Shown piece by piece: positions 1 to 64,000 of a stretch of 64,000 nucleotides of DNA; the first letter of the stretch is position 1, and the number at the start of each line of letters is the position of its first letter. The notes below the pieces were generated by a model that saw only the letters and a list, made by a program, of their open reading frames with translations, was not told where the DNA came from and ran no database searches. The stretch is from Methanobrevibacter sp. (lineage in GTDB: Archaea; Methanobacteriota; Methanobacteria; Methanobacteriales; Methanobacteriaceae), in the NCBI GenBank assembly GCA_017407115.1, contig JAFQXD010000004.1, positions 1-64,000 of the forward strand. Direction: 5' to 3'. The position numbers and the translations under genes were made by a program.

Positions 1-163
1 CTTTAGTTACTTCTAGAACTTGTCCACTTCTTTTTTCACCAGTAGGTGTTTCAATATCTACAATTTCATTGTAACCAACGCCTTCTACTCCTTCAACAAC
101 CATCAAAGGACCTGAGACTTCAGATACAGTAGTATATTCTCGAGTTTTAATATTTGTATTCAT
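1..163 (-). CDS. atpB: A-type ATP synthase subunit B, N-terminal part (cut by window edge)
   Basis: Only the first 54 codons are present; the gene runs off the left edge. The translation begins [20 protein letters not shown] and continues with the beta-barrel of the nucleotide-binding subunit family. In this family subunit B is the regulatory, non-catalytic partner of subunit A in the A1 head. The ATG lies 3 bases after the stop of atpA, so the two are translationally linked in one operon. The family assignment rests on the N-terminal barrel and on position after atpA, which is the standard order. Confidence 0.93.
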
Positions 164-165
164 TT

Positions 166-1908
166 TTAAGCCTCACTGCATTGTTTAGTAATTGCTGCTT
201 GAATTTCTGCAATTTTTTCATCAAATTGATCTTGTGGTATGTATTTCATTTTACCGATTTCCTCTTTAACAGGCAATGCTACAATATTTGCAATTGGAGC
301 TCCTCTGTTAACAGCTGCAAGAGATTCTTTGTAGAACAATAAAATGGTTTTTAACATTTTGTACTGTTTATCAGGTGCACAGTATGTATCTACATCATCA
401 AATGCATTTTGTTGTAAGAAATCTTCTCTTAACATACGGGTGGTTTCTAAAGTAGCTTGGTCAGTTTCAGGTAATGCATCAGGACCAACTAATTGTACAA
501 TTTCTTGTAACTCAGATTCTTTTTGTAATAAACTCATAGCTTGGTCACGAGTTGCTCTCCAATCTGCTGCTACATTTTCAGCCCACCAACCTTCAATACT
601 GTCTACATATAATGAGTAACTTTGTAACCAGTCAATTGAAGGGAAGTGACGTTTGTCCGCAAGGGATGCGTCTAATGCCCAGAACACTTTACAGATACGT
701 AATGTGTTTTGTGTAACAGGTTCGGATAAGTCCCCACCAGGAGGGGATACAGCACCAACTACGGAAATAGATGCTACATGAGGTTCTGAACCAATAGTTT
801 CTACTCTTCCTGCTCTTTCGTAGAATTGAGCTAATCTAGATGCTAAGTATGCAGGGTAACCTTCTTCCCCAGGCATTTCTTCTAATCTTCCTGAAATCTC
901 CCTCATAGCTTCAGCCCATCTTGAGGTTGAATCCGCCATGAGCGCTACGTCGTAACCTTGGTCACGGTAGTATTCAGCAATAGTAATACCAGTGTATACA
1001 CATGCTTCACGAGCTGCTACCGGCATGTTAGAAGTGTTTGCAATAAGAACAGTTCTGTCCATCAATGGGTTACCGGTTTTAGGGTCGTCAAGGAATGGGA
1101 ATTCAGTAAGTACTTCAGTCATTTCGTTACCACGTTCTCCACATCCGATATATACAACGATGTCTGCGTCAGCCCATTTAGCTAATTGTTGTTGTGTAAC
1201 AGTTTTACCTGATCCGAAAGGACCTGGAATAGCTGCTGCTCCTCCTTTAGCTACAGAGAAGAAAGTGTCTTGTGCTCTTTGACCAGTTACTAACGGTACA
1301 TCAGGGTCTAATTTTCTTACATAAGGACGGCTTCTTTTTACAGGCCATTTTTGGAGCATTTGAACTTTTTGTCCGCCAACTTCAGCAATATCTTCCAATA
1401 CGGTGTATTCGCCTTCAGCTGCAATTTCGGTAACTTCACCTTCAAGAGCTGGAGGAACCATAATTTTGTGTAAAACTGCTGTTGTTTCTTGAACTTCACC
1501 AAGTACGTCTCCACCTTGTAAAACATCTCCGACTTTAGCTACTGGTTTGAATAACCATTTTTTCTCTTTGTTTACAGAGTCTACATCAATACCTCTTGCA
1601 ATGAAATCACCAGATTCTTCTCTGATGATTCTTAATGGTCTTTGAATTCCATCGAAAATAGAACTCATTACACCAGGACCAAGTTCAACTGACAATGCCC
1701 CACCAGTACATTCAACTACTTCACCCGGTTGGATACCGGCTGTTTCTTCATATACTTGGATAGTTGCGGTGTCACCTTCAAGCTCAATGATTTCACCAAT
1801 AAGCTTCTCGTCACCTACCCTAACCATCTCAAGCATCTGAGCCCCTCTCATTCCATCTGCAACAATAACAGGCCCAGCAATCTTAATAATATTTCCTTCA
1901 ATAATCAT
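166..1908 (-). CDS. atpA: A-type ATP synthase subunit A (catalytic)
   Basis: This 580-residue protein is the catalytic subunit of the A1 head, which makes or hydrolyses ATP using the ion gradient. It has the N-terminal barrel, the bulge domain specific to subunit A (about residues 110-190), and the atypical P-loop GPFGSGKT near residue 230. The downstream [12 protein letters not shown] and [18 protein letters not shown] motifs of the family are also present. The length is normal, and no intein interrupts the P-loop, although inteins occur here in some archaea. Its ATG overlaps the stop of atpF by 4 bases, and atpB follows after 2 bases. Confidence 0.98.
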
Positions 1909-2222
1909 TTAACCATCTCTACCCCGATAACTCGTTTAATAAGGTCATTTATTTGATCAGATGAACCTCCAGAGGCCCCATCTTTATCAGGTATTTCAAT
2001 TACCATCGGCAATACATCAGAGCCAATCTTTCTGTTAATATGTTCTCTGATTTCATTTGCAATTGCTTGTGTAATAATAATAATTGAAATTTCGCCTTCT
2101 AAAAATTTATCAAAAGCTGCAATAGCTTCTTCAGAAGTATTGACCACTTCCGCTTGTTTGACACCACCTAATCTAAATCCTGAAACGGTATCAATATCAC
2201 CAATAACTGCTACTGAACTCAT
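1905..2222 (-). CDS. atpF: A-type ATP synthase subunit F
   Basis: This 105-residue central-stalk subunit has the Rossmann-like fold typical of V/A-type subunit [18 protein letters not shown] at the start, a central [16 protein letters not shown] segment and a flexible C-terminal helix. In the family it regulates coupling within the rotor shaft with subunits D and C. It overlaps atpC upstream and atpA downstream by 4 bases each. Subunit D is not in the window and should lie beyond atpB. Confidence 0.96.
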
Positions 2223-3373
2223 ATTAACATCTCCATGATTTTAGAATTAGGGAAGTCTGCTTCTCTTTTTGCTCTTGCAATAATTTTTAAATTTTTAATT
2301 TCATTTTCTTTTTGACTTAAATAACCAATAATTGGACCAATACCTAATGGTTTTTTAGATGCTAAAGATTTTGAATATTCGGAAGTGTAAACATCCAATG
2401 CTTTTTCAAATACTGCAACAGATCCAGTTTCATTGTAGACTGGCATTGCATCAGTCAATGCATTAGCATATTTTGTTCCTTCTAATCCAGATATTACATT
2501 AGTAACATCAGGAGATTCCATTAAATCTTTAAGTTTCCATTCACGTAATTGGTATCCTTCTTCTAATATATAAGGAGCGATTGCATCATAATCAAGGCCA
2601 TCTTCTTTTGCCCTTATAATTAGTTTAAGATTAGCTACATCAACTTGAGTTCCAACATATGAATATAATATTTGTTTATTTTCATCAGAAGGAACATCAG
2701 TAGAACGTAATAATTTGCCCAAATAATATTTATCTAAAGCAGATTCTAATGGAAGAATCATTTTAGTATCTTCATATTGTGGAAGAGCATCTTCTAAAGC
2801 TTGAGCATATTCAGTGTTGTCTAAACTTGTAACAATGTCAGTTACATTTTCAGCATCGGCCAAAGATTCCAAATCTCCATATAATGATCCGCAAGGAATT
2901 AATAATTCTTTTGTTTCATCAGCTGTAAGTCCAACTTCTTTAGCAGTTAAAAGACTTTTAATGTTGTCGATATCTGCTTTTTTAGACATTACAACAAATG
3001 GATCTTTAATATCTTTAGGAGCTAATCTTGCAACAAATCCATAAGTATTAGCACGTTCCACATCTAATGCTTTATCGAGTGGGTACTCATCTAAAACATC
3101 AGCGTATTCAGGAATACCTTTGAGATAGTTTTCAACTTCTTCAATATTGTTTGTTTCAACAATTTCAGAAATTTGTTTCTCATCGAATAATCTTCCTTTT
3201 CTAGCTCTTACTCTTGCACTTGGGTTAAGATAAGGATAAATGTCCAAAATTGGTCTAGATGTAATGATTACTACGACTGCACCTACAACAAGTATGGCTA
3301 TAATACAAAATACAAGAAATGTTTCTTGTGTTAGTCCTACAGAACTTATTAAGGTAGCAATTTCATCTGCCAT
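2219..3373 (-). CDS. atpC: A-type ATP synthase subunit C
   Basis: This 384-residue homologue of V-ATPase subunit d/C links the central stalk to the membrane K ring. It begins with one membrane segment (about residues 15-40) followed by three repeats of a helical module. The recurring YANALTDAMP/YAQALEDALP-type segments and the RAK(R/E) motifs mark the repeats. An N-terminal membrane anchor is unusual for the bacterial homologue but common in methanogen versions. It lies between atpE (16-base gap) and atpF (4-base overlap). Confidence 0.95.
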   Translation of the reverse strand: MADEIATLISSVGLTQETFLVFCIIAILVVGAVVVIITSRPILDIYPYLNPSARVRARKGRLFDEKQISEIVETNNIEEVENYLKGIPEYADVLDEYPLDKALDVERANTYGFVARLAPKDIKDPFVVMSKKADIDNIKSLLTAKEVGLTADETKELLIPCGSLYGDLESLADAENVTDIVTSLDNTEYAQALEDALPQYEDTKMILPLESALDKYYLGKLLRSTDVPSDENKQILYSYVGTQVDVANLKLIIRAKEDGLDYDAIAPYILEEGYQLREWKLKDLMESPDVTNVISGLEGTKYANALTDAMPVYNETGSVAVFEKALDVYTSEYSKSLASKKPLGIGPIIGYLSQKENEIKNLKIIARAKREADFPNSKIMEMLI

Positions 3374-3389
3374 ATATTTATCCTCCTAA

Positions 3390-4001
3390 TTATTTAAATA
3401 AAACTTCAGCAACTTCACTACGTAAGATACTTTTAAATCTTTCTAATCTAGCTTCTATTGTGTTATTTACTTCGATATCTCCGTTACTAGTTTTTAAGAT
3501 AGCTCCACCGATAGCCTTAATAGGTTCGCCTAAAGTGAATTTGATACCATCTATTTCAAAACTATCCTCGGAAGATAAATCTTGTTTGAATTTATTTGTA
3601 TCGGCTTCGTTTAAATGGATAATTAAATCATTATGACCAATTTCACTAGCAGCCTCTTGTATCATTTTTGCTAATGAATCTTTATATTCATCATCACCAT
3701 CAGCTGCTTTAGCTTTTAATTCTCCAGTTGCTTGATTGAAAGCCGCTTCGATTACTTCTTCTTTAGCGCCTAATTTTGCTCTACGAGCATTCATCTTAGC
3801 TTCAGAGATAATTTGCTGATATCTCATATCAGATTGTTTTTTACCATTTTCCAAAATTTTAAGTTTTTCTGCTTCTGCAGTTTTTTCAGCTTTTGCGGTA
3901 ATTTCTGAAACGTTTGCGTTTGCATCTTGAATGATTACATCAGCTTTCTCTTGGGCTTCAGACATAATGCTTGAAACAATTTTATCTGTGCCTGAGCTCA
4001 T
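3390..4001 (-). CDS. atpE: A-type ATP synthase subunit E
   Basis: This 203-residue peripheral-stalk subunit has a long N-terminal Ala/Lys/Glu-rich coiled coil (about residues 5-100) and a compact C-terminal domain that binds subunit B. It ends in the family-typical VNNTIEARLERFKSILRSEV segment. It pairs with subunit H to form the stator. The gene starts 13 bases after the stop of atpK and is followed closely by atpC. Confidence 0.96.
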   Translation of the reverse strand: MSSGTDKIVSSIMSEAQEKADVIIQDANANVSEITAKAEKTAEAEKLKILENGKKQSDMRYQQIISEAKMNARRAKLGAKEEVIEAAFNQATGELKAKAADGDDEYKDSLAKMIQEAASEIGHNDLIIHLNEADTNKFKQDLSSEDSFEIDGIKFTLGEPIKAIGGAILKTSNGDIEVNNTIEARLERFKSILRSEVAEVLFK

Positions 4002-4014
4002 ATAAATTGCCTCC

Positions 4015-4500
4015 TTAACCTAAGATTCCACCGAATACCATAAGTAAAATAGCAATCAAGAAACCGTAAATAGCCTGAGTCTCTGGTAATGCAGAGAAAA
4101 TAATACCACGAGCAAACATATCATTGTCTTCTACGATAGCACCGACAGAGGATGCTGCTGCCATACCTTGTCCCATACCGGAACCTAAACCAGCAAAACC
4201 AATGGATGCACCTACACCGATAGCTACAATACCTGCTTCAGTAGGTAATCCTTGTCCTCCACCTAATAATCCGGAGAATACTAATAATAAGATTGCAACC
4301 AAGAACCCGTAAATAGCCTGAGTTTCTGGTAATGCAGAGAAAATAATACCCCTTGCAAACATATCGTTATCTTCTGCAACTGCACCTACAGATCCAGCAG
4401 CTGCCATACCTTGCCCTAAACCGGAACCTAATCCGGCAAAACCAATTGCTACTCCAGCACCAATAGCTGCTAAAGCAGTACCTAAAGCAATTTCTACCAT
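4015..4500 (-). CDS. atpK: A-type ATP synthase subunit K (proteolipid, double hairpin)
   Basis: The 161-residue rotor-ring subunit is two tandem copies of a two-helix proteolipid joined at about residue 81. Both halves carry AIGFAGLGSG, EDNDMFARGIIFSALPETQAIYGFL and an ion-binding glutamate in the second helix (Glu59 and Glu140). The two halves are also very similar at the DNA level. The Glu-Thr next to Gln is compatible with Na+ rather than H+ binding, as reported for rumen Methanobrevibacter enzymes; that is inference here. A 65-base gap separates it from atpI, the widest in the operon apart from the promoter. Confidence 0.97.
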   Translation of the reverse strand: MVEIALGTALAAIGAGVAIGFAGLGSGLGQGMAAAGSVGAVAEDNDMFARGIIFSALPETQAIYGFLVAILLLVFSGLLGGGQGLPTEAGIVAIGVGASIGFAGLGSGMGQGMAAASSVGAIVEDNDMFARGIIFSALPETQAIYGFLIAILLMVFGGILG

Positions 4501-4565
4501 ATTTAATTCACCTTTGAAATAATATTGATTTTTAAATTTTAATTTAAGATATAAATGAAAAATTT

Positions 4566-6569
4566 TTAATTTTTAATTTTAGTAAATGTTCTTTTTGCCT
4601 TGAAAGCTTCGAATTTACCTTTACCTTCCATGAAGAATTGTGAGAAGAACTCTACATAGTTAAGACGTAAAGCGTTAATAAATGCACCTAATACTTGGAA
4701 AGCGAAGTTTGCTATATGACCAAATATGAATACAAATATTGCAAGTACAATACCGGCAAATGGAATCATGTTGTTTAACATTTCAGCCAAGATGTTTACA
4801 GTCATTGCAATACCACCTGTAGCTAAACATAATGCTAAAAGACGAGCGTAGGATAAAACATCTCCCATGTAACCGAAAATATCCATTACACCGTATGCAC
4901 CGTTAGCCCATACTAACATTCCAATAGTAGCGAGTATTAATACTCCTCCTAATGCCATTCCAATCATGCCGATTGCAGGCATCATAAATCCTAAAGCAAG
5001 TAAAATAATTCCAGCTTCAAATACAAACCAACAAATCTGAGAACCAATAGCCTCTTTCTTATTACCATATCTTAAGTTGTTAATTGCACCTAAGATAAAT
5101 CCGATGTTGGTGTAAATAAGACCAACAGCGATAGCTATTATCAAAATAGTATCTGGGTGTACAAAAGCTTCAACAGGAGCAAATACAGTTGGTAAACGGA
5201 AACCAGCTATTCTTTCTGGGAAGTCCCCAATAAAACCGTTGGTAATCAAACCTAGTATAACGGCCCACAGACCTGACCAGATTAAAATCCAACCGAATGA
5301 ATGCATTGATTCTTTAACTTTTCCAAGACCTTTTAACAATACAACACCAATAGCAGATACAACTAAACCATAAACTGCATCGGTTAAACAGAAACCGAAG
5401 AAGAATGGGAATGTGATTGCAACAAATATTGTTGGATCCATAGCATTGTAACGTACCGGTGAGTACATATCTACAAGATATTCGAAAGGTTTTGAATACC
5501 ATCCATTTTGTTGTAAAACAGGAACATTTTCATCATCTGTACCTTCAACCTCTATTGTTTCAAAGGCACAATGTCCGTCAGAACTTTTTTCAACCAATTG
5601 TTCAACTTTTTCTGTGTCTTTAACAGGCACCCATGCTTCTAAAACATAAGCATCATTAGTTTGAACAAAAGATGAAAGAATTTCGTTCTTTTCTTTTTCA
5701 TTTTCTAATTGTTCTTTGAGGGCTAATATATCATCGTCCCATTGTTCTGCAACTGCTCTTAATTCTTTTTTAACAGATTCACGTTCAGATTCAATGGTTA
5801 ATAATCTTGAATCAGCACTTGAAATAATATGTTGAGGAGTACCTTCAACATTACCTACTTCAATTTTCTCAAAGTCAAATTTACGAAGTGTTGAATAAAC
5901 ATCATCACTAAATTCTTTTAATGTTACTACAGTGATAATTTCACCATCATCATCAGCCATAGGAACAGTAAATACTTCTAATTCATCAGTCAAGTTACTT
6001 AATTCATTTTTGATTTCTGAAGTAGATTCAGCATTAATCCTACCAACAGTAGTAGAAGTGTACTTTGAATCTTTTAAAAGAGCTAAATCCATGTCAAAAT
6101 TAGATAAGCGATTAGCCAAACTTTTATTAGACTTTAGTTCACTTGTTTCAGCGTCGAGTGCGGCTAGTTTTCCTTCAATAACGCTTGTTTTACTCTCTAC
6201 TTGAGCTAAAGTATCTTCAGCTTTTTCAATGAAAGCTTCAGTATCTAAAGCTTCCACCTCTTTTTGAACAGGTACATCGGGACTAATAAAAGACATTAAA
6301 GTATCTTTTAACCCATGGCCTTCTGATAAAGAATCTCCCAATAGTTCAGATATACCGTTTGTTTTCATGAGAAGTGAAGATAGTTTACCTGTGTATGGAG
6401 TAGCTTTTGCAGGAGCTACTAATTCCGCTAATTCAGGATCTTGCTGAATGCTTTCAGAAATATCACTGATTTGTATGAGTCCTGATTCGTGGAGAGCATC
6501 CACTGTAGGAGCTACATACTTTTCCAGTGTAACAATTCTAATTTTACGCATTCTAGCTGTCTTGAACAT
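4566..6569 (-). CDS. atpI: A-type ATP synthase subunit I (membrane stator)
   Basis: This 667-residue homologue of V-ATPase subunit a has a cytoplasmic half (about residues 1-380) with coiled-coil stretches, followed by about seven or eight membrane helices. It forms the ion half-channels next to the K ring. The C-terminal NALRLNYVEFFSQFFMEGKG segment contains the essential arginine of the family, which faces the ring glutamates. It begins 11 bases after atpH and has normal length. Confidence 0.97.
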   Translation of the reverse strand: MFKTARMRKIRIVTLEKYVAPTVDALHESGLIQISDISESIQQDPELAELVAPAKATPYTGKLSSLLMKTNGISELLGDSLSEGHGLKDTLMSFISPDVPVQKEVEALDTEAFIEKAEDTLAQVESKTSVIEGKLAALDAETSELKSNKSLANRLSNFDMDLALLKDSKYTSTTVGRINAESTSEIKNELSNLTDELEVFTVPMADDDGEIITVVTLKEFSDDVYSTLRKFDFEKIEVGNVEGTPQHIISSADSRLLTIESERESVKKELRAVAEQWDDDILALKEQLENEKEKNEILSSFVQTNDAYVLEAWVPVKDTEKVEQLVEKSSDGHCAFETIEVEGTDDENVPVLQQNGWYSKPFEYLVDMYSPVRYNAMDPTIFVAITFPFFFGFCLTDAVYGLVVSAIGVVLLKGLGKVKESMHSFGWILIWSGLWAVILGLITNGFIGDFPERIAGFRLPTVFAPVEAFVHPDTILIIAIAVGLIYTNIGFILGAINNLRYGNKKEAIGSQICWFVFEAGIILLALGFMMPAIGMIGMALGGVLILATIGMLVWANGAYGVMDIFGYMGDVLSYARLLALCLATGGIAMTVNILAEMLNNMIPFAGIVLAIFVFIFGHIANFAFQVLGAFINALRLNYVEFFSQFFMEGKGKFEAFKAKRTFTKIKN

Positions 6570-6580
6570 ATAATCTCACA

Positions 6581-6895
6581 CTACAAAATATTTTTGACAA
6601 TAATTGAAGCAGCTTCATCCACATTTGCCATAGATTTGTCCTTTAAAGATTTAACTTCAATTTTGGACTCTTCAGCAATAGATAGCGCTTCATTTTTAGC
6701 TTTATCTTCTGCATCAAAAACAGTTTTTTTCGCTTCTTCTTCTGCTGCCAATTTAGCTTCAGAAATAATTTCTTCAGCTTTTAACTGTGATTCAGCAATC
6801 AAATCTTTTGATTGGGCTTCTGAATCAACAATAAGTTGTTCAGCATCAGCTTCAGCTTTTTTTATCATTGCGATTGCGTCTGATATCTCTGCCAT
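6581..6895 (-). CDS. atpH: A-type ATP synthase subunit H
   Basis: This 104-residue protein is almost entirely a charged, alanine-rich coiled coil, as expected for the peripheral-stalk partner of subunit E. It is the first gene of the ATP synthase operon. A GGTGAT ribosome binding site stands 6 bases before the ATG (minus strand), and a TATA-like box lies about 40 bases upstream. Confidence 0.93.
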   Translation of the reverse strand: MAEISDAIAMIKKAEADAEQLIVDSEAQSKDLIAESQLKAEEIISEAKLAAEEEAKKTVFDAEDKAKNEALSIAEESKIEVKSLKDKSMANVDEAASIIVKNIL

Positions 6896-6928
6896 AATTA
6901 ATCACCATGGTGTATTTATTTTTGTTGA

Positions 6929-6948
6929 GCAATATATATATCTTTTAC
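6929..6948 (-). promoter_or_regulatory. Probable TATA box of the ATP synthase operon
   Basis: On the minus strand the sequence AAGATATATATATTG lies 35-50 bases before the atpH start codon. This is the expected place for an archaeal TATA box with a short leader. It is the only strong box in the 165-base gap upstream of the operon. The call is from pattern and position only. Confidence 0.5.
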
Positions 6949-7060
6949 TATTCAATATTTGTAAAAATAGCTGAAATTTAAATTAGATTAAAAAAAAGTA
7001 TTCAAAATAAAAAATTCTGTATAAAAATTAATAAAAAAAAATAAATAAAAGATAATTGAA

Positions 7061-7411
7061 TTATCTATAGAACCATTTCAATATACTAGGCGGTAATTTC
7101 TGCAAATAAGCAAGGACAGCTATTATTATAATGATTAAACCTACAATAACGAACTCGATACTGTACGGATAATCAAGTAACATATACCCACTTACACCAA
7201 TGACAATACCCTCAAAGAAAAATACCGCTTTAGTCCAACTTGGATTATACAGAATAATCAGGTATGCAACAGCTATCAAAATCAATATAATTGCGGTAGC
7301 TATAACATCAGTTGTTATGGGTTTGTGAGTTACAAATGGAGAAATTGCCCAAACAATTAACACCAAAGCCAACATTACCCCTAATAATTTAAACATTTTA
7401 ACATTTGCCAT
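7061..7411 (-). CDS. Small membrane protein, four predicted helices, unknown function
   Basis: This 116-residue protein is very hydrophobic, with about four membrane segments: residues 8-26, 33-55, 60-80 and 85-105. It ends in a short basic tail (PPSILKWFYR). No catalytic motif or recognised family was seen. It is transcribed divergently from the next gene, with 62 bases between them, and stands apart from the ATP synthase operon. A link to that operon is not supported. Confidence 0.75.
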   Translation of the reverse strand: MANVKMFKLLGVMLALVLIVWAISPFVTHKPITTDVIATAIILILIAVAYLIILYNPSWTKAVFFFEGIVIGVSGYMLLDYPYSIEFVIVGLIIIIIAVLAYLQKLPPSILKWFYR

Positions 7412-7473
7412 AATAACACTAATCTTAATTTTAACTTTATATTATTTATATCATTATCCTAATATGATATAAT

Positions 7474-7803
7474 ATGGATAGAGCAGTTTGGATAATTCTC
7501 AACAAAAATTTCTCGCTAACCCTTGATGGAGAAATAAAAGACGGCAGGTTAAGAGATAAAAAATTTTCACCTGGAAGCGACATCTGGACTGAAGAGCTCC
7601 CACGTTTGGGATTCAGTGATGAAAAAGTTCAAAATGATTATGAAGAGTTCATCACAGACATTGAAACATTATTTTGCGAATCAGGAGTTGATGAAGTATT
7701 TATCAATGCAAAGTTAGATGAAGAATCAGAATACCTCCACTCAAAAAGCCCGTTGGTTATAAGAAAAATAGAAGAATATAGTGTAGATGAAATCATAAGA
7801 TAG
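7474..7803 (+). CDS. Conserved-looking small acidic protein, unknown function
   Basis: This 109-residue soluble acidic protein has no recognised domain. It contains EDKVQNDYEEF-like acidic helices and a single cysteine. There is no ribosome binding site before the ATG, while a TATA-like run (TTTATATTATTTATATC, about 7436-7452) lies roughly 25-35 bases upstream. That spacing fits a leaderless transcript. Its 3' end overlaps the 3' end of the convergent gene by 11 bases. Confidence 0.7.
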   Translation: MDRAVWIILNKNFSLTLDGEIKDGRLRDKKFSPGSDIWTEELPRLGFSDEKVQNDYEEFITDIETLFCESGVDEVFINAKLDEESEYLHSKSPLVIRKIEEYSVDEIIR

Positions 7804-8131
7804 CATTGGCCTTGTCTAAAACTTCATCCATACTATTGAATTGCAAAGGTTCACCCTCATCTGACACTTTTTCTGTAGTTATCAAAACATTCGGGGATGC
7901 CCATAGGTATGAATATATGAAATAAACCACATTTACAAAAATAAGAAGTGAGAATACAGATAATGCCAAAATCAAACATACCGCATGAATGAGAAGATTG
8001 CCGAATCTTCTCTTGTTCATCAAAATGAAATTTTCATCCTGTTGGACAATTCTGAACTTATTTTGGGACAACTCCTGAGAAATAGTTTCCATTTCCTTGA
8101 AATCCGCCGCACTTAAAATTAATAAATTCAT
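7793..8131 (-). CDS. Small two-helix membrane protein, unknown function
   Basis: The protein has about 112 residues. A soluble N-terminal part (about 45 residues) starting MNLLILSAADFKEMETISQE is followed by two membrane helices (about residues 50-90) and a short tail. The ATG at 8131 is preferred over one 12 bases upstream because the latter would overlap the nitroreductase stop, and a TTGATT-like site precedes 8131. The gene may be the last of the minus-strand run that starts near 14.1 kb. No family was recognised. Confidence 0.7.
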   Translation of the reverse strand: MNLLILSAADFKEMETISQELSQNKFRIVQQDENFILMNKRRFGNLLIHAVCLILALSVFSLLIFVNVVYFIYSYLWASPNVLITTEKVSDEGEPLQFNSMDEVLDKANAIL

Positions 8132-8132
8132 T

Positions 8133-8642
8133 TTAATCAACATACACTACAAATTCATCCAATTCTTTTCTGGGAGTTTCACGAGGTTCCGCATTGCCAT
8201 AACCAAGTGGAGTGAATAATACTGCCTCTTCATTTTCCTCTAGATTTAAGAATTTATGAGCTTCATATTTTTTAAATGCTCCAATGTAGCAAGTTCCAAG
8301 ACCCACGTCCTGAGCTGCCAAAATCATGTGGTCCATAACAATTGTCGCATCAATGTCTGCGATGTTTTTGCCGTCCCATGGCCTGGTCCATGCCTTATCT
8401 TTTATAGCTACAACGCATAAAACATAAGGAGCTTCTATAAACCATTTTGCCCCATAGATTTTTGATAATTCCTCCTTATGCTTTTTAGTGTCAATTACAT
8501 AAACTTTAAAAGGCTGATAATTTACCCCTGTTGGAGCAATGGTTGCCGCTTTCAAGACATATTCCAATTTTTCCTTTTCCACTTCCTTATCCAAGTATCC
8601 CCTTACACTATATCTTTCGGATATAACATCAATAAATTCCAT
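8133..8642 (-). CDS. Nitroreductase family FMN oxidoreductase
   Basis: This 169-residue nitroreductase-fold protein starts MEFIDVISERYSVRGYLDKE, with the Arg-Tyr-Ser-Val-Arg FMN-binding motif. It has APTGVNYQPF in the middle and GTCYIGAF plus a PLGYG-like motif near the C-terminus. Such enzymes reduce quinones, nitro compounds or flavins with NAD(P)H. The start at 8642 is chosen because GGAGG lies 8 bases before it, inside the last codons of the upstream citryl-CoA lyase-like gene. The overlap argues for co-transcription. The substrate is unknown. Confidence 0.9.
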   Translation of the reverse strand: MEFIDVISERYSVRGYLDKEVEKEKLEYVLKAATIAPTGVNYQPFKVYVIDTKKHKEELSKIYGAKWFIEAPYVLCVVAIKDKAWTRPWDGKNIADIDATIVMDHMILAAQDVGLGTCYIGAFKKYEAHKFLNLEENEEAVLFTPLGYGNAEPRETPRKELDEFVVYVD

Positions 8643-9447
8643 CGTATCTTCCTCCTTCATATATTATGTCATCAAGGTCACAAAAACGTCTGAATTCCTC
8701 CTCTTCCATATTTTCCTCATGAATATGGGCTATGATTCCCGGAACCCTGCCTATTATAAATATGCCTAATCCCAAATCCGGAGTGAATCCCAAATCTGAT
8801 AAAATTGCGGCATTTGCACCATCAACATTAAGTCTTATATTCTTTTTTTCATGGATTAAATCCTCTAAAGCCAAGGCCAATTTGATATGAGGCCCAATGA
8901 ACCCTTCCTTAATAACAAGCTCCATTAATTTATCCGCTCTTGGATCAACATTATGATATCTGTGTCCGAAACCCGGAATCTTTTGTTTGTCAATGTACTC
9001 ATTATAAACATCAATTGCCAGACTTGCAATCTGCTTATTGTCGATGCCTGAATCTCCAGTATGATAAATTGAATTTATTTTTGATTGATACAGTTCCATT
9101 GTCTTTTCAATGGCGCCTGCATGCTTATGTCCAAAAGACAACAATGCGCCAGCTACTGCAGAATTCATTGGCGAACCTGAGGACGCAACAAGTCTTGCGG
9201 TTTGAGTGCTCGGCGGAGTCGCACCATGGTCACAAAATGAAACCAAAACATGATTAAATATTTTGCCCTCTTTAGGAGACGGCAATCTTCCTTTCAAAAG
9301 CAAATAGATCATGTCGCTATAACGGATTTTTTCAATCAAATCCCTTTGATTATATCCTCTTGTCACTATTTTATCCTCTTCAACACGAGTAATAGCTGTC
9401 TTTAAAGAATGAGGATTAACTCTGAAATTATTTTCTTGCATTTTCAT
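8629..9447 (-). CDS. Citryl-CoA lyase / short citrate synthase-like protein
   Basis: This 272-residue protein has the small form of the citrate synthase fold. The three catalytic positions look conserved: the first His in SFGHKHAGA, the second in PGFGHRYHNVDPRA, and the Asp in NVDGANAAIL. A C-terminal IIGRVPGIIAHIHEE motif follows. It lacks the N-terminal part of full citrate synthases, as citryl-CoA lyases do. Expected chemistry is cleavage or formation of citryl-CoA or a methylated analogue. It sits downstream of a fumarase alpha-type gene and a PrpD-type gene, so a tri- or dicarboxylate pathway is likely. Direction and substrate are unknown. Confidence 0.85.
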   Translation of the reverse strand: MKMQENNFRVNPHSLKTAITRVEEDKIVTRGYNQRDLIEKIRYSDMIYLLLKGRLPSPKEGKIFNHVLVSFCDHGATPPSTQTARLVASSGSPMNSAVAGALLSFGHKHAGAIEKTMELYQSKINSIYHTGDSGIDNKQIASLAIDVYNEYIDKQKIPGFGHRYHNVDPRADKLMELVIKEGFIGPHIKLALALEDLIHEKKNIRLNVDGANAAILSDLGFTPDLGLGIFIIGRVPGIIAHIHEENMEEEEFRRFCDLDDIIYEGGRYDGIY

Positions 9448-9485
9448 GTACCTTTTAAATTGATTGATTAATAATTATATAATTT

Positions 9486-10358
9486 TCATAACTTTAATGT
9501 TGCTACTCTTGGTTCGACAAAACAAGATGGCCTGACCGCAACGATTCTAACACCACTTGCCCTTTGATTGCCTATATTCACATAAGAACCCAAAACTGTT
9601 GTTTTTCCACCTAATCCCAAAGGACCTATTCCTGTTTCATTCAATTTTCGAGCAACATAACTTTCAACATCACTCTGACTATCCAAACTGCCGTAGACAA
9701 TTGATTTTAGAAGCAAGGCATTAGCTTCAAAATGTGTCCTTCCAATGCCTATTGAAGGAATTGATGGTGTACATCCCAATAAATTCAATGAATCGCTTAA
9801 CCACCCCACTGCAGTGTCAATAACATTATAAAAAGAACGCTTATGGTATACTCTGTAAGTTTTGGCCCTAATTTCAGGACCCCCTCCTTCAAGAATAAAA
9901 TGAATATTTAAAGTATCTGGAGCAATGTCTCTTTTATAAGTTGAATCATCATTTTGAGAATCTATTAAAACAGATGCCGGTTTTAGCATTCCTGGACTGT
10001 CAAACAAACCTTCACTCTGTTCTATCCTTTCAATTTCATTGCCTTTAACGGCCATTGGTCTTGCAGGAAGACTGTTTAATCCCAACTCAATTCCATCATG
10101 AATTTGATTCAATAGATTGGCTGAAATTTCCCTTTCACGCCCCAATTCAATGATTACATGGGGAATTCCAGTATCATCGCATAATGGGAATTTGGTTTTA
10201 TTTGCCACTTTATAGTTTTCCAAAATTTGAGACAGTGCCCAGCGGGCATTTTCGCTTTCTTCACTTTCAATTGCCTTAGACAGCGCATTTAATTTATCAT
10301 CACTCAGTGTGGTTGATGCTTCTATGATTTTTTTAGAAATATCATCAATAATACTCAT
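9486..10358 (-). CDS. Fumarase / tartrate dehydratase alpha-type subunit, stand-alone
   Basis: The 290-residue protein matches the alpha domain of class I (4Fe-4S) hydro-lyases. It has the three expected cluster cysteines, in PLCDDTG, LLGCTPSIPSIGIGRTHFEA and VRPSCFVEPR, and the GIGPLGLGGKTTVLG signature. The start at 10358 follows a GTGAT ribosome binding site and lies 4 bases after the stop of the U32-like gene. Upstream in-frame codons would sit inside that gene. The beta subunit, which normally carries part of the active site, is not in this cluster, so either it is encoded elsewhere or this protein works alone. Confidence 0.88.
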   Translation of the reverse strand: MSIIDDISKKIIEASTTLSDDKLNALSKAIESEESENARWALSQILENYKVANKTKFPLCDDTGIPHVIIELGREREISANLLNQIHDGIELGLNSLPARPMAVKGNEIERIEQSEGLFDSPGMLKPASVLIDSQNDDSTYKRDIAPDTLNIHFILEGGGPEIRAKTYRVYHKRSFYNVIDTAVGWLSDSLNLLGCTPSIPSIGIGRTHFEANALLLKSIVYGSLDSQSDVESYVARKLNETGIGPLGLGGKTTVLGSYVNIGNQRASGVRIVAVRPSCFVEPRVATLKL

Positions 10359-10362
10359 AAAA

Positions 10363-11265
10363 TCACTCAGGAACAGACAAATCATCGGATTGGTTTGGAG
10401 ATGGAATTGCATCCGGACAGTAATTATCAATCATTCTTTTTACAAGCATTACCTGTTTTATGCGAGCTTTTGCTTCTTTTTCAGTCGTATCCCAATTATG
10501 ATTGGCTGCAACAGATCCCCCTGTTTTTAGATAAACCGGAGCTGCCACATCAATAAATTTAGGAACTTCATAATGGCGAATAAATCCTCCGGTGGATTTT
10601 GGATTTTCGGTGTGCAAATCAATAGCCATATCTACAGCATTTCTAATGGCTGCAATCATTGGAATTTGCAAGTCTCTTACCGGATTTAAGGAATTCAAAC
10701 CAGTATTTTCAAGCAATTTTGCAGATGCAGGGTTTGAATGACCTGCATGGGCGGAAAGTTTGAAGTGAGTATTATTAGGAATTTCACCTGAGCTCCTCAT
10801 CTTATTTAAAACCCAAAGAAGACCTTCATCATATAAAAGTATTCCCCGAACGCCCAAATCACATGCACGTTTCACATCTTCAATTGCATAAACTAAATTA
10901 TCATAACCTCGAAGCCTATAACCGATTCTGCTTCCTTCCTTTGTATGAACGGTAGCTGAGGTATCATATGTTGCTCTTGGCCCTACAGATAAAAACAATT
11001 CACATCCATATTTTATAGCCAAATCCACCATTTCCATGATTTCGCTATCACTTAAAAGCATTATTCCTTTTGTTTGAGTGACTCTGTGGATAAAAACATC
11101 ATCTTTTTGAGATTCTTCAAGTAGAGTTTTCATTGTTTTTGGAGATTGGATTCCTGGAACCTCAAAACGATACTGCCCCCCATCATCAAACCTTTTGGAT
11201 GAGCTGAAATCGCTTAAAGTCTCTTCAATCCCAATTTTTTTTAAAAATTCTTTTGTTTTATCCAT
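10363..11265 (-). CDS. Peptidase U32-like TIM-barrel protein
   Basis: This 300-residue soluble protein resembles the barrel of the U32 family. It has alternating strand-helix units and a KLSAHAGHSNPASAKLLENTG segment like the U32 'ancient' barrel. The family's Cys-containing motif is absent, so a true peptidase or hydroxylase activity cannot be claimed. It starts 5 bases after the stop of the PrpD-type gene and is followed by the fumarase-type gene, so it is part of the same operon. Its role there is unknown; an accessory or substrate-specific lyase role would fit. Confidence 0.7.
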   Translation of the reverse strand: MDKTKEFLKKIGIEETLSDFSSSKRFDDGGQYRFEVPGIQSPKTMKTLLEESQKDDVFIHRVTQTKGIMLLSDSEIMEMVDLAIKYGCELFLSVGPRATYDTSATVHTKEGSRIGYRLRGYDNLVYAIEDVKRACDLGVRGILLYDEGLLWVLNKMRSSGEIPNNTHFKLSAHAGHSNPASAKLLENTGLNSLNPVRDLQIPMIAAIRNAVDMAIDLHTENPKSTGGFIRHYEVPKFIDVAAPVYLKTGGSVAANHNWDTTEKEAKARIKQVMLVKRMIDNYCPDAIPSPNQSDDLSVPE

Positions 11266-11270
11266 AATAT

Positions 11271-12677
11271 CTACTCATTTAATTTTTGAACAACATATTT
11301 CATAGAATACTCTTCAATAGAATCAATGACAGTTAGATTTCTTATATCATATAAAGGATTATTAGCTTTGAACTTGTCAATCAATTCACTTAACTTGTAC
11401 GGATTTTCGAAATCCCCTTTTGGAAGCAATGTTATATTTTGAAATACCCCATTCCTAAATGCCTTATCCAATTTAATAATAACATTAGACGGCCTTTTGT
11501 TGGGATATAACTCATTTAATTTATCGTCACTGAGAATTATCATCCTATTAGCAAGATTTTTAATGCTGTTTACCTTATCAACAGTAGAATAATTATCCAA
11601 AAGACCATATTCAATTAATTGATCTATATCATCAACAGTGACTTCACCTACAACCAGAGAAATAGCAACAGCATAAGGAAGTGACTGCTTTAACTCTTCC
11701 TTATTTTTAGGGTTGAAATTATTGTGTTCAGCTGCAACATCATATGTTTTAACGGCAATATTTTCAATATGATCATATTCATCACCTATACTTGCCTTTA
11801 GCTTTAATGCAGTATCGATTGATGAGTGAATATGCCTGCAGAACGGATATTTTTTAAAGTAGATATCCCTTACCCTTACTTTTCCAATGTCCTTTAAAAC
11901 ATTTTCGAATGAGAAATCGTCAACATTAAAATTCTCATCATGAACCATTGCATTTAAGAATCCTTCTTTTCCTTCAAATATGGTTGCGCTTCCTGTAAAT
12001 CCGTTTCTTGCAAGAAATGCAGATATGATTCCATTATAGACTGCCTTACCAACATGCAATGATTTTCCCATAGACCCTCCATGGTCGGATTCCAGAAGTC
12101 CTGCGGCCTGAGTTCCGCTTAAACCCAATGCATTCATTATTTGTTCATCATCAAGTTTCAATAACTTTGAAGCAACAGTTGCGGCAACAAATGTGCCTAT
12201 AGTTCCCGTGGTGTGAAATCCCTTATTCCTATGTTCAGGATTTACAATTTTTCCAAGTAAAATTCCCACTTCATAACCAACAATGACCCCCTCTAAAAAT
12301 TCCTTTCCGCTTAAATCAAAACTTTCAGAAATTGCTAGTGCGGTTGGAAAAATAACAGACCCCAAATGGATTTGTGCGCCCCGATGTCCATCATCCAGCT
12401 CCAAAACATGCGCGGAAACACCATTTAAGAACCCTGCACTTAAAATATCAGTTTTTAGATTTCTTCCTATAACCGAAGCTTTTAAATTTAAATTCAAGTT
12501 TCCAGAAAATATTTCTTCAACTGTATTAAAAGCTATTTTTGAAGCATCTTCATTTGCTCCTCTGTAAGTTACTCCAAAAAAATCTAAAAAAGCAGCTTTT
12601 ACAGTGGTGATGGATTCCACAGTTGCTTGTTCATAACGATAGTTTGAAATAAATTTAGAAATATTTTTTAAAAACAT
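11271..12677 (-). CDS. MmgE/PrpD family protein (2-methylcitrate dehydratase-like)
   Basis: This 468-residue protein has the family landmarks: LELDDGHRGAQIHLGSVI, GLSGTQAAGLLESDHGGSMG, and KKYPFCRHIHSSIDTALKL. The family includes 2-methylcitrate dehydratase (PrpD), cis-aconitate decarboxylase and iminodisuccinate epimerase, so the exact reaction cannot be read from sequence. The start at 12677 follows AGGTGT. It lies between the DUF3100-type transporter-like genes (69-base gap) and the U32-like gene (5 bases). Confidence 0.88.
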   Translation of the reverse strand: MFLKNISKFISNYRYEQATVESITTVKAAFLDFFGVTYRGANEDASKIAFNTVEEIFSGNLNLNLKASVIGRNLKTDILSAGFLNGVSAHVLELDDGHRGAQIHLGSVIFPTALAISESFDLSGKEFLEGVIVGYEVGILLGKIVNPEHRNKGFHTTGTIGTFVAATVASKLLKLDDEQIMNALGLSGTQAAGLLESDHGGSMGKSLHVGKAVYNGIISAFLARNGFTGSATIFEGKEGFLNAMVHDENFNVDDFSFENVLKDIGKVRVRDIYFKKYPFCRHIHSSIDTALKLKASIGDEYDHIENIAVKTYDVAAEHNNFNPKNKEELKQSLPYAVAISLVVGEVTVDDIDQLIEYGLLDNYSTVDKVNSIKNLANRMIILSDDKLNELYPNKRPSNVIIKLDKAFRNGVFQNITLLPKGDFENPYKLSELIDKFKANNPLYDIRNLTVIDSIEEYSMKYVVQKLNE

Positions 12678-12746
12678 AAAACACCTACTCATAATATATG
12701 TAAAAATACCATTAAATAGTTAACTTTTGATATTCAAAAAAAATAT

Positions 12747-13238
12747 TTAAACCGCAGGAACGCCAGTTAAAACAAGTACAATGTGTGCCACAATAGCTGC
12801 ACCATAATAAGTAGCTGCAATAACTAAAATAGTGATTACAACTGCTCTCCAACCTAAAGCCTTGAATTCATCCCAGCTTTTACCCATTCCAATACCCACA
12901 TAGGCTAAAAATACAGTGACAATAGATAAAAGTTCCACATGAGAAACATAATAAAGAACAAATTCAGATGTTGGCATTCCAGGAAATGCAATTAAAATAC
13001 CGATAACACTGATATACAGAATTGATGAAATGTTAAACGGAAGTTCTCTTTCAAGCCATACACCAATCAGAGTAATTAAAGATAATATCCCCATTCCTAT
13101 TAGAGAATCTGTCATTGGATGTTTATACCCTAGATAGTTACCGATTACAGTAATAATTGAGAAAATAATCAATAGCAAAATCCAATTAAAAATACCATGG
13201 ACTGAAACGTTTTCAGAACCGTCAATTAAATCAGGCAT
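12747..13238 (-). CDS. Membrane protein, likely partner of the DUF3100-type protein
   Basis: This 163-residue protein has about five or six membrane helices and a conserved-looking KSWDEFKALGWRA loop before the last helices. Its ATG overlaps the stop of the preceding gene (TAATG), and both are hydrophobic carriers of matching size. Together they may form one two-subunit transporter, or the split halves of a larger carrier. Position at the head of the PrpD/lyase run suggests a carboxylate substrate; this is inference. Confidence 0.75.
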   Translation of the reverse strand: MPDLIDGSENVSVHGIFNWILLLIIFSIITVIGNYLGYKHPMTDSLIGMGILSLITLIGVWLERELPFNISSILYISVIGILIAFPGMPTSEFVLYYVSHVELLSIVTVFLAYVGIGMGKSWDEFKALGWRAVVITILVIAATYYGAAIVAHIVLVLTGVPAV

Positions 13239-14116
13239 TATTCATCCTCCGTTTCAGGCACTAACGCTTCTCTGCCAATTTTAGGTTCTAACCAATCATA
13301 TATTTTTTCCGTCAATGGCAATGCAACAAATATTACAATATAAATACCTACACAGAATGAAAGCAAGTTACTGAATCCGGCAAATGCCTCAATTTGAGTT
13401 TCCAACCCTGGAAATGCAGCAAGAGTTGGGCCGATTGCTGCCGCATTCATACTTGCACTACCTACACCGCTGGCCATAGCAAATGCATATGGATGGAGAG
13501 GTAAGAAAGATAATGAGAAAGTAACAAGGAAACTTATGAATATAGTACCAATTACGGTACCTATAATAAATATCGCAAATACTCCTCTGGATTCTGCAGA
13601 ATTAAATCCGTATTTATCAACGACAACAGCAACGTTAGGTTCCCTACCTATGGAATTAGTCATGCCTATAGCTTCTTTTTTAAATCCTAAAAGCAATGCT
13701 ATTGGAAGTACCAGGATAGTTGCCAAATGTCCTAATTCCTGTAAAATCAATGCAGGACCCATCTTAAAAATCAAACTTATTGACTGGCCACTTGAAACCG
13801 CTAATTTTGCAATTAAAACACCGATAAAAAGCATCATTGCCCCTTCAGCAATACGGGCCTGCTTTCTTTGAATCCATTTTATTGGCTTTGCCAAATAAAA
13901 AACAAGACCTAAAATAATTGTATATATCAAAGGCATTATCGTGATTGCAACGTCATGAGTGAGTGGAATTTTAATTGTGCCAATTAATTCCGCAATAATT
14001 ACTAAAATAAGTACAGTACCGTGTAATCTGTAATCTCTCCACGGATTTTTCTTTAAGATCCTTTTATCGGTTTTTTCACGATAAATATGCTCAACTTGAC
14101 CATCCTTATTAGGAAT
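13238..14116 (-). CDS. DUF3100-type membrane protein, probable carboxylate carrier; no AUG start
   Basis: The reading frame is open from the stop at 14129-14131. The first ATG (13936) would begin inside the membrane region and drop a plausible N-terminus ending in NPWRDYRLHGTVLILVIIAE, which contains the first helix. No ATG, GTG or TTG exists in frame between 13937 and 14128. An AGGAG site lies 9 bases before an ATT codon at 14116, which I take as the likely start (293 residues). About eight membrane helices follow, with GSASMNAAAIGPTLAAFPG as a family-like motif. An alternative is start damage or a one-base frameshift near 14113. Confidence 0.65.
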   Translation of the reverse strand: MPNKDGQVEHIYREKTDKRILKKNPWRDYRLHGTVLILVIIAELIGTIKIPLTHDVAITIMPLIYTIILGLVFYLAKPIKWIQRKQARIAEGAMMLFIGVLIAKLAVSSGQSISLIFKMGPALILQELGHLATILVLPIALLLGFKKEAIGMTNSIGREPNVAVVVDKYGFNSAESRGVFAIFIIGTVIGTIFISFLVTFSLSFLPLHPYAFAMASGVGSASMNAAAIGPTLAAFPGLETQIEAFAGFSNLLSFCVGIYIVIFVALPLTEKIYDWLEPKIGREALVPETEDE

Positions 14117-14212
14117 ATGAATCCACTCCTAGTAACAATATAAATTTATATTTGTATAATAATAATTTCTTCAAACTCAATATATAAATTAATATCATTC
14201 AAAATTAAAAAA

Positions 14213-14275
14213 TTCACAAAACATGAAAAAAATATAAGAAAAAGAGCATTAATATTTCACATAACATGAAAAAAA
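14213..14275. repeat. Two direct copies of a 20-base motif in the tiaS-DUF3100 spacer
   Basis: TTCACAAAACATGAAAAAAA (14213-14232) recurs with one change as TTCACATAACATGAAAAAAA (14256-14275), 43 bases later. Each copy contains TTCA...TGAA arms. On the minus strand each copy starts with a T-run, so they could be tandem stop signals for tiaS or regulator sites for the operon beginning at 14116. Function is not known. Confidence 0.5.
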
Positions 14276-14305
14276 ATGACAAATAATGTAAGATTTTACG
14301 CCCAA

Positions 14306-15556
14306 TCACATTCTGCAAAGTGGTTTTGAAAGGTGCCTTCTAGCAGAAACAGGAGTTTCATAAAATTGAGATTCATTTAAATTTCTAGTTACTTTAATTG
14401 GAACCTTTTCACTAGATTCTATTTTCCTACCGCATTTTTTGCATTTAAACCCTTTATTTTTACCGGCGGAAGTCATTCTTTTGCCGCATTCACAAATAGG
14501 ATTTCTATATTCTACATCATTTAAACAGATTGCCTGAAATTTTTCGATGTTGAATGTATTCTGCTCACCTATTCCACCGAACACTTTGATTACATCACCC
14601 GGACGCAAATTAGAAACTGTTTTTCTAAAGCTTTTGGTAGGCTCATATGCTCCGCATTCAATCTCGCCGGAATCATCCTGAATATAAAAAAACATGTGCC
14701 CCCCATCAATGATTTTAGGTTTGTTTTTTACTTCCCCAATAACTTCATAACATCCAAACTGTTTCATCGAACCAATATTTGAAGCCTTTTGAATATGCAT
14801 ATCAGTGTGCTGGTTTGTTTTGAAAATGCAATAATCTACAATAGGTTCATTAACCTTAACAATTTCCCTTGCGATTTCTAAAGCTTCAACAGTATTGGAT
14901 CTAATCCCATATAAAACCGGGCATGGTGTTTTAGGTTCTATGGCAATATAGTTTTCCCCATAATCAATATTTTCAAAAGTATCTGGAAAAGTATCATTAT
15001 CCATCTTATATACTGATTCATAATCAATCTGTCTTTTGGTACCGTAATTTTCAGATGCCCTATATGCGAGTAATTCAAAAGTATAATCAGATAAAGGCAA
15101 GCTTATGGCTGCAATAGAACCAATTATGCCTCTTCCTTTTTTAAATTTATGAATTTCACAACCCACAGATTTTCCGAATTCTTCTGCCTCTTCAATAGTG
15201 ATGAATTCATAAATTGCCTTGAATGCGTAATCCTGCATCTCTTTTGTTATTTCTCCTTCATAAAAAATAACTCCTGGGTTGGTATTATCACAATCAAACA
15301 TGGAAAGTTTTTCAACTTCTTCTAAAACAATCTTTTTAGCCAACCCTACATTGTCATCATTTTTGATTTTGAAACTAACCCCGCCATTGCCTCTGGTTTT
15401 AAATCTGGCAAAAGGATTTAATCTAATTAATCTGGGAAAACCGATAATTTCAATTCCATTGGTTTGTAATTCATTGATAATCTGGCTTGCTAAAAAGGTT
15501 GTGCACATCCCATCGGGAGAATCAGTATCATCTATTCCAATATGTAAAACGTTAAT
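14306..15556 (-). CDS. tiaS: tRNA(Ile2) 2-agmatinylcytidine synthetase, apparent AUU start
   Basis: TiaS attaches agmatine to C34 of tRNA(Ile)(CAU) so that it reads AUA. The protein has the N-terminal motif HIGIDDTDSPDGMCTTFLAS, an OB-fold (about residues 275-345) and a C-terminal zinc ribbon with CECGKRM...CKKCGRK. The motif HIGIDDTDSPDG lies upstream of the first ATG (15508). In frame there is no ATG, GTG or TTG before the stop at 15557-15559. The codon right after that stop is ATT, preceded by the strong site AGGTGAT 5 bases away, giving (M)NVLHIGIDDTDS. An AUU start, or a G-to-T change of a former ATG, is the simplest reading. Length is 417 residues. Confidence 0.93.
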   Translation of the reverse strand: MNVLHIGIDDTDSPDGMCTTFLASQIINELQTNGIEIIGFPRLIRLNPFARFKTRGNGGVSFKIKNDDNVGLAKKIVLEEVEKLSMFDCDNTNPGVIFYEGEITKEMQDYAFKAIYEFITIEEAEEFGKSVGCEIHKFKKGRGIIGSIAAISLPLSDYTFELLAYRASENYGTKRQIDYESVYKMDNDTFPDTFENIDYGENYIAIEPKTPCPVLYGIRSNTVEALEIAREIVKVNEPIVDYCIFKTNQHTDMHIQKASNIGSMKQFGCYEVIGEVKNKPKIIDGGHMFFYIQDDSGEIECGAYEPTKSFRKTVSNLRPGDVIKVFGGIGEQNTFNIEKFQAICLNDVEYRNPICECGKRMTSAGKNKGFKCKKCGRKIESSEKVPIKVTRNLNESQFYETPVSARRHLSKPLCRM

Positions 15557-15623
15557 TTAAATCACCTAAATTCTAAAAATATATTAGAGTTGAAACCATA
15601 TATAGTTTAATTGAGGTTACCAA
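15557..15623. promoter_or_regulatory. Divergent promoter region of tiaS and the HTH regulator gene
   Basis: The 67 bases between the two starts hold a TATA-like box for each direction: ATATATTTTTA on the minus strand near 15577-15590, and CATATATAG near 15596-15604 on the plus strand. The ribosome binding sites are AGGTGAT for tiaS and GAGGT for the regulator. The boxes are close enough for one bound protein to affect both genes. Confidence 0.5.
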
Positions 15624-16556
15624 ATGTTAAGCCGAAGCCAAATGCTACAAAATATTGAAAATTTACTGAACGCCCAAGGTTATAAAACCTCAGATATTTA
15701 TGATCAGGGGTCATTTGATTTAGTAGCTAGAAAAAACTTATCAATTTTACTTTTAAAAACATTTTTAAATATTGATAGCATTAATGAGCAAAATGCTCGT
15801 GAAATGAAGCAACTGGCAAATATATTCCTGGCCTCACCAATAATTATTGGAGAAAAATCAAGAAATGGAATTCTTGAAGAGGGAGTAATCTATGAGAGAT
15901 ATGATATTCCCACCATTGGTTTTGAAACATTCAAGAATATGATTATTTATAACGAATATCCTGAAATTTTAGCCGACCGTGGAGGCTACTTTGTTAAAAT
16001 TGATGGAAATGTCATCAAACAATACAGAGAAGAATATTCTATGTCTTTAAAGGATTTGGCAAGTCTTGCGCATGTATCACGAGCTACAATGTACAAATAT
16101 GAAAACGGCATTGTTCGTGCAAATACCGAAACTGCAATGATTTTAGAAGAAATTCTCAACACCAAAGTTACTTTAGACATTGATTTGTTAAAGCAACCCC
16201 AAAAAGAGGACATTGAATTTAGTGATGATGTGAATGATTTATCCAAACTGGGATATGGAGTCTTATCTACAAATAAAGGACCGTTTGATGCAGTGGCAAA
16301 AATGAAAAGTTCCGATAAGCATTCCCCATTGATGGCAAATGTTGAAAAAAACAGATCTGAAAAAACCTTGAAAAGAATGGCAATACCCTTGAAAGATTTG
16401 TCGATGGTCACAACATCAGAACCAGTTTTTATAATTAACAATGATAAAATCAGAGAATCCATAGGTACAATCCCAGTTATAAAATCCTGGGAACTTAAGG
16501 AATTCGAGAATTCAAAAGAATTATTGAAAATGATTAAAGAGAGAAAAGAGAATTAA
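15624..16556 (+). CDS. Archaeal HTH-type transcriptional regulator
   Basis: This 310-residue protein belongs to the archaeal family of putative HTH regulators. It has an N-terminal domain of about 120 residues starting MLSRSQMLQNIENLL, which resembles a restriction-endonuclease-like fold, then an XRE-type helix-turn-helix at about residues 133-180 (LKDLASLAHVSRATMYKYE). A C-terminal domain of about 110 residues ends in LKMIKERKEN. The target is unknown. It is divergent from tiaS and is followed 10 bases later by a Cys-cluster protein, which is probably co-transcribed. Confidence 0.88.
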   Translation: MLSRSQMLQNIENLLNAQGYKTSDIYDQGSFDLVARKNLSILLLKTFLNIDSINEQNAREMKQLANIFLASPIIIGEKSRNGILEEGVIYERYDIPTIGFETFKNMIIYNEYPEILADRGGYFVKIDGNVIKQYREEYSMSLKDLASLAHVSRATMYKYENGIVRANTETAMILEEILNTKVTLDIDLLKQPQKEDIEFSDDVNDLSKLGYGVLSTNKGPFDAVAKMKSSDKHSPLMANVEKNRSEKTLKRMAIPLKDLSMVTTSEPVFIINNDKIRESIGTIPVIKSWELKEFENSKELLKMIKERKEN

Positions 16557-16566
16557 AGTGATAATT

Positions 16567-16953
16567 ATGGAGAATTTGCAAATTACAGACATGGAAAATC
16601 ATCCTATCAAATGGGTTTGTAACTACAAAGGACAAAAAGCAATTGGAATTTGTGGAAAAACACAAAAAATAGCAATGTTTGCATCAGACGAAAGAGTATC
16701 CAGAATACTTGACGACATTGTTATTGGAACAGATGAAGCTCAAGAGGGTTACGGCTGTGAAGAAAAGGACAGATGCTGTAATTTTGAATGTGAATTATGT
16801 GAAATCTCCCCAAGACAATACCTGCAGATTACAGGCAAAAAACCATCCAATAAAAACATAAAAGATTTAATCAACGGATTAGCTGATTTGAACAAAACAT
16901 TAAAAGAAGACGGATTTATTCCCTTTGAAGAATACGAAGTTGTAAAACTTTAA
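16567..16953 (+). CDS. Hypothetical protein with a clustered cysteine motif
   Basis: This 128-residue protein has seven cysteines, five of them packed in GCEEKDRCCNFECELCE (Cys64, 70, 71, 75, 78), plus Cys18 and Cys29. The spacing suggests a metal or iron-sulfur site. The ATG at 16567 is preferred over the GTG at 16558 because GTGAT looks like its ribosome binding site. It follows the HTH regulator by 10 bases and converges with the next gene, overlapping it by 4 bases. No family was recognised. Confidence 0.75.
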   Translation: MENLQITDMENHPIKWVCNYKGQKAIGICGKTQKIAMFASDERVSRILDDIVIGTDEAQEGYGCEEKDRCCNFECELCEISPRQYLQITGKKPSNKNIKDLINGLADLNKTLKEDGFIPFEEYEVVKL

Positions 16954-17744
16954 TATTCCTTTAAAAGTGAAAAATCATCTCTGGCCTCTTCAACCTTGGC
17001 AACGCCAATTGAAATCAAATCAACATAATCTATTTTTTTAAAAAAGGTAAATGCTTCTTTAGGTTGTAAAACCCCTGCAGCCAAAGCTCTAGTGGCAATT
17101 ACTTTTTTATCTAATTTTAATAGTTTTTGTTTAAACTCTTCACGTTGTGATTCGTTAAATGCACTAATATCCATCATATAAGAAAGAGAATTGAAGGGAA
17201 TCATATAAAAATCAAATAACCCCATATCCAAATTTTCAAAAATAAGATCCGTGGTTCTTGATGGAAATGAAGTAACCAGGCCAGATAGCGCATTTGCATT
17301 ATTAATTTCAGCCAGTATTTTTGATGTTAGCTTCCAATCATAGGCATCAGTTATAAACTCATCAACCAGCATTACCGGACAATCATAGGAAGAAAACAGT
17401 TCAATGTCTTCATCCCAATCAACTTCCTTTGCGACTTCATAATTAGGATTCAAATAATCAACGTCAGATTTGCCGATAGTGGCAATCACTTTCATCTTGC
17501 ATCCTTCATCACATGCAAGGTCATAAGCCTTAAGCAAATTGGAATCATTTACTAAATTTATAGCTCTAACTCCATGATTATATGATTCCATTATCACTTC
17601 AGCAATATTTTGAGGATTTGTGTATAGGTCATCATAATAAAGTCTGGACCTATGGCCAAAATAAAGTTCTGCCATGAACGGACCATAACCCAAGATAGTT
17701 TTCGGAATTACTTTATTTTTATATTCTAAATCCTCAAAAAACAT
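16950..17744 (-). CDS. Aldo/keto reductase-like TIM-barrel protein, function uncertain
   Basis: This 264-residue soluble protein opens with TILGYGPFMAELYFGHRSRL and is predicted to be a beta/alpha barrel. Segments such as SYNHGVRAINLVNDSNLLKAYDLA and the C-terminal SIGVAKVEEARDDFSLL recall aldo/keto reductases. The usual catalytic Asp-Tyr-Lys-His set was not identified, so enzymatic activity is unsure. The start at 17744 follows a GTGAT site; a TTG further up lies next to the ybjQ remnant. Confidence 0.6.
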   Translation of the reverse strand: MFFEDLEYKNKVIPKTILGYGPFMAELYFGHRSRLYYDDLYTNPQNIAEVIMESYNHGVRAINLVNDSNLLKAYDLACDEGCKMKVIATIGKSDVDYLNPNYEVAKEVDWDEDIELFSSYDCPVMLVDEFITDAYDWKLTSKILAEINNANALSGLVTSFPSRTTDLIFENLDMGLFDFYMIPFNSLSYMMDISAFNESQREEFKQKLLKLDKKVIATRALAAGVLQPKEAFTFFKKIDYVDLISIGVAKVEEARDDFSLLKEY

Positions 17745-17765
17745 GTTATCACTATTCTTTTTCAA

Positions 17766-18088
17766 CTACACAGCAGTTCCATAAACTAAAATCTCTTGCA
17801 TTACCTGAGATATTTCATTTGAATCGAATCTAATGCTACAATTCCATTTGCACCTAAATCCTTTGCATGGTCAATAGCTCTTTTTAATGCTTCATCACGG
17901 GAATCTTCCATCATGGTCACATATTGTTTGATTTCTCCACCGAAAAGAGATTTTACACCAGCACCAATTTGACCACCGGCCCCTCTACTTCTGACAGTTA
18001 AACCGTAAATAAAACCTTTTGTTTCGACTATCCTAAATCCGGGAATATCATTTGCTGTTGAAATTGGAAACTCTTCTACAGATACCAT
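17766..18088 (-). pseudogene. ybjQ: YbjQ/UPF0145 family gene, interrupted by a one-base frameshift
   Basis: The first frame gives 95 residues with family features (GLTVRSRGAGGQIGAG, DEALKRAIDHAKDLGANGIV), then ends abruptly as ALDSIQMKYLR. The adjacent frame over the same DNA continues as IRFDSNEISQVMQEILVYGTAV, a typical ending of this family, and stops at 17766. Adding one A at about 17833-17835 (GCATTAG to GCAATTAG) joins the two into a normal-length protein of about 108 residues. It is either a real disruption or a sequencing error. Confidence 0.8.
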
Positions 18089-18272
18089 AATAATTTCTCC
18101 TACATTTTAAGTTAGAATAAAATACTAACTTAATAATTATTATTTAATTTATCATATTAAAAATATTGCTAAATCTGGAATTTATTTAAATTTTAAATAT
18201 AATAAAAAATATAAATTTAACTAATATTTATTATTAAATATTCTTTTTAAAAAAACAAATTATGGTGAAATT

Positions 18273-19847
18273 ATGAAAGTACTCGTTGCTGATGCAATTA
18301 ATGAAAAGGGTATTGAAAACTTAAAGGAAGTAGCTGAAGTCGTTGTAGACACCAGTATCACTCCTGAAGAGTTGGCAAATACCATCCATGAATATGATGG
18401 AATTATTGTAAGAAGTAGAACAAAACTTACTGCGGATTTAATCAAAAAAGCAGACAACATGAAAATTATCGCAAGAGCAGGTGTTGGAGTAGACAACATC
18501 GACTTAAACGCTGCAACTGAAAAAGGTATTATGGTTGTCAACTCACCGGAATCCACCTCCGTTACAGTAGCAGAACACACAATGGGATTAATTTTAAGCA
18601 TGGCTCGTAAAATTTCCATTGCAGACAAATCTGTCAAAGAAGGAAAATGGGAAAAGAAAAAATTCATGGGTGTTGAACTTAGAAACAAAACTCTCGGTGT
18701 AATCGGAATGGGTAGAATCGGTTCCCAAGTTGTCAACAGATGTAAAGCATTCGGTATGGATGCAATGGCATATGATCCATACTTGCCTGAAGAAGTTGCA
18801 AAACAAATGGGTGTAGAATTAACCGATTTGGATACTGTGCTTAAAAATGCCGACTTTATTACAATTCACGTACCACTCACTCCTGAAACCAAACATTCAA
18901 TTTCTGCAGAACAATTTGAACTAATGAAAGATACCGCATATATTGTAAACTGTGCACGTGGTGGAATCATTGATGAAGACGCATTATACGATGCATTAGT
19001 TAACAATAAGATTGGTGGAGCTGCTTTAGACGTATATGAAGAAGAGCCACCTGCAGAAGATTCAAAATTATTCGAACTCGACAATATCGTGTTAACTCCA
19101 CACATTGCAGCTTCAACTAAAGAAGCTCAAAGAGACGCTGCAATCATTGTAGCTGATGAAATTATTGATTTAGCAAATGGTAAAGCTCCAAGAAACGTAT
19201 TGAATATGCCACGTATTGACAGCAACACCTACAAAGAAGTAGCTCCATATATGGAATTATGTGAAAAATTAGGTAGTTTTATCTCCCAAGGAGTTAACGG
19301 TAAAATCAAAGAAATCGAAATTATTTACAGTGGGGAATTAGCTGAAATAGATAACCTTGAAATATTAACCAGAACAGTTATCCAAGGCGCTGTAAATCCA
19401 TTCTTAAGTTCTCCGGTTAATGCAGTAAATGCATCTCTTGTTGCTAAAGACAGAGGAATAAGCATTACTGAAGGAAGAAAAGACAATGCAAAAGGATATG
19501 ATTCATTAATTAAAGTTATTGCAAAAAGTGCAGATGACAGGTTCTCTGCTGTTGGAACACACTTGCACGAAGCAAGAATCTTAAAAGTAAATGATTATTG
19601 GGTTGACGTTATTCCTGAAGGACACATGTTTATTGCAAAATATGAAGACGTTCCTGGAAGCATTGGTAAAATTGGTACCAAATTAGGAGAACATAATGTC
19701 AACATTGGAATTATGCAAGTTGGAAGAGATGAAAAAGGCGGAAGAGCAATCATGGTTCTAACTTTAGATAAAGAAATTCCAAAAGATGTCATAAAAGAAA
19801 TCCAAGCTTTAGACAATGTTTATGAAGCTAACGGATTAGAATTATAA
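18273..19847 (+). CDS. serA: D-3-phosphoglycerate dehydrogenase
   Basis: This 524-residue long-form SerA oxidises 3-phosphoglycerate, the first step of serine synthesis. It has the Rossmann motif [20 protein letters not shown], the catalytic segment [12 protein letters not shown], a [13 protein letters not shown] motif with the active-site His, an intervening domain, and a C-terminal ACT domain (about residues 450-524) that commonly binds serine for feedback control. A GGTGAAATT site precedes the ATG. It stands alone, with an AT-rich 184-base upstream gap. Confidence 0.98.
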
Positions 19848-19890
19848 AAAACAATTTTCACCATATTGTTTTTTATTTTTTCATTTTTTT
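19846..19890 (+). terminator. Hairpin and T-tract after serA
   Basis: AAAAAACAAT (19846-19855) pairs perfectly with ATTGTTTTTT (19865-19874) around a 9-base loop. T-rich sequence continues to about 19890. It starts inside the serA stop codon. The shape is that of an intrinsic terminator, though archaea can stop at T-tracts without the hairpin. Confidence 0.65.
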
Positions 19891-19924
19891 TACAACCATT
19901 ATAATTAAAAAAAGAGAAAAAGAA

Positions 19925-20593
19925 TCATTCTTTAAATTCTTTTGATATTCTTTTAATGCTTCCATCCGAATTAAGCTCTATTTTTATTACCTGATTTTTC
20001 ATTTGGTTTTGTTTTTCAAACTCATCATAATGATATTTTTTCTCATCATCAAGACTTTTAAAGAATTCGTCATCCTCTTCATCTAAAAATCCCGGTTTGA
20101 AAACATCATCATCGCTTACAACATCCCCTTCATCAAAAAATTCACGGGAATCCTCATCAACCATATAGCCATAATCCCCAATAGTATAATCCAAAGGTTC
20201 TCCATAGCGATTATATGATTTGAATGTTTCCAAAGAATAAGGGAGACAGACAATCATGTGAAAATACCCATATTTTGAAAATGTGCGCAAATCTGCATCT
20301 GACGGCATTGCACTAGGCCCAGGATGTGAGTGAACAGATCCCCAATATTTGGTAGTCATAGGAATCAGTTCCGTGTGAACAACAGCACCTGTTTCGCATG
20401 TTTCGCCCGGAACAAAAATCAAACTTGTAATGTATAATATTTTATCTTTAATCTCACCATCGAAAAAAGCTAAAAATTCATTTGGATAAGCTTGTTTGGC
20501 ATAATATATTACAGAATCCAAGACTTCCCTGTCAACTCTGACCTCATTGAATTCCTCATCATCATTTCCAAAGATTTTTGAAATAAAGCTCAT
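19925..20593 (-). CDS. JAMM/MPN+ domain protein, probable metalloprotease or isopeptidase
   Basis: This 222-residue protein has an N-terminal JAMM domain with the full zinc set: Glu39, then HSHPGPSAMPSDAD giving His88, His90 and Asp101, with Ser98. JAMM enzymes remove ubiquitin-like tails; archaeal versions act on SAMP-type proteins. The C-terminal 80 residues are very acidic and probably disordered, ending in a basic KRISKEFKE. The ATG overlaps the thg1 stop by 4 bases, so it belongs to the nadX-thg1 operon. Confidence 0.88.
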   Translation of the reverse strand: MSFISKIFGNDDEEFNEVRVDREVLDSVIYYAKQAYPNEFLAFFDGEIKDKILYITSLIFVPGETCETGAVVHTELIPMTTKYWGSVHSHPGPSAMPSDADLRTFSKYGYFHMIVCLPYSLETFKSYNRYGEPLDYTIGDYGYMVDEDSREFFDEGDVVSDDDVFKPGFLDEEDDEFFKSLDDEKKYHYDEFEKQNQMKNQVIKIELNSDGSIKRISKEFKE

Positions 20594-21312
20594 TCAATCA
20601 CCTTAACCTCTTTGAAGAATTTTTCATTGAAAATTGGAAGCTCCCAATCTATGTAAATGAAACTTCTATATGAAGTTTGATTTTTATTTTCCTTTTTGTT
20701 GAAACCCACTATTTTTTTATTCTTCCTATATATTGCAATTCCACGTTTCTTGTAAGTTTCAACATCATTCAAGTTAATGCCATTTTCAAATAACAATTCA
20801 TGAATGTCACTTAAATTCATGCCGTTTATTTTGTCGTTTGCCTCAGCATTTGAATACTTGGATTTGAGGAATGATATCCCATGGGAATTTACGCAGTTTC
20901 TCCAGGACTCATCCTGCCTCCATTTGAAATAACCTAATATATCCTCATCACTAATAGGTATGATTCTTGAATCAAAAGCTGGAGGCTTTTTGAATTCCCC
21001 TCCATAATGCATTACAAAAGAACTTGCAGTGAAACTAGCTATTACCGAATTTATCTTTTCCACCCTTCCTTCAAATGGAACATTATTTAAAAGCAAGCTT
21101 ATTTCATCTGAAAAGCAATATACGAATTCGGCCGAAAACTCTTCAAATAAGTCATGGCAAACTTTAGACATAACATCATAGAAATTATCATCATAAGGCT
21201 TAACCAAATTCAGGTCTTTAGCCAGCTTATGAAAACTCCTACCGTCTAAACGTATGATTATCTTTGAGTTTTTCGGTACTTTCAGAGAGGAATAAACTTC
21301 AAATTCCTTCAT
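20590..21312 (-). CDS. thg1: tRNA(His) guanylyltransferase (Thg1 family)
   Basis: This 240-residue 3'-to-5' polymerase-type enzyme adds G at the 5' end of tRNA(His) or repairs tRNA 5' ends. The palm-domain motifs are present: RLDGRSFHKL with metal-binding Asp23, CFSDEISLLL with the second Asp-Glu pair, and a HGISFLKSKY segment. Archaeal Thg1-like proteins often act only on templated G. The stop of the upstream nadX gene directly precedes the ATG, and the JAMM gene overlaps the 3' end. Confidence 0.93.
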   Translation of the reverse strand: MKEFEVYSSLKVPKNSKIIIRLDGRSFHKLAKDLNLVKPYDDNFYDVMSKVCHDLFEEFSAEFVYCFSDEISLLLNNVPFEGRVEKINSVIASFTASSFVMHYGGEFKKPPAFDSRIIPISDEDILGYFKWRQDESWRNCVNSHGISFLKSKYSNAEANDKINGMNLSDIHELLFENGINLNDVETYKKRGIAIYRKNKKIVGFNKKENKNQTSYRSFIYIDWELPIFNEKFFKEVKVIE

Positions 21313-22077
21313 TTACATTCCCACACTAATAGTTTCATTGAAACTTTTAAGCAACCTGATAGCTGAAAGTGCCGCCAGCATACTGGTTTTCGGATTAGCT
21401 GCGCAAGGATAGTTCATGGTTGTTGTTTTGAATTCGCCAAAATCGCCTTTTGCAGTGATTTCATGAACGTTTCTGTCAACTTTAGGATCGACTATAATCT
21501 TGACATCAATATCTCTGTTACATGCCATGCTGATTGTTGCCGCAACATTAATGTTTAAAGGAAACTCCTTAACGGCTTCGGATGCCTTTCCTTCAAATAA
21601 TACTTCTTCAGTATCTATATCCTTTCCAAGTGACTTTGGAGATTTGCGGGTTACAAGATTAACTTCTTTTAAACCGAATTTTGCTACCGCCTTTATTCCG
21701 TCCAGACCTACAACAGCACCGGATGGCAAGTGAATTTTGGCATCATTTTCTTTGGCAATTTTTAAAATATCAGTGTAGAATTCCATATCCATAAATGCAC
21801 CAATGCTCATGACAACCATGTCCTTTCCCTGTTTAAGAACTTTTGGTGCCAATTCCTTAACTGAATTTGGTGAAGCACATTCCAAGACCAAATCCACATT
21901 ATCCACCATATCATCAAAGTCCAGTGCAGCTACGCCACCCGCAAAACTTGCTAAATTTTCAGCTTTTTCAATATCCTTATCAAAAAAGTATGCAATTTCA
22001 ATACCGTTATCTTCGGGAACTATGCTGGTTGTAATAATATTTGCAATAGCTCCGCATCCTATAATACCTACTTTCAT
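21313..22077 (-). CDS. nadX: L-aspartate dehydrogenase
   Basis: This 254-residue NAD(P)-dependent enzyme turns aspartate into iminoaspartate, the substrate of NadA for NAD synthesis. It has the nucleotide-binding GIIGCGAIANIITTSI, a LECASPNSVKELAPKVL motif, GAVVGLDGIKA, and VDRNVHEITAKGDFGEF with the conserved His. It heads the nadX-thg1-JAMM operon. nadA and nadC lie 25-28 kb away in this window. Confidence 0.93.
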   Translation of the reverse strand: MKVGIIGCGAIANIITTSIVPEDNGIEIAYFFDKDIEKAENLASFAGGVAALDFDDMVDNVDLVLECASPNSVKELAPKVLKQGKDMVVMSIGAFMDMEFYTDILKIAKENDAKIHLPSGAVVGLDGIKAVAKFGLKEVNLVTRKSPKSLGKDIDTEEVLFEGKASEAVKEFPLNINVAATISMACNRDIDVKIIVDPKVDRNVHEITAKGDFGEFKTTTMNYPCAANPKTSMLAALSAIRLLKSFNETISVGM

Positions 22078-22114
22078 AGTATCACTTAGAGTAAGTTTTT
22101 TAAAATTGTATAAA

Positions 22115-22156
22115 TAAAATAAAAAAAAGAATTTAAAAGATTATTTCTAATCTTTT
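22115..22156 (-). terminator. Hairpin and T-tract after the PRC-barrel gene
   Basis: On the minus strand AAAAGATTA (22148-22156) pairs with TAATCTTTT (22135-22143) around GAAAT, and a T-rich stretch follows to about 22115. The hairpin overlaps the stop codon of the PRC-barrel gene. Confidence 0.6.
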
Positions 22157-22550
22157 AGTCGAATTGAACTTGACTTTCATTTTGTGGTTTAGTTTCAGGT
22201 TGTTTTGGAGCTGGTGCCTCAGGGATTTGTGGTTCTGGAGATACTTTTTTGATATCCCTAGGGTTAATTAACATAATGTCTCCAATAGCTTGAACTTTAT
22301 CAAAGTCCACAGTCAATAAATCACTTTGAAAAGACCTCATATCATGTTCTTCTGGAGTTTCTCCACGAATACTACCAAATATTTGACCTACTAATGAACC
22401 GGAAGATCTTCTTTCTTGTTCAATTGCTCTGACTTGTAATTTTGAAATAGTTCCTAATCTAATATTAAGAATAACATCTTCTACACGACCAACATAATGA
22501 CCTGTGTTGGTATAAATATCTAAACTGCGTAATTTTGAAACTTCTACCAT
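22155..22550 (-). CDS. PRC-barrel domain protein
   Basis: This 131-residue protein has an N-terminal PRC-barrel (about residues 1-90), starting MVEVSKLRSLDIYTNTGHYV with GRVEDVILNIRLGTISKLQV. A Pro/Gln/Glu-rich C-terminal tail of about 30 residues is probably disordered. PRC-barrels in archaea are small adaptor domains linked to RNA metabolism and, in some lineages, to cell division (CdpB). Which role applies is not clear. It is divergently transcribed from the tRNA-binding protein gene. Confidence 0.9.
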   Translation of the reverse strand: MVEVSKLRSLDIYTNTGHYVGRVEDVILNIRLGTISKLQVRAIEQERRSSGSLVGQIFGSIRGETPEEHDMRSFQSDLLTVDFDKVQAIGDIMLINPRDIKKVSPEPQIPEAPAPKQPETKPQNESQVQFD

Positions 22551-22714
22551 TTTTACACCACAATATAAAATAATAATTAAATAAATATGTATTATTTTAT
22601 TTATTTGTTAATATAAATAGTTTATGTTTTCTAAACTTGAAAATCGCCTTATTTACAAAAAATTTATTAGATTTAATAATTAAAATATAATTTAGATTAC
22701 AAGGAGACTTTAAA

Positions 22715-23437
22715 TTGTGGGATACAACAAAAGATTATAGGATTTTAGTGGCAAGTAAAGCAAGAGAAAATTATCTGAATCTTATCCCAACCGCTTCATT
22801 TAGAGGCAGTTGGAATAAAAAACAAGCTGTTGATTTAGCAAAACAGATGAACAGTGATTTTCAATCATTAACCTACTCATACTTAGAAGGAGATGAATTG
22901 ACAAACTCACCAGATGTTGCTGCACTAAAAGAAAAAGCCTTAAAGATTGTTGAATATTTGGGCGGAGATGACTGGAACAAAAAGTTTTTAAACAACGCTC
23001 CAAAAGAAGACAGGGAAAAGACACAAGAAAACATCGCCAAAGTGAGATTTTTCCTAGATACCATTATAGGCCTAAAAGACAGATTGGCATTAGGTCCAAT
23101 TAACGACCCGATTATGGGGATAGACATTAGGGCAGGGGAAGTTATGAGCGTTACAAAACATCCCAAAAATGAAAATCTGATGCTGTGTAATGTCAATTTA
23201 GGAAAACGTGCCATTACAGTCGTAACCAACGATTTAAATGTTAAAGATGACAATAAAGTAGGAGTCTCTTTGCTTCCGCCACAATCATTTAGTGATATCG
23301 TAAGTGAGGGAATGTTTTTGGGAATGAACGGAAGCATTCTCAAGGATGTTGATGGAGAACTTGGCCAAATGCCTAAAGGAATCCCAATGGAATCACTTAA
23401 CGAAACCCGTAACCTTGTTGAAAACTATTTAAAATAA
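22715..23437 (+). CDS. tRNA-binding domain protein (TTG start)
   Basis: This 240-residue protein has a helical N-terminal region (about 1-120) and a C-terminal OB-fold of the EMAP/tRNA-binding type: IDIRAGEVMSVTKHPKNENL and LLPPQSFSDIVSEGMFLG. Such domains bind tRNA in trans, as in Trbp111 or the MetRS C-terminal extension. The start is TTG at 22715, 6 bases after AAGGAGA; no in-frame ATG is nearby. A hairpin terminator follows directly. Confidence 0.88.
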   Translation: MWDTTKDYRILVASKARENYLNLIPTASFRGSWNKKQAVDLAKQMNSDFQSLTYSYLEGDELTNSPDVAALKEKALKIVEYLGGDDWNKKFLNNAPKEDREKTQENIAKVRFFLDTIIGLKDRLALGPINDPIMGIDIRAGEVMSVTKHPKNENLMLCNVNLGKRAITVVTNDLNVKDDNKVGVSLLPPQSFSDIVSEGMFLGMNGSILKDVDGELGQMPKGIPMESLNETRNLVENYLK

Positions 23438-23466
23438 GTTATTGCAACTTATTTTCTTTTTTTTAA
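23432..23466 (+). terminator. Hairpin and T-tract after the tRNA-binding protein gene
   Basis: AAATAAGTT (23432-23440) pairs perfectly with AACTTATTT (23446-23454) around ATTGC, followed by TTCTTTTTTTT to about 23464. It includes the stop codon. Confidence 0.7.
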
Positions 23467-23513
23467 TATTTATTTTGTCTTGTTAAATTTATACAAATTT
23501 TAACATTAAAATT

Positions 23514-24926
23514 CTATCTTAAATTCAAACCAATTAATTTTGTTTTAGTCATTTCCTCCACTGCATATTTTATTCCTTCTTTTCCAACACCACTATTTTT
23601 AAATCCTCCAAACGGCATATTGTCTGTTCTGAATGTGGATTGCTTATTGATAAATACAGTTCCAGCTTCAATTTCTTGAGCGCATCTCATTGCATTTGCA
23701 TAATCTGATGTGAACACTCCTGCTTGCAGACCATAATCAGTGTCATTGGCTACTCTAATAGATTCATCCACATCTTTTACACGAATAATTGGTGCAACAG
23801 GCCCAAATGTTTCATTTACAACCAAATCCATATCAGGTGTCACGTTATCAATGACTGTGGCCTGGTAAAATGCGCCTTCACGAACTCCACCAGTTAATAG
23901 TTTAGCTCCCTCTTGAACTGCATTATCTACAGTTTGTTCAACTTGCATTGCAGCTTTTTCAGATATCAATGTTCCAAGAGTTGTTTTTTCATCCAAAGGA
24001 TTGCCCATTACCAATTTTTCTGTCGCAGCAACCAGTTTTTGTGAGAAATCATCAGCCACTTCATCTTCAATGATAATTCTTTTGACCCCCATGCAGACCT
24101 GTCCTGCATTTAGGAATGCTCCGTTGATAACGCCGGTTACGGCTTTGTCAAGATTGGCATCCTTTAAGACAACCATAGGGTCATTTCCGCCAAGTTCCAA
24201 AGTAACTTTTTTCATTCCGGCCTTTTGGGATATCATAAGTCCAGTAGTTACGCTTCCTGTGAATGAGATTTTATCAACACCATTTGAGGTCACAAGATAA
24301 TCTCCCACTTCAGATCCGTATCCGGTTACTGTATTTACAACGCCATCCGGAAACTCGTCATTTAAAATCTCTCCAAATTTCATTACAGTCAATGGCGCTT
24401 CTGTTGGAGGTTTAATGATGACTGTGTTTTTGCAGGCGATTGCAGGTGCGATTTTATGGATTGTTAAATTCAACGGATAATTGAATGGAGTTATGGCTGC
24501 AACAACACCCAGCGGCAGCCGTTGTGTGAATGCAAAAAATCCTTTTCCATTTAAACCTGCATCTAAAGGCACACTTTCGCCATATATCCTTTTTGCCTCT
24601 TCAGCTGCCAGTTTCAATGTCTCTATTGATCTGTCAAGTTCCACTAAAGATTCATTTATTGGCTTTCCAACTTCCAATGTTAATAAATGAGCAAAATCCT
24701 CACGATTGGCCTTCAATTTTTCAACAACATTGAATAATTTATTGGAAACTTTGAAAGCTGACATTTCCTGTAGGGATTCTTTTGCATTGTTCGCTTCGGT
24801 TATTGCCAAATCCGCCGTTTGCCTGTGAGCAATCGGAATAGTATCGATAACTTCATTATCATAAGGATTTTTTACTTCAAATAAATCATCACTTGAGATG
24901 TGTTTTCCACCAATTAGCATGTCCAT
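23514..24926 (-). CDS. cofA: NAD(P)-dependent aldehyde dehydrogenase, probable lactaldehyde dehydrogenase
   Basis: This 470-residue ALDH is close in length and motifs to the archaeal CofA/lactaldehyde dehydrogenase group, which makes L-lactate for coenzyme F420. Catalytic Glu is in VTLELGGNDP, catalytic Cys in NAGQVCMGVKRI, and the cofactor loop in FTGSVTTGLMIS. Non-phosphorylating glyceraldehyde-3-phosphate dehydrogenases are near relatives, so the substrate call is probable rather than certain. It is divergent from the TMEM175 pair. Confidence 0.82.
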   Translation of the reverse strand: MDMLIGGKHISSDDLFEVKNPYDNEVIDTIPIAHRQTADLAITEANNAKESLQEMSAFKVSNKLFNVVEKLKANREDFAHLLTLEVGKPINESLVELDRSIETLKLAAEEAKRIYGESVPLDAGLNGKGFFAFTQRLPLGVVAAITPFNYPLNLTIHKIAPAIACKNTVIIKPPTEAPLTVMKFGEILNDEFPDGVVNTVTGYGSEVGDYLVTSNGVDKISFTGSVTTGLMISQKAGMKKVTLELGGNDPMVVLKDANLDKAVTGVINGAFLNAGQVCMGVKRIIIEDEVADDFSQKLVAATEKLVMGNPLDEKTTLGTLISEKAAMQVEQTVDNAVQEGAKLLTGGVREGAFYQATVIDNVTPDMDLVVNETFGPVAPIIRVKDVDESIRVANDTDYGLQAGVFTSDYANAMRCAQEIEAGTVFINKQSTFRTDNMPFGGFKNSGVGKEGIKYAVEEMTKTKLIGLNLR

Positions 24927-24975
24927 CTTATCACCTTAATTTAATATTTATACTAAAACTAATAAATAATCACTT

Positions 24976-25557
24976 ATGGAAACTACAAGATTTGAAACTT
25001 TTTTCGATGCAATCATTGCAATTATCATAACTGTTTTAGTTTTAAAAATTCCACAACCCACCTCACCAACGCTTGGAGCTTTCTTGGAATTGAATCCCAT
25101 TTATGTTGCATATTCAATCAGCTTTTTAGTTCTATACAACATCTGGTATGCAAACCATAATCTGTTCCAGGTAGTAGACACGATAGACAATACTTCCGTA
25201 TGGATTTATGGAACCATGACATTTGTCATATCACTCCTGCCTTATTTTACAATTTGGCTTGCAAATCACGTTAGTTCAATTCCTGCCGAGACAATGTTTG
25301 GATTAATTTTTATAATAACCCATATACTCAACACATTAGCAACTCGGGCAATCTATAAAAGCAATCCCTACAATAAACAGCTGTATGAAATGCATTTTGA
25401 CTCATATTACATGAACCTTCCTGTAATCATATTGATTATTGGATTTATCCTGACATACACAGTATATGTGCCCGGAATTTATGTGTGCTGCCTGTTGTCA
25501 GTTGTCTTGTGGATTGTCTTAGGAAGACTTTTGAGGAGGTGCGCTGATGGAAACTGA
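24976..25557 (+). CDS. TMEM175/DUF1211 family potassium channel subunit, first copy
   Basis: This 193-residue protein has about six membrane helices and starts METTRFETFFDAIIAIIITV, the RFE-x3-DAI-x-AI signature in helix 1 that lines the pore in TMEM175 channels. Bacterial and archaeal members work as tetramers conducting K+. There is no ribosome binding site before the ATG and only 49 bases to the divergent cofA, so a leaderless transcript is likely. The second copy overlaps its 3' end by 11 bases. Confidence 0.87.
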   Translation: METTRFETFFDAIIAIIITVLVLKIPQPTSPTLGAFLELNPIYVAYSISFLVLYNIWYANHNLFQVVDTIDNTSVWIYGTMTFVISLLPYFTIWLANHVSSIPAETMFGLIFIITHILNTLATRAIYKSNPYNKQLYEMHFDSYYMNLPVIILIIGFILTYTVYVPGIYVCCLLSVVLWIVLGRLLRRCADGN

Positions 25558-26119
25558 ACGGTTTGAAGCATTGATTGATGCCATATTGGCAATCATCATT
25601 ACAATCATTGTTTTGGAAATACCTCTTGCAAGCATTGGAACCTGGAATTCACTTTATGAGTTGAGATATGAGTTTATAATCTATGCAATAAGTTTTATCG
25701 TATGCTTTAATTTCTGGAATTACAACAATAACCTATTCAGCATTGTAAATAAAATAGATTACAAAGTTATCTGGTCAATTGGAGTGACATTGTTCATATT
25801 TTCACTGCTTCCTTACTTTACAACATTTGTCGGTGAAAATTTCTATGTATTCTTCCCACAATTCATGTACGGATTGTGCTTTTTAATAACTGCGGTCCTT
25901 TCACTGCTGACCGGAAAATTCCTAAAGGAATCCGATCCTGCAAATATTGCACTTCAGATAGCATTAAGCAATCATTATCCTATGTACGGCACAATCTGCC
26001 TAGTTCTAATCGGGATGATAATCGGATACTTCATATACCCTCCCGCAATTATTGCATGCTGTCTGATTTCAATATTAGGAGTTTGGTTCTTGCCAAAAAT
26101 CCAACATTGTTTGCGATAG
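25547..26119 (+). CDS. TMEM175/DUF1211 family potassium channel subunit, second copy
   Basis: This 190-residue paralogue of the preceding gene has the same helix-1 signature, TERFEALIDAILAIIITI, and six helices. A perfect AGGAGGTG site lies inside the 3' end of the first gene, indicating coupled translation. The two could form a mixed channel. A hairpin terminator follows 9 bases after the stop. Confidence 0.87.
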   Translation: METERFEALIDAILAIIITIIVLEIPLASIGTWNSLYELRYEFIIYAISFIVCFNFWNYNNNLFSIVNKIDYKVIWSIGVTLFIFSLLPYFTTFVGENFYVFFPQFMYGLCFLITAVLSLLTGKFLKESDPANIALQIALSNHYPMYGTICLVLIGMIIGYFIYPPAIIACCLISILGVWFLPKIQHCLR

Positions 26120-26766
26120 TGAGAGGTGCATTTCAAGTGTAACAACTTGAGATGCTTAATTTTTTTAAACAAAACTAAATAATTACTTATTTTTAATATT
26201 TATTAGTTATTTGTCCATATTTTTAATTATGATAGATGAATCTGCAAAACAAGGAAATTTCTTTTTTAGATTGAAAAATGTGGAAAAAATCCTGAGTTAC
26301 TGGCAGGCAAAATCATTACAATAATTGAGCGAAAATAGGTTAAATTGGATTTGAACAATAAAATTAAAATTAAATTAAAATTAACCTGACATTTTAAACT
26401 AAACATGGAAATTAACTACTATAAATAAGTTATTGAAATAAAGAGCAATAATTTAAAAAATCATGAAATTTAAATGAATTTCAAAAATTCCTTTGTGAAA
26501 TCCTGCATTAGATATCACATTTCCAACATGTTTATGGCAATGAAAAAAATTGAAAAGAAATATGTGTAAAAAAGTGTTTAGCAAAAATCGGATTTTAAAA
26601 AAGTCCTCCATGTCAAAAATAATTGATTTCCACCAGAAAATATTGAAATTAAAATGAATTCCCTGATTATTGGAAAAAAATTCAATTCAAGAAAAAACTT
26701 GAAAATGCTTAAATTTTTAAATAACAAACTATAACATTAAAAAAAAAAATAAAAAAAGAGGTTTAT
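26120..26766. other. 650-base gene-poor spacer
   Basis: This is the longest non-coding stretch in the window. It begins with the terminator of the TMEM175 pair and is otherwise AT-rich, with stop codons in all frames. The best small frame (26230-26325 plus strand, MIDESAKQGNFFF..., 31 residues) has no clear ribosome binding site and no recognised family. An unusual run of AAATTAAAATTAAATTAAAATTAA lies at about 26361-26384. No tRNA, CRISPR repeat or IS end was recognised. Confidence 0.6.
26128..26167 (+). terminator. Hairpin and T-tract after the TMEM175 pair
   Basis: GCATTTCAAGT (26128-26138) pairs with ACTTGAGATGC (26145-26155) with a single T-G pair, closing a 6-base loop. TTAATTTTTTT follows. 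It is one of the longest stems in the window. Confidence 0.72.
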
Positions 26767-27477
26767 TTATACATCAGAGTATAATAAACCTAATGCTCTT
26801 GATGTGAAGAATACTAAATATACTCCTAAGATACCGGTTAAAATACCACCGATTGTATTATTCCAACTAGTAATTAAACCTACAATGAAATATAAAATTA
26901 TGGCAAATACCAATACAATAATTATAAACAAAATAAGTTTTCCAATACCAACTTTTGAGATATCACCGATTGCTTCACCAATTGCAAGAGCACTGCCTAA
27001 GTCTTCAGTTTTAGCTAATCTGCATTGTGCCATAACTAATGCTAAAGAGAAAACAATTGCAACAATTAAAGTAATTAAACCAGATAACCAGTGTTGGAAG
27101 ATAATTGCTAAAATTGCACCAATGATAATAGGAATAATCATGTAAACAATTTGTACAACAAATAATTTTACACCATTAATGAATTGTCTTACAAAGTCAA
27201 CACCAGGGCCGTCAGGGTTTCTTTCAATACCATACTTTATAATGTCTAATTCATAACCACTAATTAAAAATCCAAGGAAAAGTGCTATAATGATTCCGAT
27301 AATTCCAGATCCGATAACCGCCCAAATATTATTCATTGCATTTCCGGCAAGAACTGCTCCAATAGTACCGGCCATAGCTATTCCTAAAATAATTCCTAAA
27401 ATAAGATATATTACTAATGCTTTAATATTATTAAATGGATAAACCAAAGCATCACTAAATATTTCACCTAATTCCAT
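26767..27477 (-). CDS. DUF4013 family membrane protein
   Basis: This 236-residue protein has about six membrane helices in the DUF4013 pattern: MELGEIFSDALVYPFNNIKA at the N-terminus, a glycine-rich second helix pair, and GYELDIIKYGIERNPDGPGVDF after the fourth segment. The function of the family is unknown. Methanobacteriales carry many copies. The gene stands alone. Confidence 0.85.
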   Translation of the reverse strand: MELGEIFSDALVYPFNNIKALVIYLILGIILGIAMAGTIGAVLAGNAMNNIWAVIGSGIIGIIIALFLGFLISGYELDIIKYGIERNPDGPGVDFVRQFINGVKLFVVQIVYMIIPIIIGAILAIIFQHWLSGLITLIVAIVFSLALVMAQCRLAKTEDLGSALAIGEAIGDISKVGIGKLILFIIIVLVFAIILYFIVGLITSWNNTIGGILTGILGVYLVFFTSRALGLLYSDV

Positions 27478-27666
27478 TTTTGTTCACCTTTTAATTTATT
27501 TAAAAACTCTTTTTTAGAGCTTATTATTATCTATATAAACAATAATATTTAAATATAAGTGATGAAATTGGAGAATTTGAAAAAATAATAGGATTAAAGT
27601 GAAAAAATTTCAATTAGTTGAAAATGCACCGAAGACCAAACTGTCAGACATTGATTTTTAATGTCA

Positions 27667-27852
27667 TCATTGTTTAAAATATTTTCCCAAGCTATTTAAC
27701 TCATTATTAAATTCATTAAGCTCTTTTGATGAAATTTCGCCACTTAAATCCGCAACATAATTATTATACAAATAAACAGCCAATAAAACTACAACAATAA
27801 TCCCTCCAAACAGTAAAATGAATTCTGCTGATGCCTGACCATTATCATCCAT
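27667..27852 (-). CDS. Small class III signal peptide (archaeal pilin-like) protein
   Basis: This 61-residue protein begins MDDNGQASAEFILLFGGIIV. The QxSxEF box followed by a hydrophobic helix is the class III signal peptide processed by EppA-type peptidases in methanogens. The remaining 35 residues are hydrophilic and acidic. It starts at the last base of the upstream secretion-platform gene, so the two form an operon. Confidence 0.85.
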   Translation of the reverse strand: MDDNGQASAEFILLFGGIIVVVLLAVYLYNNYVADLSGEISSKELNEFNNELNSLGKYFKQ

Positions 27853-28778
27853 TAAAATCCCCCCATTAATATAGTTCCTCCAAAGGTCGAAATAATATAA
27901 AATATTGCAAAGGAAGCAGATGCCAGAGGAAGTGAAAACTTAAATCCCTTTTTAATATCACCATACATGATTATGCTTATAATGAAACCAACCAAAAGCG
28001 AATGGATTATTAAATAAACTTCACCAGCGATTGGGGCGGTTAAAATAATCTCCGATTCCATGCCATAGCTTTGCATGAACCCAGAATAAACACCCACCAT
28101 ACCAATCGCAAATGGAGTCGCAATGACCGCCGAAATTAACAAAAACATTACAGACATCATCACGGTTGACTTTCTCTCACGTTTTAAAGCCATCAAATCC
28201 CTTAAATCATCCGAAACATCATACAAGACAGATGAAATACTTGATCCGGATTTTCGCCCATCAAGAATTATGCCGAAAATTCTCTCCAAATCCTTAGATT
28301 TTAAACGTTTAGACATTGCTTGCCATGCATCATCAAAATTGCGACCCATTCGAATTTCAATGATTGTTCTGCGCATTTCATCGTAGAGAGGACCCTGACC
28401 ATACTGCGACATATCCTCCATAGCATTTTCAAAACTTAAACCTACCTGCAGCATGCTTGCAAGCTGCCTTAAAAAGTCAGGTGCAGATTTTTCAATCTCC
28501 TGTGCTCGACGCTCCTGTACAACGACAACATATGTGAAAAGGCAGGGAAAAATGAAAAAGGGTAAAATCAACATAGATACTGGAAGATTTAGAAATATTA
28601 ATGTAACTACCAATACAATTTCACTTACTAGAATGAAAATTATTAAAATTGCTAAAACATTACTTGCTTCTGTAAAAATGGCCCCGCTAAGTAAAAATTC
28701 CTGGAACATGGACAAATACTTTTCAGGAATAATATTGTCTAAAAATACTGCTAAATTATTGGTTATTTTAAATTTCAT
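27852..28778 (-). CDS. Type II secretion/type IV pilus platform protein (GspF/TadC-like)
   Basis: This 308-residue protein has T2SSF domain features (RQLASMLQVGLSFENAMEDM and GRKSGSSISSVLYDVSDDLR), with membrane helices near residues 40-85 and four more after about residue 205. Such proteins anchor assembly of archaeal pili. The usual ATPase and second platform gene are absent on either side, and only a small pilin follows. Confidence 0.88.
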   Translation of the reverse strand: MKFKITNNLAVFLDNIIPEKYLSMFQEFLLSGAIFTEASNVLAILIIFILVSEIVLVVTLIFLNLPVSMLILPFFIFPCLFTYVVVVQERRAQEIEKSAPDFLRQLASMLQVGLSFENAMEDMSQYGQGPLYDEMRRTIIEIRMGRNFDDAWQAMSKRLKSKDLERIFGIILDGRKSGSSISSVLYDVSDDLRDLMALKRERKSTVMMSVMFLLISAVIATPFAIGMVGVYSGFMQSYGMESEIILTAPIAGEVYLIIHSLLVGFIISIIMYGDIKKGFKFSLPLASASFAIFYIISTFGGTILMGGF

Positions 28779-28945
28779 AAAATAATATTTGGTATTAATA
28801 CATATAAAGTGTTGGTTGTGTTCAAAAGCAATTTTACAATATTAAAACAATAGTTATTATAACTTAAAATTAAAAATTATTTAATGAATACTAAAAGACC
28901 AGGAAACCTCACACAAAAAATCAAAATGCAAACATCGATATTTCA

Positions 28946-29137
28946 TCATTTCTTGTTTTTGGAATATTTCATCCTAACCACATTAAATACGATTACAAGT
29001 ATGAATAAGACAATCCTCCAGTACCAAGCTATTGGAGCGAAAAGCAAACAATAGAGAAGAATTATCCCCACAATTCCATGAGTGAACAGATTTTTCCAAT
29101 CGGTCAAATAGATTTTTAAAGCATTAATAATTTTCAT
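28946..29137 (-). CDS. Small two-helix membrane protein, unknown function
   Basis: The protein has 63 residues with two adjacent membrane helices (about residues 20-35 and 38-53) and a basic tail (RMKYSKNKK). It starts MKIINALKIYLTDWKNLFTH. No family was recognised. It stands alone between the pilus platform gene and the MFS gene. Confidence 0.6.
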   Translation of the reverse strand: MKIINALKIYLTDWKNLFTHGIVGIILLYCLLFAPIAWYWRIVLFILVIVFNVVRMKYSKNKK

Positions 29138-29171
29138 GTTAATACCTTATTTAATTCTCAAGAATTATATA

Positions 29172-29222
29172 GATTATCATTATCATATTTTTGTCCAAAT
29201 TAGTTCAAAGACCATGATAATC
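29172..29222. repeat. Inverted repeat upstream of the MFS transporter
   Basis: GATTATCAT (29172-29180) and ATGATAATC (29214-29222) are perfect 9-base inverted arms, 33 bases apart, in the 163-base divergent spacer. The arms could be paired operator sites for the transporter, but in AT-rich sequence chance cannot be ruled out. Confidence 0.3.
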
Positions 29223-29300
29223 ATTAAATATGTTGCAATATCAAACATTATACAATGATTAATTTCTTGAAGAATAATTGGGGCTGTTAAAATTACATTA

Positions 29301-30533
29301 ATGAATGAGCAAACCAAATTGGAAAAAGACCATTATATGATTTTTGGATTGAGTTGGGCAGGATGGGTTTTTGATTTCTATGATTTAGTCTTATTTACCT
29401 TTTTAATAACCCAACTCCAAACTGAACTAAACTTTTCTGCAGAAATGCTTGCTTTATGTTTGGGAATATCACTGTTCGCTACAGGTTTGGGTGGAATTAT
29501 TTTTGGAGCATTGGGAGATCAATATGGCCGTAAAAAAGTATTGCAATGGACAATTCTCATTTATTCTTTAGGAACATTATTATGTGCATTTTCATGGTCA
29601 TTTTATTCACTGGTGCTGTTTAGATTCATAACAGGATTAGGTGTTGGTGGTGAATGGGCTACCGGCCAGATATATATTAATGAAACATTTCCGGACAAAT
29701 TAAGAGCCAAATTCGGAGCATTCATGCAGTCAGGAGCTCCTGTCGGAGTGATTTTGGCTTCAATAGTTGGAGGAATAGTATCCCCTATTATCGGTTGGAG
29801 ACTAACCTTTTTGGTTTCAATTATTCCTGCAATTACTGTCATTTTGATAAGAAAATATCTTAAGGAATCCGACGTCTGGATACAAAACAAGGATCAGTAT
29901 GTTAACAGAAACATTTTTCAGGAGTTTAAGGAACTGGTTTCAAAAGAACATAGAAAAATATTCCTCATATCTTTAATTTTATGCATATTCGGTATGTCTG
30001 CATATTGGTACACTTATTCATGGCTTCCAACTTATCTCACACAAGAAAGAGGACTTGCAGCAATTGGAACTACAATTGGAATTGTAATCATCCAATGCGG
30101 AGATTTTTTAGGATATACAAGTTTCGGTTTTGTTGCAGAAAGACTTGGAAGACGTCCTGCATTTACAATTTACAGTTTCATAATGGCAATAAGCATATCC
30201 ATGATAACAATTTGCTGGAATCAGATTAATGCAATCCCCGATTTGATTTTCGTTTTTATGTTCCTGACAGGGTTTGGAACAGGATTTTTTGGAGGATTTG
30301 GCGCACTGTTTTCAGAATTGTTCCCTACAAAAATCAGAAATACAGGTGTTGGAACAGTTTTCAACCTTGCGCGCGGAGCACAATTCATCACTCCAGTAAT
30401 CATAACGCTTGTTGCAACATACTTTGATTTGAGCTATGGAATAGGAATTGCAGCAATATTCGCACTTCTTGTGGGAATTTGGATTTGGACATTCCCTGAA
30501 ACTAAAGGAACCTCCATTAATGAATTAAATTAA
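29301..30533 (+). CDS. MFS transporter (sugar/organic acid:H+ symporter type)
   Basis: This 410-residue 12-helix carrier has the MFS loop motif GALGDQYGRKKVLQ between helices 2 and 3 and the corresponding AERLGRRPAF in the second half. Helix 1 carries GWVFDFYDLVLFTF, with the acidic residues typical of the metabolite:H+ symporter and sialate/benzoate-type groups. The substrate cannot be read. It is a single-gene unit, divergent from a small membrane protein, with a candidate operator upstream. Confidence 0.88.
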   Translation: MNEQTKLEKDHYMIFGLSWAGWVFDFYDLVLFTFLITQLQTELNFSAEMLALCLGISLFATGLGGIIFGALGDQYGRKKVLQWTILIYSLGTLLCAFSWSFYSLVLFRFITGLGVGGEWATGQIYINETFPDKLRAKFGAFMQSGAPVGVILASIVGGIVSPIIGWRLTFLVSIIPAITVILIRKYLKESDVWIQNKDQYVNRNIFQEFKELVSKEHRKIFLISLILCIFGMSAYWYTYSWLPTYLTQERGLAAIGTTIGIVIIQCGDFLGYTSFGFVAERLGRRPAFTIYSFIMAISISMITICWNQINAIPDLIFVFMFLTGFGTGFFGGFGALFSELFPTKIRNTGVGTVFNLARGAQFITPVIITLVATYFDLSYGIGIAAIFALLVGIWIWTFPETKGTSINELN

Positions 30534-30625
30534 TCCAAACCAAATACAAATATTTTTAGATTATTGAAAAAATATCTAATGAGCATAAAAGAAAAATATT
30601 ACTAACCAAAATTGGAGAAAGTTTG

Positions 30626-31669
30626 ATGAGTAAGACCAGAGTCGAATGGATTGATTTCGTGCGTGCAATTGCAATATTGACCGTTTTATATATTCACGCA
30701 ACGGACGGCATATTTATAATATCCTCAGATGCAATTCTGAATTATACTATTTATTCAAGGATATTCAATTTTGCATCACTCTTTATTGGGCGCATCGGCG
30801 TTCCATTCTTTTTAATGATTACAGGTTACTTATTATTGGACAGAGCATATGATGATGAGCGTGTTCGTAAGTTTTGGAGTAAAAATTGTAAAGGGCTCGT
30901 TATCGTTACAATAATTTGGGCGATAATCTATGCAGTTAGTTTGCAGTTTATTGCAGTTGGCAGCAGCCATGTTAATTTTTCTGAAGCGAGAAATCTGTTT
31001 TTCAGCCACATGTGGTATATGCCAATGATTATCGGTATGTATCTTTCAATGCCATTTGTGTCAAGTGCTCTTGAGAAATTTGACCCGAAAACAATTTACC
31101 AAGCTGCAATAGTATTTACCCTTTTGGCATTCCTTCTTCCGTTCATTACTGTCGTATTGGCAATGCACGGCATTCAAAATGTAAATATCCAATATTGTCT
31201 TGGATTTAGTGGCGGCGTTTATGGTATCTATATCATTATAGGATATTTGACTAAAAAAGATTTGTTTAAAAAATATTCCTCAAAAAGCATGGGATTGCTT
31301 GCTATAGTATCATTTTTAATATGCGTACTCTTCCAGTACTATGCATTTACCCTATCTTATGATTTCTTCTTATGGTATGAATTCCCATTTATTTTAACCG
31401 GATCATTTGCATTGTTTGAGTTATGTTCTAGAATGAAAACCGTCAAAGCATTCCCGCTAGTCAGTTTCCTATCCAAATACTCATTTGCAGTATTTTTAGT
31501 GCATAACTTATTCAGATTGCCACTGCTCCCGGTTGTCGTTCAGCTACCATTTTCGGAACCTGTAAAAGCAATAATTCTTTGGATTTTATTAATAATACTC
31601 AGTTACATTGCGGTAGTCATTATCTATAGAATCCCTAGATTTGGAAAATATATATTATACATGAGATAA
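30626..31669 (+). CDS. Acyltransferase 3 family membrane protein
   Basis: This 347-residue protein has about ten membrane helices and begins MSKTRVEWIDFVRAIAILTV, with the conserved His in LYIHATDG. The family transfers acetyl or other acyl groups to cell-surface sugars. In methanogens it may modify glycans of the wall or of glycoproteins. The ATG at 30626, 7 bases after GGAG, is preferred over the overlapping TTG. A hairpin terminator overlaps its last codons. Confidence 0.88.
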   Translation: MSKTRVEWIDFVRAIAILTVLYIHATDGIFIISSDAILNYTIYSRIFNFASLFIGRIGVPFFLMITGYLLLDRAYDDERVRKFWSKNCKGLVIVTIIWAIIYAVSLQFIAVGSSHVNFSEARNLFFSHMWYMPMIIGMYLSMPFVSSALEKFDPKTIYQAAIVFTLLAFLLPFITVVLAMHGIQNVNIQYCLGFSGGVYGIYIIIGYLTKKDLFKKYSSKSMGLLAIVSFLICVLFQYYAFTLSYDFFLWYEFPFILTGSFALFELCSRMKTVKAFPLVSFLSKYSFAVFLVHNLFRLPLLPVVVQLPFSEPVKAIILWILLIILSYIAVVIIYRIPRFGKYILYMR

Positions 31670-31695
31670 TTACATTATCTCCTTTTATTTTATTT
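31663..31695 (+). terminator. Hairpin and T-tract after the acyltransferase gene
   Basis: GAGATAAT (31663-31670) pairs perfectly with ATTATCTC (31674-31681) around TAC, followed by CTTTTATTTTATTT. It includes the stop codon. Confidence 0.68.
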
Positions 31696-31808
31696 GAACC
31701 ACAAGAAACTACATCATATAATCAAAACTTCTTTTAAAGAGATAGGTGAAGTATATATATATTTAAAATTCAATACAGAATTATATAAACTATTTAAGGC
31801 GATAACAA

Positions 31809-32492
31809 ATGGAATATGAAATTAAAGGAGGTTCATTCCCTATTGTAATATGCACATTACAAAAAGGAGAAACCCTAAAAAATGAAACTGGCGCAATGGC
31901 ATTTATGACATCTAACATGAAAATGGATACCAACACTGGCGGAGGACTCTTAAAAGGACTTGGAAGAGCTTTAGCAGGAGATACAATATTTTTAAACTTC
32001 TTCACTGCTCAATCAGATAATGAACAAATCGGTTTTTCATCATGCACTCCCGGTAAAATCATGCCTATAAGATTAAACGGCGGAAACGCAATCATCGGTC
32101 AGAAAAATGCATTTTTAGCTGCTGAAGAAAGTGTTGATGTTGACATTTACTTTAAAAAGAAACTTGGAGCAGGATTATTCGGCGGAGAAGGTTTTGTCCT
32201 TCAAAAATTTAGCGGAAATGGAATGGTATTTTTAGAAATCGACGGAGAAATAATTGAAAAAGATTTACAGCCTGGAGAAAAAATACTCCTCGATCCAGGA
32301 CATATTGCAGCAATGGAAGAAACCGTTGATTTTGATATTGAAATGGTTAAAGGAGCTAAAAACATATTGTTTGGAGAAGGATTATTCTTCTCAAAAGTAA
32401 CAGGTCCTGGAAAAGTATGGATTCAAACAATGCCAATATCAAAATTAGCTGAGGCACTGATTCCATTTTTACCAACCAACTCCGGCGATTAG
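31809..32492 (+). CDS. AIM24/TIGR00266 family protein
   Basis: This 227-residue soluble beta-rich protein has the family features MEYEIKGGSFPIVICTLQKG, a GGGLLKGLGRALAGDTIFLN stretch and LDPGHIAAMEETVDFDIEMV. The family forms trimers of double beta-barrels with unknown cellular role. A TATA-like ATATATATATTTAAA run lies about 40-60 bases upstream. It stands alone. Confidence 0.9.
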   Translation: MEYEIKGGSFPIVICTLQKGETLKNETGAMAFMTSNMKMDTNTGGGLLKGLGRALAGDTIFLNFFTAQSDNEQIGFSSCTPGKIMPIRLNGGNAIIGQKNAFLAAEESVDVDIYFKKKLGAGLFGGEGFVLQKFSGNGMVFLEIDGEIIEKDLQPGEKILLDPGHIAAMEETVDFDIEMVKGAKNILFGEGLFFSKVTGPGKVWIQTMPISKLAEALIPFLPTNSGD

Positions 32493-32562
32493 GACTAAAA
32501 TAGAAAACTACAAATAATTTTCAAGTCATTGGTGGAATTAAATTTATTCCATCAAAGACATT

Positions 32563-33579
32563 TTAAATAATGTCTAACGGCAAATCGCCAATGACATTAC
32601 CTTTTTTAGAAATTGAAACCGTATCTTCAAGGCGCACACCGAATTCACCTTCCAGATAAATTCCCGGTTCCACAGTTATTACCATCCCATCTTCGATTAC
32701 AGTTTCATCACGAAGAGAAAATCCAGGAGTTTCATGAATATCCAGCCCCAAACTGTGACCTGTAGAATGTATAAATTTATCCCCATAGCCATATTCCTCA
32801 ATGATGTCTCGAGCCACAGTATCTATTTCCAAACATTTGATTCCCGGTTTAATGGCTTTGATGGCCTTGTCATGAGCTTCAGCCACAATATCCCAAATTT
32901 CCTGCTGGCGTTCAGTGTAAACCATTGTTCGAGTATTATCTGAACAGTACCCCCTATAAATAGCTCCCCAATCAATCAGGACAGGTTGTGATAACTTTTT
33001 GTTTTGTGGAATCGCATGGGGAAGGCTTGAATCCGGACCACTTGTTACGATTGTGTCAAAAGATTCCTTGGCCGCACCATTTTCAATCATTAACCTGACC
33101 AAATCAAAAGCCACTTCCTTTTCACTGCCATTATTATTTAAAATATCCAATTGCAAGAATGATTTTTGGGCAATTTCTGTGGCTTTTGTGATTTTTTCAA
33201 TTTCATCCTGCGTTTTAATCATTCTTTGCTTGTCAACATATGTTTTTGAGTCAATTTCAAAATCATCTCTAAACTGGACATAGCTGCTGAAAGGCAGACT
33301 CGGCTCGATTGCAAGATTTTTGATGCCTTCCTTTTTTAGCTCATCAATCATTACCTCATAAGATTCGTATTTTTTCACTTCAATTGAGGAATTCTGATTT
33401 GCCAATTCCATATCCATCTGTGAAGCATAAATAATAGGATTCTCCTTTATAATGCAAAAAGCAAAACTGGTAGGCCTGTAACCTGAAATATATTCGACAT
33501 TGGTAAATTGTGTAAGTAAATAAGCCTGAAAATTATCTTTCTTTAAATCATTTAAAATATTATTTATATGAAAGTCCAT
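32563..33579 (-). CDS. M24 family aminopeptidase (Xaa-Pro peptidase type)
   Basis: This 338-residue metallopeptidase has the N-terminal creatinase-like domain (about 1-120) and the 'pita-bread' catalytic domain. All five metal ligands are seen: two Asp in DWGAIYRGYCSDNTRTMVY, His in STGHSLGLDIHETP, Glu in VITVEPGIY and Glu in FGVRLEDTVSI. It probably cleaves Xaa-Pro bonds in peptides. The ATG at 33579 is chosen over an upstream in-frame one because the extra 22 residues fall in the divergent promoter region and look unlike the family. Confidence 0.93.
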   Translation of the reverse strand: MDFHINNILNDLKKDNFQAYLLTQFTNVEYISGYRPTSFAFCIIKENPIIYASQMDMELANQNSSIEVKKYESYEVMIDELKKEGIKNLAIEPSLPFSSYVQFRDDFEIDSKTYVDKQRMIKTQDEIEKITKATEIAQKSFLQLDILNNNGSEKEVAFDLVRLMIENGAAKESFDTIVTSGPDSSLPHAIPQNKKLSQPVLIDWGAIYRGYCSDNTRTMVYTERQQEIWDIVAEAHDKAIKAIKPGIKCLEIDTVARDIIEEYGYGDKFIHSTGHSLGLDIHETPGFSLRDETVIEDGMVITVEPGIYLEGEFGVRLEDTVSISKKGNVIGDLPLDII

Positions 33580-33688
33580 GTTTAATAATTTAAAAAAATG
33601 AATATAAATATTTAATTTAACTGAATTTGACAACACCAATCTCAAAAAAAGATAATTATATTAAAGTCAAATTAGATATTTTAACATT

Positions 33689-34330
33689 ATGTTTAAATTT
33701 ACAAGTAGTGAAGTGAGAGATTTAATAATCGCATTTATCGTTATTTCACTTTGTTTTGCAATTGCAAATGCTGGACGAGATATGAATGCCGTTCTTAACT
33801 TACTGCCTATGATTATGGTTGGCGTAGGTGCAGGATTCATATTGCACGAATTAGGACATAAATTTGTATCCATGAAATATGGTTACTGGGCCGAATTTAA
33901 ATTATGGCCACAAGGATTGCTGTTTGCACTTGTCACATCATTTTTCGGATTCGTATTTGCTGCTCCGGGTGCAGTCTACACCTATGCAAATTACATGACC
34001 GATGACATAAACGGTAAGATATCCATTGCAGGACCTATTGTCAACATAATATTGGCTCTGATATTCCTTGCAATATCCGTTGCAATCTATCCGTCTGCAT
34101 TTTACAGTGAAACCTCAGTATTGATATTTATCGTATGTTCACTTGGTTACTCAATCAACAGTTTTCTTGCAGCATTCAACTTGCTTCCAATTGGAAATCT
34201 TGATGGGTCCAAAGTGTTAAGGTGGAATTTCGGAATTTGGATTGTAGTAATGGCCATAGCAGCAATCATGACATTCATGTCAATGTCAATGGGTGTTGAA
34301 AATATCGTTAGATTAATTATAGGATTTTAA
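33689..34330 (+). CDS. M50 family (site-2 protease-type) membrane metalloprotease
   Basis: This 213-residue protein has about six membrane helices and the zinc motif LHELGHKFV near residue 54, plus FNLLPIGNLDGSKVLRW with the third ligand Asp. It is the minimal core of the S2P family. It starts the operon with ycaO (3-base gap), tfuA and the LarE-like gene. A direct role in McrA modification is not known, but the spacing indicates joint transcription. Confidence 0.9.
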   Translation: MFKFTSSEVRDLIIAFIVISLCFAIANAGRDMNAVLNLLPMIMVGVGAGFILHELGHKFVSMKYGYWAEFKLWPQGLLFALVTSFFGFVFAAPGAVYTYANYMTDDINGKISIAGPIVNIILALIFLAISVAIYPSAFYSETSVLIFIVCSLGYSINSFLAAFNLLPIGNLDGSKVLRWNFGIWIVVMAIAAIMTFMSMSMGVENIVRLIIGF

Positions 34331-34333
34331 ATT

Positions 34334-35536
34334 ATGAGTGAAGAACTAACATACTTTAAGGGAACCCATAGGGTAATTGCTCCTAAAAAAACTATTGAAA
34401 ATACAGAAGACAAATTAAAAATAGCTGGAATTACCCGTATTGCAGACATTACTGACTTGGACAGGATAGAACTTCCAATCTATACTGCAATCCGGCCAAC
34501 TGCACAGGACGGTGCGGTCAGCATTTATGGTGGAAAGGGCATTACACGTGACCATGCAAAGGCCTCCGCAATGATGGAAGGTTTTGAACGATATTCCGCT
34601 GAAAAACAGGCTGATGATGAAACCGTGATTGCAACATTGGATGAAATAGCCAAAAAAGGAAATTATATCAATCCAAAATCTTTAAATTTAGGTCAAGATT
34701 TAGAAAAGAAAGATTTAACAGATTTTAATTTAGAATGGAATCTGGCACACGACATAATTTCTGATGAAGACTATTATGTTCCATCAAATGCAGTTTATCA
34801 CCCCTATTCTCCAGACGATTCAATAAACGGATTGTTCAAATCAAACACCAACGGTTTGGCATCAGGAAACGTTTTGGATGAGGCAATACTTCATGGGATG
34901 TTTGAAGTGATAGAAAGGGATGCATGGAGTATTTTTGAGCTAACCCATAAAAATTATGCTCAAATTAATTTGGACAGTATTGAAAGTGACATAGTCAATG
35001 ATACCATTGATAAGTTTGAGTCACAAGGAATTAAAATTAAATTGATGGACTTTACTGCAGACATCAACATTCCAACAATAGCGGCTTCCGCTGATGATAC
35101 CGTTTCAAAAGATGCTGGGCTTTTGACTTTGGGAATGGGAACCCATCTTGATCCTGAAGTTGCAATCCTAAGAGCTTTGACTGAAGTGGCACAAAGTAGA
35201 GCAACCCAAATCAACGGTGCACGTGAGGATACAGTAAGAGCAGATTTTGCGCGTGAAGCTGGCTATGAACGTATGAAAAGAATAAACAAATACTATTTCA
35301 GACAGGAAGACGAACAGAGAGATCTCTCAGATATTGAAAATAAGGCTACAACTTCAATTACAGAAGACATTGAAATCGTCAAGGACGAACTGATATCCAA
35401 TGATATTGGTAAAATATTATATACTGACCTGACAAGGCCTGAATTGGACATCAGTGTTGTTCGAGTAATCATTCCTGAAATGGAACTATATGCACTTGAC
35501 CAAACCAGAGCAGGATATCGATTTTTAAAAGTATGA
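34334..35536 (+). CDS. ycaO: YcaO-type McrA-glycine thioamidation protein
   Basis: This 400-residue YcaO protein uses ATP to activate a peptide amide. In methanogens, together with TfuA, it converts a glycine of McrA to thioglycine. Visible YcaO features include GGKGITRDHAKASAMMEGFERYS, the NTNGLASGN and EAILHGMFEVIERDAW helix with metal/ATP ligands, and RALTEVAQSRATQINGARED. tfuA follows after 4 bases, which identifies the McrA-modifying subgroup. Confidence 0.95.
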   Translation: MSEELTYFKGTHRVIAPKKTIENTEDKLKIAGITRIADITDLDRIELPIYTAIRPTAQDGAVSIYGGKGITRDHAKASAMMEGFERYSAEKQADDETVIATLDEIAKKGNYINPKSLNLGQDLEKKDLTDFNLEWNLAHDIISDEDYYVPSNAVYHPYSPDDSINGLFKSNTNGLASGNVLDEAILHGMFEVIERDAWSIFELTHKNYAQINLDSIESDIVNDTIDKFESQGIKIKLMDFTADINIPTIAASADDTVSKDAGLLTLGMGTHLDPEVAILRALTEVAQSRATQINGAREDTVRADFAREAGYERMKRINKYYFRQEDEQRDLSDIENKATTSITEDIEIVKDELISNDIGKILYTDLTRPELDISVVRVIIPEMELYALDQTRAGYRFLKV

Positions 35537-35540
35537 TAAC

Positions 35541-36194
35541 ATGACCAAAATCATTATTTATGCAGGATTGTCAATTCCTTTTAGTGAAGCAAAAGAGATT
35601 TTAGACTCACATGATGGTGTTGAAGTAATCTACAAAAGACCCATCCAGAGAGGGGATTTGAACCTTGCTTTAAGAGAAAATCCCGATATTATCTGCATAA
35701 TTGATGGAGTTTTTCATCAAAACTCAGCCGTTGGCCATAAGGAAATCCTTAATGTGATAAAAAAAGGAATTAAAGTTTATGGTGCATCAAGTATGGGCGC
35801 ACTTAGGGCATCAGAGCTTGATGTTTTAGGTATGTGCGGAATAGGATATGTCTACAACCAGTATGCAACCGGAGAAGTTGACTCCGACGATGATGTTGCT
35901 GTGATGCTTGATTCAGAAACCCTTGAAGCCCTCTCAGAACCTCTGATTAATATGAAATATGTTTTTACAAATGCAGTGTCTGAAAACATTATTACAGAAA
36001 ATGAAAAGGACGAACTGCTTGATATTGCCAAAAAAACATATTATCCTAAAAGAAACTATGCGCAAACTTTAGGAGCATCAAGTTTAGACAATAAAACAAA
36101 GGACAGGCTGGTCGATTTTATCCGCAAATCTCCAGACATTAAAAAGGAAGATGCCAAAGATCTTATCAACCACATCAAAAAAGAGATAGAATGA
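35541..36194 (+). CDS. tfuA: TfuA-like McrA-glycine thioamidation partner
   Basis: This 217-residue TfuA-core protein has the hallmark KVYGASSMGALRASELD. In the known system it supplies sulfur or assists YcaO in thioamide formation on McrA. Upstream is ycaO. Its stop overlaps the start of the LarE-like gene (ATGA), so sulfur-handling functions are tightly grouped. Confidence 0.94.
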   Translation: MTKIIIYAGLSIPFSEAKEILDSHDGVEVIYKRPIQRGDLNLALRENPDIICIIDGVFHQNSAVGHKEILNVIKKGIKVYGASSMGALRASELDVLGMCGIGYVYNQYATGEVDSDDDVAVMLDSETLEALSEPLINMKYVFTNAVSENIITENEKDELLDIAKKTYYPKRNYAQTLGASSLDNKTKDRLVDFIRKSPDIKKEDAKDLINHIKKEIE

Positions 36195-37198
36195 ATCTTG
36201 AAGATAAAATAAATATTGTTAAAGAAATTTTAAAAGATAAAAAGGTAGCTATTGGTTTTTCAGGAGGAGCAGATTCGACACTGATAGCGTATTTATCTTC
36301 AAAAGTCGCTGCAAACACTTTAGCCATCACAATCGACAATCACCTAATGCCGACCGGTTTTGTCGAACATGCCAAATGGACAGCTTCAAAATTCAATGTT
36401 GAACATGAAGTCATTGATATCGATTTTTACCAAGACAGCGAATTTCTAAAAAATGATTCTGGGCGATGTTACAATTGCAGACAACTAATGTATTGTGAGA
36501 TTGAAAAAATAGCTTTGAAAAACGATTTTGATTTCATTTGTGACGGAAACAACATCAGCGATTTAATTTTGGACCGTCCAGGAATTTTAATAACCTATGC
36601 CAAGAAGTTCAATACACCACTTATTGATGCGAGATTGACATCCGAAGAAATCCATGATTATCTCGATAAAAACAATATTCCATATTCAAGCTCAACAACT
36701 TGCCTTGCAACAAGAATTCCGACAAACAATCAAATCACTGAAAAGAGAATTAAAAAAATTAGGATCTGTGAGGATTATATCTATGCAAATACCAACTGCA
36801 AAATAGTTAAAGTTAGAGATTTTGGAGAAACTGGTATATGTGAAGTAGATGACATTAATGAAATTAATGATAAGAATAAATTTAAACGAATATCTGATGA
36901 ATTAAAACAAAAAGGTTTTGAAAAACTAGAGTTAAATCCAACACCAATTGAAGATAATGAATCCATTTCCCTAACCTTCATGAATGGAGGATTTGAATAC
37001 CAACTTCCATACACAATCAACATCGAAAATACAAAAAAACAATTGGACAGTTTTCATAGCATAACCAAAAATGCAATCAAAACCGAAAACATCACCATTT
37101 ATGAAAATGGAGCGATAAAGGGAACCAACTTTAAAAATTATGAAAATGCAATGGATAAATTCATGGATACATTGACAAAAATAAGAAGAAATATCTAA
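36191..37198 (+). CDS. LarE-like ATP-dependent PP-loop sulfur transferase
   Basis: This 335-residue N-type ATP pyrophosphatase has the PP-loop IGFSGGADSTLIAYLS near residue 20, GRCYNCRQLMY with two Cys, and SSTTCLATRIPTNNQIT with a Cys at the LarE catalytic position. LarE sacrifices a cysteine sulfur, or uses a bound cluster, to build thio-groups. The protein is longer than usual LarE (about 270) by a C-terminal extension of about 65 residues of no recognised family. It overlaps tfuA by 4 bases. Confidence 0.87.
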   Translation: MNLEDKINIVKEILKDKKVAIGFSGGADSTLIAYLSSKVAANTLAITIDNHLMPTGFVEHAKWTASKFNVEHEVIDIDFYQDSEFLKNDSGRCYNCRQLMYCEIEKIALKNDFDFICDGNNISDLILDRPGILITYAKKFNTPLIDARLTSEEIHDYLDKNNIPYSSSTTCLATRIPTNNQITEKRIKKIRICEDYIYANTNCKIVKVRDFGETGICEVDDINEINDKNKFKRISDELKQKGFEKLELNPTPIEDNESISLTFMNGGFEYQLPYTINIENTKKQLDSFHSITKNAIKTENITIYENGAIKGTNFKNYENAMDKFMDTLTKIRRNI

Positions 37199-37212
37199 AA
37201 AAATATTAAAGC

Positions 37213-37671
37213 TCACTTTTGCGCTTCTTGATATTTCTTAAGTACAATGTCTGGAGTTTCAATAGTTTTTTCAAAAGTTTTGGTGAATTCCCAATCAACA
37301 GCATCGTTGGGAACTTTTGACAATCCATTTAAAATTAATTGTTTGCCATCAATTTTAAATCCTACATTATCTGCTTCGATTTCAATCAGATTAATCTCTA
37401 TTTGTGAAGCATTCTCCAACTCATCATCAGCCTTAACTTCATATTTAAGTTTTAAATCTTTATGAGGAATCAGTTCATTTACAGTACGCTTGATGACGAA
37501 TTCGAAAAGTTCAACAAATTTGATGGCCGGCGGCAGATTATTAGCCCACCAATAAGCAAGAACAGAATTAAGAACTATTTCGTGTTCGACAAAATCATCA
37601 TATAATCTTGCACGAACACCAACAGTACTATCATTAACTGTTTTGACCACCAATACTGGACTAATAGCCAT
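37213..37671 (-). CDS. Hypothetical protein, 152 residues
   Basis: This soluble protein begins MAISPVLVVKTVNDSTVGVR and has the unusual segment YWWANNLPPAIKFVELFEF. An acidic middle part follows. It is probably alpha/beta, with no catalytic motif recognised. It lies 10 bases downstream of the CBS-domain gene on the same strand, so the two may be co-expressed. Confidence 0.72.
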   Translation of the reverse strand: MAISPVLVVKTVNDSTVGVRARLYDDFVEHEIVLNSVLAYWWANNLPPAIKFVELFEFVIKRTVNELIPHKDLKLKYEVKADDELENASQIEINLIEIEADNVGFKIDGKQLILNGLSKVPNDAVDWEFTKTFEKTIETPDIVLKKYQEAQK

Positions 37672-37681
37672 TATACCACAG

Positions 37682-38521
37682 TTATTCTACTAAAGCTTTG
37701 ATTAAATCACTAGCTCTGACAATACCAACTAAATCCCCTTCAACACCAATAACTGGAATCTGTTCAATGTTTAAGGATTTCATTTTTTTAGCACAGTCAG
37801 AAACTTTAGTTTTGGAGTTAGCAACTTCAACATTGCCAACAGCAACATCGCTAACCACTTTATCTGTGAATTTTAAACTGTTTTTCTCAATGTATAATAC
37901 AGAAGTACTGTCCCAGGACCATTTGTCGCCTTCAGTACCAACGGTGGAACTGTGTTCACTTCTTTCAGAAATAATTTCAATTTCAGAAATAAAATCTGTT
38001 TCAGTTAAAATACCTGACAATTTGGCATTGTCATCCAATGCTAAAATGGATTTTAAGCCAAACTGATTCATGGATTCAAAAGCAACATTCAATGGGGATT
38101 TTTCCCATGTGGTTGGAACGGTAGTAATCATATAATTTTCAACTGCATCATCAATGGTAAGTTTAGTCAATGCTTTGGATACCAAATCAAAAGATGTGAT
38201 AATACCTACAAGTTCACCGTCATCGTTTACAACAGGAACTCTTCTTACATCATTTTCAATCATCTTGCGAGCAACATCAGTTACATCTTCGCTAGGATTG
38301 GCAGTAACTAAATCTCTAGTCATTAACATTGCAATTTGTTCTTCATCAGGATTATTAATTAAATCAGAACGAGTTACTAGTCCTACTAAAATGTCAGTAT
38401 CTTCTTTAACAACAGGAAGAACTGCTTTTTTCTCTTTTCTCATTAAGTCTAAAACTTTTTCTCTGTTACCCGGTACGGAAACACTAACTACATTTTTAGA
38501 CATTGTTCTTTTAACTAACAT
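37682..38521 (-). CDS. Protein with four CBS domains
   Basis: This 279-residue protein consists of two Bateman modules (CBS pairs) and nothing else. The repeats show motifs such as LPVVKEDTDILVGLVTRSDL, RRVPVVNDDGELVGIITSFD and EQIPVIGVEGDLVGIVRASD. CBS pairs sense adenine nucleotides or SAM. It probably acts as a regulator or partner of another protein. It follows the UspA gene by 39 bases. Confidence 0.92.
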   Translation of the reverse strand: MLVKRTMSKNVVSVSVPGNREKVLDLMRKEKKAVLPVVKEDTDILVGLVTRSDLINNPDEEQIAMLMTRDLVTANPSEDVTDVARKMIENDVRRVPVVNDDGELVGIITSFDLVSKALTKLTIDDAVENYMITTVPTTWEKSPLNVAFESMNQFGLKSILALDDNAKLSGILTETDFISEIEIISERSEHSSTVGTEGDKWSWDSTSVLYIEKNSLKFTDKVVSDVAVGNVEVANSKTKVSDCAKKMKSLNIEQIPVIGVEGDLVGIVRASDLIKALVE

Positions 38522-38560
38522 AAAAACACCTATAACAATATAATAATAAACAGTAATAAT

Positions 38561-38983
38561 CTAATGGATTACAAGTACTGCGCATTTGGCTGAGTTTACA
38601 ACCTTGTCTGCCACACTACCCATTATAAACCTATCAAATCCGGATTTACCTGAACTACCCATCACTATTAAATCAATGTCTTCTTCTTTTGCAACTTCTA
38701 AAATGCATTTTGCAGGAGAACCTTCTTTAATCACATGAGATACTTTAATATTATTCTCATTTAATTTATCGAACTCGGCTAGGTTCTCTTCTGATCTTTC
38801 TTTCAAGACCTGATTTAACTGGTATACTTCATCCTCCAATGGAAGTCCGTTAACAAAATTATTTTCTGTAACGCTCACAGCGATTATTTCAGCACCAGTA
38901 ACACTTGCTAAAAATAATGCATGCTTTTGAGCCTTTTTTGCAAATTCTGATCCATCAGTTGGGACCAATATTTTTTTATACAT
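38561..38983 (-). CDS. Universal stress protein UspA family
   Basis: This 140-residue protein has MYKKILVPTDGSEFAKKAQK at the start and the ATP-binding loop GSSGKSGFDRFIMGSVADKVV near the end, so it is probably an ATP-binding Usp. The start at 38983 (an adjacent ATG at 38986 is possible) follows GGGAG; the longer frame reaches into the amidohydrolase gene. It lies 43 bases downstream of that gene on the same strand. Confidence 0.93.
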   Translation of the reverse strand: MYKKILVPTDGSEFAKKAQKHALFLASVTGAEIIAVSVTENNFVNGLPLEDEVYQLNQVLKERSEENLAEFDKLNENNIKVSHVIKEGSPAKCILEVAKEEDIDLIVMGSSGKSGFDRFIMGSVADKVVNSAKCAVLVIH

Positions 38984-39026
38984 CATTAACATCTCCCAAT
39001 AAATACATAGATTTATACCCATGATA

Positions 39027-40181
39027 TTATACATTACATTTTTTATTAATGATATATAATATATTTTTCGTTTCACAGCGATTACATATATTAAGATATG
39101 GATTTTTAGAAAAAGATTTGAAAATTACAAATTCTGCAAAATTACCCTCATTTATAAGGGATTTTTGTATAATATTATTTACATCAAAACGACAGACATT
39201 TGTAGTGGCCATTTGTAATAACTGTTTTGGAGCAATATATGATTTATAATATACAGACATTAATTTTAAAGTAAATTCCAACTCTCTAATCATATTTGGA
39301 GAGTTTAGCATCACATTATCAGTTCCAAGCAATGGTCTGATGCCTAAATCGAGCATATCATTCAGTCTGCATACACCAACATTCAAAGTTGCATTAGCCC
39401 TTGGACAGACCACAACATTAGAAGATGATTTTGAAACCAAATCAAGGTCATTGCTTTTTGGATTTGTAAGATGAACCAATTGATCAAAGCCGTTTTTAAC
39501 TCCCTTTTCAATTTCTGTTTTTCCAAATTCATTTAACGATTCTATTTGATTCGATTCGGATTCAGCCACATGAATTGATGAAATTTTACCCTGTTTACTA
39601 CACTCGCTTACAATCAATTCCGCTACTTCTTCTGTAATTTCACCAAAACCACTAGGAGCAATTCCGTCAGCAACTTTGAGAAGTTTTTTAATGGCTACCT
39701 TAACTTTACCCAGATTAGGATCATCTCCATAAAAGCTATCATCACGTCCAAGAATGATTGGCTTGATTGGAATATCTTTAGAGGCTTCCTTAAGCAGTTT
39801 TACCCCTTTGATTCCACCTTCACGATAATCAATGAAATGAGTTGTTCCTGAATTAACCATATCCCACATGGATTCTTTCATCACCTGAGTCAATTCATCA
39901 TCTGTTGCGTTGGCTAAAGCGACATGCTTAACACCATTTGGTGGCCTTACCATTTCGCTTAAAGACAGTCCATATCCCTCATCTTTAATTATGGAGTCCC
40001 CAATATGAACATGACCATTGACAAATGATGGGCAAACAACAGCTCCTTCAACATCAATGATTTTACCTTCACGGGATTCTTTGCCGATTTCAATGATTTT
40101 ACCCTCATCAACGACAATATTTTCCCTAGATGGAACCAAATCCTGACCTTTTAAAATAATTCCATTAGCTATAGTAAACAT
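39027..40181 (-). CDS. Amidohydrolase family protein (deaminase/chlorohydrolase type)
   Basis: This 384-residue metal-dependent hydrolase has metal-binding NGHVHIGD, SSIHVAESES, LVHLTNPKSND and the Asp in LLGTDNVMLNSP. It resembles the ATZ/TRZ and cyclic-purine deaminase group. The substrate is not assigned. An unusual C-terminus of about 30 residues with two Cys (NICNRCETKNILYIINKKCNV) extends past the barrel. It is divergent from the zinc-ribbon gene. Confidence 0.88.
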   Translation of the reverse strand: MFTIANGIILKGQDLVPSRENIVVDEGKIIEIGKESREGKIIDVEGAVVCPSFVNGHVHIGDSIIKDEGYGLSLSEMVRPPNGVKHVALANATDDELTQVMKESMWDMVNSGTTHFIDYREGGIKGVKLLKEASKDIPIKPIILGRDDSFYGDDPNLGKVKVAIKKLLKVADGIAPSGFGEITEEVAELIVSECSKQGKISSIHVAESESNQIESLNEFGKTEIEKGVKNGFDQLVHLTNPKSNDLDLVSKSSSNVVVCPRANATLNVGVCRLNDMLDLGIRPLLGTDNVMLNSPNMIRELEFTLKLMSVYYKSYIAPKQLLQMATTNVCRFDVNNIIQKSLINEGNFAEFVIFKSFSKNPYLNICNRCETKNILYIINKKCNV

Positions 40182-40308
40182 TAATCTAGAATCTAATTTT
40201 TTTTATTAAAATAATTTTTCATTAACTTTATTTAATTTGAAAAAATAATATTAAACAAGCATAACTAAGACTTTTTACACAAATTCAACGCTTCACTTTT
40301 TTAAGATA

Positions 40309-40908
40309 ATGGAGATGATTTCTATTAACTCTCAAGAAATAAGATACTTCTACAGGAATATTGTAAAAACTGGCGATGTATATAGAGTTAAACATAACAA
40401 TAAGGATTATGGAGAGTTTAGAAAATTATCCGATGCACTATATGAAAGAGATGCACTATTTTTTTGTAATTTTGACTATGACCTGCTTGTTGAATGTGAT
40501 TTGGAAAACAAGTATGAAAATATGGTGCTTCCCCCATTTCCTGAAAAAAGACCACGAGGTCCAATAAAGGGCACAAAATTCAACAAAAAGGAACGGGAAG
40601 GAGAAATTCTCTTTGACCACAAGGTTAAGGCATTCTACATAAAAAGAATGGGAGAAATTATTGGATATTACAACACCATGACCGAAGCGTTTTATTATAA
40701 AAAACTTTTAATGGACAATGACTGGGACAAAAGTGTTTTAAAAAGCAACATTACTGAAAGAATTGAAATCAATATCGTTATTGACCAAACAAAAGAGTAT
40801 AAAGTTAAATTGAATTTCTGTCCTAAGTGTAAAAGCAGGCTGAAAATCGGCGAAGAGGAATGTCCTTCTTGCGGTATCAACATTGAAAAATACTTATCAA
40901 ATAATTAA
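40309..40908 (+). CDS. Hypothetical protein with C-terminal zinc ribbon
   Basis: This 199-residue protein begins with two possible AUGs (40309 and 40315). Two similar segments, YRVKHNNKDYGEFRKLSDAL and FYIKRMGEIIGYYNTMTEAF, look like a duplicated AP2/WYL-type small beta unit. It ends in a zinc ribbon (CPKCKSRLKIGEEECPSCG). A nucleic-acid role is plausible but unproven. It converges with carB. Confidence 0.75.
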   Translation: MEMISINSQEIRYFYRNIVKTGDVYRVKHNNKDYGEFRKLSDALYERDALFFCNFDYDLLVECDLENKYENMVLPPFPEKRPRGPIKGTKFNKKEREGEILFDHKVKAFYIKRMGEIIGYYNTMTEAFYYKKLLMDNDWDKSVLKSNITERIEINIVIDQTKEYKVKLNFCPKCKSRLKIGEEECPSCGINIEKYLSNN

Positions 40909-40935
40909 AAAAAAGGATAGAGAATAATTATTCTC
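40909..40935 (-). terminator. Palindrome and T-tract after carB, shared with the zinc-ribbon gene end
   Basis: GAGAATAATTATTCTC (40920-40935) is a perfect 16-base palindrome that includes the carB stop. On the minus strand it is followed by TATCCTTTTTTTT, the usual T-tract. It lies between two convergent genes 20 bases apart. Confidence 0.6.
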
Positions 40936-43900
40936 CATCAGCATAGTCATTTAAAGATTTTACATTGATTTCACTATTTTGTACAGCTTGAATAGCATTT
41001 AAAGCAGCCCTTGCACCAGCCAATGTGGTAACATAAGGTATACCAAGCTCAATAGCCAATCTTCTGATGATATAACCATCTTTTGCAGATTGTTTACCTT
41101 CAGAAGTGTTAATAATCAAATCAATTTCCTTGTTTAAAATTGCATCCCTAATGTTAGGAGATCCTTGTGATACTTTTAGTACTTTTTCAACATCATCAAG
41201 TCCTGTTGCATCACCAGTACCATCAGTGGCCATGACCTTAAATCCTAAATTAGCTGCTTTTTCTGCAATAGGTCTGATTTTTTTCTTGTCAGTTTCTTTT
41301 ACGCTGATAAATATTTTACCTTCTTTAGGCAATTCCATGCCTGCTGAAAGTTGTGATTTGTAAAATGCCATTCCGAAGTTTTCATCAATACCAATACTTT
41401 CACCTGTGGATTTCATTTCAGGACCCAATACAGTGTCAGATTCCGGCAATTTCAAGAATGGGAATACAGACTCTTTTACAGCAACATGGTCAATTTTAAT
41501 TTCTTTGGTTAGATTGAAGTCTCTTAGTTTAGCTCCATGCATAATCCAGGTTGCAACTTTAGCGATTGGCACGCCAATAGCTTTACTTACAAATGGAACG
41601 GTCCTACTTGCACGAGGGTTAGCTTCAATAATGTAGACCATTTCCTCATCAAGCTTGACTGCATACTGAATATTCATTAACCCTTTAACATCCAACTCCA
41701 GTGCCAATTTGGTTGAATTTTCACGAATGGTGTCTAAGATATGTGCCGGAATAGTTTGAGGAGGTATTACGCATGCTGAATCTCCAGAGTGAACTCCAGC
41801 TTCTTCAATGTGTTCCATGATTCCTGCAATGAACACTTCTTCACCATCACATAAAAGGTCCACGTCCAACTCAATAGCGTCTTCCAAGAATTTATCTACT
41901 AAAATCGGATGATCAGGTGAAACCTTTACGGCTTCCTTCATATATTCTTCAAGTTCTTTAGTGTCATAAACAATTTCCATTGCCCTTCCACCAATAACAT
42001 ATGACGGACGTACCAATACTGGGAATGTGATTTTTTCTGCAATTTCTTTTGCTTCCTCAAATGAATTAGCAGTTCCATATGGTGCTTGATGAATATGTAA
42101 TTTTTCTAGAAGCTCAGCGAATAATTCCCTGTCCTCTACCCTATCAATACTTTCATATGGAGTTCCGAGGATTTTAACACCAGCATTAGCCAGTGGAACT
42201 GCCAGATTGATTGATGTCTGACCACCAAACTGTACAATAACTCCATCAGGTTTTTCCTGATCAATTACTCCCATTACATCTTCAAATGTTAAAGGTTCAA
42301 AGAACAACTTATCTGAAATGTCATAATCAGTACTTACAGTTTCAGGATTGTTGTTGATTAAGATTGTCTCGATTCCATCTTCTTTTAAAGCAAGGGAAGA
42401 GTGTACACAACAGTAATCGAATTCGATACCCTGACCAATTCTAATCGGTCCGGCACCAAGAATAACAACTTTCTTTTTAGTGGTTGATACAAGTTCGTTT
42501 CCAACGTCATAGCTGCTGTAGTAGTAAGGAGTTTTAGCTTCAAATTCAGCAGCACAGGTATCTACCATTTTATAGGACTGTTTGATGTTGTATCTTGAAA
42601 GCAAGTTTCTGATGTACTCTTCAGTTTGACCGGATAATGTTGCCAATCTTTTATTTGAAAATCCGAGTTGCTTTGCTTTTCTTAAGTAATATTCATCATC
42701 TAATTTTTCAGCTGTGACATCATTTTCAAAGTTGACGATGTTTCTGATTTTGTATAAGAAGAAGTTATCGATTTTTGTAATTTCTCTTATTTTGTCAATA
42801 TCCATTCCATCCTTAATTGCGGAATAGATTTGGAAATAAATCAAATCTGTTGGATTTGCGAGGTCTTCTTCTGACCATTCCACATATTCAAATCCGTCAA
42901 ATCCCATATCAAGAGACCTTAATGCCTTTTGGAATGCCTCTTCAAAGGTTCTTCCGATAGCCATTACTTCCCCTGTTGCTTTCATCTGAACTCCCACTTG
43001 ACGGCTGATGCCTTTGAACTTGTCAAATGGCCATCTAGGGATTTTGATAACTACATAATCGATTGCAGGTTCAAATGATGCAGGAGTCTCCTTAGTAATG
43101 TCGTTTTTAATTTCATCCAAAGTAAGGCCTAATGCAACTTTTGATGAAATTTTTGCAATAGGATAACCTGTTGCTTTTGAAGCAAGCGCACTACTTCTTG
43201 ATACACGCGGATTTACTTCAATGACTTTATATTCATCAGTTTCGGGGTTGAGTGCAAATTGAATGTTACATCCTCCCCTAATTCCTAATGCTCTAATAAT
43301 CTTGATTGATGCATCACGCATCTTTTGAATGGTTTCATCACATAAGTTTTGGATTGGAGCAACTACGACACTGTCTCCTGTGTGGATACCCATCGGATCT
43401 ATGTTTTCCATGGTACATACAATGATACAGGTATCTTCCTTATCTCTCATTACCTCAAATTCTATTTCTTTCCAACCAAGAACAGATTCATCGATGAGAA
43501 CCTGGTTAATGAAACTCATGTCCAAACCATGGTTTGCAATTTCAATCAGTTCCTCTTCATTGTGAGCAATTCCCCCACCAGTTCCACCTAATGTGAATGC
43601 TGGTCTGACAATTACAGGATATCCAATGTCCTTTACGGCCTCAAGTGCCGCATCAACACTTTCTACAGCCTGACATTTTGGGATTTCCTCACCGATTTCT
43701 TCCATAAGGTTTGCAAACAAATCACGGTCTTCCACATCTTTAATTGTTTGAACATCAGACCCCAATACTTTAATTCCTTCAAGTAAACCTAAATCTCCAA
43801 GACCTGTTGCAATATTTAATCCGGTTTGTCCACCCATAGTTGGTAAAATAGCATCAATTTCTTCTTCTTTTATAATTTTAGCAACAACTTCCGGAGTCAA

Positions 43901-44104
43901 CGGTTCGGTATAAACTGTGTCAGCCATGTCTATGTCAGTTTGAATTGTAGCTGGATTACTGTTGACCAAAACAGTTTCAATACCTTCCTCTCTTAGTGAT
44001 TTACATGCTTGTGAACCTGAATAATCGAACTCAGCAGCCTGTCCAATTTGAATAGGTCCAGAACCAATAATTAATACTTTTTTAATATCTTTATCAACTG
44101 GCAT
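40928..44104 (-). CDS. carB: Carbamoyl-phosphate synthase large subunit
   Basis: This 1058-residue enzyme makes carbamoyl phosphate for arginine and pyrimidines. It has two ATP-grasp halves, each opening with a nucleotide-binding motif: [20 protein letters not shown], and [20 protein letters not shown] near residue 550. A C-terminal MGS-like allosteric domain follows (about 930-1058). The length is standard and the gene is intact. It follows carA by 22 bases. Confidence 0.98.
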
Positions 44105-44126
44105 TTGTAATCCTCATTTAATTTTT

Positions 44127-45209
44127 TTAATAATCATCCATCATTTGATTAAACTCATCAAAAATGCTTCTTGTATCGTTTGGACCAGGACCCGCTTCAG
44201 GGTGGTACTGTATACATTTTAAAGGCAATTCCTTGTGAGCAATACCTTCAGGAGTTCCATCATTTAAGTTAATTTGAGCCAATACCAAATCTGTTTCTTT
44301 TAAGGATTCCTTATCAATTGTGAATCCGTGGTTTTGAGAAGTGATAAATACTTTACCGGTTTTCAAGTCTTTAACCGGTTGATTTTCACCACGGTGTCCG
44401 AATTTCATTTTATATGATCTGGCGCCGAAAGATTTAGCAATCAGCTGTTGACCCATACAAATACCGAAAACCGGTAATCTGTTGGATAATTTTTTCATGG
44501 TTTCAATAGTCTCTGTCACTCTATCCGGATTTCCAGGTCCGGAAGTAATCATTAAACCGCTTGGAGAGTAATCCAAGACAGTCTTATAATCAGTGTCATA
44601 AGGGAATAACACTACACCAATGTCCCTTTCCAAAAATGAATTAATAATATTTCTTTTAACTCCACAATCAATTAAAGCAACTTTCTTGTCTGCGTCCTCA
44701 TTGAAGATTTTAATTTCTTTTGTGGAAACTAAAGGCACAACATCCCTGTCTTCAATACTTGGTTGTGAACGTGCCATTTCAAGCAATTTATCATCATCAA
44801 TATCTTCAGTTGAAATTGCAGCCTTTAAAGAACCTCTTTCACGGATTTTTAAAGTTAAATCCCTTGTGTCGATTCCGCTAATTCCCGGAGTTTTAAACTC
44901 TTTAAGGAATTCATCCAAAGTTTTTTGAGGCCCCCAGTTTGAAACTTCACGACAAACTTCACGACAAACAAATCCTTCAACCTGGACATTATCAGATTGA
45001 TACCACTTCTCACTTACCCCATGGTTTCCTTCCAAAGGATAAGTAGACATTAGAATTTCTCCTTTAAAAGATGGATCAGTTAAAGATTCAGTGTAACCGC
45101 CCATACCGGTGGAAAAAACAAGTTCTCCCAATTTGGTGGTTTCATAACCGAACGCTTCACCTTTTAGAATTGTGCCATCTTCCAAAGCCAATTTAGCTAT
45201 TTTTACCAT
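44127..45209 (-). CDS. carA: Carbamoyl-phosphate synthase small subunit
   Basis: This 360-residue glutaminase subunit has a class I amidotransferase domain with the nucleophile Cys in [15 protein letters not shown] and the His-Glu pair in [12 protein letters not shown]. It hydrolyses glutamine and passes ammonia to CarB. It heads the carAB operon, with 233 AT-rich bases upstream, divergent from the SNF2 gene. Confidence 0.98.
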
Positions 45210-45442
45210 TAAATCACCATTATAAAAAAATTATAATTCTCTATCTTTAATATATATTATTTTACTATATTATTAAATTATTGTTTTTTAAGAATTAATC
45301 AAAAAATAAAAAAAGAATTCATTCAATTTTAATTGAAAACATACTTAAATATTTGAATATTTTTTAAGAAAAATTTAATAGGAAAAATAGTTAATATTTG
45401 AATGAATATATGATTACTCATTGAATTTGAAAGGAAACGAAA

Positions 45443-46960
45443 ATGGATGGAGAAATAGAAAGCCAAGTTAAAAAGCATTTAAATGCAAAGGATTATGCGA
45501 AATTTAAAAAGTTAATCGCAGATACCAATATCTATAATGTTCCCCAATCTTTAACCGGTGAATTGAGACCATATCAAAAGATAGGTTATTCATGGTTAGT
45601 TCAAAATATCAAATATGGCTTTGGAAGCATATTGGCTGATGATATGGGGCTTGGAAAGACAATACAGGTTTTATCCGCAATCCTTTATTATAAAGAAAAA
45701 AATCTCCTGGAAGATAGAACCGCACTGATTATTGTTCCTCCGACTTTAATATCCAACTGGGAAAATGAAATCAAAAAATTCACTCCCGAATTAACTTATT
45801 TTATTTATCACGGATCCAACAGGTCATTTCCTCTGGAAAAGTATGACATCATGTTAACCTCATACGGAGTCATCAGACTTGATTTGGACATGTTTATAGA
45901 TGAACCATGGTTTTTATGCGTTATTGATGAAGCTCAAAATATTAAAAATCCAAACACCGAACAGACCAAAGCCATCAAAAGCGTGGATGCACGCTCAAAA
46001 ATCGCCCTGACCGGTACTCCAATTGAAAATAAACTAATGGATTACTGGTCAATATTTGACTTTACAAACAAGGGATATTTATCCACCAAAGATGATTTCA
46101 AAAGACAGTTCGTCATGCCAATAGAAAAATTGGAAGATGAGGAAGTTTTGGACGAGTTAAAAACAATAGCAAAACCCTTTGTCTTGAGACGGCTCAAAAC
46201 TGATGACGACATTAAAAAGGAATTGCCTGAGAAATTCATAAATGACATTTACTGCACGTTAACCAAAAAGCAGATTGTACTCTACAATGCAATTCTTGAG
46301 GAAATATTTTTTGATATTGAAAACTCAAAAGGAATACAGAGAAAAGGAATAATTCTTAAAATACTTACTGCCCTTAAACAAGCATGCAACCATCCTGCAC
46401 AGTTTTTGGATATTAAAAACCCTAAAATCAACGAATCCGGAAAAATGGAACTTTTGGTTAACATACTGGAAAACATTTTGGATGCAAATGAAAAAGTATT
46501 GATTTTTACACAATATGTTGAAATGGGCAAACTGATACAGAAACTAATTTCTAAGAAGTTCAAACAGGAAGTGCTGTTCCTACACGGTTCGCAATCAAGG
46601 CAGGAAAAGGCTCACATTATCGATACCTTCCAGGAGGACGAGGATTACCCAATATTAGTTGCAACCCTTAAAACTGGAGGAACAGGTCTGAATTTAACTG
46701 CAGCCCAAAACGTGATTCATTATGACTTATGGTGGAATCCTGCAGTTGAAAATCAGGCAACAGACAGAGTGCACCGCATAGGCCAGAAAAATGACGTCAT
46801 GGTATATCGATTCATTACAAAAGGAACATTGGAGGAAACCATTGATGCGATAAGCAAACATAAAACAGATTTGGCTAAAAAATCAATTAGCAACGATGAA
46901 ACGTTCCTTACTGAAATGTCCGACGATGAGCTGAAAAAAGTATTGAAATTAAGATTATAA
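45443..46960 (+). CDS. Compact SNF2-family ATPase/helicase
   Basis: This 505-residue protein has only 45 residues before the helicase core. It shows Walker A ADDMGLGKTIQV, the box VIDEAQNIKN, ALTGTPIENKL, and motif VI WNPAVENQATDRVHRIGQ. The family moves DNA-bound proteins; which substrate applies is unknown. Usual bacterial HepA-type relatives have 400 or more residues in front (SWIM and SNF2-associated domains). Promoter-like DNA and an AAAGGA site directly precede the ATG, so this is not an obvious truncation. It converges with nadC (adjacent stops). Confidence 0.92.
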   Translation: MDGEIESQVKKHLNAKDYAKFKKLIADTNIYNVPQSLTGELRPYQKIGYSWLVQNIKYGFGSILADDMGLGKTIQVLSAILYYKEKNLLEDRTALIIVPPTLISNWENEIKKFTPELTYFIYHGSNRSFPLEKYDIMLTSYGVIRLDLDMFIDEPWFLCVIDEAQNIKNPNTEQTKAIKSVDARSKIALTGTPIENKLMDYWSIFDFTNKGYLSTKDDFKRQFVMPIEKLEDEEVLDELKTIAKPFVLRRLKTDDDIKKELPEKFINDIYCTLTKKQIVLYNAILEEIFFDIENSKGIQRKGIILKILTALKQACNHPAQFLDIKNPKINESGKMELLVNILENILDANEKVLIFTQYVEMGKLIQKLISKKFKQEVLFLHGSQSRQEKAHIIDTFQEDEDYPILVATLKTGGTGLNLTAAQNVIHYDLWWNPAVENQATDRVHRIGQKNDVMVYRFITKGTLEETIDAISKHKTDLAKKSISNDETFLTEMSDDELKKVLKLRL

Positions 46961-47782
46961 TCAAAATCTCATGCTGAAGTTAAGGCTTCTTGATGAATGT
47001 GTTAAAGCACCTATTGAAATAATGTCAACACCTAATTTTGCATAATCAATGATTGTTTCATCAGTTATGCCACCGGACACTTCAATCAATGAATTGTGAC
47101 GAATATCCAATTCATTTAGTTTATCAATGACTTCACTGACTTCAAAAGGAGACATGTTGTCAAGCATCACAATATCTGCACCGTTTTGGACACATTCAAC
47201 CGCATCGTCAAGTGTTTCGACTTCAATTTCGATTTTTTTAGAAAAACTAGTGTTTGATTTAGCTTTCAATAATGCATCCAAAGGATTTTCACAGGTAGCA
47301 ATATGATTGTCCTTAATCAAAACCATGTCATCCAAGCCAAAGCGGTGAGTGTCTGCACCACCCGCCTTTAAAGCATATTTATCGAATTTGGCGATTGCAG
47401 GAGAAGTCTTGCGTGTTCCGGCAACCCTTACATTATAATCCTTAACCAAATTGACATAATGATTGGCTGCACTGGCCACTCCGCTCATTCTCATAGAGAG
47501 ATTTAGAACTGTCCTCTCCAAAAGCAAAATTGTTCTTGCATCACCATAAACTGACATCAGCAAATCGTTTTCAGATATGTGAGTCCCATCAGTTAACCAG
47601 AAATTGACTTTAATATCATACTCTTCAAATACTTCCCTAATTATATCCATTCCTGCTAAAATACCCTCATCTTTTGAAATTATATTTGCAGTTACTTCCA
47701 AACCTTTTTCAACAACAGCACTTGAAGTTATATCGCCGAATCCTTTATCTTCAGTTAACATATACTCAATAATCTTATCCAA
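46961..47782 (-). CDS. nadC: Nicotinate-nucleotide pyrophosphorylase (quinolinate phosphoribosyltransferase)
   Basis: This 273-residue enzyme forms nicotinate mononucleotide from quinolinate and PRPP. It has EDKGFGDITSSAV near the N-terminus, AGTRKTSPAIAKFDKYALKAGG with the phosphate-binding Arg/Lys set, and ALKAGGADTHRFGLDDMVLI. The length is normal. It is divergent from rnz, not beside nadA. Confidence 0.96.
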   Translation of the reverse strand: MDKIIEYMLTEDKGFGDITSSAVVEKGLEVTANIISKDEGILAGMDIIREVFEEYDIKVNFWLTDGTHISENDLLMSVYGDARTILLLERTVLNLSMRMSGVASAANHYVNLVKDYNVRVAGTRKTSPAIAKFDKYALKAGGADTHRFGLDDMVLIKDNHIATCENPLDALLKAKSNTSFSKKIEIEVETLDDAVECVQNGADIVMLDNMSPFEVSEVIDKLNELDIRHNSLIEVSGGITDETIIDYAKLGVDIISIGALTHSSRSLNFSMRF

Positions 47783-47851
47783 AAAATCACCTAAAATTTA
47801 ATAATTAATTAAAATATATAGTAATCTTATAATATAAAAATAAGTGATTAT

Positions 47852-48751
47852 ATGGAAATAATATTTTTAGGAACTTCTTCGGCCGTTCACTCAAAAGAGA
47901 GAAATCAGGTTGCAATAGCTGTTAAAGCGTTTGGAGAAGTGATGTTGTTTGATTGTGGAGAAGGAACACAAAAGCAAATGCTTCACACAAAAGTAAGTCC
48001 AATGAAAATATCCAAGATTTTCATCACACATTTTCATGGAGACCATATCTTAGGCCTTCCAGGACTCCTGCAATCCTTAGGTTTACTTGGTAGAGAGAAA
48101 AAACTGACAATTTACGGACCAAAAGGATTGAATAAAGTTAAAGAAGCAATATTTAACTTTGGTTATTGTAAATTCGAATATCCTCTTGAGTTTATTGAGA
48201 TAGAACCTGGAATTGTGGAAGAAACCGAAGAGTACATCATAAAATGCCAATCTGTTAAACATAATGTCCCATGTCTTGCTTATTCAATAGAAGAAAAGAA
48301 AAAACCAAGATTTTTAAGAGAAAAGGCAATTGAACTCGGAGTTCCTGTCGGCCCTGCATTCGGACGCCTGCACAATGGCGAAGAAGTTGAAGTTGATGGG
48401 AAGATTATAAAACCCGAACAGGTGCTTGGAGAACCAAGAAGAGGAATCAAACTCACCTACTCAGGAGACACAGTGCCTTGTGAAGAAATGATTGAATTTG
48501 CAAAAGACAGCACCCTGCTCATCCATGAGTCAACTTTTACATTAGATGAAGCTCAAAATGCTGTTGACCATGGACATTCTACCGCTTCAGATGCAGGATA
48601 TGTTGCAAAACAATCAAATAGTGAAAAGCTAATAATAACCCATATAAGCACAAGATATGGTGAAGGATATTCAAAAATATTATTAAAAGAAGCAAAAGAT
48701 GTATTTAAGAATACTGAACTTGCTTATGACTTTTTAGAAATTGAACTGTGA
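47852..48751 (+). CDS. rnz: Ribonuclease Z (tRNA 3' processing)
   Basis: This 299-residue metallo-beta-lactamase fold nuclease has zinc motif ITHFHGDHILGLPG near residue 60, further ligands in SVKHNVPCLAYS and YSGDTVPCEE, HESTF, and ITHISTRYGE at the end. It cuts tRNA precursors at the 3' side. The ATG follows GTGAT. The stop is followed 7 bases later by mscS. Confidence 0.97.
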   Translation: MEIIFLGTSSAVHSKERNQVAIAVKAFGEVMLFDCGEGTQKQMLHTKVSPMKISKIFITHFHGDHILGLPGLLQSLGLLGREKKLTIYGPKGLNKVKEAIFNFGYCKFEYPLEFIEIEPGIVEETEEYIIKCQSVKHNVPCLAYSIEEKKKPRFLREKAIELGVPVGPAFGRLHNGEEVEVDGKIIKPEQVLGEPRRGIKLTYSGDTVPCEEMIEFAKDSTLLIHESTFTLDEAQNAVDHGHSTASDAGYVAKQSNSEKLIITHISTRYGEGYSKILLKEAKDVFKNTELAYDFLEIEL

Positions 48752-48758
48752 TGATAAC

Positions 48759-49514
48759 ATGGATTTTCCAACTATAATTAACAATTCAACAATGACCTTA
48801 GTATATATTTTGGGAGTTATCATAATAACTTTAATAATTACCAGGCTCGTTGCATTCTCCATGAATAAAATGAACCGATTTAAAGAAGATATGACTGCAA
48901 TTTATCTCATTAGAGACATTATCAATGTTGTCATCTATTTCATTGCATTGATGATAATATTGCAATTTTTTGGAATTGATCTTACGGGCACCCTATTAAG
49001 TTTGGGAATTGTAGGTATTGCAGTGAGTTTTGCTGCAAAAGACATAATTTCAAACCTTTTTTCAGGAATTATTTTAATTATCGGGAAAAGTATCAAAGTT
49101 GGAGATACAATTGAAATTAATGGTGAGAAAGGATTTGTTAAGAGAATATCACTCAGATCAACAGTCATTGTTGATGATTTAGGAGTCAAAAATATTGTTC
49201 CCAATTCTACACTTACCAACAACACATACCTGCAGTATAAACGCCCTGAAAAATATAGGGTTGACATCCTAGCGGGTTTGCCATTAACTATTGATATAGA
49301 AGAATTCAAAGACTATATTATTAAAAAAATGGAAAGCTACAAACAAATAGCTGAAACTCCAAAACCAGAGGTCTTTGCTAAAGAGATAAAATTTGGCGAA
49401 AGTCGTTTGAAAGTATCATTTTGGGTAAAAAATTTTAATGATAAAGATGAATATAAAATAATAATCACTAATGAAATAAGAAAATATATGGAAATGGGTG
49501 AAAACAATGAATAA
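48759..49514 (+). CDS. mscS: Small-conductance mechanosensitive channel (MscS type)
   Basis: This 251-residue protein has three N-terminal membrane helices (about residues 8-100), the pore helix LGIVGIAVSFAAKDIISNLF and the MscS beta domain (INGEKGFVKRISLRSTVI, NIVPNSTLTNN). It gives relief from osmotic shock. The ATG at 48759 follows a GTGAT site; the longer TTG frame would overlap rnz. Its 3' end overlaps nadA by 8 bases. Confidence 0.93.
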   Translation: MDFPTIINNSTMTLVYILGVIIITLIITRLVAFSMNKMNRFKEDMTAIYLIRDIINVVIYFIALMIILQFFGIDLTGTLLSLGIVGIAVSFAAKDIISNLFSGIILIIGKSIKVGDTIEINGEKGFVKRISLRSTVIVDDLGVKNIVPNSTLTNNTYLQYKRPEKYRVDILAGLPLTIDIEEFKDYIIKKMESYKQIAETPKPEVFAKEIKFGESRLKVSFWVKNFNDKDEYKIIITNEIRKYMEMGENNE

Positions 49515-50424
49515 TCCACTTCAGGAAGAAATATTGAAACTGAAAGATGAAAAAAATGCAATAATACTTGCACACAACTACCAGCCAAAAGAAGTACAGG
49601 AAATAGCTGATTTTCTTGGAGATTCACTGGAATTGTGTATAAAAGCTTCTGAAATCGATGATAAAGATTTGGTAGTATTTTGTGGCGTGGACTTTATGGC
49701 CGAAACAGCCTACATTCTAAATCCAGATAAAAAGATTGTAATTCCTACACTAGAAGCTGAATGCCCAATGGCTCATATGCTGCCTGAAGACGTATTGCTT
49801 GAAGCAAAAGAAGAATATCCTGATGCAGGAGTGATTCTTTATGTAAACAGTATTGCTGAGGCAAAACAGCATGCAGACACATTATGCACTTCAGCCAATG
49901 CTGTGAAAGTTACTGCCAGCTTACCACATGATAAAATATTATTTGGGCCTGATAAAAACCTGGGAAACCATGTTGCAGACCAATTAGACAAAGAAATCAT
50001 CCATGTTCCTAAAGACGGACACTGTTATGTTCACAGATTATTCCACATAGAAGATGTTGAGCTTAAAAGAGAACAATATCCTAATGCAGAGATAATTTGC
50101 CACCCAGAATGTGACATTAAAGTTCAAAAAGCATGTGATAAAGTAATGTCAACCGGAGGAATGTTAAGATACATTGCAGAAAGCGACAAAGAAGAGTTTG
50201 TCATTGGAACTGAAATTGACATGATTACAAGAATCAACTCAGAAGTTCCAGGTAAAAAACTATATCCTTTACTTGAAGGTGCAATTTGTGAGACAATGAA
50301 ATTGCATACTTTAGAAAAGATAAGGGACGCACTTATTAATGAGGCACCGGAAATAGTTTTGCCTAAAGACGTTGCAGACAAGTCACGAAAAGCTGTTGAA
50401 CATATGTTAAATGCATCAAAATAG
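49507..50424 (+). CDS. nadA: Quinolinate synthase A
   Basis: This 305-residue iron-sulfur enzyme condenses iminoaspartate (from NadX) and dihydroxyacetone phosphate to quinolinate. It has AHNYQPKEVQEIADFLGDSL, the three cluster cysteines (VVFCGVDFMAETA, IICHPEC, GAICETMKLHT) and MSTGGMLRYI. The ATG at 49507 follows GGTGA; the GTG 9 bases earlier is part of that site. A palindromic terminator overlaps the stop. Confidence 0.96.
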   Translation: MNNPLQEEILKLKDEKNAIILAHNYQPKEVQEIADFLGDSLELCIKASEIDDKDLVVFCGVDFMAETAYILNPDKKIVIPTLEAECPMAHMLPEDVLLEAKEEYPDAGVILYVNSIAEAKQHADTLCTSANAVKVTASLPHDKILFGPDKNLGNHVADQLDKEIIHVPKDGHCYVHRLFHIEDVELKREQYPNAEIICHPECDIKVQKACDKVMSTGGMLRYIAESDKEEFVIGTEIDMITRINSEVPGKKLYPLLEGAICETMKLHTLEKIRDALINEAPEIVLPKDVADKSRKAVEHMLNASK

Positions 50425-50457
50425 CTAGTTTAACTAGCTTTCACTTTTCTTATTTTT
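50423..50457 (+). terminator. Palindromic hairpin between nadA and the MetX-like array
   Basis: AGCTAGTT (50423-50430) pairs with AACTAGCT (50432-50439) with almost no loop, covering the stop of nadA and the stop of the convergent gene. A T-rich stretch follows on the plus strand (TTCACTTTTCTTATTTTT). Confidence 0.62.
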
Positions 50458-51435
50458 AAACTCTTTTAAAAAAGATAATATCTCCAATCCCATTTCGGAA
50501 TAATCTTCTTCATCATAGTAATGTTCGATTTTTGAATCATAAACAACGACTTTTGAATCTTCAATTAAATTCTCTAAAGGCAAACAGTCATTTTTAGGAT
50601 CTAAAAATAAATACCCCTCAACAGCCAAAATCAATGCCTTGGCCTTAACATTTTGCAGTTTATCCTCAACATCATAGTTTAAAATACAGTCATTTCTAAA
50701 TTTAAAGTCATAAATGTCAGTGAATAAACCGCTTTCAACATAATCTTCCATAAAAACATCGATTTCATCATTAGACAAATTTTCTACAACCTTATTTGGG
50801 AAATAACCTGCGAACAATAATCTAAAAAGAGCAACAGACAACATTGAAAGTGAAGAACTGTATTCCTGAGAATCAAAATCATCACAGGAATCTATTATGC
50901 TTTCTACACATTTAGCGAAGATATAACGATAGGAAAATGTTTTAAAAGTGGAATTTAAAACTATTATGAATTCCATGTCATCAAGATATTCACAGGCCCA
51001 TGTAAATACATCATGTCCCCCAATTCCTTCACCGATTAATCCTAAAATCCGTTTAATGCCAAATTTTTCACTTAAAAATTGTTTTTTAAAATTTACTCTG
51101 TCTTTAAATGTATATTGTGGAAAATTAGATTTCAATCCTGTAGATGATGGCGAACAAGATTCTGGCAGACCCAATGATAAAATTTGAATAAAGAAATATT
51201 CATCACGGTCAAAATCATCATTTTCGATTAAATCATGATAGTTTGCCAAAATGGAAATTCCTCCATAAAGATTCTGGCAATAGATAATAGCATTAACAAT
51301 ATTTCCCGCTTCATCATATTTTGGAATTCCATTTGTATTGTACTCAACATTTACATTTTCAAGAATTCTGCCCGATTCAAACTCAAAAGAATCCATTACA
51401 TAACTGCCATATTCAACATTGAATCTTGAATACAT
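50434..51435 (-). CDS. MetX-like alpha/beta hydrolase, lost catalytic Ser and Asp (pseudoenzyme)
   Basis: This 333-residue protein is homologous to homoserine O-acetyltransferase-type hydrolases: IIYCQNLYGG near residue 45, SLGLPESCSPSSTGLKSNFP, and FKKQFLSEKFGIKRILGLIG. The nucleophile elbow, normally G-x-S-x-G-G, is GEGIGG, so Gly replaces the catalytic Ser. The segment where the acid Asp should lie (ALILAVEGYLFLDP) also lacks the usual residue, while a His is present (KIEHYYDEED). The start follows GTGAT. It is one of three tandem paralogues and is probably non-catalytic or neofunctional. Confidence 0.82.
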   Translation of the reverse strand: MYSRFNVEYGSYVMDSFEFESGRILENVNVEYNTNGIPKYDEAGNIVNAIIYCQNLYGGISILANYHDLIENDDFDRDEYFFIQILSLGLPESCSPSSTGLKSNFPQYTFKDRVNFKKQFLSEKFGIKRILGLIGEGIGGHDVFTWACEYLDDMEFIIVLNSTFKTFSYRYIFAKCVESIIDSCDDFDSQEYSSSLSMLSVALFRLLFAGYFPNKVVENLSNDEIDVFMEDYVESGLFTDIYDFKFRNDCILNYDVEDKLQNVKAKALILAVEGYLFLDPKNDCLPLENLIEDSKVVVYDSKIEHYYDEEDYSEMGLEILSFLKEFKNKKSES

Positions 51436-51502
51436 ACTATCACATTCCATAAAAATATACTGACCCTTAAATTTAAAATATACCCAATTTACAAAAAAAT
51501 CA

Positions 51503-52492
51503 TTATTTAAAATCTTTTAGAAGTTCATTAAACTCATTGACTAAAGGACGATAACTCTCATAACCGCTTCTGTCTTTTTGTGATTCGAATAGAATTACCT
51601 TTGAATTTTCAATTAAATCTTCCAGAGGAACTGAATCCAAATCCGGTGAGAAATATAAATCATCAGTAGAACTGATAATTAATGTCTTTGCCTTGATGTT
51701 TTTTAATTTATCTTCAACATTATACGATTGGATACATTCGTTTCTAATTTTAAAATCATAAATATCTGTAAACAAACCTTCATCTACAAAATCATCCATC
51801 AAAACATCGATTTCGTCATTTGACATTTCCTGAAAGATTTGTTTTGAAAAGTAGTTTGAATACAACAACCTATAAATGGAAACCATCATCTTAGATAACG
51901 TTTCACTATACCCTTCCTTGTAAAAATCATCACTGGATTCTATAATGCCGTCAATAGCTTTTGCGATTACATATCTGTATCCATTAGTTTTAAAAGCGCT
52001 GTCGCCTATTATAATGAAATCCATTTCATCAGGATATTCGCAGGCCCATGTATAAACTTCATATCCCCCTGACCCTCTGCCGGCAATGCCTTGAACTCTA
52101 TCCATGTTAAACTTATCTTTTAAGAATTGCCTTTTAAAATTAACCCTATCCTTAACTGTATATCTCGGAAAATCATGTTTTAATCCGGTTGTTGATGGAG
52201 AACAGGAATTTGGATAACCTAAAGTAGTGATTGAAATAAAGCAGAATTTAAATCCATCAAATGGTTCTCCTTCACGGGCAAGTGAATATTCATCCAGATA
52301 TGAAGAGCAGTTTCCATTGAATTTATGGCAGTAAATGATTGCATTTTTTATTGCGCCTTCATCATCATATTTGGGAGTGCCGGAAACATAATACTCTACT
52401 TCAACATCCTTAAGGACATCTCCACTTTCAAATGAGAATTCATCCATAATATGTTTACCATATCCCAAAATAGAATCCAGGTTATTGAACAT
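51503..52492 (-). CDS. MetX-like alpha/beta hydrolase, lost catalytic Ser and His (pseudoenzyme)
   Basis: The 329-residue paralogue has the same fold markers: ITTLGYPNSCSPSTTGLKHD and FKRQFLKDKFNMDRVQGIAG. The elbow is GRGSGG, with Gly at the nucleophile position. An Asp is retained (ISSTDDLYFSP), but the C-terminal His region reads ESQKDRSGYESY with no His. A strong AGGAGG lies 7 bases before the ATG at 52492, so the gene is well expressed in principle. Length is slightly short of classical MetX (about 370). Confidence 0.82.
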   Translation of the reverse strand: MFNNLDSILGYGKHIMDEFSFESGDVLKDVEVEYYVSGTPKYDDEGAIKNAIIYCHKFNGNCSSYLDEYSLAREGEPFDGFKFCFISITTLGYPNSCSPSTTGLKHDFPRYTVKDRVNFKRQFLKDKFNMDRVQGIAGRGSGGYEVYTWACEYPDEMDFIIIGDSAFKTNGYRYVIAKAIDGIIESSDDFYKEGYSETLSKMMVSIYRLLYSNYFSKQIFQEMSNDEIDVLMDDFVDEGLFTDIYDFKIRNECIQSYNVEDKLKNIKAKTLIISSTDDLYFSPDLDSVPLEDLIENSKVILFESQKDRSGYESYRPLVNEFNELLKDFK

Positions 52493-52642
52493 AATTAACC
52501 TCCTAATATTCAATATCTAATACCACCTATATAAAATTACCTAATTTGTAAAATTAAGTATACATCATATAATAAACATGTTATGAAATTGAACTGCTGT
52601 AAAATTAATATTTATAAAATTATAAAAAAATATAAAAATCAA

Positions 52643-52918
52643 TTACATGTCTTGTAAAAAACTAGACAAAAAAACATTCATCTCTATTTCCTCACGAGAT
52701 ATGAAATCAGCTATCCTGAATTGTGCAACATCACTTTGAAAGGGATACAACATCTCATCAAAATACATTTTCAACATGAAAATGCCATTTTCGATTTTTG
52801 TTTCCTCATCCAAATTATTGTGAAGAAATTCCATCTGATTGGAGGTTAAATCCTTGACAGAATACTCAACAAAATACTTGTCATTTTCATTTCCATAATC
52901 AGTTATGTTAACTATCAT
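52643..52918 (-). CDS. Small hypothetical protein inside the MetX-like array
   Basis: This 91-residue acidic protein (MIVNITDYGNENDKYFVEYS at the start) has no recognised family. It overlaps the end of the third MetX-like gene by 11 bases and is likely translated with it. The GTG at 52927 is an alternative start. A helper or small binding partner of the hydrolases is possible but not shown. Confidence 0.65.
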   Translation of the reverse strand: MIVNITDYGNENDKYFVEYSVKDLTSNQMEFLHNNLDEETKIENGIFMLKMYFDEMLYPFQSDVAQFRIADFISREEIEMNVFLSSFLQDM

Positions 52919-53858
52919 CAAAACCACTCAAGAAATCAGTTAGTTCATAGGAGATGTTTTCAAGTTCATTGAAACATAAATGACCCAAATCAGAATCCAT
53001 TATTATTATTTCAGAGTTTTCAATCATTTCAGACATTGGAATTGCATCAAGTTCAGGAGGGAAATGAGGATCCTGCTTGCATGAGATAATCAGCACCTTA
53101 GATTTGATTTTATCGAGTTCATTTTCCACATTAAAATTCATGCTTGCCCTGTTGCAGTACTTCAAATCATAAATATCCGTTTCTATCATTTCGTTTCCAA
53201 ACTCTTCAAATTCAAAACTCAATTCATCATTGGTTTTTGCTCTTAAAGCTTCCTTTGAAAGACCAAAGTTAAATTCTGCAAGACAAGCTATCCTTAAAGT
53301 CCTTATTAATGAGTAAGTGAGTTCACCTTTCGCATAATCCGGGTCTGATTCAATGATTTCATCAACAAATCTGGATAAAATGAAGTCATGGCCTGCAACC
53401 TTATAGCTGCTTACCCCACAGATTATGAAATTCTGAAAATCAGGATATTCGATTGCTTGAGTAAGACCTACAAATCCTCCCATGGAGTTTCCGATTAATC
53501 CCAAAACATGTTGGATTCCAAATTTTTCAGCTAAAAATTGTTTTTGAAAATTGACCACATCAACCATATTGTATTCAGGAAATTTATTTTTAAGCCCTGT
53601 CAATGAAGGAGAACATGAACCTGATGAACCTAAAGCAGTCATGCTGATGAAAAAGTATTTATCTGCATCAAATGGACAATCTTTAAATGTCAATGGTAAA
53701 ATCTTATTGATTCCAGAAAAATTGCCTAAAGATCCTGCGCAATAAAGAATTGTATTTTTGATTAATCCCTTTTCATCATATTTTGGAGTTCCATAAGTCA
53801 TATATTCAACTTTAACACCATTCAACACTTTGCCGTTTTGAAATTCAAAAGAATCCAT
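52908..53858 (-). CDS. MetX-like alpha/beta hydrolase with intact catalytic triad
   Basis: The 316-residue protein keeps the full set: Ser125 in GNSMGGFVGL, Asp263 in SCKQDPHFPP and His293 in DSDLGHLCF. It is homologous to homoserine/serine O-acyltransferases, which use acyl-CoA, but is 50-60 residues shorter than E. coli-type relatives. The acyl acceptor cannot be assigned, since homoserine acetylation is not expected from context. It is the first gene of the array and has an AAGGAA site before the ATG. Confidence 0.85.
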   Translation of the reverse strand: MDSFEFQNGKVLNGVKVEYMTYGTPKYDEKGLIKNTILYCAGSLGNFSGINKILPLTFKDCPFDADKYFFISMTALGSSGSCSPSLTGLKNKFPEYNMVDVVNFQKQFLAEKFGIQHVLGLIGNSMGGFVGLTQAIEYPDFQNFIICGVSSYKVAGHDFILSRFVDEIIESDPDYAKGELTYSLIRTLRIACLAEFNFGLSKEALRAKTNDELSFEFEEFGNEMIETDIYDLKYCNRASMNFNVENELDKIKSKVLIISCKQDPHFPPELDAIPMSEMIENSEIIIMDSDLGHLCFNELENISYELTDFLSGFDDS

Positions 53859-53984
53859 TATAAATTCCTTTCTTTCATTTTCAAAAAATTCATCATCAAA
53901 AATTTGAATCCCACCTTTAAGCCAATCCGATTAATAATTATTTAAAAACAAACTATTTAAATTAAACTACACAATGTTAATGTG

Positions 53985-54767
53985 ATGAAATATAAAATTT
54001 TAGAAAAACCTAGTTGTGACGAGGCATACGATTTAGTTCAGGAGGCTTTAAGAAGAAAGGCAACAATATTGATTTTTGCCTGCTGTAAAGTCAATTACGA
54101 AGGTCGTGCATTAAGTGAATTGAACTGGGGAGAGAGAATAATAATGATAAAGCCAGATGGAGCATTCTTAATCCATCAGGAAAAAAAGGTAGAACCCGTC
54201 AACTGGCAGCCACCCAAATCAAGAACAAGAAGTTACATCAAAAACGACAACCTTTTTTTAGAAAGTCACAGAAGGACCCCTAAGGAATTGTTAACAGTTG
54301 AGATAAAGAAAATCCAATTTATCAATTTTGCCAATATCGAAGACTTTGAAGAGCTTGAACAGGCAGGATATGAAAAGGATATGGGCGATATGATAATGGA
54401 TAAGCCACATATGATTGAAGAGGGATTTACTCCAACCGCACGAGAATACAGTGTAGAGCACGGGTTTATTGACATTTTAGGAAAAGACAATGACAATAAT
54501 CTGATGATACTTGAGCTGAAAGCTAGAAAAGCAGGAGTCAATGCAGTAAAACAATTGAAAAGGTATATTCAGGACTTTGAAAATACTGAAAATGATTATC
54601 TCAAAGACTGCAAAGCCCAAAAGAAAAAAATTAGAGGACTGCTTGTTGCACCATCTTTAATGGACGATGCTCAAGAGATGATTGAAGAGGAAGGAATTGA
54701 ATTTGTTGCAATTGAACCTCCTCGTGAGTTGAAAAGAGATAAAAAAGTAACATTGGATGCATTCTAA
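53985..54767 (+). CDS. nucS: Endonuclease NucS (mismatch-specific)
   Basis: This 260-residue archaeal NucS/EndoMS cuts mismatched or branched DNA with PCNA. The N-terminal DNA-binding domain (about 1-115) has the LRRKATILIFACCKVNYEGR and LNWGERIIMIKPDG segments. The C-terminal RecB-like nuclease has the motif HGFIDILGKDNDNNLMILELKARK with Asp, Glu and Lys, and QLKRY. A GTG one codon upstream is an alternative start. It converges with the next gene. Confidence 0.95.
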   Translation: MKYKILEKPSCDEAYDLVQEALRRKATILIFACCKVNYEGRALSELNWGERIIMIKPDGAFLIHQEKKVEPVNWQPPKSRTRSYIKNDNLFLESHRRTPKELLTVEIKKIQFINFANIEDFEELEQAGYEKDMGDMIMDKPHMIEEGFTPTAREYSVEHGFIDILGKDNDNNLMILELKARKAGVNAVKQLKRYIQDFENTENDYLKDCKAQKKKIRGLLVAPSLMDDAQEMIEEEGIEFVAIEPPRELKRDKKVTLDAF

Positions 54768-55243
54768 TTTAATGCATCTTCAATTTTTTTAAGTTCCTTA
54801 ATATGAAACTCTTTTGTAAATTCATTTGCAGGAGTAGCAGTTGTTACATGACACTCCTTTTGTAACTTATATATTAAATATTCATTATTTTCAAGAGGAA
54901 TTGTGTCATCTTCATCCAATAACTCTAAATCATCCAGTTCAGCGAGTATATTATCATATTCTTCTTTTTCAAGAGCAATTATATCATCAATTTCCATTTC
55001 CAGAACCTTTGGATTCAGTTGTGTTGCAATAGCTACAAATCCATTGACAGTTTTATCGGAAAGTGAGAATTCTGATTTTCTTATTTCTTCCATGGACAAT
55101 TTAATATGGTGTAAAGTGTTTTTAGTGACTGGAATTTCCCTAGACAATCCAATTTGATTTATCTCATAGTTGTTTTTCCAATCTCCAATTTTATAAATTG
55201 CATAGTTTACATCATTTACATTAATAGTTTCATCGCCATCCAT
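54764..55243 (-). CDS. Hypothetical acidic protein, 159 residues
   Basis: The protein is strongly acidic with a central DDIIALEKEEYDNILAELDD helix and no recognised family. It begins MDGDETINVNDVNYAIYKIG. It lies divergent from a zinc-ribbon membrane protein and convergent with nucS (4-base overlap). No functional inference can be made beyond likely solubility. Confidence 0.72.
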   Translation of the reverse strand: MDGDETINVNDVNYAIYKIGDWKNNYEINQIGLSREIPVTKNTLHHIKLSMEEIRKSEFSLSDKTVNGFVAIATQLNPKVLEMEIDDIIALEKEEYDNILAELDDLELLDEDDTIPLENNEYLIYKLQKECHVTTATPANEFTKEFHIKELKKIEDALN

Positions 55244-55337
55244 TATACCACGAATTATAAATATATTTTTATAATAATAAAAACATTATTATTAATATAC
55301 AATTATTAAATATGTAAATTTCTATGGAGGTTAGGCT

Positions 55338-56066
55338 GTGAAAAAATGTCCTGAATGTGGAAATCCAAGTTATGACGGTGCCCCTGTTTGTGGAAATTGC
55401 GGATATAAATTCCCAAAACCAAAGGCTGCCGTTAGAAGAGAGAGTATCTTCGAAGGACAACCACGAGTGGAAAAGAAAACTAAAAAAGAAAAACCTAAAG
55501 TAAAAAAACCTTCCAATGAACCAAGTGTGTTAGATATTATCAAAGAAAAAAAGCTTATTATTGGAACAATATTAATTATTACTTTAATTGTGATTTGTGG
55601 AATTTTCATTACTGGATCAAACAAAAATGTTTCAAACACTATTGCAACCAGTGATTTAGCGAACTATGATGCCAGTGATTTTTCATTTAAATACCCTGCA
55701 AATTGGCAGCAAGTAAATCTCACTGATTCCGAACATGAAACCGCTATATTCTTCAAAGATGAAAATAATACTATAATCGAATTTTATAATATCAGCAGTA
55801 GTGCTACATCTCTAAAAGAGATTAATCAGCAAAGAATCAGCCTTGCCCTTGATAGTGGCGATGCATTAGAACTTCTTGAAACCGTCACATTGGACGGTAG
55901 AAACGGTTCAAATATTATTTTAGAAAACGCTGATGGAAACTACACAAGATATGTTTCAATGTTTACTGATGGAAAACTATATGTTTTCAAAATAAGTGGA
56001 AGTTCAATTAACTCCATTACATCAGACGGCATCAACAGCATGGTAAATTCTGCAGATATTAAATAA
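55338..56066 (+). CDS. Zinc-ribbon membrane protein with PsbP-like outer domain
   Basis: This 242-residue protein starts at GTG 55338, after GGAGG. An N-terminal zinc ribbon (KKCPECGNPSYDGAPVCGNC) is followed by a basic linker, one membrane helix (about 70-95, LIIGTILIITLIVICGIFIT) and an extracellular domain of about 145 residues resembling a PsbP-type fold (FSFKYPANWQQVNLTDSEHE). This layout is frequent in Methanobrevibacter surface or signalling proteins. A hairpin terminator follows. Confidence 0.85.
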   Translation: MKKCPECGNPSYDGAPVCGNCGYKFPKPKAAVRRESIFEGQPRVEKKTKKEKPKVKKPSNEPSVLDIIKEKKLIIGTILIITLIVICGIFITGSNKNVSNTIATSDLANYDASDFSFKYPANWQQVNLTDSEHETAIFFKDENNTIIEFYNISSSATSLKEINQQRISLALDSGDALELLETVTLDGRNGSNIILENADGNYTRYVSMFTDGKLYVFKISGSSINSITSDGINSMVNSADIK

Positions 56067-56098
56067 GTATGATTAATTTCATACTTTTCTATTTTTTT
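56065..56098 (+). terminator. Hairpin and T-tract after the zinc-ribbon membrane protein gene
   Basis: AAGTATGA (56065-56072) pairs perfectly with TCATACTT (56079-56086) around TTAATT, followed by TTCTATTTTTTT. The tract ends just before the next start codon. Confidence 0.66.
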
Positions 56099-56105
56099 AA
56101 GCATT

Positions 56106-56933
56106 ATGACTAAAATGAAACTTGCTCTTTGTCAGATGAATGTTATTGATGATAAAGAAGAAAACTTAAAAAAAGCTAGCTTAATGATAGCTCAAAGCGC
56201 AGCTAAAGAGGTTGATTTTATAGTTTTACCTGAAATGTTCAACTGCCCATATTCTAATGACAAATTCATTGAATATCAGGAAGCAGAAAACGACAGCAAA
56301 ACATTGGATTTGATTTCAAACCTTGCCCGTGAAAATAATGTTTATATTTTAGCCGGATCAATTCCTGAAAAAGAAGACAATAAACTATTCAATGCATCAT
56401 ATCTTTTTAATCGCAAAGGTAAAATTATAGCAAAACACCGAAAAATACATCTTTTTGACATTGACGTCAAGGACAAAATCACATTTAAGGAATCAGACGT
56501 GTTGACTGCCGGAAATAATTTCACAATAGCAGACACTGAGTTTGGAAAAATTGGTATCGGAATATGCTATGACGTACGTTTTCCAGAACTTGCAAGAATA
56601 ATGGTTGAAAATGGTGCTTTAGTATTGTTTTATCCGGGAGCATTTAATATGACAACAGGTCCTGCGCATTGGGAATTGCTATTTAGATCCCGTGCATTGG
56701 ATAATCAGGTTTTCTGCGTTGGTGTGGCGCCATCTTTAAACGAAAGTGCTAGCTATCACAGTTACGGCCATTCCATCATTACAAATCCGTGGGGAGAAGT
56801 AATGGTCCAAGCCAGTGAAAAAGAAGAGTTAATTATTTCAGAAATAGATTTAAGTGAAATAAAAAAAGTAAGAGAAGAACTTCCTCTTTTGAAAAACAAA
56901 AGGAAGGATCTCTACGAAGTTATTGAAAAATAG
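56106..56933 (+). CDS. Carbon-nitrogen hydrolase (nitrilase superfamily, omega-amidase type)
   Basis: The 275-residue enzyme has the Glu-Lys-Cys triad: VLPEMFNCPYS, KHRKIHLFDIDV, and GIGICYDVRFPELARIM. The lengths and motifs are nearest to omega-amidase/Nit2-type proteins, which hydrolyse alpha-ketoglutaramate or similar amides; substrate certainty is limited. The start follows the terminator of the preceding gene by 7 bases, so it probably has its own transcript or read-through. It converges with the HEAT-repeat gene. Confidence 0.92.
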   Translation: MTKMKLALCQMNVIDDKEENLKKASLMIAQSAAKEVDFIVLPEMFNCPYSNDKFIEYQEAENDSKTLDLISNLARENNVYILAGSIPEKEDNKLFNASYLFNRKGKIIAKHRKIHLFDIDVKDKITFKESDVLTAGNNFTIADTEFGKIGIGICYDVRFPELARIMVENGALVLFYPGAFNMTTGPAHWELLFRSRALDNQVFCVGVAPSLNESASYHSYGHSIITNPWGEVMVQASEKEELIISEIDLSEIKKVREELPLLKNKRKDLYEVIEK

Positions 56934-57773
56934 CTATTTTAGTTTAGCAAGTCTTTTTGTGAAGTAGTCAACTTTTTTAGTGCCGTCGAACACTTCAATT
57001 GCAGTTTCTATGACCCTAACTTCGTTGTCATAGTCATTGGCTTTTCTGTAAAGAACACATAATCTTTTGTATGGAGCATCTTTAGCTTGTTTAGCTTCAA
57101 CATATCTCTCATATTCTTTAATTGCTTTTTGAACATTGGTTTTTTCCATTTCTTTGATTGTGCTCATTGGGATAACTTTTACAACAGCTTCACCTGAAGC
57201 CTTGGCCTTTTGTCTTTTTTGAGCTTTTTTAATTGCCTTATTACATGATTTTTTGAAGTCCTTGTCATCTTCAGTTTTCCTGATGCCCTTAATTAATTTG
57301 ATTGACTCATCAGTTGCAATATCTCCTAATGCCTGAATGGCGGCCAATTTTACGCCCCAGTCCTCATCTTCAAGACATTTTGCAATAGTATCCAATTCAT
57401 TTTCAGCCTGAAGTTCACCAAGAGACCTTACTGCAACTTTTCTAACTCCAAAATCTTCATCGCCACATGCTTCGACAAAATAAGGAATGACTTTATTATC
57501 TTCAGTTTCTTTAAGTGCAAATGCTAAAAACCTTTTATCTTTACCTTCAGCATTTTCAAACTCTTCAATTAATTTGTCAACAGCCACATCACCCATACTG
57601 CCCAATATTTCTGCAGCTTTAAATCTAACTTGAGCGCTTTCATCGGTAGTGGCCTTAATTAACGGTTCAATAGCTTTCTCATCAGTAATTCCAACTAATG
57701 ATTCAACAGCTCCTTTTCTAACTTTAACATCATCACTTGATAAATTGTTAATAGCTTCATCTAAATTTGTCAT
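56934..57773 (-). CDS. HEAT-repeat protein
   Basis: This 279-residue protein has about five PBS-lyase-type HEAT repeats in the first 160 residues (for example VRFKAAEILGSMGD, VRKVAVRSLGELQ, VKLAAIQALGDI). The rest is a basic stretch and a helical part with a TPR-like segment (YKRLCVLYRKANDYDNEVRV). A scaffold or adaptor role is likely. No partner is evident nearby. It converges with the nitrilase-type gene, with stops directly adjacent. Confidence 0.88.
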   Translation of the reverse strand: MTNLDEAINNLSSDDVKVRKGAVESLVGITDEKAIEPLIKATTDESAQVRFKAAEILGSMGDVAVDKLIEEFENAEGKDKRFLAFALKETEDNKVIPYFVEACGDEDFGVRKVAVRSLGELQAENELDTIAKCLEDEDWGVKLAAIQALGDIATDESIKLIKGIRKTEDDKDFKKSCNKAIKKAQKRQKAKASGEAVVKVIPMSTIKEMEKTNVQKAIKEYERYVEAKQAKDAPYKRLCVLYRKANDYDNEVRVIETAIEVFDGTKKVDYFTKRLAKLK

Positions 57774-57824
57774 GATAATAAGTTAGATTTTAAGAATATA
57801 TAATCTTTTAAAAAAAATAGAAAA

Positions 57825-57849
57825 AAATAAGAGAAAAAATCTCTTATTT
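57825..57849 (-). terminator. Hairpin and T-tract after the SDR gene
   Basis: On the minus strand AAATAAGAGA pairs perfectly with TCTCTTATTT around TTTTT (57825-57834 and 57840-57849), and T-runs follow toward 57812. It overlaps the SDR stop codon. Confidence 0.64.
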
Positions 57850-58618
57850 AAATAGCAGTCCAACCACCATCAATACAGATTAATTGACCTGTACAGAAAC
57901 TAGATGCATCAGATGCTAAGTAAATTGCAATACCATCCAATTCACCAGGTTGACCTAAACGGCCAGCAGGACAGTATGCTGCAATAAGATCCATGAATCC
58001 TTCCATTTCAATTGAATCTACAGTTAATTCTGTTTCAAATACTGCAGGGCCAATTGCATTTACAGTAATGTTGTATTTTGCCCATTCAACAGCCAAGTTT
58101 TTGGTTAAGTTCATTACTCCACCTTTAGCTGAGGAGTATGCACTAATTCCTCCACCAGGGAAGATTACTCTGGAGTGGATTGAACCTATGTTAATGATTT
58201 TACCATATTCTTGTTCAATCATGATTTCTCCAACAGCTTTACACATGTAGTATACACCGCTTAAGTCAATGTGAATATGTCTTTCCCATTCTTCATTGCT
58301 TTGATCGGTGACCATTTTATTATTTCCCATACCTGCTGCGTTAACTAAAATATCAATTCTTCCGTAAGCATCCATAGTTTTTGCAACTGCTGCGGTGATA
58401 CTGTCATAATCCCCAACGTCACATACTGCATACATTACTTCAGTTCCGAATTCTTTTTCAATTTCAGCGACATTTTCTTGGAGCCTTTCTTCTCTTCTTG
58501 CAAATAATGCTAATTTTGCACCTTGACTTGCATATGCTTGAGCAATTTGCCAACCAAGACCTGAAGAAGCACCTGTTATAACTGCAACTTTGTCTTTAAT
58601 ATCAAAATAGTTTTTCAT
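57848..58618 (-). CDS. Short-chain dehydrogenase/reductase
   Basis: This 256-residue classical SDR has the cofactor motif TGASSGLGWQIA, NAAGMGN, catalytic Ser in INIGSIHSR and the Tyr-x3-Lys pair in AYSSAKGGVMN. The C-terminus YLASDASSFCTGQLICIDGG is typical. It resembles gluconate 5-dehydrogenase and 3-oxoacyl-ACP reductases, but the substrate cannot be assigned. It stands alone, with 260 bases of AT-rich DNA to lhr. Confidence 0.9.
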   Translation of the reverse strand: MKNYFDIKDKVAVITGASSGLGWQIAQAYASQGAKLALFARREERLQENVAEIEKEFGTEVMYAVCDVGDYDSITAAVAKTMDAYGRIDILVNAAGMGNNKMVTDQSNEEWERHIHIDLSGVYYMCKAVGEIMIEQEYGKIINIGSIHSRVIFPGGGISAYSSAKGGVMNLTKNLAVEWAKYNITVNAIGPAVFETELTVDSIEMEGFMDLIAAYCPAGRLGQPGELDGIAIYLASDASSFCTGQLICIDGGWTAI

Positions 58619-58878
58619 ATTTTTACCACCTAAGGCATGAGCCTATGATTAAATATATTAAAAACTAAACTATTTAACTATTATTATATGATTTTTGAAC
58701 ATATATTCAGAAAATACTGTTGATTTAAAATAAATTATTAATATTTTTCAATTAACTGACTAATTTATCAAAATAAAATATTATAACTGTGCAGAAAAAT
58801 AATGTAAACACTATAATAAATGATAAAAAAAATAAAAGTAAAAAATATTATTAGTAAATATTTACAGTTTATTAAAAA

Positions 58879-61488
58879 ATGGCGGTAAAAATGATTGAAG
58901 AACAAACCAAAAGTTACTCTAAAAAACAAATCTTTAAAACTTTACACCCTTGGGTTAGAAAGTGGTTTGATTTACAGTTCAATGATTTTACCCCTGCGCA
59001 AAAAAAATCAATCATCGACATACACAAGAAAAACAGCATCCTTATTTCATCACCTACTGGTTCGGGTAAGACATTGACTGCATTTTTATCAGTGATTAGC
59101 GATCTTACAACCCTTGCCGATAAAGATAAGCTTGAAGATAAGGTCTACTGCATTTATATCTCGCCACTAAAAGCACTGGACAACGATATCGAAAAGAATT
59201 TGGATGAACCTCTGAAAGGAATTGAAAAAATAGCAGGCAGAGATTTGGGAATCCGAAAGGCCGTCAGAACAGGCGACACTTCACAATATCAAAGACAAAA
59301 AATGCTTAAAAAACCTCCGCACATCCTAATTACAACTCCCGAAACATTGTCCATTCTACTGGTTGCCCCTAAATTTAGGGAAAAGCTGAGCGGAGTGAAA
59401 TACGTTATTGTTGATGAAATACACTCTCTGGCTGAAAACAAAAGGGGAGTTCACCTAAGCCTATCATTGGAAAGATTGCAGCACTTAATCGGTTATTATA
59501 CAAGAATCGGACTTTCAGCAACAGTGAGTCCAATAGAAGAAATGGCTAAATTCCTGGTTGGCTATGAGTATGGCGTTGAGCGAAACTGCAAAATTGTCAA
59601 TATAAACTATCTAAAGGAGCTTGATATGGAAGTGATGTGTCCTGTAAGCGATATAGTCCTGGCCGATGAAGAAGATACTCGACTTGGAATGTATGATCTG
59701 TTGGATGATTTGATTTGGGAAAATAAAACAACACTGATATTTACAAATACCCGTAGCGGAACGGAACGCTTCGTTTACAATCTAAAAAAAATGTATCCAA
59801 TGCATTACAACGACACAAACATCATGGCTCACCATTCATCACTTTCAAAGGAAGTCCGTCTTGAAACGGAAAACAAACTTAAGGAAGGAAAATTAAAAGC
59901 CGTTGTTTCATCAACATCCCTTGAACTTGGAATAGATATCGGATACATTGATTTGGTTGTTTTAATCAACTCGCCAAAATCTGTTGCAAGAGCTCTTCAA
60001 AGGATTGGAAGAAGCGGCCACAGATTGCATGAAAAATCAAGAGGAAAAATCATTGTTACCGACAGGGACGATTTAGTGGAATGTTCAGTGCTTTTAAAAA
60101 ATGCAAAAGAGGGTAAAATCGACAAGATATCCATTCCTACAAACTGTTTGGATGTTCTCTCACAACATATCTACGGAATGAGCATTGAAAATCCATGGGA
60201 CATTGATTATGCATATGACGTCATCAGGAAAAGCTACTGTTATAAAAACCTCTCAAGAGACGATTATGAAGATGTTTTAAGTTATATGGCAGGAGAATAT
60301 CCTGAACTTGAAGAGCGCTACGTGTATGCCAAAATCTGGATTGACTATAAGGAAAACACTTTCGGAAAACGGGGAAAACTGGCCAGGATGCTTTATTCAA
60401 CAAACATAGGAACCATACCTGATTCTTCCGGAGTTTTGGTCAAATGTGATGGAGAGACAGTCGGAAAAATCGAAGAGACATTTATGGAAAGATTAAAGAA
60501 AGGAGACACATTTGTTTTGGGAGGTAGAACCTACCGCTTCAACTACGGAAAAGGAATGACAATCAATGTAAAACCTGCAAGCGGACCGCCAACCATTCCA
60601 TCATGGTTTTCACAACAGCTTCCACTGGCATTTGACCTTGCAATGGACATCCAAAGATTTCGGGCACATATGGATGTTAAATTTAGATACAGAAGAAGCA
60701 AGGAAGAGATAATGGAATTCATTCATGAATATTTGTATGTTGATGATTTTGCGGCAAATTCCATTTATGAATACTTTGTCGAACAGTTCAAATATGCGCA
60801 AATTCCAAGCAATCAGAGACTATTAATAGAATATTATAAAGGATTCGGCGGAAGAAGATTTGTAATATTCCACTCGCTTTTTGGAAGGAAAGTCAATGAC
60901 GCATTATCCCGTGCGGTTGCATATGTAGTTGCAAGAAGATACAACATGAATGTTACAATTTCCATTTCAGACAACGGATTTTACTTAAGCTCAGACGGTA
61001 AAATTGGAGGATTAGAGTCATTTAAGGAATTGACTCCTGAAAATTTTGAGACAATACTGACAAAATCCCTGAACAAAACCGAGACTCTGGCATCCCGATT
61101 CAGGCACTGTGCCGGAAGGTCCTTAATGACCCTTAGAAGATACAAAGGAGAATCAAAATCAGTCGGACGCCAGCAAGTGCGAGGAAAAATATTGCTTAAA
61201 TTCGTTCAAGACATGGATGACAATTTCCCAATTCTAAACGAAGCACGACGGGAAGCTCTGGAAGATTATATGGATATAAAAAATGCTCTAAAAGTAATTG
61301 AAATGATTGAAAGAGAAGAAATGGAAATAAAAACAATAAATACTGTTATTCCTAGTCCTTTTGCATTCAATCTCGTTTCACAAGGTTATTTGGATGTTTT
61401 GAATCAAAACGATAAGGGAGAATTTACAAAAAGAATGCATCAGGCAATACTTGACCAAATCAAGGACAAGTTAAAGGACATCTATTAA
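58879..61488 (+). CDS. lhr: Lhr-type DEAD/DEAH-box ATP-dependent helicase
   Basis: This 869-residue superfamily 2 helicase of the archaeal Lhr-core type acts in DNA repair or recombination, unwinding forked DNA. It has [13 protein letters not shown], the [15 protein letters not shown] box, [12 protein letters not shown] and motif [15 protein letters not shown], then a winged helix and the Lhr C-terminal domain. An ATG at 58891, preceded by GGCGGT, may be the real start. A perfect palindrome, GTAAATATTTAC, sits at 58854-58865 in the promoter region. Confidence 0.93.
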
Positions 61489-61548
61489 CCGAAAAAATAA
61501 ATACATTTATTAATATAATTACAAAATAACTATTCAAGGTGATTAATC

Positions 61549-61923
61549 ATGACCAAATGGAAAGCAGTTATAACTGGATTCATATTAGCAGTGATTGTTC
61601 AATCATTCTTTTCAAGGTATGAATTCATAGGATTATTAATTGTAGGATTTATTACTGGATATATTGCCCATAGCGGAATATTCGGAGGATTGTGGAATGC
61701 TGCCGTTGCAGGAGCGTTCGGTACAATTGTTTGCGCAGCATTATTCATTATTTCCGCAACACTAGGTGGGAGTATGTTAGGATTGTTCGGAGGCCTGACA
61801 GGATTTACAGTCTCCGGAATAACTAGCTTAACAGCAATTATAAGCGAATTACTTTATTATGCTATTGTCATGGGAATTACAGGAGCAGTTGGAGGAGCAA
61901 TTGCCTCAAGAGATAGAGATTAA
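61549..61923 (+). CDS. DUF5518 family membrane protein, first copy
   Basis: This 124-residue, glycine-rich, four-helix protein starts MTKWKAVITGFILAVIVQSF and has the GFITGYIAHSGIFGGLWNAA motif of the family. Function is unknown. An AAGGTGATTAATC site precedes the ATG. The second copy follows after 16 bases, so the two are co-transcribed. Confidence 0.82.
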   Translation: MTKWKAVITGFILAVIVQSFFSRYEFIGLLIVGFITGYIAHSGIFGGLWNAAVAGAFGTIVCAALFIISATLGGSMLGLFGGLTGFTVSGITSLTAIISELLYYAIVMGITGAVGGAIASRDRD

Positions 61924-61939
61924 TTATTGGAGATAAAAT

Positions 61940-62401
61940 ATGAATGGTTTACCAAATATAAATATTAAAGCATTGGTATTTGGAGCAGCAATCGCTGCAG
62001 GATTTATACTGTTTGGATATCAAATTAATGATTGGCTATATCCTTTTGCATCAATCGGACTTTTATATGCAGGATATGGGCAGGAAAACATCACACTTGG
62101 AACCCTAATGGGAGCTGTGGCTTCCACACCAATCATAATATTATTTTTAGACGGATATTTTGGCCAGCCTAGCGGTTTTTTCATAACAGAAACCGGAATA
62201 ATTGCCATAGCTCTCACAATTATTATTGTTGGAGCGGTTGTTGGTTTTGTTGGTGCTTGGGCAAAAAGAAGCCGTGAAAAAGCAAAAGTAGAATTCGAAA
62301 AACAACAAAAAATTGGTAAAAATAAAAAGAAAAAGAAAAAAGCTGAAGTTTCAAAAACAAATGAAAAAACAACTTTTGTAGATAAAGTATTTAAAAAATA
62401 A
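61940..62401 (+). CDS. DUF5518-like membrane protein, second copy, basic tail
   Basis: This 153-residue protein has four helices similar in pattern to the preceding gene and a lysine-rich cytoplasmic tail (GKNKKKKKKAEVSKTNEKTT). The relation to the first copy is by hydrophobic pattern and the GYGQENITLGTLMGAVASTP-type loop; identity looks low. A bidirectional terminator covers its last codons. Confidence 0.72.
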   Translation: MNGLPNINIKALVFGAAIAAGFILFGYQINDWLYPFASIGLLYAGYGQENITLGTLMGAVASTPIIILFLDGYFGQPSGFFITETGIIAIALTIIIVGAVVGFVGAWAKRSREKAKVEFEKQQKIGKNKKKKKKAEVSKTNEKTTFVDKVFKK

Positions 62402-62426
62402 TAACAAACTTATGTTATTATTTTTT
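62393..62426. terminator. 14-base-pair bidirectional hairpin between the DUF5518 and purP genes
   Basis: AAAAAATAATAACA (62393-62406) pairs perfectly with TGTTATTATTTTTT (62413-62426) around AACTTA. With A-runs on one arm and T-runs on the other it works in both directions and overlaps both gene ends. It is the longest perfect stem seen in the window. Confidence 0.75.
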
Positions 62427-63501
62427 CTAATTCATCTCTTTCTATTCCTCTTTTGATTTCAACAGCCACTCTTCTACCCATACTCATCGGTTTACCGTAA
62501 GTTAAGTAGGAGTAAGGAGAACCGTCCATAAATGTGTTTGTTCCACCGTCAGTTCTTGCACTGATTTCAAAACAGATTACCTCTAAATTATCATTTACTA
62601 AAGTTTGCATACAGAACGGACCATTTAATCCAGGAGCAACTAATTTTTTAGCACTTTCTGTTAATTTATCAGCAATATCAAATACCTGTGGGAGCAAGGA
62701 TTCACGAATAACCGCAGGGTGGTTACCAGTAACAACATAAGATGGGCTTAAATCAATGTCCAATTGATCTTTAGCAGGCATTCTTACAAAACCATCAATA
62801 CTTGATTCATATCTTGTATCCATACCCATTAATTCAACTGTATCGTCAAGTGCTGAGTAGAAATAATGTATACAGTAGTTACAGCCTGAAACATATTCTT
62901 CAATGTGTGCAGCTTCAACATCACTGTCTTCTAACCATCCACGTGCTTTCATAGCTTCAATTTTAGCATCAAATTCTTCGGTAGATGATGCTACGAAATA
63001 ACCTCTTCCACCTCTTGCACCTGGGAATTTAACCATTACAGGCCTGTCGATTTCTGAAGGGTCGTTGTATTTGAATGGAATTCTTACGCCACCTTCTACA
63101 AGAAGCGCTCTTTCCTTGTCTCTTTCAGCTTCCCATCTGAGTACATCTCTGTTACCGAACATCGGAACATTGAATTTGTCTTCAACATTGTCAAGACCTG
63201 CATATGCAACAAATGAACCGTGAGGAACAACGATTGCATTCATATCCCTAAGCTGTTGTTGTACGTCTTCATTAACAATGTCTTTAAATTCATCAACTAT
63301 GATGTATTCGTCTGCCACACCAAAACGTTGGTATGGAACTTCTCTTCCTTTTTCACAAACAATAGCTGTTCTGAATCCTTCTTCTTTAGCACCTTGTAAG
63401 ATGTGTAAAGAGGTATGGCTTCCAAGGGTGGCTATTGTGATTTCATCTTTGTTATAATTGGCCAAAATGTCCAAAATATCTTCCTTTTTAACTTCTCCCA
63501 T
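62410..63501 (-). CDS. purP: FAICAR synthetase of archaeal purine synthesis
   Basis: This 363-residue ATP-grasp enzyme formylates AICAR with formate and ATP, replacing the folate-dependent PurH step. Features include IATLGSHTSLHILQGAKEEG at the start, VKFPGARGGRGYFVA (ATP-grasp loop), EEYVSGCNYCIHYFYS and the FEISARTDGGTNTF ligand segment. The length is typical. A TATA-like ATATATAATATC lies about 25-35 bases upstream. It is divergent from the phosphodiesterase gene. Confidence 0.96.
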   Translation of the reverse strand: MGEVKKEDILDILANYNKDEITIATLGSHTSLHILQGAKEEGFRTAIVCEKGREVPYQRFGVADEYIIVDEFKDIVNEDVQQQLRDMNAIVVPHGSFVAYAGLDNVEDKFNVPMFGNRDVLRWEAERDKERALLVEGGVRIPFKYNDPSEIDRPVMVKFPGARGGRGYFVASSTEEFDAKIEAMKARGWLEDSDVEAAHIEEYVSGCNYCIHYFYSALDDTVELMGMDTRYESSIDGFVRMPAKDQLDIDLSPSYVVTGNHPAVIRESLLPQVFDIADKLTESAKKLVAPGLNGPFCMQTLVNDNLEVICFEISARTDGGTNTFMDGSPYSYLTYGKPMSMGRRVAVEIKRGIERDELEKIIT

Positions 63502-63629
63502 TATATCTTCTCCTAAAAGAATGATGATATTATATATATTTTTACGAATTTATAATAGTTTTTATTTGGATTAATCTTAAAAGGGATAATTAACAAATAA
63601 TTAAACTGAATTACAAAGGAAAAGATAAA

Positions 63630-64000
63630 ATGTTAATCGGTTTAATTTCAGATACTCACATTCCTGACAGGGCTAGAATAATACCTCAAAATGTCATTGA
63701 TGCATTCAGCGATGTTGACCTAATTTTGCATGCAGGGGATTTGACTTCCCTGAGCGTTATTGAAGAATTGGAAAAAATTGCTCCAGTAATGGTAGTACAG
63801 GGAAACATGGATAGAGTAAGTGGAATTGACCTGCCCAAAGCTAAAACACTGGAAGTTGAAGGATTGAAAATTGGAATGATTCATGGAGAAGTCTATCCAA
63901 GAGCAGATACTCAGCAACTAGTATATCTGGCAAAGGAACTTGATGTTGACATATTAGTTTCCGGTCACTCACACCAGCCAAAAATAGAAAAGAAAGACGG
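63630..64000 (+). CDS. YfcE/MJ0936-type metallophosphodiesterase (cut by window edge)
   Basis: The first 123 codons are present. The protein begins [20 protein letters not shown] and has metal-ligand motifs [25 protein letters not shown] and SGHSHQP in the right order for the family. These enzymes hydrolyse phosphodiesters with Mn2+ or similar. An AAAGGA site precedes the ATG. The end lies beyond the window. Confidence 0.92.

Follow-up and report, generated by a model that had tools for sequence, protein, structure and literature searches.

A conserved four-gene cluster and an unlinked fumarase beta-type gene as candidates for synthesis of the tetracarboxylic tail of methanofuran in Methanobacteria

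Introduction

Comparative sequence analysis suggests that four neighbouring genes of Methanobrevibacter, together with a second fumarase beta-type gene (beta2) located elsewhere in the genome, probably make 1,3,4,6-hexanetetracarboxylic acid (HTCA, 4,5-dicarboxyoctanedioic acid), the methanofuran cap in Methanobacteria. Methanogenesis begins with the capture of CO2 by methanofuran, whose tail in Methanobacteria bears HTCA. Besides being part of methanofuran, this acid is a major solute in M. thermautotrophicus Marburg (PMC1224877). Methanofurans vary in their side chain only, and the enzymes MfnA-F cover the core (PMC11365854). Our literature search for HTCA genes found none, and the methanofuran papers that it covered name no HTCA-tail enzyme. 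We see about an even chance that these are the first genes for the tetracarboxylic tail, acting in a pathway that resembles the methylcitrate cycle and includes a new TIM-barrel family, and that the module formed by this enzyme and the fumarase-type subunits, also present in gut Clostridia, perhaps serves there to make a related polycarboxylate of surface glycans.

Gene organization and distribution

The window is a 64,000-nt stretch of a Methanobrevibacter sp. contig (JAFQXD010000004.1). All seven ORFs of the locus were confirmed on its minus strand between 8133 and 14116, with intergenic distances of -32 to +54 nt, negative values being overlaps (Table 1), as the initial annotation had described. 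Its view of a single operon fared less well, as the middle four genes alone constitute a conserved unit. Their order is kept from Methanothermus and Methanothermobacter to Methanobrevibacter, and they are syntenic in every family sampled outside Methanobrevibacter. We rejected a seven-gene functional unit because the nitroreductase and DUF3100 genes, which are lineage-specific, distribute independently of this core, being found without it as it is without them. The scattered distribution that had been named as evidence against a common function is thus seen for DUF3100 and the nitroreductase, whereas the four core genes are linked. Promoter and terminator scans gave matches at chance level only.

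Table 1. Genes of the locus and the beta2 gene encoded in trans
Product	Position	Strand	Family evidence	Status
Nitroreductase-family flavoprotein	8133..8660	-	PF00881	Conserved neighbour, outside core
Short citrate-synthase-fold, citryl-CoA-lyase-like protein (CS-like)	8629..9447	-	NF004866 414 bits (curated cutoff 245)	Core gene 4
Class I (Fe-S) fumarase/tartrate-dehydratase alpha, divergent second copy (FumA2)	9486..10358	-	PF05681 170 bits	Core gene 3
TIM-barrel enzyme, unnamed family	10363..11265	-	No family above threshold; predicted aldolase-like	Core gene 2
MmgE/PrpD-family dehydratase/isomerase/decarboxylase-type enzyme	11271..12692	-	PF03972 236 bits, PF19305 93 bits	Core gene 1
Small membrane partner of DUF3100	12747..13238	-	No Pfam/NCBIfam match; adjoins DUF3100a	Neighbour, outside core
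DUF3100 membrane protein (DUF3100a)	13238..14116, start uncertain	-	PF11299 281 bits	Neighbour, outside core
FumB-type beta2 (FumB2), in trans	G000:C109:28748-29245		PF05683	

DUF3100 occurs in just 5 of the 20 genera of the class, all 20 Methanosphaera genomes among them, and is missing from the other 15; the pair that it forms with the small membrane protein is often duplicated. The nitroreductase had no match at E<=1e-10 in four Methanothermobacter genomes and genome G161. Its orthologue is kept, like DUF3100, in Methanosphaera, where the core is lacking. Carrier and nitroreductase are dispensable to the core. As for the start of DUF3100a, the frame has no ATG, GTG or TTG from its open start at 14128 down to 13936, and homologous sequence extends upstream to about 14113.

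The TIM-barrel gene is present in 129 of 152 genomes and in 19 of 20 genera of Methanobacteria (the phylum-wide search took in the same class as the class-level one). The cluster is standard in this class rather than exceptional, and the initial statement that methanogens have no such standard cluster was wrong for Methanobacteria. The gene was not found in 11 other archaeal genomes; Clostridia do carry it. The TIM-barrel, CS-like and beta2 genes are jointly missing from all 20 Methanosphaera genomes. In other genera they are present, with few gaps, where completeness is high, even when unlinked as in M. filiformis and Methanovirga.

The encoded enzymes

Family assignments bore out the initial combination of a dehydratase, an Fe-S hydro-lyase and a lyase of citrate-synthase (CS) fold. 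The PrpD-type protein falls far under the PrpD equivalog cutoff (43.7 bits against 458 for TIGR02330), and its nearest solved relatives are IDS-epimerase (2hp0) and the IRG1-like protein of B. subtilis (7bra). The CS-like protein belongs to the citryl-CoA lyase subfamily and matches the citryl-CoA lyase structure 6hxp with an E value of 1e-49. Its His109, His162, Asp209 and Arg234 are invariant, the first three at the positions of the CS catalytic triad in alignment with 1a59 and 6hxp. With 272 aa and 96 bits against TIGR01800 (cutoff 421), it does not reach a full-length 2-methylcitrate synthase. It was the sole match of the NF004866 profile in the genome, where no other CS-fold protein was matched. 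In Methanothermobacter, two copies of the CS-type gene are present. The methylcitrate cycle proper was rejected on the equivalog scores of the PrpD- and CS-type proteins.

No Pfam or NCBIfam family matched the TIM-barrel protein above threshold. Its score against peptidase U32, to which the initial annotation had likened it, is 17.2 bits (PF01136, gathering cutoff 22.4). Its predicted structure (AF2; pLDDT 87, pTM 0.87) was most similar in Foldseek to the class II aldolases YdjI and TagBP aldolase, at TM scores of about 0.5, with the U32 protein Mk0906 ninth; a PDB search with the sequence profile gave chance matches only. We rejected the U32 identity on this score and rank, and predict an aldolase-like enzyme. 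Sequence identity is 63-67% between orders and 64-66% to Clostridia.

In FumA2, Cys60, Cys196 and Cys279 are invariant in the alignment and are presumably the [4Fe-4S] ligands, as in the family. The protein is 28% identical to the canonical fumarase alpha on contig C111; for its start, ATG at 10358 is preferred over TTG at 10430. The alpha subunit had been thought to stand alone, with no beta subunit present, until a second, divergent PF05683 gene was found on contig C109 and proved to be kept across the class outside Methanosphaera. Two beta genes occur in all 11 of the non-Methanosphaera Methanobacteria tested, versus none or one in six other archaea. Beta2 co-occurs with alpha2, and in Clostridia their genes are adjacent. 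The substrate of FumA2/FumB2 is probably a substituted malate or fumarate.

Genomic links to methanofuran

Beta2 lies beside mfnA (TIGR03812, 551 bits against a cutoff of 299), on the same strand, at 18 loci in 11 genera. mfnA encodes the tyrosine decarboxylase of methanofuran synthesis. At seven loci in Methanobrevibacter-type genera, beta2 is divergent from korDABC-sucC, the genes of 2-oxoglutarate synthesis; this linkage was rejected as a universal context, as it is confined to genera g1, g17 and g20 and that to mfnA is wider. Together, the two linkages fit methanofuran synthesis and 2-oxoglutarate supply. The mfnA linkage concerns beta2, not the four-gene cluster itself.

MfnB is retained in 20/20 Methanosphaera genomes and MfnA in 13/13, none of the latter having beta2 next to mfnA. 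The genus thus still makes the coenzyme core but has lost this further part. Methanosphaera, the one lineage of the class that cannot reduce CO2, is the only genus without a functional formylmethanofuran dehydrogenase; its losses extend to molybdopterin synthesis, Eha and Fdh (PMC6120340). Co-loss alone is weak evidence, as several hundred genes present in Methanobrevibacter are missing from Methanosphaera.

In gut Clostridia, the TIM-barrel and FumAB genes are accompanied by a gene for a CitE-like lyase and lie in loci for glycans or transporters. The clostridial module comprises PrpD, an aldo/keto reductase, a phosphonopyruvate-decarboxylase-like protein, the TIM-barrel enzyme, the CitE-like PF15617 lyase, FumB and FumA, and lies within exopolysaccharide loci with an ATP-grasp ligase, an aminotransferase and a flippase. 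Identities are 45-53% for FumB2 and 35-43% for FumA2. As no methanofuran is expected in Clostridia, the TIM-barrel and FumAB step is not unique to this coenzyme.

Proposed pathway and alternatives

In HTCA, two C5 units are linked through their alpha carbons, and the methylcitrate cycle proceeds by CS-like condensation followed by PrpD-type dehydration; the structure is thus of the product type expected of such a sequence. The CS-like enzyme, the TIM-barrel enzyme or both would condense a C5 acyl-CoA with 2-oxoglutarate at its 2-oxo group, and the product would be a higher homologue of 2-methylcitrate. Water would then be removed or moved by PrpD and the Fe-S hydro-lyase FumA2/FumB2 to form a tetrasubstituted, aconitate-like alkene, which might be saturated by a reductase encoded elsewhere before the finished acid is ligated to the coenzyme's glutamyl chain. 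The substrate, the order of steps, the TIM-barrel reaction and the identity of the reductase are what we infer. The scheme presupposes a source of a C5 acyl-CoA donor, which counts against it, and an isotope-labelling study of HTCA, reportedly by White in 1987, may contradict the C5+C5 scheme.

The set might instead make another acid or cofactor part specific to Methanobacteria and likewise lost by Methanosphaera, for example one for the cell envelope or a tungsten/molybdenum cofactor, with beta2 and mfnA merely co-regulated. The further losses of Methanosphaera and the exopolysaccharide context in Clostridia, which implies that the product can serve other ends, lend this some weight. Nevertheless, two independent linkages of beta2 both fit HTCA, the known polycarboxylic acid of these cells, and we regard the alternative as unlikely. 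The main reading of the initial annotation, in which a carboxylic acid is taken up from outside and broken down, is more doubtful still. The DUF3100 pair does adjoin the enzymes on one strand in many Methanobrevibacter, and the clostridial homologue L219 is flanked by two TRAP-type permeases, but the core occurs in genera without DUF3100, including the CO2-autotrophic Methanothermobacter and Methanothermus, and the carrier persists in Methanosphaera without the core. A citrate- or methylcitrate-type route of central carbon metabolism (a variant oxidative branch of the TCA cycle), to which the co-occurrence of a CS fold, PrpD and an Fe-S hydro-lyase might point, seems the least probable, considering the equivalog score of PrpD and the lack of another matched CS-fold protein; neither the mfnA linkage nor the co-loss with CO2 reduction fits it.

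Synthesis of an unusual carboxylic acid, which the initial annotation had held as its alternative, is supported by the mfnA and kor linkages and by the co-loss in Methanosphaera. A role in HTCA synthesis would explain why the cluster is conserved in rumen and human-gut Methanobrevibacter and lost in Methanosphaera. The five-gene candidate set includes an enzyme family that is unnamed in Pfam and NCBIfam. It puts the question of the cap within reach of direct tests and offers a methanogen-enriched target for livestock methane work.

Comparison with known systems

The cluster shares with the methylcitrate cycle (PrpC/PrpD) a CS-fold enzyme acting on a C-C bond and an MmgE/PrpD dehydratase for a citrate-like acid. 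It differs by the short, citryl-CoA-lyase form of the former, a PrpD that is no prpD equivalog, the absence of PrpB, and the additional Fe-S hydro-lyase and TIM-barrel enzyme, and it is probably biosynthetic. The CS-like protein has the length, fold and catalytic His/His/Asp of citryl-CoA lyase (6hxp, NF004866), but the cluster has no citryl-CoA synthetase partner and the genomic context suggests a different substrate. As in two-subunit class I fumarases and tartrate dehydratases, a PF05681 alpha subunit with three conserved Cys residues is matched by a PF05683 beta subunit; here, however, they make up a divergent second pair in addition to the canonical fumarase and are encoded at separate loci. 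The Mfn pathway is found in the same taxa and is adjoined by beta2 at mfnA, but its enzymes make the APMF-Glu core, and the papers covered name none for the HTCA tail. In the clostridial module, which has no methanofuran context, the PF15617 lyase replaces the CS-like enzyme, and a TPP decarboxylase and the aldo/keto reductase are added.

The four-gene core and its neighbours

The feature in the window is real and conserved. All seven ORFs of the proposed carboxylate operon were found, and their domain calls were correct except for the 'U32' match of the TIM-barrel protein (TIM), which was sub-threshold. The genome is of the Methanobrevibacter type (2.96 Mb, 121 contigs), and the closest TIM homologue, at 91% identity, belongs to a named rumen Methanobrevibacter MAG (best 80 of 475 relatives, GTDB species contig scan). 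A locus comparison of 31 related genomes and 20 further ones from other genera recovered the order PrpD-TIM-FumA-CS on a single strand in Methanobrevibacter, Methanobacterium-type genera, Methanothermobacter (G047) and Methanothermus (which we take G049 to be), usually between a tRNA-Ile2 agmatinyltransferase-like gene and A-type ATPase ntpH/ntpI genes. M. filiformis and Methanovirga have the cluster split apart but still encode CS and the second fumarase beta gene (beta2), so the gene set is retained though unlinked.

The initial annotation treated the seven genes as one set. The four core genes are co-conserved, whereas the other genes are distributed differently. Methanosphaera carries a nitroreductase orthologue at 54-64% identity, and a cutoff of E<=1e-10 gave no match to this protein in four genomes of Methanothermobacter or in genome G161. 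DUF3100 is confined to five of the class's genera, including Methanobrevibacter and all 20 Methanosphaera genomes, with frequent duplication among the compared loci. The nitroreductase and DUF3100 are hitch-hikers outside the core.

Second CS-like copies were also seen in groups f3, g29 and g30. The near-identity of the two Methanothermobacter copies suggests a recent gene conversion. The disruption of beta2 in G047 probably reflects either a mistake in old sequencing data or a frameshift that arose recently.

Coordinates of the features in the window and in compared loci
Feature	Location	Strand	Observation
Seven ORFs	window:8133-14116	minus
DUF3100 and small unnamed membrane protein	window:12747-14116	minus	pair, often tandem-duplicated
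TnpB/IS605-type ORF, G013	L039:11830-13086		inserted between fumA and CS, both intact
CS-like gene, Methanothermobacter	L035:7967-8809		99.9% identical over 747 nt to the unlinked L248 copy
CS-like gene, same genome, second copy	L248:6022-6960		close to phosphate-transport genes
beta2, G047	L086:7481-8010		2-base deletion relative to a strain 98% identical

The second beta subunit and Methanosphaera

The fumarase beta subunit had been reported as not present, yet PF05681 (alpha) and PF05683 (beta) are each found twice in the genome. All 11 additional Methanobacteria genomes examined also have two beta genes; six other archaea have none or one. The divergent beta2 (166 aa) is found in every genus other than Methanosphaera. 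It adjoins mfnA downstream on the same strand in 18 loci from 11 genera, with spacing from overlap to about 1.4 kb (MfnA identified by TIGR03812, 551 bits). Methanobrevibacter and two sister genera show another arrangement, with beta2 oriented divergently from korDABC-sucC, which encodes 2-oxoglutarate:ferredoxin oxidoreductase together with succinyl-CoA synthetase. These contexts point to methanofuran and 2-oxoglutarate.

The TIM profile matches 129 of the 152 Methanobacteria genomes, in 19 of 20 genera. Among the 23 without a match, three are less than 75% complete and 20 form genus g26, which is Methanosphaera (G147 probably being M. stadtmanae DSM 3091). Profile searches of these 20 genomes found no TIM, CS or beta2, the sole beta matches being the canonical beta1 (about 1e-11 to 1e-19). 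MfnB is present in all 20, and MfnA in the 13 tested, where it adjoins ppsA in nine and has no beta2 close by. Methanosphaera lacks molybdopterin synthesis and hence a functional formylmethanofuran dehydrogenase (PMC6120340).

Bacterial relatives and proposed role

TIM relatives numbered 475 in the contig scan, and the best 80 include seven Clostridia at 64-66% identity. Their loci mostly comprise PrpD gene(s), an aldo/keto reductase, a phosphonopyruvate-decarboxylase-like protein, TIM, a PF15617 C-C bond lyase, FumB2 and FumA2. The adjacency of the last two orthologues supports an alpha2-beta2 pairing in this methanogen. Gene content is conserved across four loci of gut Clostridia, set among glycan genes (L215, L217, L220) or flanked by TRAP-type permeases (L219). 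A maximum-likelihood tree places the clostridial TIMs on a long branch, as a single group with full support, separate from archaea. This occurrence and separate grouping indicate a transferable module, whose product need not be methanofuran-specific.

1,3,4,6-Hexanetetracarboxylic acid (HTCA) is a methanofuran component and a major solute of M. thermautotrophicus Marburg (PMC1224877), and methanofurans share a common core with a variable side chain (PMC11365854). We favour, with moderate confidence, HTCA synthesis for methanofuran as the role of the core and beta2; our confidence goes no higher mainly because the module is transferable and its product perhaps not methanofuran-specific. Condensing a C5 acyl-CoA with 2-oxoglutarate in the manner of citrate synthase would yield a 2-methylcitrate homologue, and acids of this kind are substrates of PrpD-type and Fe-S hydro-lyases. 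Alignments show H109, H162 and D209, the catalytic positions of CS, to be invariant, along with the three cysteines of FumA2. The predicted TIM structure is nearest to class II aldolases at a TM of only about 0.5, so its reaction is a guess. HTCA itself consists of two glutarate skeletons linked via their alpha carbons. HTCA-type tails have been described in Methanobacterium, with a hydroxylated form in M. smithii, and the methanofuran tails of Methanosarcina and Methanococcales are glutamates.
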